DNA of 42,376 nt from Candidatus Oscillochloris fontis. GTDB taxonomy: Bacteria > Chloroflexota > Chloroflexia > Chloroflexales > Chloroflexaceae. The notes under the pieces were generated by a model. That model searched no databases and was not told the origin of the DNA. It worked only from the letters and a program-made list of their open reading frames with translations. Each line of letters opens with the position of its first letter. The first letter of the stretch is position 1. The stretch is taken from assembly GCF_004138135.1 (NCBI RefSeq), contig NZ_RYFD01000040.1, positions 1-42,376 on the forward strand, read 5' to 3'. This document shows positions 1 to 42,376 of this stretch, in pieces. The translations under genes were made by a program, and so were the position numbers.

Positions 1-107
1 TGACTGATTTCCCCTTCCATCAATGCGGACAACCCGGTTGCCGTCGTTTGACCGAAGGAGCTAATGAGATAATCACTATAGAGGTCGAACAGTTCATCGT
101 TTTTCAT
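1..107 (-). mobile_element. Transposase, N-terminal fragment cut by window edge (IS701/IS4-like)
   Basis: Reading the minus strand from ATG at 107 gives 35 codons open to the window edge, beginning MKNDELFDLYSDYLISS and continuing FGQTTATGLSALMEGEIS. From memory of the family, this 'ELFDLYSDYLISSFGQTTATGLS' type of start is characteristic of IS701/IS4-like DDE transposases, which cut and paste the element. Only the N-terminal DNA-binding part is visible, so catalytic residues cannot be checked. The insertion sequence therefore extends to the left of the window. I could not identify its terminal inverted repeat in the 115 bases between this start and the next gene. It could be an intact or a decayed copy. 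Confidence 0.7.
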
Positions 108-222
108 AGTTCAGATTGTAGCATATCCCTGATTTTCTGGGTGCGTAAGGTGAGCTACTAATTCTGTTCAGTGTAGGCTACAATAGATTTCTGGATTATA
201 TGTACAAACCCCAGCTGCAACA

Positions 223-723
223 ATGCGAATCTGTTATATTACAGGCGATTGTAGCGTCCATCGCTCTGAGCACCAGACATATACCCATGAGGTCTTTACG
301 CGCTTACGTCTGACGGGTGCTCAGATTGATGAGGTGGTGGTTTCAGTTGCTGATCTGGCCTCGCAACAAGAGGTGCGGGTCAATCCCCATCAGTATGATC
401 TACTCCTGATTGACAGCCTAGCACATAGTGCGGTTATTCCTTGGTTAGATCGTTGGCATGCCCAACGCCCACTAGTGGTCTTCTACTACAACCTACCCGT
501 AGAGACTCGTGCAGAGGCACCACTATTGCGTGCAGATTGGTTCATTACCCTGAGTCGTAATGATCGTGATCAGTTGGTGGCACGGGGGGTACGCCGCGAA
601 CAGATTATGATTGCACCCGCAGGGGGCAATGATGATGCCGCGTGGGATGCCACCTCAGATCGGGTAGCGAATGCGTTGGGGGCAGCGGTGATGGCACGGT
701 TCAGCCGCGATGAGCATAATTAG
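223..723 (+). CDS. Short glycosyltransferase-like protein (GT-B N-terminal domain only)
   Basis: 166 residues starting MRICYITGD, the usual first beta strand of a GT4-type glycosyltransferase N-terminal Rossmann-like domain. Further family-like segments are the strand DLLLIDSLAH, the strand PLVVFYYNLP, and the hinge-like LRADWFITLSRNDRDQLVARGVRREQIMIAPAGG at about residues 102-136, which in full enzymes leads into the nucleotide-sugar-binding C-terminal domain. That second domain (normally another 180 or so residues with an E-x7-E motif) is absent, so this is either a truncated enzyme or a stand-alone sugar-binding domain. The stop codon overlaps the Shine-Dalgarno sequence of the next gene, so the two are probably cotranscribed. 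Function is inference from fold-like features; catalytic activity is doubtful. Confidence 0.6.
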   Translation: MRICYITGDCSVHRSEHQTYTHEVFTRLRLTGAQIDEVVVSVADLASQQEVRVNPHQYDLLLIDSLAHSAVIPWLDRWHAQRPLVVFYYNLPVETRAEAPLLRADWFITLSRNDRDQLVARGVRREQIMIAPAGGNDDAAWDATSDRVANALGAAVMARFSRDEHN

Positions 724-732
724 GAGGGGCTG

Positions 733-1143
733 ATGCATGGTATCGCCTTGGTAGCCTATAGCTCCGATGCGGGGCCGATTCTACCCGAACTCCAGTGGCA
801 CGAAGAGGTCGTCATTACCAAACGCACGATCACCTTGGTGCGCAAGGGGCGGGTACCAGAGACCCAAGTGAATGTCGGGCATTGGGAGTGGCCTGCGGAT
901 GAAGGAGCAGTCGCGACGCTCTTTGCCCAACTTGAGCCGATTGAGTGTGGCGATCTGCGCCGGGTTGAACCGGCAGATGCCCCTGATGGAGGTCATACCG
1001 AGAGCTATAGTATCACCTATGGCCGCAAGCAGCGTTGTGAGCTACGCTATGATCCGGGGGTGATCTATATCGGCGGTGACCAAGTAGTTGGCCCGGTGCA
1101 AGCATTTTTGCGCGGGTTGTCCCTACCACCCCGGATGGCGTAG
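733..1143 (+). CDS. Conserved-looking hypothetical protein
   Basis: 136 residues, no signal peptide or membrane segment, no family recognised. The start ATG is preceded by AGGAGGGG at 723-729, a strong ribosome binding site that overlaps the stop of the upstream gene; this tight coupling suggests one operon with the glycosyltransferase-like protein. The sequence alternates short beta-like stretches (EVVITKRTITLVRKG, YSITYGRKQRCELRYD, VIYIGGDQVVGPVQAFLRGL), suggesting a small mixed alpha/beta cytosolic protein. The TAG stop is the beginning of a palindromic repeat (1137-1240), so the repeat defines the C-terminus. I do not propose a function. Confidence 0.7.
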   Translation: MHGIALVAYSSDAGPILPELQWHEEVVITKRTITLVRKGRVPETQVNVGHWEWPADEGAVATLFAQLEPIECGDLRRVEPADAPDGGHTESYSITYGRKQRCELRYDPGVIYIGGDQVVGPVQAFLRGLSLPPRMA

Positions 1144-1240
1144 AGACGCAATATCTTGCGTCTAGAGAGACGCAAGATATTGCGTCTAGAGAGACGCAAT
1201 ATCTTGCGTCTCTAGACGCAATATCTTGCGTCTCTACGCC
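1137..1240. repeat. Cluster of four palindromic GACGCAA-TATC-TTGCGTC units between convergent genes
   Basis: Four tandem copies of a hairpin with arms AGACGCAA and TTGCGTCT occupy the whole gap between two convergent genes. The central four bases alternate between TATC and GATA, so individual units are in both orientations. The outer arms read GGCGTAGAGACGC on the left and the reverse complement on the right, and each supplies the TAG stop of the flanking gene (1141-1143 on plus, 1234-1236 on minus). A single copy of the same unit lies at 4987-5020, again between convergent genes. Likely role (inference): bidirectional transcript end or RNA-stabilising hairpins. Confidence 0.9.
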
Positions 1241-1890
1241 TGCCGCACCGCCACGAGCGTTAGGTAGCCGAGGGCAAGGAACCCGGCGAAGAGGCCGCTT
1301 ACGCCGATCATTTGCGGGTAGTAGGCGGGGGTGTTGAGCAGGTAGAGCGTATCGCTGATCAGCCAGTGCGGGTTGAAGAGGATGTCCCAGGAGTTCCAGC
1401 GCAGGAAGCGTCCTACGTAGATCCCGATACCACTCAGTCCGCAACTGGTGAGTACGAAGATCCAGCTCACGAAGGCTCCCATGCGTTCGCGAACCATCCG
1501 CTGCATGATGAAGAGCGAGGCTACCCCTAAGATTATTCCCGACCATGCGAGGGCGATGAGCAGTCCTAGATCGTACCACCAGACGAACCCGAAGCGTTCG
1601 AGGTGGATGAGATCGGTCAGCAGGTAGGGTGCGTTGGGCAGGAAGAGCAGCCATGCGATGCCGGGGATGATGGCGCGCCACATGCTGCGCTGGGCGCTCG
1701 CTTCGGCCCACATGGCAATCACGTAGGGAATCCAGGCTAAAATGAGGTTCCAGACGAGGAACCCGGCCACAAATTCACCTAACATGAGGGTCTGCCCGAT
1801 CACCAGGATCATAACAAAGCTGCTGGCTGCCGCACTGGGGTAGAAGAGGCTCTTGGCGAGGCGGGTATGGATCGTGTGGAGGTGACGCAT
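1234..1890 (-). CDS. DUF1361 family integral membrane protein
   Basis: 218 residues with about six to seven hydrophobic segments. Motifs I associate with the DUF1361 (PF07099) family are WLLFLPNAPYLLTDLIHL near residue 79 and GIYVGRFLRWNSWD near residue 155. The family's function is unknown; it is found in Firmicutes, Cyanobacteria and Chloroflexi. ATG at 1890 is preceded by AAGGAG about nine bases upstream. The gene is convergent with the unknown protein at 733-1143, and its stop codon lies inside the palindromic repeat cluster. It has no obvious operon partner: upstream on this strand lies the regulator at 2113, which is divergent. Confidence 0.85.
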   Translation of the reverse strand: MRHLHTIHTRLAKSLFYPSAAASSFVMILVIGQTLMLGEFVAGFLVWNLILAWIPYVIAMWAEASAQRSMWRAIIPGIAWLLFLPNAPYLLTDLIHLERFGFVWWYDLGLLIALAWSGIILGVASLFIMQRMVRERMGAFVSWIFVLTSCGLSGIGIYVGRFLRWNSWDILFNPHWLISDTLYLLNTPAYYPQMIGVSGLFAGFLALGYLTLVAVRQA

Positions 1891-2024
1891 AGCGGGTGCT
1901 CCTTTGTTGATGGTGTTTCTTTCTCTAGTATGTCAGCAACCAGATGCCGATACCACCGCTTAGATCCGCAATTCGACGCACTCAGGTGCTTGACATGCCT
2001 TCTATGCTGGAGGTAAATCATCTC

Positions 2025-2089
2025 GTAGGGGCGAAGCATCGCCCCGAAGCGGTTATCATGGTTGGTGAGGGCGATGATTCGCCCCTATG
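2025..2089. repeat. Inverted repeat, GTAGGGGCGAAGCATCGCC family, copy 1
   Basis: The left arm is GTAGGGGCGAAGCATCGCC at 2025-2043; the right arm GGGCGATGATTCGCCCCTAT at 2069-2088 is its imperfect reverse complement. The central spacer is unrelated to those of the other copies. Related copies lie at 5693-5766, 29371-29443 and 34415-34488. The element lies in the 222-base divergent gap (1891-2112) between the DUF1361 gene and the response regulator; apart from it I see no recognisable feature in that gap. Confidence 0.85.
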
Positions 2090-2112
2090 GGCATTGAACA
2101 TCAGGCACTACT

Positions 2113-2844
2113 ATGCTCCAACTTCTCGTGGTCGAAGATAACCAGAAATTGCGCCCCGCCCTGTGTGCTGGCTTGCGTGCGACGGGTGAGGTCGCGATTG
2201 TTGGTGATTGTGGCAGTGGCGAGGTGGCCCTAACGCGCTGTCTAGAGGTGGCCCCCGACGCGATCCTGATGGATGTACAACTGGAGGGCGAGTGGAATGG
2301 GATTGAGGCGGCAGTGGCCATTCGACGTGAACATCCGCGCCTGCCGGTGGTCTTCTACTCCATCCAGGATGATGATGCCTACTACCGCGCCTTTCGCCGT
2401 TCGGGTATCCTCAGCCACTATGCTTATGTGCGCAAGTCCAATTATCTGCTCCCACAGATGATCGTGCCGCTGCTCCGCGATGCTGTTGCTGGGCGCAGTT
2501 ATATTGATCCTGAGATTGAATCACGGGTGCAGGAGGTGAGCCGCAAGGATGCCCATGCCCCAATGGCCCTGCTCGAACCTAACGAGCAGCAAGTGGCACA
2601 TATGCTGGCGCGGGGAATGAGTAACGAGCAGATCGCCGCCCGCCTCGGTTTCCGCGACAAGCGCACCATCAGCCGTACTAATGGCCAGATCTACGCCGCC
2701 TGGGAGCTGAGTGATAGCGCTACGGATGAAAAGGTTGCCCGTACCCGTGCCGCTCTGATCGTTCAGGCCGGTCGCCTCATTCGTTGGGCCGACGATGGTA
2801 CGCCAGTAGTGGAGGACGAGCGTGGGCAATGGGTTGAGTGGTGA
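2113..2844 (+). CDS. Response regulator, NarL/LuxR-like output
   Basis: 243 residues. The receiver domain (about 1-125) has the acidic pair E8-D9, the likely phospho-acceptor D54 in ILMDVQ, and a conserved-type lysine in YVRKSNY. The C-terminal part (about 170-215, LEPNEQQVAHMLARGMSNEQIAARLGF) resembles the LuxR/NarL helix-turn-helix, although the recognition helix region (DKRTISRTNGQIYAAW) is divergent. The 3' end overlaps the histidine kinase gene by 23 bases, so the two almost certainly form a cognate pair. There is no strong Shine-Dalgarno before ATG 2113. Target genes are unknown. Confidence 0.88.
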   Translation: MLQLLVVEDNQKLRPALCAGLRATGEVAIVGDCGSGEVALTRCLEVAPDAILMDVQLEGEWNGIEAAVAIRREHPRLPVVFYSIQDDDAYYRAFRRSGILSHYAYVRKSNYLLPQMIVPLLRDAVAGRSYIDPEIESRVQEVSRKDAHAPMALLEPNEQQVAHMLARGMSNEQIAARLGFRDKRTISRTNGQIYAAWELSDSATDEKVARTRAALIVQAGRLIRWADDGTPVVEDERGQWVEW

Positions 2845-4993
2845 TCTGCGCTATTTCTTGCTCGCAGTACTCGATTGGGCCTTGATCTCCGGTTCGTTCT
2901 TCAACACAATTGCCCTGCTCTGGTTGGGGATGACGGTCTTGCTGAGTGCGGAACGACGAACCTGGGGTACCTGGCTGGCGGGCGGTGGGCTGATCTTTGG
3001 TGGCCTCTTCTTTATTGGCCATACGATTGTGGTCGGGCGGGTCTTTGGTGATTTTGACGACAATATGGATTTCTACTGGCGTACCGGCTGGTTGGTGCTG
3101 ATTATTGCGCCCTACCTCTGGTATGTGGTGATGGTCTGGTACAGCGGTGGCTGGCAGCTCTACCCCCAGCGCATCTGGGTGGCTGGGGTGAGTCTGTTGG
3201 GTAGCGTGGCCCTGCTGATGGCGCTCTTCTTTGATCCACTGCCCAGTTATGCCGATCTGGCCCGGCCCCCCATTGGCCCCGCCGACCTCTTCAGCCTCAC
3301 GACGTTGTCGCGTTCGCTCTACCCGACCTTTGCAACGCTGTGTATCGTGTTGGCGCTGCTGACGCTGCGGCGTCCTTTTGCTGCCTCGGAGCGCTTTATG
3401 GGCGATCTGGCGCGCCAGCGCGCTCGCCCGTGGTTGTTGGCAGCTTCGGGGGTGCTCTTATTGATTGTCATGCTGATCGGGGTGGGTTCGATCTGGTTTC
3501 TTGATCGCACGCGGAACGAGATCTTTGCGGGCTTGACCATGCAGGGGATTACGCTGTTGATCAGTTTCGATTGTCTGATCAATACGCTCTTTATGGGCGC
3601 GGTGGTGCTGATCGGCCAAGCCGTCGTGGCGTATGAGGTCTTTACCGGGGCCACGTTGCCGCGTGGCGAGTTGGCACGCCAGTGGCGGCGCAAGTTGCTC
3701 TTAGGCGGTGGCTATGCCCTGGTGATGGGCTGGTCGTTGAGTGCGTTTGGTATCCCAGAGCAGCCGATCTACCAGTTGCTGATTGCGACCATCCTGATGA
3801 CGATCTTCATGGCGCTGGTGGGGTGGCGTTCGGCGCAGGGGCCGCATGCGGGGGGCCTCGCACGGCTGCGTCCCTTTGTCACCAGCCAGAACCTCTATAC
3901 ACGTCTGCTTGGGCCGAGCAGTTCGGCGGAGGGCGAACCAAGTGCGACCTTCCAGGTCTTGTGTGCCGAGTTGCTCAATACCCGCCGCGCCTACCTGTTG
4001 CCGTGGGGTTCGCTGGCCGATCTGGCTGGCCCGGCCTTGGCCTATCCGCATGGTGTGCCACCCGCGCTGGGCGATCTGGCGCTGCCGCAAACTACGGAGC
4101 ATCAATTCCCGCTCTGTCTGCCGATAGATCCCCAGCACTATGGTGGGGCGGGTTGGGCGGTACCGCTGCGCAACGAGCGTGGCCTGATCGGCTGGCTGCT
4201 GATTGGCCCCAAGAGCGACGGCGGCATTTACACCCAGGAGGAGATCGAAGTCGCACGGGCGGCGAGCGAGCGCCTCCTGGATGCGCGTGCCGCCACCGAG
4301 ATGACCCGGCGCTTGGCCGCGTTGCAACGCCGCCGCCTCGCCGAGAGCCAGGTGCTTGATCGACGGACGCGGCGCGTGCTGCACGATGAGGTATTGCCAC
4401 AGATCCACGCCAGCCTGTTGGAGATGGGCGGGCAGACTCATAGTGATCCCGCATTGCAGTCGGCGATGAGCAATCTTCAGACCGCACACCGCATGATCTC
4501 CGATCTGCTCCATGATCTCCCGCCGGCTATCGGGGCTGATCTGGCACGCTTGGGGGCGTTGGGCGCATTACGGCGGGCGCTAGAGACCGATCTGGTCGGA
4601 GCGTTTGATCAGGTGGGGTGGACGGTCGCGGCGGATGTCGAGCAAGCGGCACACCACCTCGATCCCCTGGCGGCTGAGGCGCTCTACTATGCGGCCCGCG
4701 AGGCGCTACGCAACGCGGCGCGCCACGGGCGTGGCGATACGCCGGGGCGTCGTTTGGGGCTGACGGTACAAGCGCAGTGTGAGCCGGGGGCGGGGGCGGG
4801 TGGAACTACGTTGCTCACCCTGCGTATCGTTGACGATGGGGTAGGCATGCAATCTGGCCCGCCGCGTGGCGATGGAGGCCACGGTCTGGCGCTACACAGC
4901 ACGATGTTGGCGATTATGGGCGGGACACTCAGTGTCACCAGTGTGCCCGATCAATCAACGGCGGTGCAGATCAGTTTGCCGTTGGTGGCGTAG
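2822..4993 (+). CDS. Membrane histidine kinase, NarX/DesK-type (HisKA_3-like)
   Basis: Up to 723 residues. The N-terminal about 340 residues contain around eight hydrophobic segments, a polytopic sensor rather than a periplasmic sensor domain. Residues about 355-490 look like a degenerate GAF-type domain (the WAVPLRNERGLIGWLLIGP segment). The dimerisation/phospho-acceptor helix carries H521 in RRVLHDEVLPQ, as in HisKA_3 kinases. The ATPase domain shows the N box at EALRNAARHG (N631), G1 box DDGVGM and G2-like GGHGLALHSTMLAIMGG. The start is GTG 2822 or TTG 2834, both inside the regulator gene. It should phosphorylate the regulator just upstream. The stop TAG is supplied by a palindromic repeat. 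Confidence 0.88.
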   Translation: MGNGLSGDLRYFLLAVLDWALISGSFFNTIALLWLGMTVLLSAERRTWGTWLAGGGLIFGGLFFIGHTIVVGRVFGDFDDNMDFYWRTGWLVLIIAPYLWYVVMVWYSGGWQLYPQRIWVAGVSLLGSVALLMALFFDPLPSYADLARPPIGPADLFSLTTLSRSLYPTFATLCIVLALLTLRRPFAASERFMGDLARQRARPWLLAASGVLLLIVMLIGVGSIWFLDRTRNEIFAGLTMQGITLLISFDCLINTLFMGAVVLIGQAVVAYEVFTGATLPRGELARQWRRKLLLGGGYALVMGWSLSAFGIPEQPIYQLLIATILMTIFMALVGWRSAQGPHAGGLARLRPFVTSQNLYTRLLGPSSSAEGEPSATFQVLCAELLNTRRAYLLPWGSLADLAGPALAYPHGVPPALGDLALPQTTEHQFPLCLPIDPQHYGGAGWAVPLRNERGLIGWLLIGPKSDGGIYTQEEIEVARAASERLLDARAATEMTRRLAALQRRRLAESQVLDRRTRRVLHDEVLPQIHASLLEMGGQTHSDPALQSAMSNLQTAHRMISDLLHDLPPAIGADLARLGALGALRRALETDLVGAFDQVGWTVAADVEQAAHHLDPLAAEALYYAAREALRNAARHGRGDTPGRRLGLTVQAQCEPGAGAGGTTLLTLRIVDDGVGMQSGPPRGDGGHGLALHSTMLAIMGGTLSVTSVPDQSTAVQISLPLVA

Positions 4994-5020
4994 AGACGCA
5001 AGATATTGCGTCTCTACGCC
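4987..5020. repeat. Single palindrome of the TAGAGACGCAA / TTGCGTCTCTA family
   Basis: Fifteen-base arms (GGCGTAGAGACGCAA and its reverse complement) flank a four-base centre GATA. It is the same unit found four times at 1137-1240. It lies between the convergent histidine kinase and protoglobin genes, and its left arm contains the kinase stop codon. It can form a stable hairpin in transcripts from either side and may act as a bidirectional transcript end, although no uridine run follows on either strand. Confidence 0.88.
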
Positions 5021-5032
5021 CACCGGATTCCC

Positions 5033-5587
5033 CTACGCCTGCCCCGTCAGCAAGCGCCGAGCCAGGGTTTCGCCACCGACCATCTCAACCAAGTGGGCAA
5101 GTTGGTTATCTTCGTAGGCTTGGTTGAAGATCGCGACATCAAGCGCCAGCACCTTGAAGAAGGCACGCCGGGCGGCCGCTGGTTCGGGCGAGGTCTCGGC
5201 GATGGCGACGCCGTGGGGCAGAATGACATCGAGCATCGCCAACGGGTAGCGCACGGGCAACCCGATGCGCACATGCACTTCCCCAATCCGCAGGCGGCGG
5301 GCAGCGTATTGGGCATTGTACTTACCACAGAAGAGTTGGGTAAACCATTCGATAATCGTCGTATGCAGGCCAGCCATGGGTTTATCGGTAATAAACTCGA
5401 CGGCCTGGGCATGCGCTCCGAGCCGCCCATAGAAATCCTCGGCCATCTGCGGGCCACGTGCTGCCGCCGTCGCCTCTAGCGCGGCGAGCAGGCGGGCATC
5501 TTCGGCGGTCAAGCCCATCAGGGCAATCAATTCATCAAGTACCGCCGTACCTTTAATTTGCCAACTACTTTTGGGGCTGTCGCTCAT
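5033..5587 (-). CDS. Protoglobin (single-domain globin-coupled-sensor-type globin)
   Basis: 184 residues made almost wholly of one globin-like domain. The key evidence is RRLRIGEVHVRIGLPVRYPLAM at about residues 95-116, matching the F-helix/proximal histidine region of protoglobins and globin-coupled sensors (IGxxHxRIGL). The histidine in GEVHVR is the likely haem ligand. Earlier helices include MAEDFYGRLGAHAQAVEFI and HTTIIEWFTQLFCGKY. No transducer domain (methyl-accepting, GGDEF or kinase) follows, so it is a stand-alone protoglobin, expected to bind O2, CO or NO in the cytosol. It is convergent with the upstream sensor kinase, 39 bases apart; any functional link is inference. ATG 5587 is preceded by GGAGCGCGACG. 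Confidence 0.85.
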   Translation of the reverse strand: MSDSPKSSWQIKGTAVLDELIALMGLTAEDARLLAALEATAAARGPQMAEDFYGRLGAHAQAVEFITDKPMAGLHTTIIEWFTQLFCGKYNAQYAARRLRIGEVHVRIGLPVRYPLAMLDVILPHGVAIAETSPEPAAARRAFFKVLALDVAIFNQAYEDNQLAHLVEMVGGETLARRLLTGQA

Positions 5588-5692
5588 CGTCGCGCTCCTT
5601 CAGCGGATTGCTGTCACATCATTGTTGTTGCCTAGGTTAATGGGCGTATTATAACGTATCCGTGTGACCCAACCCGGTGGGGATTCATGTAT

Positions 5693-5766
5693 GTAGGGGC
5701 GAAGCATCGCCTCCCAATATGTGTGGGCTTCCCCCGGCCATCTGGCGGGCGATGCTTCGCCCCTAC
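5693..5766. repeat. Inverted repeat, GTAGGGGCGAAGCATCGCC family, copy 2
   Basis: A near-perfect terminal inverted repeat: GTAGGGGCGAAGCATCGCC at the left and GGGCGATGCTTCGCCCCTAC at the right, 74 bases end to end. It fills much of the 207-base gap between the protoglobin start and the end of the O-antigen-ligase-like gene. No gene is visible in the rest of the gap. Confidence 0.88.
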
Positions 5767-5794
5767 TCTCGAACCTCCGCCGGGAGGCATAGCC

Positions 5795-7243
5795 TCAAGG
5801 ATTTTGCCCCCGCCCTAACCGGATTGCCAGCAGCATCCAAAAGGCGAAGGCCAGATCGGGCCAGAAGTAGAACGAGTCCACTAGCCCATGCACCAGGGCG
5901 GCACTCATCGCTGCACTGGCTCCGATCATCAACGCCGATGTGGGCGGAATCGGCTGGCGGTAGAAGCGCAACAGCAACCAGCCAACGGCAATGATGCCGA
6001 GTGGCCCCATGCGCAGGGCGATGTCGAGGATCAGGTTGTGGGGATGCGCGGTATGGATCTCATTCGTGCTGGCCAGTTCGGGGGCGATATAGTACGGGTA
6101 GATCAAGCCAAACTGATCCAGCCCGATCCCCAGCGGATGATCGCGCAGCATGGCCAGTGCCGAGGCCCAGGTTTGCAGGCGGATGCTGCTACTGCCTCCG
6201 ATCAGGTTGAAACGTTCGACACTGAAGGCGAGCACGAGCAACCCTAGCATGCCCACCAACCCCAAGCCGAGCAGAACCCGCCGGGGTGGGCGCAGATGGG
6301 CCGGGATGAGCGTGATGGCAAGGATGACCCCGGCGACCAAAGCCCCCAGGTAGGCTCCGCGTGAGAAGGAGGCCAGCAACCCGCCCAAACTGAGCAAAGT
6401 GAGGAGCAGCAGCGGCCATGCGCGGCGCAGCCGAGCCGCCCCGCCCGGCCCATGCCAGAAGGCGGCATGCGCCAGCGCTGCCGCAACCGGCCAGAGGCGT
6501 CCGAGGGCCAAACCGAGGTTGTTGGGGTGGCCGTAGAGGCCCGTGGCACGCCGCACGCCCTCGACGGCGATCAGGTCTTCACTGTAGCCGCTCTTAATGC
6601 CGATCAGCGGGGCCAGGTTGAGTCCCGCCAGTTGGAGGATGCCCACTAAGCCGACCAGCGCACCGCCACTCAGCCAGAAGATGATCAATAGATGGAGGTA
6701 CCTAGGGCCGCGTTGGTCGCTGTAGAAACGCAATAGCCCAAAGAAGATCAGTGGCTCGACGATCACCCAGCGTAGCTCGCGCAGCGCCGCGCCACGCGCT
6801 TCGGCGATCACAAAGCCCCACACGCCTGCGGCCAGAAAGAGGATAATCGGCAGGAGTGGGGCGGCTACGCCACCTCCGAAGATCTTTTTTGGTGTTTTTT
6901 GGCGGTGAAGCCGCCAAAAAACACCAAAAATCAGCAGCCGTAAACCCGCCCCAGCGAGAGTAATCAGCAGCACGACCTCGTGCAGTGGCACATAGATACC
7001 GCTCTCGCGGATGCCAAAACGGGCATCAAACAGCCCCTTGGGCATAAAATAGAGCGCCACCGTGAAGGGCACATAGGCCAGCGCCAGATCGGGACGCCAG
7101 AGCGCCAGCGGGGTGAAGATGGCTAATCCCAGGGCGGTGAAGGGCAGTTGGGCCGAGACCCGGTAGGCAATCAGTAACCCCAGCCCCATGGCGATGAGAA
7201 CGATGATCTCCTGACGGCTCAGGCGTTGCGACGGGTGCGCCAT
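5795..7243 (-). CDS. O-antigen ligase / polymerase-like (Wzy_C) membrane protein
   Basis: 482 residues from ATG 7243, chosen because GGAGG lies seven bases upstream; an extension to 7405 would overlap the upstream gene by a further 162 bases and reads as low-complexity Arg/Gly sequence. About eleven to twelve membrane segments. Wzy_C/RfaL-type features are SFSRGAYLGALVAG, the large extracytoplasmic loop with LRDHPLGIGLDQFG, and AHPHNLILDIALRMGPLG with its conserved histidine. Such proteins join or polymerise undecaprenyl-linked polysaccharides at the membrane. It overlaps the glycosidase gene by 25 bases (one operon). Residues about 105-129 (FGVFWRLHRQKTPKKIFGGG and following) are encoded by a palindromic repeat inserted in frame. 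Confidence 0.87.
   Translation of the reverse strand: MAHPSQRLSRQEIIVLIAMGLGLLIAYRVSAQLPFTALGLAIFTPLALWRPDLALAYVPFTVALYFMPKGLFDARFGIRESGIYVPLHEVVLLITLAGAGLRLLIFGVFWRLHRQKTPKKIFGGGVAAPLLPIILFLAAGVWGFVIAEARGAALRELRWVIVEPLIFFGLLRFYSDQRGPRYLHLLIIFWLSGGALVGLVGILQLAGLNLAPLIGIKSGYSEDLIAVEGVRRATGLYGHPNNLGLALGRLWPVAAALAHAAFWHGPGGAARLRRAWPLLLLTLLSLGGLLASFSRGAYLGALVAGVILAITLIPAHLRPPRRVLLGLGLVGMLGLLVLAFSVERFNLIGGSSSIRLQTWASALAMLRDHPLGIGLDQFGLIYPYYIAPELASTNEIHTAHPHNLILDIALRMGPLGIIAVGWLLLRFYRQPIPPTSALMIGASAAMSAALVHGLVDSFYFWPDLAFAFWMLLAIRLGRGQNP
6858..6930. repeat. Palindromic repeat inserted in frame inside the O-antigen-ligase-like gene
   Basis: The 73-base segment combines the GGCGGCTACGCC half, the connector GAAGATCTTTTTT, and the hairpin TTTTTTGGCGG-TGAAG-CCGCCAAAAAA with GGTGTT/AACACC extensions. 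The same order appears in the intergenic element at 14619-14767 and in its other copies. Here it lies entirely within coding sequence and stays open, adding a basic stretch of about 25 residues between two membrane segments. The downstream membrane topology motifs of the protein remain in frame. Confidence 0.85.
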
Positions 7244-8925
7244 GGTGTTCCTCCAACCAGGAGTGCCCCCACTCCGGCACATGCGATGATCAGTAGGAGC
7301 GGGCCATAATCCCACGCCCAGCCCCACGGGCGCACCTGATCCACCCCGAACCATGTCGGGGCTGCGCCACTCAGTTCGAGCAGGTGCTCGCCTGGCTCCA
7401 GCCACCCCGATTGCAGCGCCGCGACACTCCCCACCTGAGCCGGGCTGAGCGTTATGGCCCGGCCATCAATCTGTACCTCGGTCGCCACATCTACCCCCAC
7501 CAGACTGATCCGCGCCCCGCTGAAGCGCACCTGCCACCCCGTGCCCCCCTGCGTCACCGCCGGGGAATCCCAGCTATGTGCGCCCACCCCGGCGACGCTG
7601 GGGCGCGCCAGATACTCCTGGAGCATGACATAACTCGCCAACGGTTGCCAATCGCGGCGCACCAAGGCGAAGTAGGGCGTCGGATCATTGAGGTCAGGCT
7701 CGGCATAGCCACCAAAACGCAACATCCAGACATTCATGACCCCCATCCAGGGCCACTCCTGGCGGGCACGTTCGATCTGGCCGATCAAGTAGGCTCCCTT
7801 CTGCTCCTCAGTCACCGGCTGGCCCCAGGTGCTGCGGCGCTCTGGCGGGAGGCTATCGGGGGCACTGTTCCAACCGAACTCACTCACCCACACCGGAGTC
7901 TGGGTGTCGCCGTGGTGTTCCATAATCTCACGTAGCAGCACCACCCGGCTGACATCACTGCGCGTATCAATCGGCTGGCTCCAACTCCAGTTGCCGCGTC
8001 CGCGCAAAAAGACATAGCGATGCTCAGTGGGTGATTGGCCGAGGCCATAGCTCTGCGCCGACAGAATATCGAAGTAGTCCGCGCCTCCCGCCTGATAGAT
8101 CCGATCCAGGTAGTCCAGTTCGCTCAGCGGGGCGCGCCAATCGAGGCCATCGGTGGGTGAGAGGCCAGGGAAGAGGATGACCACCTGCGGGTTGGCGCTG
8201 CGGGCGGCCTCGGCAGCGATGCGCAACAGGCGCACGAAATCTTCCGGGCTAGGCTCCTGCCAGTTCCACTCGCCACGCAGGTTCGGCTCATTCCAGATCT
8301 GGAAGAAGCGGATATGTAGCCCGCCGGGCGCATCCTCGATCCCATCAGCATCGTAACGTTCGACGACCGCCTGCACAAAGTGACCAAAATCGGCATAATC
8401 GTCGGGAGGGCCGGTGGAGTTGCCATCCAGGAGCAACCCCTCCTGAAATTCGGTGCTCGCCAACGCCTGTGGGCGTGCCCAGGCCGGGGGGCGTTCGAGG
8501 CGCACAATCAACTCGACCTCGGCGGCATTCGCGGCGGCGACGATGCGATCATACTTGGCCCACGCCGAGACCGCGCCTAGCGTTTCGAGGTTACGGCGAT
8601 CCTCAAAATCACCGCGCCCATGGATCTCCAGATCCTCCCAGGTCATCTGGATACGGGCATACTGCGCACCAAGCTCGCGGGCCAGAGCAAAACTGCGTTC
8701 AACCGCAGCGTGATCAGGCTCGTACTGGAGGTTGTAGAGATTGATGCCGAGACGGGGATGATCGCTATAGGGTGGGGGTGGCGCACTGGTAACAAAGGAA
8801 ATGCCCCGGTTCGCGGCATTATCTAACCACACCACCAGCGCAAGGGCGGCGAGAAGTATAAGCAGCAGACCCGCTAAAAAGGCGGTGTGCAGGAATGGGC
8901 GGCGCAATGCAGACGGGGCATTCAT
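7219..8925 (-). CDS. Membrane-anchored clan GH-A glycoside hydrolase-like protein
   Basis: 568 residues. An N-terminal membrane anchor (about residues 12-34, LHTAFLAGLLLILLAALAL) is followed by a TIM-barrel domain and a C-terminal membrane segment (LLLIIACAGVGALLVGG) ending in a short basic tail. Clan GH-A catalytic positions are visible: acid/base E213 in FQIWNEPN and nucleophile E349 in VWVSEFGW. The overall pattern (ARIQMTWEDLE, then WNEPN, then SEFGW) is like GH5/GH39-type enzymes. A beta-sandwich-like region follows (about 430-530). Substrate is unknown. Overlap of 25 bases with the O-antigen-ligase-like gene suggests a joint role in cell-surface or extracellular polysaccharide processing. 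Confidence 0.82.
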   Translation of the reverse strand: MNAPSALRRPFLHTAFLAGLLLILLAALALVVWLDNAANRGISFVTSAPPPPYSDHPRLGINLYNLQYEPDHAAVERSFALARELGAQYARIQMTWEDLEIHGRGDFEDRRNLETLGAVSAWAKYDRIVAAANAAEVELIVRLERPPAWARPQALASTEFQEGLLLDGNSTGPPDDYADFGHFVQAVVERYDADGIEDAPGGLHIRFFQIWNEPNLRGEWNWQEPSPEDFVRLLRIAAEAARSANPQVVILFPGLSPTDGLDWRAPLSELDYLDRIYQAGGADYFDILSAQSYGLGQSPTEHRYVFLRGRGNWSWSQPIDTRSDVSRVVLLREIMEHHGDTQTPVWVSEFGWNSAPDSLPPERRSTWGQPVTEEQKGAYLIGQIERARQEWPWMGVMNVWMLRFGGYAEPDLNDPTPYFALVRRDWQPLASYVMLQEYLARPSVAGVGAHSWDSPAVTQGGTGWQVRFSGARISLVGVDVATEVQIDGRAITLSPAQVGSVAALQSGWLEPGEHLLELSGAAPTWFGVDQVRPWGWAWDYGPLLLIIACAGVGALLVGGTPWRTRRNA

Positions 8926-9019
8926 GGCGGGCGAGTATAGACGTTGGGGCGGGGGATGTCAAGGAACGATGCGGATATGGCGAAAAGTTCTGCAACTAAT
9001 ACGTCTCGCTTCCGCCTTC

Positions 9020-9058
9020 GCTCCCTCGCTTGTTCGCTGTGTGAACAGGCGAGGGAGC
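9020..9058. terminator. Hairpin between the PspC and glycosidase genes
   Basis: GCTCCCTCGCTTGTTC pairs with GAACAGGCGAGGGAGC (16 pairs, one of them wobble) around a seven-base loop. It lies 24 bases beyond the stop of the PspC gene on the minus strand and upstream of the glycosidase gene. There is no uridine run, so it may be an RNA stabiliser or a Rho-independent-like end of limited strength. The rest of the gap (8926-9081) shows nothing else. Confidence 0.5.
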
Positions 9059-9081
9059 AGCGTTCTAAAACCATAACCCTC

Positions 9082-9339
9082 TTAGCTCTTCCGCTCCTCC
9101 CCCGTGTACGGGTCGTAGCGCCACTCCCCGGTCGGGTCTACCGTAGGCGGAGCCACCGCAGGCTCCTGCGGCATGACAATCCACAGCACAATATAGATCA
9201 GTGGGCTGAGGCCACTCAGGATAGCCAGCGCAAACACAAAGCGCACGATCACGCTGTCAATACCGAAATAGGTGGCTAGACCACCACAGACACCGCCGAG
9301 CATACAGTCACTTGTGCTACGATAAAGTCGAGTTGCCAT
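9082..9339 (-). CDS. PspC domain protein
   Basis: 85 residues from ATG 9339, chosen because AAGGAGG lies about seven bases upstream. The sequence MATRLYRSTSDCMLGGVCGGLATYF continuing into GIDSVIVRFVFALAIL is a typical PspC (PF04024) domain: a short basic start, the GGVCGGLA motif, then one membrane segment pair (SPLIYIVLWIVMP). In E. coli PspC is part of the phage-shock envelope-stress system, but small PspC-only proteins are widespread and usually uncharacterised. The C-terminal tail (GEWRYDPYTGEERKS) is hydrophilic. No PspA or PspB homologue is in the window. The gene is divergent from the secreted protein at 9542. Confidence 0.9.
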   Translation of the reverse strand: MATRLYRSTSDCMLGGVCGGLATYFGIDSVIVRFVFALAILSGLSPLIYIVLWIVMPQEPAVAPPTVDPTGEWRYDPYTGEERKS

Positions 9340-9541
9340 GAGAAACCTCCTTGGTGTATCGTATCTCCGCACCCTCCGTGCGGTTCGCTATCTTACCTGT
9401 GTCTATGACGATCCGCCCCACCAAATGTTGCAGCCATGATTCACAAGTGGCGCATTCCATCTTCATACCAGTTTCACAACTCCCCGCTAGACTGTGCCTA
9501 GTGACAGAACAATGCTGTAATCTACAGAACAGGAGTACACC

Positions 9542-10237
9542 ATGACCCGCAAACTCATGACCTTTCTCGCTGGCTTGGCCCTTGTTGGTGTCTTTGCCGC
9601 AGCAATGGCCTGGGCCTTCCCGGTGCAAACCACTAGTGCAGCAGAAATAGATGCCGTCCTGACCGAACTAGAGACGACCCCACTTCAGCGCGACCGCCCC
9701 AATGGCCCGCAGCGCGGCGAGGGGACTGAGAAGGCGCTAGTCGCCGCACTGATCAATCAGACCAGCCAACTCTCTGGGTTGACCCGCCAGCAGGTGGTGG
9801 ATGAACTAGTAGCTGGCAAGACCCTGGCCCAAGTTGCTACGGCCCACGGCACCTCTGCCGATGCGGTGGTTGCAGCGGTAAGTGCTAACGCCAAGAAGAG
9901 CCTCGATAAGCAGGTTGAGAAGGGGCGCATCAGCCAGGAGCGCGCCGATGAACTGCTGAGCCGCTTGCAGACTAAGGCCACCGAGTTGATGAATGATGCG
10001 ACCCTGGGTACGCAGGTGGCCGAACGCCAGGATCAGGCCGCGAAGATGAAGGTGATGCCCGCGCTCATCCGTCACGCTGCCCAGGCGACGGGCCTGCCGG
10101 TGGGTGACATTACCGGGCGTCTGCGTGATGGTGAGACCCTGACTCAGATCGTGACCTCTGCCGGTGGTGACATCAATGCGGTGATTGACGCCGCGACCGC
10201 TGAGTTCCGCACGGCGGCGGAGAATGCGGTGAAGTAG
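9542..10237 (+). CDS. Secreted alpha-helical protein of unknown function
   Basis: 231 residues. A clear signal peptide (MTRKLMTFLAGLALVGVFAA...WAFP, cleavage likely after AWA or TSA) leads into a helical, charged protein. Two similar modules are visible: LSGLTRQQVVDELVAGKTLAQVATAHGTSADAVVAAV (about 79-115) and TGLPVGDITGRLRDGETLTQIVTSAGGDINAVIDAA (about 183-220). Each has the shape 'helix - G-x-TLxQI/VA - x - AGxxxxAV', which I have seen in clostridial and Chloroflexi secreted proteins but cannot name. AGGAG lies six bases before the ATG. It is followed closely (14 bases) by a two-component system that may control or sense its level; that is inference. Confidence 0.75.
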   Translation: MTRKLMTFLAGLALVGVFAAAMAWAFPVQTTSAAEIDAVLTELETTPLQRDRPNGPQRGEGTEKALVAALINQTSQLSGLTRQQVVDELVAGKTLAQVATAHGTSADAVVAAVSANAKKSLDKQVEKGRISQERADELLSRLQTKATELMNDATLGTQVAERQDQAAKMKVMPALIRHAAQATGLPVGDITGRLRDGETLTQIVTSAGGDINAVIDAATAEFRTAAENAVK

Positions 10238-10251
10238 GAAATTTCCACCTC

Positions 10252-10938
10252 ATGCCCCAACGCATCCTGATCGTTGATGACGTGCGCGAGATCGTCCAGG
10301 GCTTGGCTGCCTATTTCCGCCAAGCTGGATTCGAGACGCTGGCCGCCTATGATGGGCGGTCAGCGTTGGATCTTGCCCGCCGCGAACGCCCTGATCTGAT
10401 TATTCTCGATTGGATGATGCCCGAATTGGATGGCTTGGAGGTCTGCCGCCAATTGCGCCGCGATTCGGCGGTTCCGATCATTATGCTCACTGCCCGCATC
10501 GAAGAGACCGACACCCTGATCGGGTTGGAATTGGGTGCGGATGACTATATCGCCAAGCCTTTTCGTGCTCGCGAGGTAGTGGCGCGGGCACGCGCCATCC
10601 TGCGCCGCGCCAGTGGTGCGCTCGCACCCTCCAGTATGCTCCGTGGCGCTGGGTTGAGCCTCGATCTGGATCGCCATACCGCTGAGGTAGATGCTCACCC
10701 GGTGGATCTTACCCCCACCGAGTTTGCCATCCTCGTCGCCCTAATGCGCAACGCTGGTCGCCCGCTCTCGCGCGCTCAGATTCTCGATGCGGCCCAAGGC
10801 GATACCTTTGAGGGCTACGAGCGCACGATTGATGCCCATATCAAGAACCTGCGGCGCAAGATCGAGACCGATCCGGCCACTCCGCGCCGCATCCTGACCG
10901 TCTTTGGGGTGGGGTATAAGTTTGCTGCTGCTGAGTAG
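10252..10938 (+). CDS. OmpR/PhoB-type response regulator
   Basis: 228 residues. The receiver domain has the acidic pair D9-D10, phospho-acceptor D53 (LIILDWMMPELDG), switch T80 and K102 in the LGADDYIAKPF signature. The C-terminal winged helix (about 135-225) carries LTPTEFAILVALMRNAGRPLSR and the recognition-helix region RTIDAHIKNLRRKIETDP, ending TVFGVGYKF, as in OmpR/PhoB regulators. It is followed six bases later by its probable kinase. Targets unknown; the secreted protein just upstream is a candidate by context. Confidence 0.93.
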   Translation: MPQRILIVDDVREIVQGLAAYFRQAGFETLAAYDGRSALDLARRERPDLIILDWMMPELDGLEVCRQLRRDSAVPIIMLTARIEETDTLIGLELGADDYIAKPFRAREVVARARAILRRASGALAPSSMLRGAGLSLDLDRHTAEVDAHPVDLTPTEFAILVALMRNAGRPLSRAQILDAAQGDTFEGYERTIDAHIKNLRRKIETDPATPRRILTVFGVGYKFAAAE

Positions 10939-10944
10939 GTTGCT

Positions 10945-12300
10945 ATGCGCTCGCTCTACCGCCGCCTGACCATCACCCATACCCTCGTGGCGCTGCTGGC
11001 AGTGCTGCTCGTCGGCCTCTTGGCCAGCGGCATGATCGTGCGCGTCTATATGCAGATCAGCAGCGAACAGTCTGTGAGCCAATCGCGCATGCTGGCGCGC
11101 CGGATGAGCGGCCCCTTAGGTCAGTACTACACCACTAATCACGGCTGGATAGGGGTCGAGACCCAGTTGCATGCGCGTATGGCCGAGTTTGGCGAAAATG
11201 AAGGCCGGGTGGTACTGGCCGACACCAAGGATCGGGTGATCTTTGATAGTGAAGGCGAACTGGACGGACGCCCAATGCAGCCGCGTATGCGGATGTCGGC
11301 GGTGCCGGTGTTGGCCGGAAATCGCGAGGTAGGCAGCGTGGCGGTACTCCCAAGCACCGAACAGACCAATCTGGCCCAGCGCACCTTCGTGCGTTCGCTG
11401 ATCTGGATCGTCGGTGGTGGCAGCCTTCTGGCGGTTGTCGGCGCACTCGTGGTAGCGATCTTCGTTGCTAGGCGGCTCGTGCGCCCCTTGCGTTCACTCA
11501 CCAACGCCGCCCGCCGCCTCACCACCGGCGCTCGCCACGAGCCACTGGCGCTTCCGGCTGAGGCCGAACTGGCCGAACTGGCCCACGCCTTCAATGGGAT
11601 GGCCAACGAACTTGCGCACCAAGAAGATCTGCGCCGCCAGATGGTGGCCGATATTGCCCACGAACTGCGTACCCCGCTCAGCGTCATGCAACTTCAGGTT
11701 GAGAGTATTGAAGATGGGATCGTCCCACCCAGCACCGAGGCAGTCGTGGCGCTCGGTGGCCAGATTAGTCTGCTGGCGCGCCTCGTGGACGATCTGCGCC
11801 TCATCTCGCTGGCCGATGCCGGGCAACTCTCACTCAGCCCGCAGCTCCTCGATCCTGCCCACGCTTTGGCCATTGCCGCCGCCGCCGCCGAACCACGTGC
11901 GCGGCAGCATGGCGTCGCCCTCCGCCTTGAGCCAGCCCCGCCACTCCCGCCCGTCCGCGCCGACCCTCAGCGCCTCGCGCAGATCTTGGGCAATCTGATC
12001 GAGAATGCAATTCGCTACACTCCCGCCGGAGGAACCGTGACCCTGCGTGTGAGCCACGATTCTTCGATGATCACCTTCGCCATTTGCGACACTGGCCCCG
12101 GCATCTCCGCCGCCGAGCAACCCCACATCTTCGACCGCTTCTACCGCACCGACCGCGCCCGCGCCCGTGAGACCGGCGGCAGTGGCTTGGGGTTGGCGAT
12201 TGTGCAACGCCTCGTTGCTGCCCAGGGAGGCAGTGTGGGACTTCAGAGCCAACCCGGCCAGGGCGCGACCTTCACGGTGCAATTGCCGGTGGGGGCGTAG
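10945..12300 (+). CDS. Sensor histidine kinase with HAMP domain
   Basis: 451 residues. Membrane segment 1 at about 10-33, extracytoplasmic sensor about 34-150, membrane segment 2 about 151-176 (LIWIVGGGSLLAVVGALVVAIF), HAMP about 177-228, phospho-acceptor H239 in ADIAHELRTPLSVMQ, then an ATPase domain with N box NLIENAIRYTPAGG, G1 DTGPGI, F box FDRFYR and G2 GGSGLGLAIVQRLV. It is a standard EnvZ/BaeS-type kinase. The start ATG follows the regulator stop by six bases, so the pair is cotranscribed. The extracytoplasmic part has no recognisable ligand-binding family. Confidence 0.93.
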   Translation: MRSLYRRLTITHTLVALLAVLLVGLLASGMIVRVYMQISSEQSVSQSRMLARRMSGPLGQYYTTNHGWIGVETQLHARMAEFGENEGRVVLADTKDRVIFDSEGELDGRPMQPRMRMSAVPVLAGNREVGSVAVLPSTEQTNLAQRTFVRSLIWIVGGGSLLAVVGALVVAIFVARRLVRPLRSLTNAARRLTTGARHEPLALPAEAELAELAHAFNGMANELAHQEDLRRQMVADIAHELRTPLSVMQLQVESIEDGIVPPSTEAVVALGGQISLLARLVDDLRLISLADAGQLSLSPQLLDPAHALAIAAAAAEPRARQHGVALRLEPAPPLPPVRADPQRLAQILGNLIENAIRYTPAGGTVTLRVSHDSSMITFAICDTGPGISAAEQPHIFDRFYRTDRARARETGGSGLGLAIVQRLVAAQGGSVGLQSQPGQGATFTVQLPVGA

Positions 12301-12380
12301 GATTCAAATTCCAAGCCCATTCCAATCCAAGCATGTTACACTGCACCCCACATATCAGCTAACCAATAACTATCTACACT

Positions 12381-13064
12381 ATGCGCCTACTGATTATCGA
12401 AGACGACCAGCGCCTTGCGCGGCTCATGCGCCGGGTGTTAGCGGAAGAACACTACACGATAGATGTCGCTCATGATGGCGAAGAGGGGCTTGATCTTGCG
12501 CTCCAAGGCATCTACGATGTGGCGATTGTGGATTGGATGTTGCCTACCCGTGATGGCCCCGCGATCTGTCGTGCCATCCGGGCGGCGCGTACCCCCATGT
12601 CGCTGCTCTTGCTCACCGCCCGTGGTCAGCTTGAAGATCGCGTCAGTGGCTTAGATAGCGGAGCCGATGATTACCTCGTCAAGCCGTTTGCCTTCGAGGA
12701 GCTATTAGCCCGCGTGCGCGCCCTTAGCCGCCGCTTTACCCCCCCCGGTAGCGATACCTCCGAACTGCGGGTCGGCGAGATTGTCCTCGATCTGCGTAGC
12801 CATATGGCGCGCCGTGGGAGCCGTGTCCTCGATCTCACCCCTACCGAATGGAACCTGCTCGAATACCTCATGCGTAATGTCGGTCTCAGCCTCTCCCGCC
12901 AACAGATCCTCGACTATGTCTGGTCGTATGAGCGTGACGTGCAGATCGCACTGGTGGATGTCTACATCTCCTACCTGCGCCGCAAACTGAATGCCCCCGG
13001 CGAGAGCGACCCGATCATGACCGTGCGCGGAGTCGGCTACCGCCTGGAGGCCAGTCGTGTTTAG
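12381..13064 (+). CDS. OmpR/PhoB-type response regulator
   Basis: 227 residues. Receiver: acidic pair E7-D8-D9, phospho-acceptor D51 (VAIVDWMLPTRDG), switch T79, K101 in SGADDYLVKPF. Winged-helix output: LTPTEWNLLEYLMRNVGLSLSR and VDVYISYLRRKLN, ending TVRGVGYRLE. The reading frame overlaps the following kinase by eight bases. It is separated from the previous kinase by 80 bases with no terminator seen, so all four two-component genes may form one unit or two tandem operons. The ATG lacks a clear Shine-Dalgarno sequence. Confidence 0.93.
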   Translation: MRLLIIEDDQRLARLMRRVLAEEHYTIDVAHDGEEGLDLALQGIYDVAIVDWMLPTRDGPAICRAIRAARTPMSLLLLTARGQLEDRVSGLDSGADDYLVKPFAFEELLARVRALSRRFTPPGSDTSELRVGEIVLDLRSHMARRGSRVLDLTPTEWNLLEYLMRNVGLSLSRQQILDYVWSYERDVQIALVDVYISYLRRKLNAPGESDPIMTVRGVGYRLEASRV

Positions 13065-14601
13065 GGGGCTGCGCATCCAACTGACGCTGCTCTCGATGTT
13101 CTCTGCGCTGGCGCTGATCATTATGGTGGGTGGTGGTGGCTACCTGATCGTCGAACGCTACTTTCAGGATGTCACCGATCTGGCGCTCAAACACAAAATG
13201 ACCCACGAGTTCCACAGTTTGGCTGCCCCCATCCCCGCCGAGTTGATCACCACCGACCGTGATTGGTCGCTGGTACGCCAAGATGCGGCCCCACTCGTTC
13301 CGCGCCCCCAGCGCGGGGTTCCGCTGACGGAAGCACAGGTGCGGCAGGTGATTGAGCAAACCTACCAACACCGCGAATTGACCCGCATCAAACTAGATGA
13401 GAAGCGCGACCGCCTGATCTACGAGATCTATTTTGCCGATGATAGCGAGATCTATCTTGATGCCTATAGTGGCCAAGCGGTAGATTCCGATACGATTGAG
13501 CGTCCACCCTTAACCTCTACGCCTCTACCTGAAGCCACTGCGTATGATGCAGAACTAGCGGCGATCTTTGTCTTGCCCTTAGATACCAAGGGGCGATTGC
13601 TCTTTAATCCCAACCTCTCGGACACCCCGCCCGAACCACATCTTGAAGCCTTGCAAGCGGCCTTGAGTCAGGGCAGCGATCTGCGTACCATTACCACGGC
13701 AGATGGTCGCCATGTGCGCCTCTTCACCTATAAACTCACCCGTAATGATGGCCCGGCGGCGCTGCAACTGGGCCGCGTCCTGACCGACCAGGAGCATGTG
13801 CTGAACCAACTACTCATGGTCATCCTTACCCTGAGTGGAGTGAGTGTCATCTTGCTGGGCTTAGGCAGTTGGTGGATCGCCGGACGTGCGCTGGGGCCAG
13901 CCCAACAAGCCTGGGAGCGCCAGCAATCCTTCATTGCCAACGCGAGCCACGAGCTACGTACCCCGCTCACCCTGATTCGGGCCAGCACCGAGGTGGCGCT
14001 GCGCGGCATTCCTGCTGATGATCTCGATCAGCGCGATCTGCTCGGCGATGTTCTGAGCGAAGCCGACCACATGCGCCATCTGGTTGATGATCTGCTCACC
14101 CTCTCGCGGCTCGATAGTGGGCGGCTCAAGTTGGAACAGGTGCCGGTTGATCTCGTTGAACTGCTCGGCGATGTCCAGCGCCAGATGAACCGCGTGAGTG
14201 AGGAACATGCCATCCAGATCCAGTTGGGAAGCGTGGCCGGGGTGGTCATGGCCGACCCGGATCGCTTGCGCCAAGTCTTACTCATTCTGCTCGATAACGC
14301 CCTGCGCCATAGTGCGGCTAACACCACGATTACGCTGACTGCCCAACCTCATGGACAGCAGGTGCAGATCCACGTCGTCGATCAGGGCAGCGGGATTGCG
14401 CCCGAACACCTCCCGCATATCTTCGAGCGCTTCTACCGTGCCGATGCGGCGCGTGGTGTGAGCGGCAATGCCGGTTTGGGGCTGCCCATCGCCAAAGGCT
14501 TGATCGAAGCCCAGCGCGGCAAACTGAGTATCACCAGCCAACTCAATGTGGGTACAACGGTGACCATCACCCTTCAGATCGCCCGGCCTCTGGTACAATA
14601 G
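13057..14601 (+). CDS. Sensor histidine kinase with PepSY-like sensor segment
   Basis: 514 residues from a GTG start inside the regulator's 3' end. Membrane segment 1 about 12-34; an extracytoplasmic region about 35-245; membrane segment 2 about 247-272; phospho-acceptor H298 in ANASHELRTPLTLIRAS; ATPase domain with DNALRHSAANT, DQGSGI, FERFYR and GNAGLGLPIAKGLI. Within the extracytoplasmic part, LIYEIYFADDSEIYLDAYSGQAV (about 125-147) resembles a PepSY-like beta-hairpin, a fold often linked with peptide or peptidase regulation. HAMP is short or absent between segment 2 and the kinase helix. The partner is the regulator immediately upstream. Confidence 0.92.
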   Translation: MFRGLRIQLTLLSMFSALALIIMVGGGGYLIVERYFQDVTDLALKHKMTHEFHSLAAPIPAELITTDRDWSLVRQDAAPLVPRPQRGVPLTEAQVRQVIEQTYQHRELTRIKLDEKRDRLIYEIYFADDSEIYLDAYSGQAVDSDTIERPPLTSTPLPEATAYDAELAAIFVLPLDTKGRLLFNPNLSDTPPEPHLEALQAALSQGSDLRTITTADGRHVRLFTYKLTRNDGPAALQLGRVLTDQEHVLNQLLMVILTLSGVSVILLGLGSWWIAGRALGPAQQAWERQQSFIANASHELRTPLTLIRASTEVALRGIPADDLDQRDLLGDVLSEADHMRHLVDDLLTLSRLDSGRLKLEQVPVDLVELLGDVQRQMNRVSEEHAIQIQLGSVAGVVMADPDRLRQVLLILLDNALRHSAANTTITLTAQPHGQQVQIHVVDQGSGIAPEHLPHIFERFYRADAARGVSGNAGLGLPIAKGLIEAQRGKLSITSQLNVGTTVTITLQIARPLVQ

Positions 14602-14618
14602 ACCTCGCAAGTTCATGC

Positions 14619-14767
14619 AGGGCATGGGCAAAGTCACCTCCGGTGGGGGTTCGGGGGCGGCTACGCCGCCCCCGAAGATCTTTTTTGTTCTGTTTTGGCG
14701 GCGTAGCCGCCAAAACAGAACAAAAATGGGGCTTGGGGCGCAGCCCCAAAGACTTTGCACATGTCCT
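14619..14767. repeat. 149-base multi-hairpin element (fullest copy) flanked by 12-base direct repeats
   Basis: Terminal inverted repeats AGGGCATGGGCAAAGT (left) and ACTTTGCACATGTCCT (right, 14 of 16 complementary) enclose, in order, CACCTCCGGTGG, a GGGGGCGGC-TAC-GCCGCCCCC hairpin, the connector GAAGATCTTTTTT, a GTTCTGTTTTGGCGGC-GTA-GCCGCCAAAACAGAAC hairpin, and a TTGGGGC-GCA-GCCCCAA hairpin. The 12-base sequence GCAAGTTCATGC lies directly on both sides (14607-14618 and 14768-14779), as a target duplication would. It carries no coding capacity. The element lies between the second kinase gene and the methyltransferase gene. A second 149-base copy is at 39512-39660. Confidence 0.9.
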
Positions 14768-14790
14768 GCAAGTTCATGCGAGGAGATAGG

Positions 14791-15402
14791 ATGTCACAAC
14801 GGTTCTACGATCAGTTTGGCAACCCGCAGGGTCTAGCAGGCCGCCTAGCGGGCTGGTTGATGGCGCTCACCAACCGCGATCTGAATACCTGGGCGGTTGA
14901 TCAACTTGCGGTGCGCCCCGGCGACCATGTGCTGGAGATTGGCTTTGGGCCGGGCTTGGCAGTGCAGGCGCTGGCTCGTCGCGCCCGCCACGGCATGGTC
15001 GAGGGAATTGATATCTCCCCGTTGATGGTCGAGCAGGCCACCCGCCGTAATGCCGCGATGGTCAAAGCCGGGCGGGTACGTCTTCAGATCGGAAGTGTTA
15101 GCACCTTGCCCTACGCAGATCGCAGCTTCGAGCGCGTTCTGGCGGTCAATAATGTCCAATTCTGGATCAACCTCAGCGACGATCTGCGTGAAGTGGCGCG
15201 TGTCTTGCGCCCCGGTGGCACCCTCGCGATTGTGCTCCAACCCCGTCAGGCTCCTAGCCCCGCTGATGTGCTGGCGGTGCGCGATGATCTGCTCGTGCAG
15301 CTTGAGGCCGCTGGCTACCGCCGGGTGCGTAGTGCAGTCAACCCGCTCTCTCCGATGCCCGCCTTCGTCGTTTTGGGCGAACGGTCATCACGTTTGTCTT
15401 GA
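14791..15402 (+). CDS. Class I SAM-dependent methyltransferase
   Basis: 203 residues from ATG 14791, preceded by AGGAGATAGG; the frame extends upstream to 14755 but that part lies in the repeat element. SAM-binding motif I is VLEIGFGPG at about residues 44-52, followed by the acidic end of beta 2 in EGIDIS, and motif LPYADRSFERVLAVNNVQFW at about 105-124. This is the methyltransferase-11 (UbiE/arsenite methyltransferase-like) type. Substrate cannot be deduced. Length is short for a substrate-specific enzyme but normal for the domain. No operon partner: it is bounded by the repeat element and a 368-base gap. Confidence 0.88.
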   Translation: MSQRFYDQFGNPQGLAGRLAGWLMALTNRDLNTWAVDQLAVRPGDHVLEIGFGPGLAVQALARRARHGMVEGIDISPLMVEQATRRNAAMVKAGRVRLQIGSVSTLPYADRSFERVLAVNNVQFWINLSDDLREVARVLRPGGTLAIVLQPRQAPSPADVLAVRDDLLVQLEAAGYRRVRSAVNPLSPMPAFVVLGERSSRLS

Positions 15403-15484
15403 TACTTCTTGTCGGGAATAGATATTATCCTCATTTGGTCTTAATATGCTACAAAGCACCCGTGTAAATCCATATTATTTTTCT

Positions 15485-15513
15485 TTGCATCACCTCTAGG
15501 GCTATGGTACAAT
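15485..15513 (+). promoter_or_regulatory. Sigma-70-type promoter for the first pyrophosphatase
   Basis: TTGCAT (15485-15490), a 17-base spacer, then TACAAT (15508-15513): one mismatch in each hexamer from a good housekeeping promoter at the optimal spacing. Transcription would start near 15520, giving a 5' untranslated leader of about 250 bases before ATG 15771. The leader contains a decayed multi-hairpin repeat (15551-15645), and I see no riboswitch class I can name in the remainder (15646-15770). Confidence 0.6.
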
Positions 15514-15550
15514 CCCCAACCATCCACCCCGGTAAATCTTTATAGTGGCC

Positions 15551-15645
15551 CACGGCATGGGCAGAGTTATTGGGGTAAGCCCCAAACCCACGACAAAACA
15601 CTATCTTGGGGCGACTACGCTACCCCAATCCCCACGTTGCAGGAA
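15551..15645. repeat. Decayed copy of the multi-hairpin element
   Basis: CACGGCATGGGCA resembles the terminal repeat of the 149-base element. TTGGGGTAAGCCCCAA resembles its GGGGC/GCCCC hairpin, and TTGGGG-CGACTACGC-TACCCCAA is a further short inverted repeat. The large GGCGGC hairpin is missing. It occupies part of the 368-base gap 15403-15770, which otherwise holds only the promoter and leader of the pyrophosphatase. Confidence 0.5.
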
Positions 15646-15770
15646 AAATAACGATAACCAGGAGGCATCGTTTCGTCTGGCCGTTTGCATGTCAACTGTA
15701 TCCAATGGCGGAAGCATAGGCATAAAGTTCGGACGTTGGTGTCGAGAGCTGTAGTACGAGGTAGTACAAC

Positions 15771-17786
<2,016 letters not shown>

Positions 17787-17804
17787 GTCTCGTTGTTGGT
17801 CTGG

Positions 17805-17825
17805 TGTGGCGGCGCAGCCGCCACA
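17805..17825 (+). terminator. Hairpin after the first pyrophosphatase gene
   Basis: TGTGGCGGC-GCA-GCCGCCACA, a nine-pair perfect stem, begins 19 bases after the stop. The GGCGGC/GCCGCC core is the same as in the dispersed multi-hairpin element. It lacks a uridine run and may act as an mRNA 3' stabiliser. Confidence 0.5.
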
Positions 17826-17840
17826 CATCCCCACCTGCAC

Positions 17841-17871
17841 GCCTCTTCCGCCATAATCAGGCGGAAGAGGC
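17841..17871 (+). terminator. Second hairpin between the two pyrophosphatase genes
   Basis: GCCTCTTCCGCC pairs perfectly with GGCGGAAGAGGC (12 pairs, seven-base loop ATAATCA). It is followed by GTTATAATTACC, only weakly T-rich. It is a likely transcription end or attenuator between the paralogues. The TATAAT just after it (17874-17879) could be a -10 box for the second gene but has no matching -35 hexamer. Confidence 0.55.
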
Positions 17872-17926
17872 GTTATAATTACCCCGGCAGTAGCTTGTCC
17901 GCTTGATGACAACGAAGGGGTTGTAT

Positions 17927-20224
17927 ATGCAGGAGCTTGAACCGCTTCAGCAAACCGCAGTGTATGTGGTGTTAGGGATCTCGCTCTTGGGCATTGCCTA
18001 TGCCTTTATTCTGCGTAGCCAGATCTTGGCTCAGGATAAGGGAACCGCCAAGATGCAGGAGGTGTGGGGCTTTATTAAGTCGGGTGCGAATGCCTATCTG
18101 AGTCGCCAGTTTCGCACGATTGCGATCCTGATTGCGGTTCTGACCTTTGTGTTGGGGGCAAGTGTCTTTGTTATTCCGCCCACGACTGAGGCGGTTGAAC
18201 GTTTCGGGACGCCTGAAGCGGCGAAGATGTGGGTCGCGTTGGGCCGCGCAGTCGCCTTCCTGATGGGCTCACTCTTCTCCTATACCGTCGGCTTTGTCGG
18301 TATGAATGTGGCCGTCGAGGGCAATGTGCGCGTGGCCGCTGCCTCGCGCAAGGGCTACAATCCGGCGCTCCAGATTGCCTATAAGTCTGGTTCGGTGACG
18401 GGTATGCTCACCGTTGGTTTGGGGCTGCTCGGTGGCACGCTCATCTTCATGGTCTTTGGGATTGCCGCCCCCGATGCCCTGCTCGGCTTCGGTTTCGGTG
18501 GCTCGCTGATTGCCTTCTTCATGCGTGTGGGCGGTGGGATCTACACCAAGGCCGCCGATGTCGGCGCTGACCTCGTCGGCAAGGTGGAGGCCGGTATCCC
18601 CGAAGATGACCCGCGCAACGCGGCGGTAATTGCCGACCTCGTGGGCGATAATGTCGGCGACTGTGCCGGGATGGCCGCCGATGTCTTCGAGAGCTTTGAG
18701 GTGACGCTCGTCTCCGCGTTGATCCTCGGCCTCGTGCTGGGTGATGCGGTGCGCGGTACGCTGGGCGATGGTCAGTATGACCTGCGCTTCATCATCTTCC
18801 CGCTGGTGCTGCGCGCGATTGGGGTGGTGGCCTCGGTGATCGGTAATAGCTTTGTGCGTACCGATGAGAAGCGCCGCAACGCCATGGCGGCGATGAATCG
18901 GGGCTTCTATGTGGCGGCGGGCATCGCGGTGCTGGCCGGTGCAGCGGCAACCCCCTTCTTTATGGTTGATCAGACCACCGGGGTAGTGGATTGGCGACCC
19001 TTCCTGGCGGTTCTCTCCGGGGTTATCCTGGCGCTGGTGTTGGATAAGCTTACCGAGTATTTCACCAGTACCCACTTTGGGCCGGTCAAAGAGACGAGTA
19101 AGCAATCCCAGACGGGTGCCGCAACCAATATTCTCTCTGGCCTCGCCTTGGGCATGGAGAGCAGTGTATGGGCCATTCTGGTCATCGCCGGTTCGATCTT
19201 CTCCTCGGTGCTGATCTATGCGGGAGAGCCGGTGGCCACCCAGTTTACCGCCGTCCTCTATGGCGTCTCGCTGACTGGCATCGGCATGCTGTTGCTCACC
19301 GGCAACACCATCTCGATGGACAGCTTCGGGCCGATCTCGGATAACGCCAACGGTATCGGCGAAATGGCGGGGCTGGACAAGAATGCACGCAACGTCATGG
19401 ATGACCTGGACGCAGTGGGCAACACCACCAAGGCGGTCACCAAGGGGATTGCCATCGGTTCCGCTGTGATCGCGGCAGTAGCGTTGTATGGCTCCTTCTT
19501 CACCGACGTGAATAAGGTGCTCGTGCAGGTGGGCCAGGAGGCGATTACCTCGATCAACATCGCCGCCCCCGATGTCTTCATCGGCCTGATGATCGGTGGG
19601 GCCATCCCCTTCCTGATCTCGGCGCTCACCATCCGCGCCGTCTCACGCGCCGCCGCCCAGATCGTCAATGAGGTGCGCCGCCAATTCCGCATCCCCGGCA
19701 TCATGGAGGGCAAAGTAACCCCCGATTATGAGCGTGCAGTGACGATCTCGACCACCGCCGCCCAAAAGGAACTGATCAGCCTGGGGATCATCGCGGTGAT
19801 CGTGCCGATCCTGGTCGGCTTTTTGCTGGGAGTCGCGCCGTTGGGCGGCTTCCTAGCCGGGATCATCCTCTCTGGCCAACTCATGGCGGTCTTCCAGTCT
19901 AACGCCGGTGGTGCCTGGGATAACGCCAAGAAGTATATCGAAGAGGGCAACTACGGCGGCAAGCATAGCGAATCCCACAAGGCATCGGTGGTTGGGGATA
20001 CCGTAGGCGACCCGCTCAAGGACACGGCTGGCCCCGCGCTCAACCCGATGATCAAGGTGATCAACATGGTCGCGCTGATCATCGCCCCGATTGTGGTGAC
20101 GATTGATCGCCAAAGCCCGGCAGTGCTAGGATCTATGTTGGTGTGTGGGATCGCCCTAATCTGGGCGATCTGGCAGAGTAAGCGCGAAGCGCCACAAATG
20201 AATGAGCCGGTGAAGGTACATTAG
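17927..20224 (+). CDS. hppA: Membrane-bound pyrophosphatase, K+-independent H+-translocating type
   Basis: 765 residues from ATG 17927, preceded by GAAGGGG about six bases upstream; an upstream ATG at 17903 lacks such a site. The catalytic motif DVGADLVGKVEAGIPEDDPRN begins at residue 211, and NTISMDSFGPISDNANGIGEM lies at about 460-480. The cation signature is GNTTKAVTKG with K502 and T505, the Lys/Thr pair that replaces the K+ site in K+-independent proton pumps. Helix 6 reads CAGMAADVFESFEVT, typical of that subgroup. It is longer than its neighbour, partly through a loop at about 82-105 and a C-terminal membrane extension. The two genes thus encode functionally different pumps, not a simple duplication. 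Confidence 0.9.
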   Translation: MQELEPLQQTAVYVVLGISLLGIAYAFILRSQILAQDKGTAKMQEVWGFIKSGANAYLSRQFRTIAILIAVLTFVLGASVFVIPPTTEAVERFGTPEAAKMWVALGRAVAFLMGSLFSYTVGFVGMNVAVEGNVRVAAASRKGYNPALQIAYKSGSVTGMLTVGLGLLGGTLIFMVFGIAAPDALLGFGFGGSLIAFFMRVGGGIYTKAADVGADLVGKVEAGIPEDDPRNAAVIADLVGDNVGDCAGMAADVFESFEVTLVSALILGLVLGDAVRGTLGDGQYDLRFIIFPLVLRAIGVVASVIGNSFVRTDEKRRNAMAAMNRGFYVAAGIAVLAGAAATPFFMVDQTTGVVDWRPFLAVLSGVILALVLDKLTEYFTSTHFGPVKETSKQSQTGAATNILSGLALGMESSVWAILVIAGSIFSSVLIYAGEPVATQFTAVLYGVSLTGIGMLLLTGNTISMDSFGPISDNANGIGEMAGLDKNARNVMDDLDAVGNTTKAVTKGIAIGSAVIAAVALYGSFFTDVNKVLVQVGQEAITSINIAAPDVFIGLMIGGAIPFLISALTIRAVSRAAAQIVNEVRRQFRIPGIMEGKVTPDYERAVTISTTAAQKELISLGIIAVIVPILVGFLLGVAPLGGFLAGIILSGQLMAVFQSNAGGAWDNAKKYIEEGNYGGKHSESHKASVVGDTVGDPLKDTAGPALNPMIKVINMVALIIAPIVVTIDRQSPAVLGSMLVCGIALIWAIWQSKREAPQMNEPVKVH

Positions 20225-20247
20225 CCCCTCCTCGATCTGATTATGGT

Positions 20248-20270
20248 GGGCAAGATCGCTGATCTTGCCC
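20248..20270 (+). terminator. Hairpin terminator after the second pyrophosphatase
   Basis: GGGCAAGATC-GCT-GATCTTGCCC, ten perfect pairs with a three-base loop, followed by ATCTTT. It begins 23 bases after the stop codon and ends 13 bases before the next start codon. Confidence 0.7.
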
Positions 20271-20283
20271 ATCTTTCACACCT

Positions 20284-22389
20284 ATGCCTTCTTCTCCCCG
20301 GCGCTTGGATGCGCTTGCACTCCTCTTCTATACACTGCTTAGCCTCGCCCTCACATGGCCACTCGCCCGTTATTGGGATCATGGCTTTATGGGCTTTGCG
20401 CGCAGCTTTCAGGATGGTATCCAGAATGTCTGGAATATGTGGTGGATGCGCTGGGCACTGGCTCATGGCCAAAACCCCTTCTGGAACCCGTTGCTCTACT
20501 ACCCCGATGGCCTCCAGATGTATCTCCAGGCGATCAGTGCGCCGGGGGCGCTGGTGGCGTTACCCGTCAGTCTGATCTTTGGGCCGACTGCCGCCTATAA
20601 CACAGCCATGATCATGGCCAGTGCCTTAACCGGCTATGGTGTCTTTGTACTCGTGCGGGCCTTTGTCCCTGGCTATCGGTTGCCCCTCCTCGCCGGAGCC
20701 TTGGTGCTGGCCTCACCCTTCATGCTCGGTCGGCTGCTCACCAACCAACTCAACCTGACCAGCATGTATTGGCTGCCCTTCTATTTTCTCGCCCTGATCC
20801 GGCTGGAAGAACGCCGCACCTGGGGCGCACTACTCTGGGCCGGGGTGCTGGTGCTGCTGCTCATGCTCACCGACTGGTATTGGACGTTGGTGTGCATGGT
20901 CTATACCCTGGTATGGATGCTCACGGGCCTGACACTGCGGGCGGATCGCGGCTGGCGGCTGCGGCGTTACCTGAGTTTTGCCGGCGTGGTGCTGCTCTTC
21001 ACCTCCCCGCTGCTGATTGCGATTGCTCAGGTACGCAGCCAACTGCCCATTCAGGATAGTATCGCCAATCCGGGGTGGCAGGCGTATGTGCGCGGCTTCT
21101 CACTCGACCTGTTCGGCCTCTTTTACCCGGCATTATCGCCGCTCTTCGCTGCTGATACATCCGCTACCTTCATTGAGGCGGTGCGCCCGCGAGCCTTTAG
21201 CTTTGAAGGCTCGTATACGGCTGCGGGTTGGGTTTTGCTCGGATTAGCCGGGGTAGGAATCTGGCAGCACGGACGCCAACACTGGCGCTTGTTGCTCACG
21301 GCAGGCTTCGGCTTCCTGATTGCGCTTGGCCCCAACCTGCATGTCTTCGGGCAGAATACCGGCATTCCCATGCCCTATGTGCTGATCGAGCAGTTACCCC
21401 TGATCAGCACCGCCCGCCGCCCCAACCTCTACGCGGTACCGATCATAGTTGTGGCCGCCATCTTTGCCGCTCTAGGTCTTCAATCCCTGATGCGGCGGAT
21501 GCCACCCCAACGGGCCACCATACTGCTGGTAGCGGTCATGTTGCTGGCCACCTGGGAACTCTGGCCGCCTCGCAGCCGCGATCTCTACCTCGTCAATGCG
21601 TCGCCGCTCGTGGCGGGGCTGCGCGAGCGCCCCGGCGCGGTGCTCGATCTGCCCTACGAGAACCAGGAGAGCAGTCGTTCGCTCCTCCACCAGATCAGCC
21701 ATGAACAGCCGATGATTGGTGGCTATGTCTCGCGGCGACCTGAATACCCAGCGCTCGATATGCCCCACATCGGTCAATTGATCACGATGCAGACGTGGCT
21801 ACGCTCCGATATTGTGGATACCGCCGCCATGCTACATGCCGCCCAATGTTACGCTCCGCTGCGCCACATTTTGGTTGAGCGAAACGAGGTGACCGCCCAG
21901 CAGATCGCGGAGATCGAGGCAGTATTGACCCAGATCGCGGCGGCCCCGGTGGCTCCAAGTGGCCAGGATTCCGCAACGATCTGGTATGAGTTACCTCCAT
22001 CTCCGGCGGTATGTGAGCCGTTCCTCTTTTTAGGTCGGGGATGGTACCGTTTGGAGCAAGATGCGACTCGTCGTTGGCGTTGGATGCAGGCCGAGGCGAC
22101 CATTTGGCTGGTGAACCCGCATCCAGAGGCGCAGAATCTAGTCTTGGAGGTGCAGGCGGAAGCCTTTGGTGATGCAGGAATCCAGCGCATGCTGAGCATC
22201 TTCCAGCAAGAGCACATGCTTGGAAGCTTTATTGTCCGCGCAGGGCAGCCGCGTATCTACCGCTTTACCATCAGGATTCCGCCTGGGCAGAGTTCGATCT
22301 CTCTGCGTGCCCCAGCCAGCCCCGAACCAGATGGGCGCAGCCTCAGCCTGAGCGTGACGCGAATCGGATTTGATCTGGTGCGCCCCTAA
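20284..22389 (+). CDS. Large polytopic membrane protein, GT-C glycosyltransferase-like
   Basis: 701 residues. About eleven to twelve membrane segments occupy residues 1-430; a soluble C-terminal region (about 430-701) is predicted outside the membrane. The first loop contains SFQDGIQNVWNMWWMRWALAHGQNPFWNPLLYYPDG, a pattern seen in many uncharacterised actinobacterial and Chloroflexi GT-C-fold proteins in which early acidic residues of the first extracytoplasmic loop are catalytic. The later segment LISTARRPNLYAVPIIVV and the family-like C-terminal beta-rich region support this. It would transfer sugars from polyprenyl-phosphate donors at the outer face; donor and acceptor are unknown. There is no strong Shine-Dalgarno; no partner gene is adjacent. 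Confidence 0.7.
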   Translation: MPSSPRRLDALALLFYTLLSLALTWPLARYWDHGFMGFARSFQDGIQNVWNMWWMRWALAHGQNPFWNPLLYYPDGLQMYLQAISAPGALVALPVSLIFGPTAAYNTAMIMASALTGYGVFVLVRAFVPGYRLPLLAGALVLASPFMLGRLLTNQLNLTSMYWLPFYFLALIRLEERRTWGALLWAGVLVLLLMLTDWYWTLVCMVYTLVWMLTGLTLRADRGWRLRRYLSFAGVVLLFTSPLLIAIAQVRSQLPIQDSIANPGWQAYVRGFSLDLFGLFYPALSPLFAADTSATFIEAVRPRAFSFEGSYTAAGWVLLGLAGVGIWQHGRQHWRLLLTAGFGFLIALGPNLHVFGQNTGIPMPYVLIEQLPLISTARRPNLYAVPIIVVAAIFAALGLQSLMRRMPPQRATILLVAVMLLATWELWPPRSRDLYLVNASPLVAGLRERPGAVLDLPYENQESSRSLLHQISHEQPMIGGYVSRRPEYPALDMPHIGQLITMQTWLRSDIVDTAAMLHAAQCYAPLRHILVERNEVTAQQIAEIEAVLTQIAAAPVAPSGQDSATIWYELPPSPAVCEPFLFLGRGWYRLEQDATRRWRWMQAEATIWLVNPHPEAQNLVLEVQAEAFGDAGIQRMLSIFQQEHMLGSFIVRAGQPRIYRFTIRIPPGQSSISLRAPASPEPDGRSLSLSVTRIGFDLVRP

Positions 22390-22515
22390 GTATATAGCAT
22401 CAACGCTTTTTCAGTATTCTTCTACTACACATTCACGTACAATCCGCTATAATAGTTCCATCTCTGCACATCAAAGCGCGGCGATCATCGCCCAATTTCG
22501 AAGGGTGCTGCCTTG

Positions 22516-22968
22516 ATGGAACGTACATCCCCGCTTACCCGTCGTGTGCGTCGGTTGCTTGGCACATCTGATCTGCGGCCCACGCCACCAGCGCACCCGC
22601 TGGAGACGAGCATCCGGCTTGAGTCGCAGGTGGCCCAACTTTCGGCCAAACTGAATGATCTGCGGATCAGCCAACGCCAGCACGAAGCAGAGGTGGAGCG
22701 ACTCCGCGAAGAACTGCGGCTGGCGAAACAGCATCAGCAGCAATTACAGCAGGTGCTTAACACAATAGAAGATCTGCTGCACACCAATCGTCAACTCATC
22801 GAACCGCCCTCCGATCTCTCGTCAACAGCCACGCTCTTTGAGCGCATGTGCGCCCGTATCGGGGCTAATCACCGCCTCGATCCTCACTATCGCGAGACAC
22901 TCACCCAGATGGCGGAGCAGTTAACCCACGTGCGCGATACACTGCGGGAAGCTCTAGGTGAGGCGTAG
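22516..22968 (+). CDS. Small coiled-coil protein of unknown function
   Basis: 150 residues from ATG 22516; the preceding in-frame TTG at 22513 is a less likely start. GAAGGG lies about 11 bases upstream. Residues about 30-85 (LESQVAQLSAKLNDLRISQRQHEAEVERLREELRLAKQHQQQLQQVL) form a strong heptad coiled coil, and 125-147 another short one. No membrane segment, signal peptide or known domain is present. In the 126-base gap before it, TATAAT at 22448-22453 could be a -10 box but has no good -35 partner. The gene is convergent with the cysteine desulfurase, nine bases apart. Confidence 0.7.
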   Translation: MERTSPLTRRVRRLLGTSDLRPTPPAHPLETSIRLESQVAQLSAKLNDLRISQRQHEAEVERLREELRLAKQHQQQLQQVLNTIEDLLHTNRQLIEPPSDLSSTATLFERMCARIGANHRLDPHYRETLTQMAEQLTHVRDTLREALGEA

Positions 22969-22977
22969 AGCCACGGC

Positions 22978-24141
22978 TTAACACGTCACCACCGCCCGCA
23001 GGCGGTTGATGAGTGCGGGTATGATCGCCAACACATGCTCGATCTCTTCAGCCTGGGTCGTGCGCCCCAACGAGAAGCGTAGCGAACCGTTGGCGGCCTC
23101 CGCGTGCAAGCCCATGGCCGTCAGAACGTGTGATGGCTCGATTGCGCCACTACTACAGGCACTTCCGCCACTGGCACAGATCCCCTGTTGGTCGAGCAGC
23201 AATAAGAGACTCTCGCTCTCGATGCATGCAAAACCGAGGTTGGCGTTGTTGGCCAGCCGCTCTTCGCGGTCGCCATTGAGCCAACTGCGCGGGATCGTGG
23301 CCAGAACCCCATCAATCAGGCGGTTGCGCAGGTGGCGCAGGCGGGCCACCGTCGCAGATCGTTGCTCCTCGGCCAGCGTCAGGGCCGTGGCTAGCCCGAC
23401 AATCCCCGGCACATTCTCGGTACCAGCGCGCCGCCGCCGCTCCTGGCCCCCCCCGTTGATCTGGGGGAGGAGTGGGGTACCGTGGCGCACATAGAGTAAC
23501 CCCGATCCCTTCGGCCCGTAGAACTTATGCCCGGTCAGGGTGAGCAGATCCACATTCAGGCTCTCGACATCCAAGGGCAAAAGCCCGGCTGCCTGCACTG
23601 CATCGCTGTGGAAGGGGATACCCCGCTCGCGGCAGATCGCGCCCAGTTCGCCAAGCGGCTGGATCGTCCCGACCTCGTTGTTGGCATACATCACCGAGAC
23701 GAGCACCGTCTCCGGGCGGATCGCGGCGCGCAGATCGTCCGGGCGCACCCGGCCCGCCGCATCAACCGGGAGTTGCGTTGACGTAAAGCCGAATTGCTCC
23801 AGGTACTCGATGGCGTGCAGCACCGCATGGTGCTCAATCGCGCTGGTAATAATGTGGTTGCCGCGCCCGCGCTGCTGCTGGGCCAGGGCCACACCCTTGA
23901 TCGCCAGATTATCGCTCTCGCTACCGCCACCCGTAAAGATGAGCTCCTTGCGCGCACAGCCCAGCACCAACGCTACTGCCTCCCGCGCATCGTCAATCGC
24001 ATGCAGCGCCGCCCGCCCCAGTTGGTGGATACTCGATGGGTTGCCCGGCTGCTCGCTGAGATAGGGCAGCATTGCCGCCAAAACCCGCTGATCGAGCGGG
24101 GTGGTCGCCGCATGATCGAGATAGATGATCCGCTCTGCCAT
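22978..24141 (-). CDS. Cysteine desulfurase (NifS/IscS family)
   Basis: 387 residues, the usual length. It is a PLP enzyme that removes sulfur from cysteine as a persulfide for Fe-S cluster, thiamine or tRNA thiolation. The sequence starts MAERIIYLDHAATTPLD as in the family. The PLP lysine is K206 in LTGHKFYGPKGSGLLYVR, with SAIEHHAVLHA (about 100-110) and the HSDAVQAAG aspartate upstream. The catalytic cysteine is C329 in SGGSACSSGAIEPSHVL, on the loop typical of group I enzymes. CAGGAG lies about seven bases before ATG 24141. No iscU, sufU, thiI or mnmA is adjacent, so I cannot say which pathway it serves and leave the symbol blank. Confidence 0.94.
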   Translation of the reverse strand: MAERIIYLDHAATTPLDQRVLAAMLPYLSEQPGNPSSIHQLGRAALHAIDDAREAVALVLGCARKELIFTGGGSESDNLAIKGVALAQQQRGRGNHIITSAIEHHAVLHAIEYLEQFGFTSTQLPVDAAGRVRPDDLRAAIRPETVLVSVMYANNEVGTIQPLGELGAICRERGIPFHSDAVQAAGLLPLDVESLNVDLLTLTGHKFYGPKGSGLLYVRHGTPLLPQINGGGQERRRRAGTENVPGIVGLATALTLAEEQRSATVARLRHLRNRLIDGVLATIPRSWLNGDREERLANNANLGFACIESESLLLLLDQQGICASGGSACSSGAIEPSHVLTAMGLHAEAANGSLRFSLGRTTQAEEIEHVLAIIPALINRLRAVVTC

Positions 24142-24175
24142 GAAGCACTCCTGGGGTACGGGAAATGTGACACGC

Positions 24176-24227
24176 TGGCTTCGACACGCTCAGCCAGCGG
24201 TACCGCTGGCTGAGCGTGTCGAAGCCA
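24176..24227. repeat. Perfect 52-base palindrome
   Basis: The left arm TGGCTTCGACACGCTCAGCC continues AGCGGT, and the right arm is its exact reverse complement, with no spacer (26 bases per arm, centre between 24201 and 24202). The core TTCGACACGCTCAGCC belongs to a type of 'GAGC(C/G)TGTCGAAG' palindrome that recurs in many unrelated bacterial genomes. It lies 34 bases upstream of the cysteine desulfurase start, in a 434-base gap (24142-24575) that also holds a GC hairpin, a LexA-like box and a 10-base triple repeat but no gene. Confidence 0.92.
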
Positions 24228-24274
24228 GGCGGCGTAGCCCCATGCACATCACGTTATGCAATGTGGCATCCGTA

Positions 24275-24298
24275 GGGGGCGCATCACGATGCGCCCCC
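24275..24298. repeat. GC-rich hairpin, short variant of the GTAGGGGCG repeat
   Basis: GGGGGCGCAT-CACG-ATGCGCCCCC, a ten-pair perfect stem preceded by GTA and followed by TTGC. It resembles the two arms of the 74-base GTAGGGGCGAAGCATCGC family brought together without the central spacer. It lies between the divergent cysteine desulfurase and Yip1 genes. Confidence 0.6.
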
Positions 24299-24326
24299 TT
24301 GCAAGTATAGCATATCACCCAGGAAA

Positions 24327-24340
24327 CGAACGCACGTTCG
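24327..24340. promoter_or_regulatory. LexA-like box (CGAAC-N4-GTTCG)
   Basis: CGAACGCACGTTCG matches the Gram-positive-type SOS box pattern CGAACRNRYGTTYG across all specified positions. A partial second site, CGAACACTCGTGCG, lies at 24361-24374, with a -35-like TTGACA at 24349-24354 between them. No good -10 hexamer follows at 17 bases, and the nearest gene start on the plus strand is about 235 bases away. It is a candidate only; no SOS gene is adjacent. Confidence 0.35.
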
Positions 24341-24430
24341 CAAAACTCTTGACAGATCAACGAACACTCGTGCGGTTTTTTGAAGTAGATGCAATCGAGG
24401 CTCTATCCCTCGCAGATGCCCGATTTCATG

Positions 24431-24460
24431 TGGGATAACGTGGGATAATGTGGGATAACG
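24431..24460. repeat. Three tandem 10-base repeats (TGGGATAAYG)
   Basis: TGGGATAACG, TGGGATAATG, TGGGATAACG in direct tandem, one helical turn apart, upstream of the Yip1 gene. The spacing would place equivalent base pairs on one DNA face, as in regulator-binding iterons, but the number is small and it could be simple slippage. Confidence 0.6.
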
Positions 24461-24575
24461 AGCGCACGAAGTGTAAAGAGATCCGCTCAGCCGCAACATA
24501 ATTCTATGCAACAGCGTATACTATACAGGCAAAGCGGACGACACCCGCCCGACCATATGTGTAAGGAGGCTCCCT

Positions 24576-25157
24576 ATGTCCAATCCACAAGTCTCTATTC
24601 CCGAAATGATCAACCAGAGTCGGGATATTATCACCAACCCGAGTGTTGAGACCTTCGAGCGCTACGAGCGCCACGGGAACACCACCAGTGCCGCGATCTA
24701 TGTTGGTATCGCCGCGATCATTAGCGGTATCTTGGGGCTATCGGGCGGCATTGGTGGCTTGCTCTCCTCAGCGCTTGGTGCGCTGATCGGTTTCTTCATC
24801 TTTACCGGCATGGTCTTCTACATTGGGCGCAATATTGCCGAGGGTACCGGAACCTGGGATGAGGTTGCCTATACCTTTGCACTCTTTGTTGCGCCACTGA
24901 CGTTAGTTGCTGCTCTCCTGAAACTGGTTGTCTGGATTTTGGGTGCTATTCCGCTGCTGGGTGGTCTCTTTATCCTGCTCGGTGCCTTGGTTACACTGCT
25001 CATCTTGCTCGTCCAAGCCTACTTCGCCTATATCGCCGTCCAGTCGAGCATGAACATCCATGATCAGTCCAAGGCGATCATCACCCTGGGGCTGGCGGTG
25101 GTGGGTACCTTCATTGTGCAGTTTGTGATTGCTGTCATCTTTGGGATTATCTTCTAG
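24576..25157 (+). CDS. Yip1-domain membrane protein
   Basis: 193 residues. After a hydrophilic N-terminus (1-40, PEMINQSRDIITNPSVETFERYE), five hydrophobic segments follow. The arrangement, including the conserved GTGTWDEVAYTFALFVAPLTLVAALL segment (about 90-115), is typical of bacterial Yip1 (PF04893) proteins. Their bacterial function is unknown. The start is supported by AAGGAGG about eight bases upstream. TATACT at 24517-24522 is a plausible -10 box without a clear -35. The gene is followed by a GC hairpin and then, on the same strand, the SbcD-like nuclease. Confidence 0.82.
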   Translation: MSNPQVSIPEMINQSRDIITNPSVETFERYERHGNTTSAAIYVGIAAIISGILGLSGGIGGLLSSALGALIGFFIFTGMVFYIGRNIAEGTGTWDEVAYTFALFVAPLTLVAALLKLVVWILGAIPLLGGLFILLGALVTLLILLVQAYFAYIAVQSSMNIHDQSKAIITLGLAVVGTFIVQFVIAVIFGIIF

Positions 25158-25175
25158 CCTCCAGCACCCATGGTG

Positions 25176-25200
25176 CGAGACGGCCTCACCAGCCGTCTCG
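25176..25200 (+). terminator. Hairpin after the Yip1 gene
   Basis: CGAGACGGC pairs with GCCGTCTCG around the seven-base loop CTCACCA, beginning 18 bases after the stop codon and followed by TTATG. It is a moderate terminator candidate, 13 bases before the next start codon. Confidence 0.55.
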
Positions 25201-25213
25201 TTATGATTCCTCT

Positions 25214-26428
25214 ATGATCAAACTCCTTCACCTTGCCGATCTCCATATTGGGGTCGAGAACTATGGTCGTATTGACCCAGCGAGCGGCATGCATACCCGC
25301 TTGCTCGATTACCTGAGCCGCTTGGATGAGGCTATCGAACTGGGCTTGCAAGCCGAGGTTGATCTGGTACTGATCGCGGGCGACATCTACAAGAACCGTT
25401 CGCCCAATCCCACCCACCAGCGCGAGTTTGCGCGCCGCCTGCATCGCATCCGTTCCGCTGGTGTGCCGGTCTTTATCCTCACCGGCAACCACGATATTTC
25501 GGCCTCGTTGGGGCGAGCCCATTCAGTCGAGATTTTTGAGGCGCTCGATATTGATGGCATTACGATTGCCGACCGGCTGCGCCTGCATGTGATCCAAACC
25601 CGCTCCGGCCCACTCCAGATCATCGCGCTGCCGTGGGTCACCCGCCACAACCTCATGACCCGCGAGGAGATGCGTGGAGCCTCCTTCGCTGAGATCGAGT
25701 ATGAACTGCGCCGCCGTCTGGAAGGCTTTGTGATCGACAAAGCGGCCCAACTCGATCCAAGCATCCCGGCAGTGCTGGCCTTTCACGGTAGTGTGGACGG
25801 GGCTGAACTGGGGGCCGAACGGGCCATGACGCTGGGCCAAGATCTGGTCATGTCGCGCTCGGTGTTGGCCCAGGCGAATATTGATTATGTGGCCATGGGC
25901 CACATCCACAAGCACCAGGTGATCGGCATTCAGCCGCCGCTTGTTTACCCCGGTAGTATCGAGCGGGTAGATTTTGGTGAGCGCGAAGAACCCAAAGGCT
26001 GTGTGATCGTCGAACTCGAACCCGGCGCTGCCCGCTGGCAGTTCCACCAACTTGCGGCGCGCCCCTTTGTGAGTATCGAACATGATCTGCGCTCAAGCAG
26101 CGATCCACTCGAACTGGTAGCGACGCTGATTGGCCGCCACAATCTGCACGATGCGGTGGTACGGGTCGAACTCCAGGCCACCCGCGAGCAGACCGCCGTG
26201 TTGCGCGAGGAGCAGATCCGTACTCTGCTGGAGCAGGCCGGGGCGTTCGTGATTGCCGCGATCACCATTACGGTCGAACGTGCGAGCCGTCGTCGCTACG
26301 CGAACGAAGCGGAGTTGTTAGAGGGGCTAACGCCGCGTCGCGCCTTGGAGATCTACCTGCGCCGCAAACATCCGCCTCTGCCCCCGGAACGGATCGCGGC
26401 GTTGCTCGCCGCCGCTGATGAATTGTAA
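25214..26428 (+). CDS. SbcD/Mre11-like DNA double-strand-break nuclease subunit
   Basis: 404 residues. The calcineurin-type metallophosphoesterase domain (1 to about 230) contains LHLADLHIG (metal ligands D9 and H11), LIAGDIYKN, LTGNHDI, LAFHGSV and MGHIHKHQ, the five motifs of Mre11/SbcD. A capping domain follows (about 270-345), then a basic helical C-terminus (RASRRRYANEAELLEGLTPRRALEIYLRRK). SbcD normally partners the SMC-like ATPase SbcC to cleave hairpins and blocked DNA ends. That is notable in a region so rich in palindromes, but no sbcC gene lies in this window (next are a repeat and tRNAs). I therefore leave the symbol blank. Length and motif order are those of the family. Confidence 0.88.
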   Translation: MIKLLHLADLHIGVENYGRIDPASGMHTRLLDYLSRLDEAIELGLQAEVDLVLIAGDIYKNRSPNPTHQREFARRLHRIRSAGVPVFILTGNHDISASLGRAHSVEIFEALDIDGITIADRLRLHVIQTRSGPLQIIALPWVTRHNLMTREEMRGASFAEIEYELRRRLEGFVIDKAAQLDPSIPAVLAFHGSVDGAELGAERAMTLGQDLVMSRSVLAQANIDYVAMGHIHKHQVIGIQPPLVYPGSIERVDFGEREEPKGCVIVELEPGAARWQFHQLAARPFVSIEHDLRSSSDPLELVATLIGRHNLHDAVVRVELQATREQTAVLREEQIRTLLEQAGAFVIAAITITVERASRRRYANEAELLEGLTPRRALEIYLRRKHPPLPPERIAALLAAADEL

Positions 26429-26451
26429 TTGCCCTTGAACTCTCACCAGAC

Positions 26452-26586
26452 AGGGCATGGGCAACGTTCTTGGGGCTGCACCCCAAACTCCAATTTTTGG
26501 TGTGTTTTGGCGGCGCAGCCGCCAAAACACACCAAAAAAAGATTTTCGGGGGCGGCGTAGCCGCCCCCGAACCCCCACCGGAGGGT
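26452..26586. repeat. Multi-hairpin element, copy lacking one terminal repeat
   Basis: In inverse orientation to the copy at 14619: the terminal AGGGCATGGGCAACG is followed by TTGGGGC-TGCA-CCCCAA, the large hairpin TTGGTGTGTTTTGGCGGC-GCA-GCCGCCAAAACACACCAA, connector AAAAAAAGATTTTCG, a GGGGGCGGC-GTA-GCCGCCCCC hairpin and CCCACCGGAGGG. The distal terminal repeat is replaced by the TTGACG promoter region of the tRNA genes. It occupies the gap between the SbcD-like gene and the tRNAs. Confidence 0.88.
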
Positions 26587-26591
26587 AAAAA

Positions 26592-26620
26592 TTGACGCCG
26601 TAGGCGACCTCTGCTATAAT
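26592..26620 (+). promoter_or_regulatory. Sigma-70-type promoter of the tRNA genes
   Basis: TTGACG (26592-26597), a 17-base spacer, TATAAT (26615-26620); transcription is expected to start about six bases before the tRNA-Leu 5' end. It is almost the consensus promoter and abuts the end of the multi-hairpin repeat. Confidence 0.85.
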
Positions 26621-26631
26621 CCACCCGTTGC

Positions 26632-26717
26632 GCCGAAGTGGCGGAATGGCAGACGCGACGGTCTCAAAAACCGTTGAGGGCAACCTCATGTGGGTTCGAG
26701 TCCCACCTTCGGCACCA
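26632..26717 (+). tRNA. tRNA-Leu (anticodon CAA)
   Basis: 86 bases with encoded CCA. The acceptor stem GCCGAAG pairs with CTTCGGC, followed by ACCA. The anticodon stem ACGGT/ACCGT encloses the loop CTCAAAA with anticodon CAA, reading UUG. The long variable arm TGAGGGCAACCTCA is characteristic of leucine tRNAs, and the T arm GTGGG-TTCGAGT-CCCAC is intact. A near-consensus promoter lies just upstream. Confidence 0.96.
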
Positions 26718-26739
26718 TTCGCCGCTCTAGCAGTTTCGT

Positions 26740-26816
<77 letters not shown>

Positions 26817-26869
26817 TATCGAGACATTCTCTGTGAGCAACCAGGATCACAGAGTAGAGCAGCGAACAG

Positions 26870-26900
26870 CGGCCTACCTTTGCATTATGCGGGTAGGCCG
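26870..26900 (+). terminator. Hairpin after the tRNA pair
   Basis: CGGCCTACC pairs with GGTAGGCCG (nine pairs) around a long loop and is followed by TTGGCG. A second stem, CTCTGTGA with TCACAGAG, lies at 26829-26854, just after tRNA-Pro. Together they may end or protect the tRNA transcript, but neither has a uridine run. Confidence 0.5.
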
Positions 26901-26922
26901 TTGGCGTTGAAGGAGTACGATT

Positions 26923-27354
26923 ATGATGCACCGTGGCGCTGTCCTCCGTGCGCTCCTGTTCTTCCTTGCAGGTTTAGTGCTGGCTGGCTGTGGCAACTTC
27001 GTGTCCGCTCTGCCCGCGCAACCCAGCCCCTTCCCCACCCTTGCCCGCCTCCCTAGTGTCACTCCGGTGACTCCGCGCCCGACCCGGCCACCCACCCCCA
27101 GCCCTAGTGCAACCCCAACCGCTACGCCCGTGCCCCCCCAAGCCGAAGCCACCATTAACGCCAATCTGCGCAGTGGGCCGAGTACCAATACATCTGTGGT
27201 CGCCGTCGTGCGCAAAGGCACACGGGTCTCCCTCCTCGAACGTGAGGATGATTGGTATCGCATCCGCACCCCCGATGCGACCGAGGGCTGGATGGCTAGT
27301 ACCGTGCTCAAGATCGATCCCGATCTGATCGATCAGGTGCCCCTTGCCCCCTAA
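26923..27354 (+). CDS. Lipoprotein with SH3b-type domain
   Basis: 143 residues. The lipobox VLAGC has the acylated cysteine at C23. A Pro/Thr/Ser-rich linker (about 30-72, PRPTRPPTPSPSATPTATPVPP) spans to an SH3b domain at about 73-130, with the typical NANLRSGPSTNTSVVAVVRKG start and GWMASTVLKI end. SH3b domains usually bind peptidoglycan or surface polymers, so it is probably a surface-anchored envelope protein. GGAG lies about eight bases before ATG 26923. No enzyme domain is attached. Function beyond this is unknown. Confidence 0.88.
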   Translation: MMHRGAVLRALLFFLAGLVLAGCGNFVSALPAQPSPFPTLARLPSVTPVTPRPTRPPTPSPSATPTATPVPPQAEATINANLRSGPSTNTSVVAVVRKGTRVSLLEREDDWYRIRTPDATEGWMASTVLKIDPDLIDQVPLAP

Positions 27355-27441
27355 GGCTACTACCTCTATGCTATAATGCATTTTCAAGTATCTGGGCGCG
27401 ATAGATCGGCAGTAGGCACTCTCTAGCTAGGGCAGACCGCA

Positions 27442-29397
27442 ATGGATCGCCAGGGAAGCATCTTGCCAGTGCGCCCAAGCAGTGCGCCACGTAATCAGAA
27501 CTCCTCCCCTCGCCGTCGTACCAGTATTACGACATGGCTGCGTTGGTCATACCTTATTTCAGCCACCCTCCCGTTGACTATTGTCGGCATACTCTTGATC
27601 GGGGTGCTCTTCAATGTCGAGCGACGCCACGCCTATTCGTCGCAACAGGCGGTTGCCGACCAGATCGCAAGTAATGTCTCGACCTTCCTCTACGATCTTG
27701 AGCAACTGCTCCTGCGTGCCTCCTATGACCTGCATCCTGAGATGCCTGGCCCCTACCTCAACGCTACAACCCACCGCCTCGCCGATAGTTCACCGGATCT
27801 GCGTGCCTTGGTTATTGTTGATACCAGCGGCACCCAGGTGGCGAGTGCGGTAAGCTCGATCTTTGCCGGGCGGATCGAACCGGCTCCCGGCGATACGGCG
27901 CTCTTTACCCAAGCCTATACACTGGGTCAGGGTGGGCGAACCCCGATTCGGTTGGGAGCCGATGGGAATCCCTACTTTCAGGTCGTGCTGCCCATTCGTA
28001 ACCAGTATAGTGTCCTCGTCGGTGCCATGAGTGCCGAGGTGAGTGCGGCCCGTATCAGCCAGATTCTACAACTCGCAGTGCAGGGCAATACCAAAGTCGC
28101 CTTCCTGATTGACCCTCAACATACCCTGATGCTGGCCTCGCGCACTCAGGGCTGGCAACCTGCCTCTGATATGTCCATCCTCTTTGCCGAACAAGATACA
28201 GTGGGCGAATATGCTGGCGCGAATGGCGAACAGATGGTCGGTGCGCGCGCCCTGATCAGCCCGGTCACCCATGCGAGTTGGTCGGTGGTGGTTGAACAAC
28301 CCGCCGCCGAGTTTCTGACCGAGGTCTACCGGAGCGCCATTCTGCTCACCAGCGTGGTGGGTGTGGTGGGGTTGTTGGCGATAGGCTGGGCCTTCTACCA
28401 AGCCGGTCGGATCGTGCGGCCACTGCGTACCCTGGCTGAAGGTGCGCATGAGCTAGGGGCTGGTCACCTGGATCATCGCATGCTGGTGCCCACCCGCGAT
28501 GAATTGGGCCATCTCGCCGACACCTTCAACCAGATGGCCGAACGGCTTCAGGCGAGCCTGAATGAGATTGCCGATCAGAATGAGCGGCTGCGCCACGGCC
28601 TGATTCTGGCCCGCGATATTCAGATGGGACTGATGCCGAGTAGCCCGCCTTGGAAGAGTGAGTTACTCACCGTCTATGCCCGCTCATTACCGGCGAGTGA
28701 GGTGGGTGGCGATTTCTATACCTATATGGCGCTACCCGGTGGCCGCGCTGCGGTTGCGATTGGTGACATCTCTGGCAAAGGGGTGGCGGCGGCCCTGCTG
28801 ATGGCTCTCACCAGTTCAACCCTGGAGTCTCAAGCACAGGTGCTCGACCGCCCCGGTGAGATGCTCGATGCCATGCAAGAGGCGCTGTGTATCCGCCTGC
28901 AAGCCAATCAGATGAATGCCGCCCTGCTCATCGCCATCTATGATCCCGGCGAACAGCAGATGGTGATCGCCAATGCGGGGATGATCTCGCCGCTGCTGAT
29001 TCATACCCTGCCCGATGGTGGCAGCGAGTATACCTTTCTGGATGTGTGTGGCCTCCCGATTGGTACCTCGCTGCCTTCTACCTATACCAATCTTCAGGTT
29101 GATCTGGTTCCCGGCGATACAATGATCTTTATGAGTGATGGTATCGTTGAGGCACATAATCGTGTTGGTGAGCTGTATGGCTTTGAGCGTCTCGAAGCCT
29201 TCGTGGCGAGTCTGCCGCGCTCACTCAGTGTGGCCGAGATTGTGCAACAGATCATTGATGCGGTGCTCGCCTTTAGCGATGGGGCTGAACCGCACGATGA
29301 TAGTACGATCCTGGTGACGCGCTGTATGATTGATCCGTCTACCTATGATCTGCATACCCAGGGTCTACCCGTAGGGACGAAGCATCGCGCATCATGA
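27442..29397 (+). CDS. Membrane receptor with HAMP and PP2C (SpoIIE-type) phosphatase domain
   Basis: 651 residues. Membrane segment at about 35-57, an extracytoplasmic Cache-like sensor (about 58-300; the TSGTQVASAV and YFQVVLPIRNQYSVLVGAMSAEV strands fit), membrane segment about 302-325, HAMP about 328-382, a short coiled linker, then a SpoIIE/RsbU-type PP2C domain (about 395-635) with EVGGDFYTYM, GDISGKGVAAALLMAL, DGIVEAHN and HDDSTILV metal-binding motifs. Such proteins dephosphorylate anti-anti-sigma factors in partner-switching stress pathways; no partner gene lies in the window. The last 11 residues (GLPVGTKHRAS) are encoded by a GTAGGGGCG-family repeat. TATAAT at 27372-27377 is a possible -10 box. 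Confidence 0.9.
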   Translation: MDRQGSILPVRPSSAPRNQNSSPRRRTSITTWLRWSYLISATLPLTIVGILLIGVLFNVERRHAYSSQQAVADQIASNVSTFLYDLEQLLLRASYDLHPEMPGPYLNATTHRLADSSPDLRALVIVDTSGTQVASAVSSIFAGRIEPAPGDTALFTQAYTLGQGGRTPIRLGADGNPYFQVVLPIRNQYSVLVGAMSAEVSAARISQILQLAVQGNTKVAFLIDPQHTLMLASRTQGWQPASDMSILFAEQDTVGEYAGANGEQMVGARALISPVTHASWSVVVEQPAAEFLTEVYRSAILLTSVVGVVGLLAIGWAFYQAGRIVRPLRTLAEGAHELGAGHLDHRMLVPTRDELGHLADTFNQMAERLQASLNEIADQNERLRHGLILARDIQMGLMPSSPPWKSELLTVYARSLPASEVGGDFYTYMALPGGRAAVAIGDISGKGVAAALLMALTSSTLESQAQVLDRPGEMLDAMQEALCIRLQANQMNAALLIAIYDPGEQQMVIANAGMISPLLIHTLPDGGSEYTFLDVCGLPIGTSLPSTYTNLQVDLVPGDTMIFMSDGIVEAHNRVGELYGFERLEAFVASLPRSLSVAEIVQQIIDAVLAFSDGAEPHDDSTILVTRCMIDPSTYDLHTQGLPVGTKHRAS

Positions 29398-29443
29398 GCC
29401 ACGGAGTCCCGCAGGGGATTTGTCGGTGCTGCTTTGCCCCTAC
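29371..29443. repeat. Inverted repeat, GTAGGGGCGAAGCATCGCC family, copy 3 (degenerate)
   Basis: The left arm GTAGGGACGAAGCATCGC lies inside the phosphatase coding region, where it encodes the final residues before the TGA stop. The right arm GGTGCTGCTTTGCCCCTAC is a degraded reverse complement. The element reaches to 16 bases before the CysRS-like start codon and so contributes both the end of one gene and the 5' region of the next. Confidence 0.8.
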
Positions 29444-29459
29444 TACTTGAGGAGTGATC

Positions 29460-30653
29460 ATGCGTCTCTATAACTCGCTCTCACGCGAGAAAGATCTCTT
29501 TGTTCTGCCCACTGATCGCCCCGTGACGCTCTATGTCTGTGGGGTGACGCCCTACGACACGACCCATATCGGCCACGCCCGTACCTTCCTGATCTTCGAT
29601 CTGCTCGTGCGTTTCTTGCGTTGGCATGGGGCCGAGGTGCGCTATTGCCAGAATGTTACCGATGTGGACGATCCGCTCTTTGAGCGCGCCGCCCGCGATG
29701 GTGTTAGTTGGCAGGATCTGGCCGAACATCAGACTCAGCAACTCTTGGCCGATTATGCGGCGCTCAATATTCTCATGCCGACCTACTTCCCGCGTGCGAG
29801 TGAAGAGATTGGCACGATGATCGTGATCATTGAGCGCCTGATCGAACTTGGTCATGCGTATGTGGTTGCGGGGAATGTCTACTTCAGCGTCCAGAGTGAC
29901 CCCGACTTCGGCAAGATGGCGCGTATGGGCTACGATGAACTGCTCGCAGTCGCTAACCAGCGCGGCAATAACCCCAGCGACCCGTTCAAGCGCGATCCAC
30001 TCGATTTTGTGCTCTGGCAGACCGGCAAGCCGGGCGATCCGACTTGGCCAAGCCCGTGGGGCTTGGGGCGGCCAGGCTGGCATATCGAGTGTAGTGCGAT
30101 GGCCACTCGCTATCTGGGTGAACAGATTGACATCCACGGTGGCGGGGCCGATCTGATCTTCCCGCACCACCCCTGCGAGATTGCCCAGATTGAACCCGTG
30201 ACCGGCAAGCGCCCCTTTGTGCAGATCTGGATGCATACCGGCCTCGTCTGGCTCGATGGTGAGAAGATGAGCAAATCATTGGGCAACCTCGTCTTTGCGC
30301 GCGATGCGCTCAAGGAGCATAGCGCCGATACGCTGCGCTGGTACCTCTTTAGCCAGCCCTACCGCCAGGAGTTCGACTACCAGCGTGCCGAGGTCGCCCA
30401 CGCAGCCGAGGCGGTGCGGCTGCTGCACATGGCGTTGGATCTGGAGGGAGGGGCAGGGCCAGTTCTCGCGCCCGATGTTCCCCGCGCTGAGTTCCTGGCC
30501 GCCTTAGAGGATGACCTAAACACCCCCACTGCGCTGGCTGTGCTGCATATGATGGCTGGGAGTGTTGTCTCGGCTGCCGCCGATGGGGCCAATGTTACCG
30601 GGTATCAGCAGACCTTACGCGATCTGGCCCAGATACTTGGAATGGTATTATGA
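29460..30653 (+). CDS. Cysteinyl-tRNA synthetase-like enzyme, possibly MshC-type ligase
   Basis: 397 residues from ATG 29460, with GAGGAG about six bases upstream (an in-frame GTG at 29454 is less likely). Class I catalytic core: C27 in YVCGVTPYD, the HIGHA signature, QNVTDVDDPL, RPGWHIECSAM with C211, FPHHPCE with H236 and E240 as the remaining probable zinc ligands, and KMSKS at 269-273. It activates cysteine as cysteinyl-AMP. The full enzyme is usually about 460 residues; here the C-terminal DALR/anticodon part is short. The TPYDxTHIGHA and VTDVDDPLFERA-type motifs and length resemble MshC, which ligates cysteine to GlcN-inositol in mycothiol synthesis. Both remain possible. Its stop overlaps the next gene by ATGA. 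Confidence 0.88.
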   Translation: MRLYNSLSREKDLFVLPTDRPVTLYVCGVTPYDTTHIGHARTFLIFDLLVRFLRWHGAEVRYCQNVTDVDDPLFERAARDGVSWQDLAEHQTQQLLADYAALNILMPTYFPRASEEIGTMIVIIERLIELGHAYVVAGNVYFSVQSDPDFGKMARMGYDELLAVANQRGNNPSDPFKRDPLDFVLWQTGKPGDPTWPSPWGLGRPGWHIECSAMATRYLGEQIDIHGGGADLIFPHHPCEIAQIEPVTGKRPFVQIWMHTGLVWLDGEKMSKSLGNLVFARDALKEHSADTLRWYLFSQPYRQEFDYQRAEVAHAAEAVRLLHMALDLEGGAGPVLAPDVPRAEFLAALEDDLNTPTALAVLHMMAGSVVSAAADGANVTGYQQTLRDLAQILGMVL

Positions 30654-32311
30654 ATGGTTTGTACCGCACCCGCCGTTTTGCCAACCTGTTCGTCGCATTC
30701 CTGGTGCTGATCGGGCTGCTCGTCGGATGCACCCCCGCACCGCCGCCTGCCCCGCTGGCTCCGAGTGGTACGTTGCGCTGGAGTATCGAGGGGGTGAATG
30801 ACATTACCCGCCTTGATCCGGCGCGGGTCGCGGATTACCAGACCAACATCGCCATCAATCTGGTCTTTGCGGGGTTGGTGCGCCTCGATCCCAACTTGGC
30901 GGTGGTGGGCGATGGGGCCGAACGCTGGCAGACCAATGCCGACGGCACGGTCTACACCTTCACCTTGCGCCAAAACCTGGCCTATGGTGATGGCACGCCC
31001 GTCACTGCGCAGGACTTTGCCGACGCGCTGCGGCGCACCATCGCCCCCGATACGGGCAGCGCGTTCGCCTTTGAGTTCCTCAAGCATATTGTCGGTGCCG
31101 AGGCGCTCCACACGGGTGCGAGCCAGGAATTGAGTGGGGTACGGGCGTTGGATGCGCACACGCTGGAGATCACCCTCGACTCGCCACGCGGCTATTTTCT
31201 CTCCCAACTCACTTATGCGCTGGCCTTTGTGGTGCCTCCAGGGCAGATTGATGCCGCCGGGGACGATTGGGTCAACCGCGCCTTTGGCAGTGGGCCATTC
31301 CGGGTCAAGGAGCATCAGCCGGGGGGCAAGTTGGTGCTAGAGGGCAACCCGCACTACTGGGTCGGCCCGCCGGGGGTGAGTAACATTGAACTGATCTTCT
31401 ACCCCGACAGTAGCACCGCCTTCCGCAGTTACCAAGCGGGCGAACTCGATATGATGGGCAACATCCAAAACGGTATCCCGGCCCAACATGTTGCCGAGAT
31501 GCGCAATCTGCCCGATATGCGCTCGGCCAGTGCGCCGGTGCTGCGCTATATCGGCTTCAACAACCAGCGCCCGCCCTTCGATAACGTCTATGTGCGCCAG
31601 GCATTTGCCCAGGCAATAGATAAAGAGACCCTGACCAATCAGGTCTTGGCCCAGCAAGCGCTCCCTGCTGGTCGTATTTTGCCGCCGGGCTTTTTGGGTA
31701 GCGAGCTACCCATCACCCCACACGCCTACGACCCGTTAGGGGCGCGTTCGGCACTGGGGTTAGCTGGCTATAGTTCAGGGGTGCGGCTGCCCAACATCAG
31801 CCTGAGTTACGCCTATGATACCGACACCCAGCAGGTAGCCGAGGCGCTCCAACGCAACTGGCGCGATACATTGGGGATCGAGGTCGAGCTTGACGGCTTG
31901 CCGATAGATACCTTTGTAGCCCGTCTGGATGCGCTGACAGCCGATCCCAAAGCTGAAGAGAGCCTGCAACTCTACCTGAGCGTCTGGGGGGCCGACTACC
32001 CCGATCCGCACAACTTCCTCTCGCTGCAACTCCAGAGCGACTCGCCCTACAACAACGGGCGTTGGTCGAACCCCGAGTTTGACCAACTCACCAGCAGCGC
32101 CGACCAGATCGGTGATCCGGCGCGCAGTGCGGAGCGGCTGCGCCTCTACAACCAAGCGGAACAGATCGCCGTGCGTGAAGTCGGCTGGTTGCCGCTCTTC
32201 AACCCCACGGTGAACATCCTCATTCGCCCACATGTGGTGGGGTTGAGTTTCACGCCCCAGGGCATCATCGCTACAGATTGGGCGCAAGTACGGATTGAAG
32301 CAGCACCGTAG
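30650..32311 (+). CDS. ABC-transporter solute-binding lipoprotein, family 5 (oligopeptide type)
   Basis: 553 residues. Lipobox LLVGC with acylated C27, then a family-5 (SBP_bac_5) binding protein: LRWSIEGVNDITRLDPARVAD at the start of the mature part, FTLRQNLAYGDGTPVTAQDFADALRR (about 104-130), and the VRQAFAQAIDKETL helix near 320, all standard. These proteins capture peptides or similar solutes outside the membrane for a DppBCDF-type permease. No permease or ATPase genes are nearby, so it is an orphan. It overlaps the CysRS-like gene by four bases (ATGA), indicating translational coupling, an unexpected partner. It is convergent with pckG, separated by a strong repeat hairpin. Confidence 0.92.
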   Translation: MNGLYRTRRFANLFVAFLVLIGLLVGCTPAPPPAPLAPSGTLRWSIEGVNDITRLDPARVADYQTNIAINLVFAGLVRLDPNLAVVGDGAERWQTNADGTVYTFTLRQNLAYGDGTPVTAQDFADALRRTIAPDTGSAFAFEFLKHIVGAEALHTGASQELSGVRALDAHTLEITLDSPRGYFLSQLTYALAFVVPPGQIDAAGDDWVNRAFGSGPFRVKEHQPGGKLVLEGNPHYWVGPPGVSNIELIFYPDSSTAFRSYQAGELDMMGNIQNGIPAQHVAEMRNLPDMRSASAPVLRYIGFNNQRPPFDNVYVRQAFAQAIDKETLTNQVLAQQALPAGRILPPGFLGSELPITPHAYDPLGARSALGLAGYSSGVRLPNISLSYAYDTDTQQVAEALQRNWRDTLGIEVELDGLPIDTFVARLDALTADPKAEESLQLYLSVWGADYPDPHNFLSLQLQSDSPYNNGRWSNPEFDQLTSSADQIGDPARSAERLRLYNQAEQIAVREVGWLPLFNPTVNILIRPHVVGLSFTPQGIIATDWAQVRIEAAP

Positions 32312-32332
32312 GGCGTGTGCCGTTGCATCATG

Positions 32333-32425
32333 TTTGTCATGGTTTTGGCGGCGAAGCCGCCAAAACCATGACAAAAAAAGTGTGGGGCGGCGAAGCCGCC
32401 CCACACCCCACCGCCGCAGGCGGAT
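32333..32425. repeat. Double hairpin of the multi-hairpin element between convergent genes
   Basis: TTTGTCATGGTTTTGGCGGC-GAA and its exact reverse complement give a 20-pair perfect stem (32333-32375), followed by AAAAG and a second stem TGTGGGGCGGC-GAA-GCCGCCCCACA (32381-32405), then CCCACCGCCGCAGGCGG. The A run gives a minus-strand U run, so it is a plausible terminator for pckG on the minus strand, and the hairpins can end the family-5 binding protein transcript. Confidence 0.88.
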
Positions 32426-32429
32426 GTTC

Positions 32430-34274
32430 CTACTCGTGGGTTGCGCCCCAGTTATCCGGCGTGCGCCAGAGGCTGGAGAGGATCAGATTGCGTACATCCA
32501 GCAACTCCTTGGGCAGCCGGTCATAGAGCTTGATAAAGAGTTCCTCATGCAGCAAGATCTCCTGCTGCCACTCCTGGGTATCAATGTTCATGACCTTGTT
32601 GAACTGCTCCTTGCTGAAGTCCAGCCCACGCCAATCGAGGTGCTCGTAGTTGGGGATCCAACCAATCGGGCTCTCGACACTAAAGGCTTCGCCGTGTGAG
32701 CGCTGGACGATCCACTTGAGGATGCGCATATTATCGCCGAAGCCGGGCCAGGCGAACTTGCCCTTCTCATCCTTGCGGAACCAGTTCACGCCGAAGATGC
32801 GTGGCGGGTTATAGATCATGCGCCCAAACTGCAACCAGTGGTTGAAGTAGTCGGCCATGTGGTAGCCAGTGAAGGGTAGCATGGCGAACGGATCGCGCCG
32901 CACCACACCCTGCTGCCCGAAGGCGGCAGCGGTCGTCTCTGAACCCATGGTTGCAGCCAGATAGACCCCATAGATCCAGTTGAACGCCTGGTAGACCAGC
33001 GGCACCGTCCCGCTGCGCCGCCCACCGAAGATAAAGGCATTGATCGGCACACCCTTGGCATCGTCCCAAGCGGGATCGAGCACCGGGTTATTGATTGAGG
33101 GCGCGGTAAAGCGTGCATTGGGATGCGCGGCGGGCGTGGTGCTTTCCGGCGTCCAATCCTGGCCCTTCCAGTCAATCAGGTGTGCGGGCTTCTCCTTGCT
33201 CAGCCCCTCCCACCAGACATCCCCATCATCGGTGAGGGCCACATTGGTGAAGATGGTATCCTTGACACAACTCTCCATCGCGCTAGGGTTGGTGTCATAG
33301 GACGTACCGGGTGCGACCCCAAAATAGCCCGCTTCAGGATTGATCGCATAGATCTTACCGTCAGGTCCTGGCTTGATCCAGGCAATATCATCACCCACCG
33401 TGGTGACTTCCCAGCCCTCCTCGCGGAACTCCTTGGGCGGCACGAGCATGGCAAAGTTGGTCTTGCCACAGGCCGAGGGGAAGGCGGCGGCCACATAGGT
33501 CTTGCGCCCACTCGGCTCCTTCACGCCCAGGATGAGCATATGCTCAGCCAGCCAACCCTCCTGGCGCGCCATAGACGACGCGATACGCAGCGCGAAGCAC
33601 TTCTTTCCGAGGAGTGCATTGCCACCATAGCCCGAACCATACGACCAGATCGCACGCTCTTCGGGGAAGTGAACGATATACTTGGTGGTCGGATTGCAGG
33701 GCCAGGCCACATCCTGCTGGCCCGCTTCCAGGGGCGCACCCACCGAGTGCAAACAGGGGATGAACTCGCCATCCGAGCCTAGCACATCATAGACCGCTTT
33801 ACCCATGCGGGTCATAATCCGCATATTGGTAACCACATAGGGCGAGTCGGTAATCTGAATCCCAATATGGGCAATCGGAGATCCCAGCGGCCCCATGCTG
33901 AAGGGAATGACATACAGCGTGCGCCCGTGCATTGCTCCCTTAAAGAGCGGCAGCAGGGTCTCCTTCATCTCCTTGGGGGCCATCCAATTGTTGGTCGGCC
34001 CAGCGTCACTCTTAGCAATCGTGCAGATGAACGTGCGATCCTCGACCCGCGCCACATCGCTTGGATCTGAGCGACAGAGGAAACTATTCGGACGCTTTTC
34101 GGGGTTCAGCCGAATAAAGGTACCACTCTCGACCATCTGGTTGCAGAGGGTATCGTACTCTTCCTGCGAGCCATCACAGAAATGAACGCTATCCGGCTCA
34201 CACAGGGCCACCATCTCCTTGAGCCACTCCATAAGGCGAGGGTGTGTGATGTATGCCGGGAACTCGAACTGCAT
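32430..34274 (-). CDS. pckG: Phosphoenolpyruvate carboxykinase (GTP)
   Basis: 614 residues, full family length. It converts oxaloacetate and GTP to PEP, CO2 and GDP, the first committed gluconeogenic step or an anaplerotic link. The P-loop-like kinase-1 motif [15 protein letters not shown] spans about 263-277, with reactive C269 and K271 typical of GTP-type enzymes. Other family segments are [11 protein letters not shown] (about 176-186), [18 protein letters not shown] (about 216-233), and the guanine-binding [21 protein letters not shown] near 515. The N-terminus [21 protein letters not shown] is typical. AGGAGGAAC lies about six bases upstream. It is transcribed divergently from secG, with a GTAGGGGCG-family repeat in between. 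Confidence 0.97.
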
Positions 34275-34390
34275 ATCTGTTCCTCCTCATCGCTTCGTCT
34301 CGGGGCAAACGGACGCTGCGCGGTGTGCGTGTCGCAACAATAGCGGCGATCCAATGATAACACACCCTGAGGGGCTTCGTCGCTTACATG

Positions 34391-34399
34391 TGGTATACT
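34391..34399 (+). promoter_or_regulatory. Possible extended -10 promoter for secG
   Basis: TGGTATACT matches the extended -10 pattern TGnTATAAT with one mismatch; no good -35 hexamer precedes it, as expected for extended -10 promoters. The resulting transcript would carry the 74-base inverted repeat (34415-34488) in its 5' untranslated region. Confidence 0.4.
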
Positions 34400-34414
34400 A
34401 GCCCAACGTAACAT

Positions 34415-34488
34415 GTAGGGGCGAAGCATCGCCTACCAATGTAGTCCATGTTCCCCATGCCACATTGAGGGCGATGCTTCGCCCCTAC
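34415..34488. repeat. Inverted repeat, GTAGGGGCGAAGCATCGCC family, copy 4
   Basis: Left arm GTAGGGGCGAAGCATCGCC and right arm GGGCGATGCTTCGCCCCTAC are perfectly complementary over 18 bases; total length 74, exactly that of copy 2 at 5693-5766. The interior differs between the copies. It lies between the divergent pckG and secG genes. Confidence 0.9.
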
Positions 34489-34529
34489 GTTGATGATCGC
34501 GGAACTCATTAGTACAAAGGAACATCATC

Positions 34530-34757
34530 GTGGAGTTGGCCCTCTATATTGCAATGATTATCATCTGCGTGATGCTGATTGCTCTGGTGGTTCTCCAGGC
34601 CCGTACCGCTGGCATGTCGAACAACGCATCGAGTTCGATCTACCACACCCGGCGTGGCCTTGAAAAGACGATGCACCAGGCAACCATCGTGTTGGCTGCT
34701 ATCTTCTTGCTACTCGCACTGATCACCAGCTTGCCGATCTTCGGCTCTGCGGTGTAA
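34530..34757 (+). CDS. secG: Preprotein translocase subunit SecG
   Basis: 75 residues from a GTG start preceded by AAAGGA. Two membrane segments (about 4-22, and 50-70) flank the conserved cytoplasmic loop with VLQARTAGMSNNASSS, typical of SecG; the usual GGxxxxFG motif of proteobacteria is replaced by the shorter Gram-positive/Chloroflexi form. SecG assists SecYE and SecA in protein export across the membrane. It lies upstream of a solute-binding protein gene, 42 bases away, with which it may be cotranscribed. Confidence 0.88.
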   Translation: MELALYIAMIIICVMLIALVVLQARTAGMSNNASSSIYHTRRGLEKTMHQATIVLAAIFLLLALITSLPIFGSAV

Positions 34758-34799
34758 TTCTGGTTGCTGCATCGCAGCGATCATCACCTCCCCTAAAAC

Positions 34800-36476
34800 A
34801 TGGCTCGACGCATCCGCTGGCAGATCGTCATTGCCGCTCTGAGTATCCTGATTGTTTCCGGGCTGCTCGGGCGTTTGGCGCTACGCAACACGGTGGTGGC
34901 AAACCCGCTCTCTGGCGGAAGCTATCGCGAAGTGTTGCTCGGTGCCCCCATTCAGCCCATCCCCATCCTCAACGACCCGCTGGCCGATCCGGTGGGCCGT
35001 GATCTGGCTGCGCTCCTCTTCGATGGCCTCATGCGCATCGGTGCTGATGGCCTGCCTGAACCGGGCCTTGCGGCTGGATACGAGATTGACCCCGCAGGTT
35101 TGGTCTATACCTTCCATCTGCGCGAGGGGGTGACATGGCACGATGGCGATGCGTTCAATGCCGATGATGTCATCTTCACGCTGCGTACTCTGCAATCTAT
35201 TGCGCAACCCGGTGAACCCGCCTTGGCTCAGATCTGGCAGGATGTGTTGGTGGATCGCGTGGATGACCTTACCGTGCGCTGTACACTCCCCGCACCGATG
35301 GCGGCTTTCCTGAGTGTGGCACGGGTGCCCATCCTTCCCGCGCACCTCCTCGCCGGGATGCCGCCGGAACAGTGGGTGACAACTGGCTATGCAACGATGT
35401 TGGTCGGCACTGGCCCCTTCAGCCTGCGCGAACTGCGCACTGATGGGGCGGTTTTGCTGGCCAACCCGGACTATTATGCGGGGCGTCCCTATCTCGATTC
35501 GCTCGAATTGCGCTTTACTGGCTCGCTCGAAGCTGCCCGCGCCGCGATCTCCCGCGCCGATGCGAGTGCCTATGGCGAGCGGGTGGATGTCAGTCCCGAC
35601 CCATCCCAGAGTCTTGCCCAGGCCAGCCTCGCGGATCGACTGCGGCGCAGTTTGGTGCCGCTCGATGAGTATACGTTGCTCACCTTCAATCTGCGGAGCA
35701 CCCCACTCGACAACCTGACCTTCCGCCAAGCCTTAGCGCATGGTCTCAGCCGTGACGCGCTGATCGAGCAGGTCATGGCGGGGATGGCGCGCCCGATTGC
35801 GACCCCCATCCTGCCTGGATCGTGGGCCTACAACCCGGATATTGCTTGGTATCGTGACGATAAGGCCACCGCAGCAACGCTGTTGGCCGAGCTTGGCTAT
35901 ACGCCAGGAGCGGATGGCATGCTCCAGCGCGATGGGCAACGCTTGAGCCTGGAGTTGATCGTGGATACCGATCCGCGCCGCCGTGCGGCTGCCGATGAGG
36001 TGGTGCGCCAATGGGCCGAGATCGGGGTGACGGTGCAGGTGGAAGAACTTGCCAGCGCCGAGCTCCAACGCCGCCTCGCCGAGCATACCTTCACCCTCGC
36101 CCTGCATAGCTGGGCGCGCCTGGGGGCCGATCCCGATGTCTACGCCCTCTGGCACTCGCTCGAAGCCTTCAACTATGCCGGCTTGGCTGATCCTGAGCTT
36201 GACAATCTGCTAGAGAGTGCCCACGATGAGAGCGAGATCGGTGCCCGTAGCGCCGATTATGCCGCCTTCCAGCGCCGCTGGATCGAACTGGCCCCCAGCA
36301 TCCTGCTCTACCAGCCGCTGTATGTCTTTGTGAGTGAACAGAGCTTGGGCGGGGTGGGCATGGCCGAGCCAGAGAGCGCCAGTAGCCAACTGCTCTTCGG
36401 CAGTGAGGATCGCTACCGCACCGTCACGCGCTGGTTCATCAACAGCTACCGCGAGATCCAAGGCGATCTGCGCTAA
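34800..36476 (+). CDS. ABC-transporter solute-binding protein, family 5 (membrane-anchored)
   Basis: 558 residues. An uncleaved-looking N-terminal segment (about 8-29, IVIAALSILIVSGLLGRLAL) without a lipobox cysteine anchors the protein. The mature part follows the family-5 pattern: LLFDGLMRIGADGLPEPGLAAGYEIDP (about 72-98), FHLREGVTWHDGDAFNADDVIFTLR (about 104-128), and LTFRQALAHGLSRDALIEQVM (about 305-325). It is a peptide/nickel-type binding protein with no permease or ATPase nearby. It probably follows secG in one transcript. Its stop abuts, with no gap, the stop of the convergent tetR gene. It is a divergent relative of the lipoprotein at 30650, about 3 kb away. Confidence 0.9.
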   Translation: MARRIRWQIVIAALSILIVSGLLGRLALRNTVVANPLSGGSYREVLLGAPIQPIPILNDPLADPVGRDLAALLFDGLMRIGADGLPEPGLAAGYEIDPAGLVYTFHLREGVTWHDGDAFNADDVIFTLRTLQSIAQPGEPALAQIWQDVLVDRVDDLTVRCTLPAPMAAFLSVARVPILPAHLLAGMPPEQWVTTGYATMLVGTGPFSLRELRTDGAVLLANPDYYAGRPYLDSLELRFTGSLEAARAAISRADASAYGERVDVSPDPSQSLAQASLADRLRRSLVPLDEYTLLTFNLRSTPLDNLTFRQALAHGLSRDALIEQVMAGMARPIATPILPGSWAYNPDIAWYRDDKATAATLLAELGYTPGADGMLQRDGQRLSLELIVDTDPRRRAAADEVVRQWAEIGVTVQVEELASAELQRRLAEHTFTLALHSWARLGADPDVYALWHSLEAFNYAGLADPELDNLLESAHDESEIGARSADYAAFQRRWIELAPSILLYQPLYVFVSEQSLGGVGMAEPESASSQLLFGSEDRYRTVTRWFINSYREIQGDLR

Positions 36477-37094
36477 CTACTCAGGCTGCATTGCCTGTAA
36501 AAAGCCCTCAATCGTCACCTGAATCATTGTTGCCGGTGGCACATGCATGATCTCCGCTTGCTCGAAGATGTAGCGGGTCAGCGCATAGGAAACAATCGGC
36601 CCCACCAGCATCCGGGCTGCCACATGCGGGTCCATACGCCGTAATCGTCCGGCATCCATTTGGCGCTCTAGGTAGGTAGCGAGAATACGCAACCCGCGCC
36701 CTGGGCCAATCTCGTTCACCAACTGCGCGACGCGGCGGTTGTGCATCGATTCAGCAATGATCACCTTGGCAATCGCCGCCGTTGGCCACTGCTCGGCAGC
36801 CTTGAGCAACCGAGCCGCAAGCTCTGGCAGCGCAACCTCTGGAGGCAGATCGAACATCTCCTCGGCATGATCCATAATCTGGATCAGCGGCATGCGCTCC
36901 AGAACCACCCGGTGCAGCAGATCCACCTTGTCCTTGAAGTAGTGGTAGATCAGCCCCGGCGAGCCGATTTTGGCCGCCTCGGCAATATCCTTGTTCGAGG
37001 TCTTCTCAAAGCCCTTGGCCGAAAAGGCGGACAGTGCCCCGTCGATGATCTGTTGGCGGCGCTGTTCGTAGTCCTGTTCATCGCGTGGCGGCAT
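36477..37094 (-). CDS. TetR-family transcriptional regulator
   Basis: 205 residues from ATG 37094; an upstream in-frame ATG at 37130 lies within the palindromic operator, making the shorter form more likely. CAGGAAT is a weak ribosome binding site. The N-terminal HTH reads RRQQIIDGALSAFSAKGFEKTSNKDIAEAAKIGSPGLIYHYFKDK (about 10-54), an unmistakable TetR domain; the rest is the helical ligand/dimer domain. A 38-base inverted repeat lies 12 bases upstream, so autorepression is likely. It is convergent with a binding-protein gene. The adjacent minus-strand transporter has its own riboswitch, so other targets are unknown. Confidence 0.93.
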   Translation of the reverse strand: MPPRDEQDYEQRRQQIIDGALSAFSAKGFEKTSNKDIAEAAKIGSPGLIYHYFKDKVDLLHRVVLERMPLIQIMDHAEEMFDLPPEVALPELAARLLKAAEQWPTAAIAKVIIAESMHNRRVAQLVNEIGPGRGLRILATYLERQMDAGRLRRMDPHVAARMLVGPIVSYALTRYIFEQAEIMHVPPATMIQVTIEGFLQAMQPE

Positions 37095-37105
37095 AGGGGG
37101 ATTCC

Positions 37106-37143
37106 TGTAAACTATTGATTGACTAATCAATCAATAGTTTACA
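37106..37143. promoter_or_regulatory. Large palindromic operator upstream of tetR
   Basis: TGTAAACTATTGATTGA and its exact reverse complement TCAATCAATAGTTTACA are separated by CTAA. Each arm is 17 bases with no mismatch. The position, 12 bases before the tetR start codon, is that of a TetR-family autoregulatory operator. The inner GATTGACTAATCAATC could be the core half-sites. It is AT-rich compared with its surroundings. Confidence 0.8.
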
Positions 37144-37162
37144 GCATTCAAGAAGGAAATGT

Positions 37163-37262
37163 CAAGGGGCTATGCCCCAAAGCCTAATTTTTTGGTGTTG
37201 TTTGATGGCACAGCCGCCAAACAACACCAAAAGAGATCTTCGGAGGCGGCGCAGCCGTCACC
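37163..37262. repeat. Partial multi-hairpin element between tetR and the binding-protein gene
   Basis: GGGGC-TAT-GCCCC, then TTTGGTGTTGTTTGATGGC-ACA-GCCGCCAAACAACACCAAA (with one mismatch in the stem), then the connector GAGATCTTCGGAGGCGGC-GCA-GCCGTC. The order matches the other copies; the terminal inverted repeats are absent. It abuts the stop codon of the minus-strand binding-protein gene. Confidence 0.85.
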
Positions 37263-38324
37263 CTACTGAATAAACTCGTTTGTAAAGGCGCTGCTCACAT
37301 CTACGGGCTGGGTGAGCAGGCTCGCCGCCCGCATAAACTCCTCGGTCTTAACCCAGGTCTCACTATTGGTAAAGCCCAAACCCTCGGCCTCTGTCTGAGC
37401 GCTCGTCCAGTAGGGCAGGCTCTCAACCAACACCTGGCGCTGGAGTTCCACATCACCCAACTGGGCTTCGGGGATGAAACTGAGGCTAAGGGTGAAGGCT
37501 TCATCAGGATCGGCCAGGGTGTCGGCGAGGCCACGCAACGAGGCCAAAATGAAGGCTCGCACCAACTCCGGGTCTTGCGCGATCAGTTGTTCACTGGCCA
37601 CGATCCCATTTGCGGCCAGATCATAGACATCGGCGACGCGCAGCACATCAACCTCAATCCCCTGCTGGCGCAGCACAACCGGCTCGTTCATGCCATAGCC
37701 GATCCCCACCTGTACGTTATCCTCAAGCACCGACTGGGCCTGGGTGAAGCCGATCTCTTGCACATTCATGACGCTCTCGTCAAGCTGGTTGGCGTAGAGG
37801 ATGGCCATGAGGGCATACAGGCTCTCACCGAAACGGCCCGGAATACCTACCGTCTTGCCCTTGAGATCCTCGACACTCTGGAGGCCAATGGTAGATTTGG
37901 CGAAGAAGACCACCGGGAACTGCTGGTAAAGAGTCATGACCGTCTTGACCGGCAAGCCATTCTGGCGCGCCAGCAGGTTTGAGGTACCGCTGGCGGTGGC
38001 GAATTCAACCTTACTCTCCGGCCATGCAGCCACGCGAGTGACGACATCATTCTCGAAGTTGTAGTCGAAGACGACCTCCAAGCCAGCCTCGGCATAGTAG
38101 CCCTTGGCCGCCGCGACATAGTAGGGTGCGAACTGAATGTTGGGGATGTAGGACATCGCCAGCGTGACCCGGCGCAGTTCCGGGGTGGCTGGGGTTGGCT
38201 CGGTGGCGACCGCAGCGGTCGGGGGCGTGGTTGGTGCGGCGGTGGGGCTAGTCGTAGCCGCCGGCGCACCACAAGCAGCGAGAATGAATGCAACGGTCAG
38301 AACCATCCAGAGACGCTTGAACAC
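37263..38324 (-). CDS. ribY: NMT1/THI5-like solute-binding lipoprotein, probable riboflavin transporter subunit RibY
   Basis: 353 residues from GTG 38324, chosen because AAGGAGG lies five bases upstream; the frame extends further but that part overlaps the permease gene. Lipobox ILAAC puts the acylated cysteine at C18, followed by a Thr/Pro/Ala linker. The binding domain is NMT1/THI5-like: SYIPNIQFAPYYVAAAKGYYAEAGLEV, VKTVMTLYQQFPVVFFAKS, LKGKTVGIPGRFGESLYALM, and IGYGMNEPVVLRQQGIEV. In this family the ligand varies (thiamin precursor, sulfonate, riboflavin). The FMN riboswitch just upstream of the permease gene points to riboflavin. No ATPase gene is present in the window. Confidence 0.8.
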   Translation of the reverse strand: MFKRLWMVLTVAFILAACGAPAATTSPTAAPTTPPTAAVATEPTPATPELRRVTLAMSYIPNIQFAPYYVAAAKGYYAEAGLEVVFDYNFENDVVTRVAAWPESKVEFATASGTSNLLARQNGLPVKTVMTLYQQFPVVFFAKSTIGLQSVEDLKGKTVGIPGRFGESLYALMAILYANQLDESVMNVQEIGFTQAQSVLEDNVQVGIGYGMNEPVVLRQQGIEVDVLRVADVYDLAANGIVASEQLIAQDPELVRAFILASLRGLADTLADPDEAFTLSLSFIPEAQLGDVELQRQVLVESLPYWTSAQTEAEGLGFTNSETWVKTEEFMRAASLLTQPVDVSSAFTNEFIQ

Positions 38325-38350
38325 ACGGACCTCCTTCGATAGACAGAAAC

Positions 38351-39160
38351 CTATGCCTCCCAACGCACAAGCAGACGCTCCAGCAGGGTGGCGAGCAGAT
38401 AGAAGAGCAGGGTCATGGTGGCCAGCGTGAGCAGCGCCACGAAGATGAGCGGAGTATCGAAGAGGCCACGGGCGATATTGATCAGCGCACCCAAGCCCTC
38501 TCGCCCGGCCACAAACTCGCCCACCACCGCGCCGGTGGTCGCCAGCGCCAAGCCAGTCCGCACACCGCCAAAGAGCACCGGCAGCGCCAGCGATGATTCT
38601 ACATAACGCAAGATTTGCCAACGGCTGGCCCCGCTGATCAGGGCCATCTCACGCAGTTCGGGGGCAATACCCCGCAACGCAATCACCGTACTGAGGAGAA
38701 TGGGCAAGAAGGTGATCAGTGCGGCAATCAGCAGTTTGGACTGGAGTCCCGGCCCAAACCAGAGGATAATCAGCGGGGCAACCGCCACCACCGGCACCGC
38801 CTGGCTAGCGGCCAGAATCGGGCTGAATGCCCGATCCAGCCAGGGGCTATGCGCCAACAGGTAGCCCAGTGTCAGACCGAGGATGAGCGCGATCCCGAAG
38901 CCCCCTAGCGCTTCAACCAGGGTCGCCGAGGTGTGCCGCCACAGCAGACCACTTGCGGCAGTGGCGATAAAGCGCTCCCAGACCTGGCTAGGGGCTGGGA
39001 GGATGAAGGCCCGATAGTTGCCCCAACTAACCACCGCCTGCCAGAGTGCCAGCAGACCCAGTAATGCCACTGGCAGACCGAGCCAATGCAGATCGAAGCG
39101 CCGCCGCACCGGACGGGTGGCATCAATCATGGTGCGCTGGAGAGGAAGAGAGTTCTGCAT
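38351..39160 (-). CDS. ribX: ABC-transporter permease, probable riboflavin transporter subunit RibX
   Basis: 269 residues from ATG 39160, with GGAG nine bases upstream; ATG 39175 is a plausible alternative, and both lie downstream of the riboswitch terminator. About six membrane segments and the EAA-type cytoplasmic loop (ELREMALISGASRWQILRYVESSLALPVLFGG, about 175-206) place it in the BPD/SsuC-TauC-ThiX group of permeases. The binding-protein gene follows 26 bases later, so the two are one operon under FMN control. Known RibXY systems in Chloroflexi share this arrangement. The assignment to riboflavin is by riboswitch context. Confidence 0.82.
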   Translation of the reverse strand: MQNSLPLQRTMIDATRPVRRRFDLHWLGLPVALLGLLALWQAVVSWGNYRAFILPAPSQVWERFIATAASGLLWRHTSATLVEALGGFGIALILGLTLGYLLAHSPWLDRAFSPILAASQAVPVVAVAPLIILWFGPGLQSKLLIAALITFLPILLSTVIALRGIAPELREMALISGASRWQILRYVESSLALPVLFGGVRTGLALATTGAVVGEFVAGREGLGALINIARGLFDTPLIFVALLTLATMTLLFYLLATLLERLLVRWEA

Positions 39161-39188
39161 ACGGGCTTGCTCCATCGCCGCAGGGCAA

Positions 39189-39448
39189 CAAAAAACCCCG
39201 CAGCCATTGGCTTCGGGGCAGGCAGACGGATATCGCAGAGGAACGGCACACTGCCGCACCTACGCAACTATACGGCGAAGAAGAGCGCAACCTCCAGGAG
39301 GCTGCACAATCATACCGTCGTCTGCACGATCTCCTTTACATCCGGACTGTAACCGTCGGCCCCGGAGTTTCACCGGATCATGCGTGCCTCGCAACACGCT
39401 CGTGGGCTCTACCACCGATCGGGAATTTCACCCTGCCCCGAAGATCGT
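39189..39448 (-). ncRNA. FMN riboswitch (RFN element) with terminator expression platform
   Basis: On the minus strand the aptamer (39448-39326) shows the RFN signature: CTTCGGGGCAGGGTGAAATT, CCCGATCGGTGGT, AGCCCACGAGC, GATCCGGTGAAACTCCGG, GGCCGACGGTTACAGTCCGG, and ATGTAAAGGAG. P1 pairs ACGATCTTC (39448-39440) with GGAGATCGT (39334-39326). Downstream, CCTGCCCCGAAG (39222-39211) is exactly complementary to aptamer strand 39443-39432 (antiterminator) and is also the 5' arm of the terminator. The ribX start lies about 30 bases beyond. FMN binding should favour the terminator, an OFF switch. Confidence 0.95.
39190..39218 (-). terminator. Intrinsic terminator of the FMN riboswitch
   Basis: On the minus strand CCCCG-AAGCC-AAT-GGCT-G-CGGGG forms a stem with a small internal asymmetry, followed by TTTTTT (39195-39190). 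Its 5' arm lies within the segment complementary to the aptamer 5' strand, so it competes with the antiterminator. Confidence 0.85.
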
Positions 39449-39464
39449 CAATTCATTTGGGTTC

Positions 39465-39493
39465 ATGATAGCATTAAAATTGGTTCATCGCAA
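39465..39493 (-). promoter_or_regulatory. Promoter of the riboswitch-ribX-ribY operon
   Basis: On the minus strand TTGCGA (39493-39488), a 17-base spacer and TATCAT (39470-39465). The predicted start near 39458 is about ten bases before the first pairing strand of the aptamer, consistent with a riboswitch leader. Confidence 0.6.
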
Positions 39494-39511
39494 GCGACGT
39501 GAGACGCAAGT

Positions 39512-39660
39512 AGGGCATGTGCAACGCCCTTGGGCTGCGCCCCAAAACCCAGTTTTTGGTATTGTTTGGCGGCGAAGCCGTCAAACAATACCAAAAAAAG
39601 ATCTTCGAGGGCGGAAAAGCCACCCTCGAACCTCCACCGGAGGTGACGTTGCACATACCC
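39512..39660. repeat. Second 149-base copy of the multi-hairpin element
   Basis: Ends AGGGCATGTGCAACG and the near reverse complement CGTTGCACATACCC. Interior order: TTGGGC-TGC-GCCCCAA, TTTTTGGTATTGTTTGGCGG and its pairing partner CCGTCAAACAATACCAAAAA, connector AAAAGATCTTCG, GAGGGCGG-AAAAG-CCACCCTC, and CCACCGGAGGTG. It has the same length as the copy at 14619 but opposite orientation. Half of a GTAGGGGCG-family arm (GATGCTTCGTCCCAC, 39661-39675) adjoins it. No target duplication is evident here. Confidence 0.9.
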
Positions 39661-39752
39661 GATGCTTCGTCCCACAATGCCTAGGCACAGGCGTAGGAAG
39701 TATGGTATGATCGATCTCACGAAACGACTGTAATAGCTTGAGGGACAGCACC

Positions 39753-40337
39753 GTGGCAGCAACCAGAATCTTGATCGCTGAAGATAACGATCTGGTCTCA
39801 CTCACGCTCGAAGAGCAACTGAGGGGACTAGGCTATGATGTGGTCGGCATTGCCCGTAACGGAGCCGAAGCGATTACGCTGGCCGGACGCCTCAAGCCAG
39901 ATTTGATCATGATGGACATCCGCATGCCGGAGATGGAGGGCACGGAGGCGGCGGCGCGCATTCGCGACCTGATGGCAGTGCCGATTATTATGCTCACTGC
40001 CTATGCCGACAAAGAGACCGTGCGCAAGGCCGAGGCGGCGGGTGCGCTGGCCTATTTGGTCAAGCCAGTGAATGAGAATGAACTGCCACCGGCGATCAAT
40101 ATTGCGTTGGCGCGCTTCAAAGAGGTGCAAAGCCTGCGTACCCAAGTGAATGAACTTGAGGACTCGTTAGAAGCCCGTAAATTGATCGAGCGTGCCAAGG
40201 GAATCCTGATGCAGCGCTTGGGCTTGAATGAGCGCGATGCCTATGAGCGTTTGCGCCAACGTGCCCGCGATAAGCGCGCCAAGATGAAGGATATTGCCCA
40301 GGCGATCATCGAGGCTGAGGAGTTACTCGGCTCGTAG
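39753..40337 (+). CDS. Response regulator with ANTAR RNA-binding domain
   Basis: 194 residues from GTG 39753, with GAGGGA seven bases upstream (an in-frame TTG at 39738 is less likely). Receiver domain (about 1-120): acidic IAEDND, phospho-acceptor in LIMMDIRMPEMEG, T in IIMLTAYADK and K in AYLVKPV. Coiled linker, then ANTAR domain (about 135-190): LEARKLIERAKGILMQRLGLNERDAYERLRQRA and the conserved AxxIAxAI-like DIAQAIIEAEELL. ANTAR proteins bind paired RNA hairpins and promote antitermination. No histidine kinase is adjacent. Its stop is only seven bases before the promoter of an attenuator-controlled operon, a suggestive but unproven neighbour. Confidence 0.93.
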   Translation: MAATRILIAEDNDLVSLTLEEQLRGLGYDVVGIARNGAEAITLAGRLKPDLIMMDIRMPEMEGTEAAARIRDLMAVPIIMLTAYADKETVRKAEAAGALAYLVKPVNENELPPAINIALARFKEVQSLRTQVNELEDSLEARKLIERAKGILMQRLGLNERDAYERLRQRARDKRAKMKDIAQAIIEAEELLGS

Positions 40338-40343
40338 AATCCA

Positions 40344-40372
40344 TTGACGATCTACACCGTGTGTGGTATAGT
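40344..40372 (+). promoter_or_regulatory. Promoter of the aro leader-aroH-aroF operon
   Basis: TTGACG (40344-40349), a 17-base spacer and TATAGT (40367-40372). Both hexamers differ from consensus by one base. The start should lie near 40379, giving a leader of about 208 bases before aroH that contains the leader peptide and terminator. Confidence 0.8.
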
Positions 40373-40412
40373 CTGCCCATCGCAGCTATGATTCTTGGAG
40401 TAGCCTAGCCCA

Positions 40413-40490
40413 ATGCCAACTCTGGCCAACAGCTTTAGCTATTACTGGTTTACCAGCCTACATATGGCCTGGTCGCTGCGCACTGTCTAG
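40413..40490 (+). CDS. Aromatic leader peptide (25 residues), transcription attenuation
   Basis: An ATG frame too short for routine gene calls: 25 codons, beginning MPTLANSFSYYWFT and ending SLRTV, stop TAG 40488-40490. Residues 8-13 are Phe-Ser-Tyr-Tyr-Trp-Phe, and Trp recurs at 20; six aromatic residues of 25, covering all three aromatic amino acids, upstream of chorismate mutase and DAHP synthase genes. GGAG lies 12 bases before the ATG, a rather long spacing. The codons for the cluster occupy 40434-40451, directly before the first strand of the attenuator, so a stalled ribosome would cover that strand. It is probably not a functional product in itself. Confidence 0.85.
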   Translation: MPTLANSFSYYWFTSLHMAWSLRTV

Positions 40491-40556
40491 AAACTTCTGT
40501 CATTTCGACAATTGGTGTAGAGGGCGTGAGGCAGCCGGGCCTCACGCCCTTTCGTT
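40452..40556 (+). promoter_or_regulatory. Attenuator: alternative hairpins and terminator before aroH
   Basis: Strand 1 ACCAGCC (40452-40458) pairs with strand 2 GGCCTGGT (40466-40473; seven pairs, one bulge). Strand 2 can instead pair with GCCGGGCC (40534-40541; eight pairs including two wobbles), extending through GCTGCGC to GCGTGAGGC with single mismatches. That alternative destroys the terminator AGGGCGTGAGGC / GCCTCACGCCCT (40521-40532 with 40539-40550; 12 perfect pairs, loop AGCCGG) followed by TTCGTTGTTT. These are the pause, antiterminator and terminator structures of a ribosome-mediated attenuator. Confidence 0.82.
40521..40556 (+). terminator. Intrinsic terminator of the aro attenuator
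   Basis: A 12-pair perfect GC-rich stem with six-base loop AGCCGG, followed by T-rich CTTTCGTTGTTT. It lies 30 bases after the leader-peptide stop codon and 36 bases before the aroH start codon. Confidence 0.88.
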
Positions 40557-40586
40557 GTTTCCGGTGTTTAGCAGAGAGGAAGAGGT

Positions 40587-40988
40587 ATGACCATCTGGTG
40601 CCGGGGTATCCGTGGCGCGATCACCTGCGACGAGAATAGCCGCGAGGCGATTCTGGCTGCAACCCGCGAGATGCTCCAACTGATGATCGCGTCGAACGAC
40701 CTACGGCCCGAAGATGTTGCCAGTGCTATTTTTACCACTACTCCCGACCTGAATGCTGAATTTCCGGCGGTGGCTGCGCGTGAGTTGGGCTGGGTTGATA
40801 CCGCGCTGATGTGTGGCCACGAGATGAGTGTTCCCGGTAGTTTGCCGCGCTGTATCCGTGTGCTTGTCCACTGGAACACCGAGCGCACTGCTCGCGAGGT
40901 GATCCATATCTACCTACGCGGGGCCAGTAACCTGCGCCCCGAACTTGCCGCCCAGATGGCGGCGTTCCGTATTCCTCACGAGGGGTGA
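40587..40988 (+). CDS. aroH: Chorismate mutase, AroH type
   Basis: 133 residues, the usual length for the monofunctional AroH fold (trimer of pseudo-alpha/beta barrels). It rearranges chorismate to prephenate, the branch towards Phe and Tyr. Conserved elements include the start [20 protein letters not shown] (Arg of the RGIRGA motif binds substrate), [30 protein letters not shown], the [10 protein letters not shown] segment with the catalytic-site arginine, and the [15 protein letters not shown]-terminus. AGAGGAAGAGG precedes the ATG. It is first in the attenuator-controlled operon, about 100 bases before aroF. Confidence 0.95.
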
Positions 40989-41089
40989 TTCGTATGCACC
41001 AGATCGTCCCCGCTGCCATATCCAACGGTACGTTGTGCCGTATGCCCGCGCCAACCCTTAGCCAACCTGAAACCGAGGAGGATCGTTCT

Positions 41090-42100
41090 ATGATCGTGGT
41101 GATGCAGACTGGTTCAACCCAAGCCGATATTGATGCTGTTCTTGAGCGCCTGAAGGAGTACAACCTGCAAGGCCATCTGACAATCGGGGCCGAGCGCACC
41201 GTTGTGGCGGTGGTGGGAGCCACCATTCCGCCCACGTTACGCGAGGAGATGGAGTACTTCAGTGGGGTAAAGGAGACGGTGCGGATCACCCAGCCCTACA
41301 AGCTTGTGTCGCGTGAGGTGCGCCCCGATGACACCATCGTGGAGGTGCGCGGGGTGAAGGTGGGTGGCGGCAGCACCGTGGTGATTGCGGGGCCATGTTC
41401 GGTGGAGAGCGAGGAGCAGATTATGGAGTCGGCGCGTGCGGTGCGCGAGGCGGGTGCCTCGATGCTGCGTGGCGGAGCCTTCAAACCGCGCTCTTCACCC
41501 TACACCTTCCGGGGGCTGGGCGAATTGGGCCTCCGACTGCTCGCCCAGGCGCGTGACGAGACCGGCTTGCCCATCGTCACCGAGGTGATGACCCCAACCG
41601 ACGTGGATCTGGTGGCGCGCTACGCCGATGTGTTGCAGATTGGGGCACGCAACATGCAGAACTACCAACTGCTCGAAGAGGTGGGGCGCACGGGAATGCC
41701 GGTGCTGCTCAAGCGTGGGCTATCGGCGACGATTGAGGAGTGGCTGCTGAGTGCCGAGTATGTGATCGCCCAGGGCAACCCGAATGTCATCCTGTGTGAG
41801 CGCGGCATCCGCACCTTCGAGACCGCCACCCGCAACACGATGGATCTTAACGCGGTAGCGCTGGCCAAGCGGCGCACCCACTTGCCCGTCATCGCCGATC
41901 CTAGCCACGGTACGGGCAAGTGGTACCTCGTGGGGCCGCTGGCGCTGGCCAGCATCGCCGCCGGTGCTGATGGGGTGATTCTGGAAGTCCACCCCGACCC
42001 GGATCGCGCCAAGTCGGACGGCGGTCAGTCGCTCAACCCAGAGAACTTCGCGGCGCTGATGCCCAAGATCGCGGCGGTGGCGGCGGCGGTACGGGGGTAG
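41090..42100 (+). CDS. aroF: 3-deoxy-7-phosphoheptulonate (DAHP) synthase, type I beta with N-terminal regulatory domain
   Basis: 336 residues from ATG 41090, supported by GAGGAGG about seven bases upstream; the frame opens further upstream at 40985, but that part overlaps aroH by four bases and is unlike the family. The N-terminal about 68 residues ([21 protein letters not shown] onward) form the ferredoxin-like regulatory domain of the Thermotoga-type enzyme, known there to mediate Tyr/Phe feedback. The catalytic barrel includes [69 protein letters not shown] and [12 protein letters not shown]. It makes the first committed step of aromatic synthesis from PEP and erythrose 4-phosphate. Confidence 0.96.
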
Positions 42101-42141
42101 GGCATCGTTTGTAGGTACGTTACAGTTTGCCGCCGGACGGC

Positions 42142-42174
42142 CCTCACCCCCGGTTCCAGGAACCGGGGGTGAGG
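42142..42174. terminator. Perfect 33-base hairpin after aroF
   Basis: CCTCACCCCCGGTTCC pairs with its exact reverse complement around a single A; physically the innermost pairs would open to give a short loop. It begins 42 bases after the aroF stop codon. There is no uridine run, so it may be a protective hairpin or repeat rather than a strong terminator. Confidence 0.6.
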
Positions 42175-42199
42175 TGAGGATGGCGTCCTGAAGCCATAA

Positions 42200-42376
42200 G
42201 GATAGACCCATGTGCGCTCCCTCTGCGCCCCTCCCCGTCCTCTGCGGTCAACAGCCATACCTCCCGGTTATTGACCGCAGAGGACACAGAGGGACGCAGA
42301 GGATAGACCCATGTGCGCTCCCTCTGCGCCCCTCCCCGTCCTCTGCGGTCAACAGCCATACCTCCCGGTTGTTGAC
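42200..42376. repeat. Tandem 101-base repeat reaching the window edge
   Basis: Copy 1 (42200-42300) and copy 2 (42301-42376, cut by the window edge) are identical except for one base (A at 42270, G at 42371). Each unit contains the inverted repeat GTCCTCTGCGGTCAA / TTGACCGCAGAGGAC (for example 42237-42251 with 42271-42285). The right outer part is CTCTGCG/CGCAGAG-rich, like repeats of the CTCTGCGTCC type that occur in many environmental genomes. No gene is visible in 42101-42376. The array probably continues beyond the window. Confidence 0.9.

Follow-up and report, generated by a model that had tools for sequence, protein, structure and literature searches.

Introduction

The best-known examples of mobile palindromes captured in frame come from Rickettsia. 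The Rickettsia palindromic elements (RPEs) are, like the repeat described here, mobile palindromes approximately 150 bp long that lie in frame inside host genes. In R. conorii, nearly half of the RPEs are located in genes, and a comparable mechanism is considered conceivable for other prokaryotes, according to a review (PMC10969869). MITE-type repeats such as QMITE1 and QMITE2 of Coxiella and intragenic ERIC occasionally extend or interrupt genes in frame, as stated in two papers (PMC5896051, PMC10969869). A further group of palindromes, the REP elements, is 20-40 bp in length (PMC3733652).

We analysed a stretch of 42,376 nucleotides (hereafter, the window) from Candidatus Oscillochloris fontis, whose genome assembly (G000) comprises 4.46 Mb in 139 contigs. 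A preliminary description of the window had proposed that a palindromic repeat lies in frame in an O-antigen-ligase-like gene. In the literature searched, which consisted mostly of papers open without subscription, we found neither a name for this element nor a report of different repeats recurring at one orthologue loop.

Results

The host gene and the in-frame copy

The gene carrying the repeat belongs to the O-antigen ligase family. A Pfam search assigned its product to Wzy_C, and the predicted model of the protein matched the WaaL O-antigen ligase (7tpg_B) with a Foldseek E of 3.7e-5 and the Z score given in Table 1 over 343 residues. When the solved structures were searched by sequence, the protein gave one match at E 0.83, which was no relative. 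Related ligases were found at nine loci in named records, from uncultured Oscillochloris, Oscillochloris sp. ZM17-4, and other Chloroflexi/Chloroflexales. A longer frame is open from GTG 7405 but overlaps the neighbouring gene. Since the majority of orthologue matches set in around residue 60 of this longer form, close to the ATG, the start is probably ATG 7243 instead.

The proposal of an in-frame palindromic repeat in this gene proved correct, and the profile search delimited the copy to 77 bases (Table 1). The open frame passes straight through it and is kept over approximately 103 and 353 codons on the two sides. The element encodes approximately residues 104-129 of the 482-residue protein, IFGVFWRLHRQKTPKKIFGGGVAAP, a segment to which FWRLHRQKTPKKIFGGG belongs and which has a net charge of +5. 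Folding of the central hairpin gave -32.5 kcal/mol, compared with -13.0 +/- 2.7 kcal/mol in shuffled sequences, and none of the 200 shuffles was as good. When a 74-base query was searched against the source genome, 75 matches were obtained on both strands, a count that rests on the scoring of 40 out of 267 candidates and in which one palindromic copy may appear twice; among the other copies, the best was 93% identical. The in-gene copy has neither of the terminal inverted repeats nor the first hairpin of the family, and is thus trimmed and presumably immobile. No target duplication was found at this copy when its flanks were scanned for direct repeats 8-10 bases long, allowing up to one mismatch; visual inspection showed a 9-base near-repeat (8/9), which overlaps the left junction and is too weak for use.

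We also confirmed the suggestion that the same reading phase is open in other copies: it was open in 74 of the 84 copies covering the 77-base stretch, the window copy included. The mean number of open frames in the element core was 4.9 of 6 in these 84 copies, whereas dinucleotide shuffles averaged 3.9, and 77-base stretches drawn at random from the genome 3.2. The tolerance of the element to translation is mostly a matter of composition, with a modest excess.

Table 1 Features in the window (positions in the window).
Feature	Position	Strand	Evidence
O-antigen-ligase-like gene (Wzy_C, WaaL fold)	5795..7243	-	482 codons + stop; PF04932 E 1.2e-20; WaaL 7tpg Z 18.1
In-frame MITE fragment: central hairpin and most of the next one	6857..6933	-	nhmmer E 6e-22, model positions 41-117; translation
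Central hairpin, two perfect 20-base arms, 5-base loop	6886..6930	.	folding
Full-length MITE, 151 bp, 10-bp duplication CAAGTTCATG	14618..14768	-	terminal-repeat pair, nhmmer
MITE, right end diverged, between larger ORFs, upstream of two tRNA genes	26451..26602	+	structure model, nhmmer, ORFs
Partial MITE, between larger ORFs	32329..32421	+	nhmmer E 3.5e-12
Partial MITE, between larger ORFs	37158..37262	+	nhmmer E 9.6e-21
Near full-length MITE, between larger ORFs	39511..39662	+	structure model, nhmmer

The repeat family is a MITE

The palindromic repeat family is a MITE, that is, a non-autonomous DNA transposon. The element is approximately 150 bp long and has 18-bp terminal inverted repeats, CAGGGCATG(T/G)GCAAAGTC, three internal hairpins and 10-bp target-site duplications; it is short, has no transposase and is present in high copy number. 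A search of the source genome for the terminal motif, with up to 2 mismatches allowed, gave 130 forward and 131 reverse matches (261), versus 2 and 1 (3) for the reversed control. In a 1.24-Mb sample consisting of 60 stretches of the source genome and the window, the profile search detected 150 non-overlapping matches; 32 were full length, and 51 spanned at least 60 model positions yet reached neither end. The mean column identity of 15 aligned copies was 91%. In 9 of the 58 predicted pairs, at least one sequence was changed on both sides with the pairing kept, and three of these nine pairs are in the central hairpin and jointly involve the largest number of sequences. The structure model was used to score 150 copies out of 3,267 first-look candidates, and the weakest had an E of 1.5e-10.

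Target-site duplication was evident from 37 complete pairs of terminal repeats 40-200 bp apart. Their mean flank identity was 71% at exactly 10 bases, compared with 27% (maximum 36%) after shuffling, and fell within the shuffled range at 8, 9, 11 and 12 bases. The 10-bp flanks agreed at 8 or more of 10 positions in 23 of these pairs, and the pair length was 150-153 bp in 24 and 68-137 bp in 13. The duplications are thus of fixed length in the family, and none was seen at the in-gene copy. The terminal motif matched 49-183 times in each of five same-genus genomes, versus 5-14 times in ten genomes from nine other genera of the family, suggesting that the MITE is a genus-level family.

Searching for an autonomous element with the same ends, we checked four loci of one transposase family, DDE_Tnp_1, and found only weak unpaired look-alikes. 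A terminal-repeat pair 1,120 bp apart (L101:15629-16748) was also considered as the autonomous partner and was ruled out, as it consists of a transporter-like gene of 301 codons between two separate MITE copies in inverted orientation, the 1,120 bp being measured between their outer ends. This gene and its flanking MITEs could in principle be movable as a unit. A second terminal-repeat pair in the window is 4,580 bp apart. At the right end of the MITE (e.g. in the copy at 14618-14768), the ribosome-binding-site-like sequence CCGGAGGTGACTTTG stands beside the terminal repeat; some of the copies, several in number, are located in gene leaders that are open.

At the Rfam gathering score, no family lay over the repeat, and the only hits in the window were an FMN riboswitch (39325-39449, minus strand), which adjoins the last MITE of Table 1, and the two tRNA genes (26632-26813, plus strand) downstream of the copy with the diverged right end. 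The window also contains further small palindromic repeats of the AGACGCAATATCTTGCGTCT and TAGGGGCGAAGCATCGCC families (1144-1245, 4994-5025; 5691-5766, 34413-34488) and, at its end, a 77-bp direct repeat with 99% identity (42199-42376).

In-frame copies inside conserved proteins among the sampled matches

The preliminary description regarded the element as intergenic elsewhere, and the sampled matches agree with this. Thirteen of the 150 cross a frame that is open for at least 50 codons on each side, and 59 lie in frames open for 25 codons on each side, part of which were scanned with Pfam. In 34 ORF queries to Pfam, some ORFs being entered twice in different lengths, the best domain was downstream of the element or there was no domain. 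Only one of the 150 matches, the window copy, is shown to lie inside a conserved protein (0 of 149 without it); this figure refers to in-frame copies, includes the very copy that drew attention, and leaves ORFs without a Pfam match unassigned. Therefore, the MITE is not a Rickettsia-style protein-inserting family.

Several candidates for further in-gene copies were rejected. The copy at L087:6103-6235, with 350 and 240 codons on either side, had the appearance of a mid-gene insertion; its two halves, however, match different places in relatives, and the upstream half has stops in 8 of 10 matches, so that this copy is, as judged from these matches, most likely an intergenic one read through by chance. 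The copies at L120, L109, L124, L089, L103, L104, L092, L086, L090 and L113 were all upstream of the best Pfam domain, and so lie in leaders or possible N-terminal extensions. Pfam gave no match for the ORFs at L076, L080, L087:12404, L099, L123 and L074, for those at L078, L095, L097, L111, L122 and L126, or for the long open frames at L142, L143, L144 and L117:13730-13863, the last four being occupied by full or nearly full MITEs.

Comparison with orthologues

Besides the gene in the window, 29 ligase loci were fetched, of which 27 cover the insertion place. The match to the G003 ligase covers residues 383-530 only. The element-encoded residues were carried by none of these 27 loci, and no orthologue with the same residues and no palindrome was found, in line with the proposal that the stretch is foreign to the protein. 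The element is absent from the closest orthologues, which show 70% identity, and its insertion therefore appears to be recent in the source lineage.

The preliminary description further stated that the element adds about 25 residues. This was not borne out by the distance between the conserved PLHE and LRELR motifs, which is 73 residues in the host protein and 60, 65 and 71 in the same-genus genomes G001, G002 and G004. It was 65-85 in 19 of the 20 other orthologues measured and 110 in G016, a set that omits a few further orthologues not fitting the search expression. Since the loop is of ordinary length, the element mainly stands in for native loop rather than lengthening it.

Position of the loop in the protein

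The claim that the insertion lies between two membrane helices is supported by the predicted model, which is a weak one (8 sequences, mean pLDDT 70.7). In this model a helix spans residues 87-113, residues 112-127 have a pLDDT below 50, and the next helix begins at 127; the fragment covers the end of the first helix, the low-confidence loop and the start of the second. Five RodA/FtsW-type chains align with the model from residue 120-129 on, at their N-terminal ends. The N-terminal ends of such chains are cytoplasmic. The loop is therefore predicted to face the cytoplasm, and probably does so; the net charge of the encoded stretch is in line with this orientation.

Other repeats in the same loop of relatives

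The corresponding loop contains other repeats in several related genomes. In G004 it carries a CTGCCTC heptamer array; this pattern had 171 + 216 matches in the G004 genome (control, 0), 76 in G003 and at most 5 in each of 14 others. In G005 (L054) it carries a GGGGGTT array, at which the ligase frame is broken. This pattern matched 113 + 165 times in the G005 genome, 107 times in G003, 10 in G004, 5 in G002 and not at all in the other 12 genomes; its control was uninformative because the reversed pattern is the same array. All of these pattern counts include overlapping matches within one array. The G016 loop holds the palindrome GGCTTCGACAGGCTCAGCC, whose core TTCGACAGGCTCAGCC gave 189 + 218 matches in the G016 genome and 0 in the control. 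The same core has 46 + 37 matches in the source genome of the window. A heptamer, GCATTCC, was read from the sequence of the G010 loop. The G004 ligase (L067) also has a second heptamer-type stretch, read as GREAGGGRREAGGGRRQAAGG, in another loop.

The loops of G001 and G002 contain inverted repeats with 15- and 13-base arms, respectively, as good as which none was found in 300 single-base shuffles. These were expected to be genome repeats and proved to be single-copy, with weak partial matches elsewhere. In a first inverted-repeat scan with spacers of up to 40 bases, the loops of G004, G005 and G010 were no better than shuffles; at spacers of up to 60 bases, the G005 loop gave 15-base arms as a consequence of its array. 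Eleven same-family orthologues had no inverted repeat in the loop in this kind of scan.

Among the 30 ligase loci including that of the window, a perfect inverted repeat was present in the ligase gene of 8 genomes, and in 5 of these 8 it lay in this loop, which makes up approximately 7% of the gene. The probability of this by chance is 7e-5, or 7e-4 without the source genome (4 of 7); both figures assume that the genomes are independent, and the test was made after the loop had attracted notice.

Discussion

Taken together, these findings indicate that the 77 bases are very probably what trimming has left of a copy of a genus-level MITE, lying in frame within an interhelical loop of the WaaL-type ligase that is not conserved and tolerates it. 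The MITE would have been moved by a transposase acting in trans, and both of its ends would have been lost at or after insertion into the ligase gene. The fragment would now lie in a loop facing the cytoplasm, and the segment would be translated. Its survival may be explained by a loop that accepts almost any soluble, basic linker, and may have been helped by the element, most of whose frames contain no stop codon; the stretch it encodes would then be a spacer, putatively with no function of its own. Over time, such a loop would turn over through chance capture of the repeats present. From the sequences compared, we consider a permissive loop with this kind of turnover to be the simplest account and the best reading.

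We weighed four other explanations. That the stretch is native protein sequence resembling the repeat by chance, or even the source of the repeat, has one point in its favour, the missing terminal repeats of this copy. With a match to the repeat model at E 6e-22, perfect arms of 20 bases, residues that none of the 27 other covering loci carries, and a repeat family bearing the marks of transposition, the probability of this explanation is close to nil. Assembly can be misled by a high-copy repeat, and the copy might have been misplaced into the gene in a chimera. The frame, however, is kept over the long open stretches on either side, this copy differs from the full form in being trimmed, and a usual read is longer than the repeat, so we regard a chimera as highly improbable.

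The remaining two concern the role of the stretch. A basic, partly helical MITE-coded stretch may have been useful in the ligase loop, which would make it a domesticated mobile element. Both its frame and its hairpin are preserved, the phase in use yields a stop-free linker of charge +5 that fits a cytoplasmic loop, and many other orthologue loops also have several basic residues; against such recruitment, the loop varies in sequence, length and composition even among same-genus orthologues, and the ligases of relatives do with unrelated repeats or with no repeat at all, which makes recruitment unlikely in our judgement. We would give slightly less credit still to a contingency site at which heptamer arrays phase-vary the ligase by slippage and the palindromes represent another version of that switch. 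Heptamers, which are not multiples of three, are arrayed in the loops of G004 and G005, the frame in G005 breaks off at the array, and another G004 loop has a second array of the same kind. Such arrays are, however, abundant elsewhere in those genomes, so that chance capture suffices; the break in G005 could be an assembly error, and the copy in the window is a hairpin with no tandem array.

As for the related species, several different repeat types appear to have entered the same loop of a single protein. Throughout a bacterial family, one cytoplasmic ligase loop may recurrently serve as an acceptor site, each lineage independently filling it with repeats that are spreading in its own genome; we put this forward tentatively, giving it somewhat less than an even chance. 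If it is true, selfish or simple DNA would repeatedly become protein at the same place and, in the heptamer-carrying species, the repeats may also switch the ligase gene on and off. Such loops would offer a natural series for how repeats become protein, namely which frames survive, how far loops of membrane proteins tolerate them, and whether they are neutral or act as switches.

Comparison with known systems

The host protein shares its fold with the WaaL O-antigen ligase in addition to its Pfam domain, and the interhelical loop bearing the repeat is not conserved among its relatives. REP elements, like the present repeat, are small, abundant intergenic palindromes; to our knowledge, they have no MITE-type terminal repeats. 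QMITE1, QMITE2 and ERIC occur in other phyla. By description, QMITE1, QMITE2 of Coxiella and intragenic ERIC share with the present case a MITE-type repeat in frame; the present MITE differs in its 10-bp duplications and in that both ends have been trimmed from its gene copy.

The preliminary description had likened the insertion to the RPEs. The likeness holds in that both are in-frame palindromic mobile repeats, and fails in frequency: one of 150 sampled matches is shown to lie inside a conserved protein here, versus nearly half of the RPEs in genes in R. conorii according to the review (PMC10969869). Since frequent in-gene insertion was not seen, the present case is classed as an in-frame MITE rather than an RPE, one that works like an RPE insertion, and another lineage now shows a case of such capture. 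In-frame MITEs are already known; the recurrence of repeats at one loop is the unusual part.
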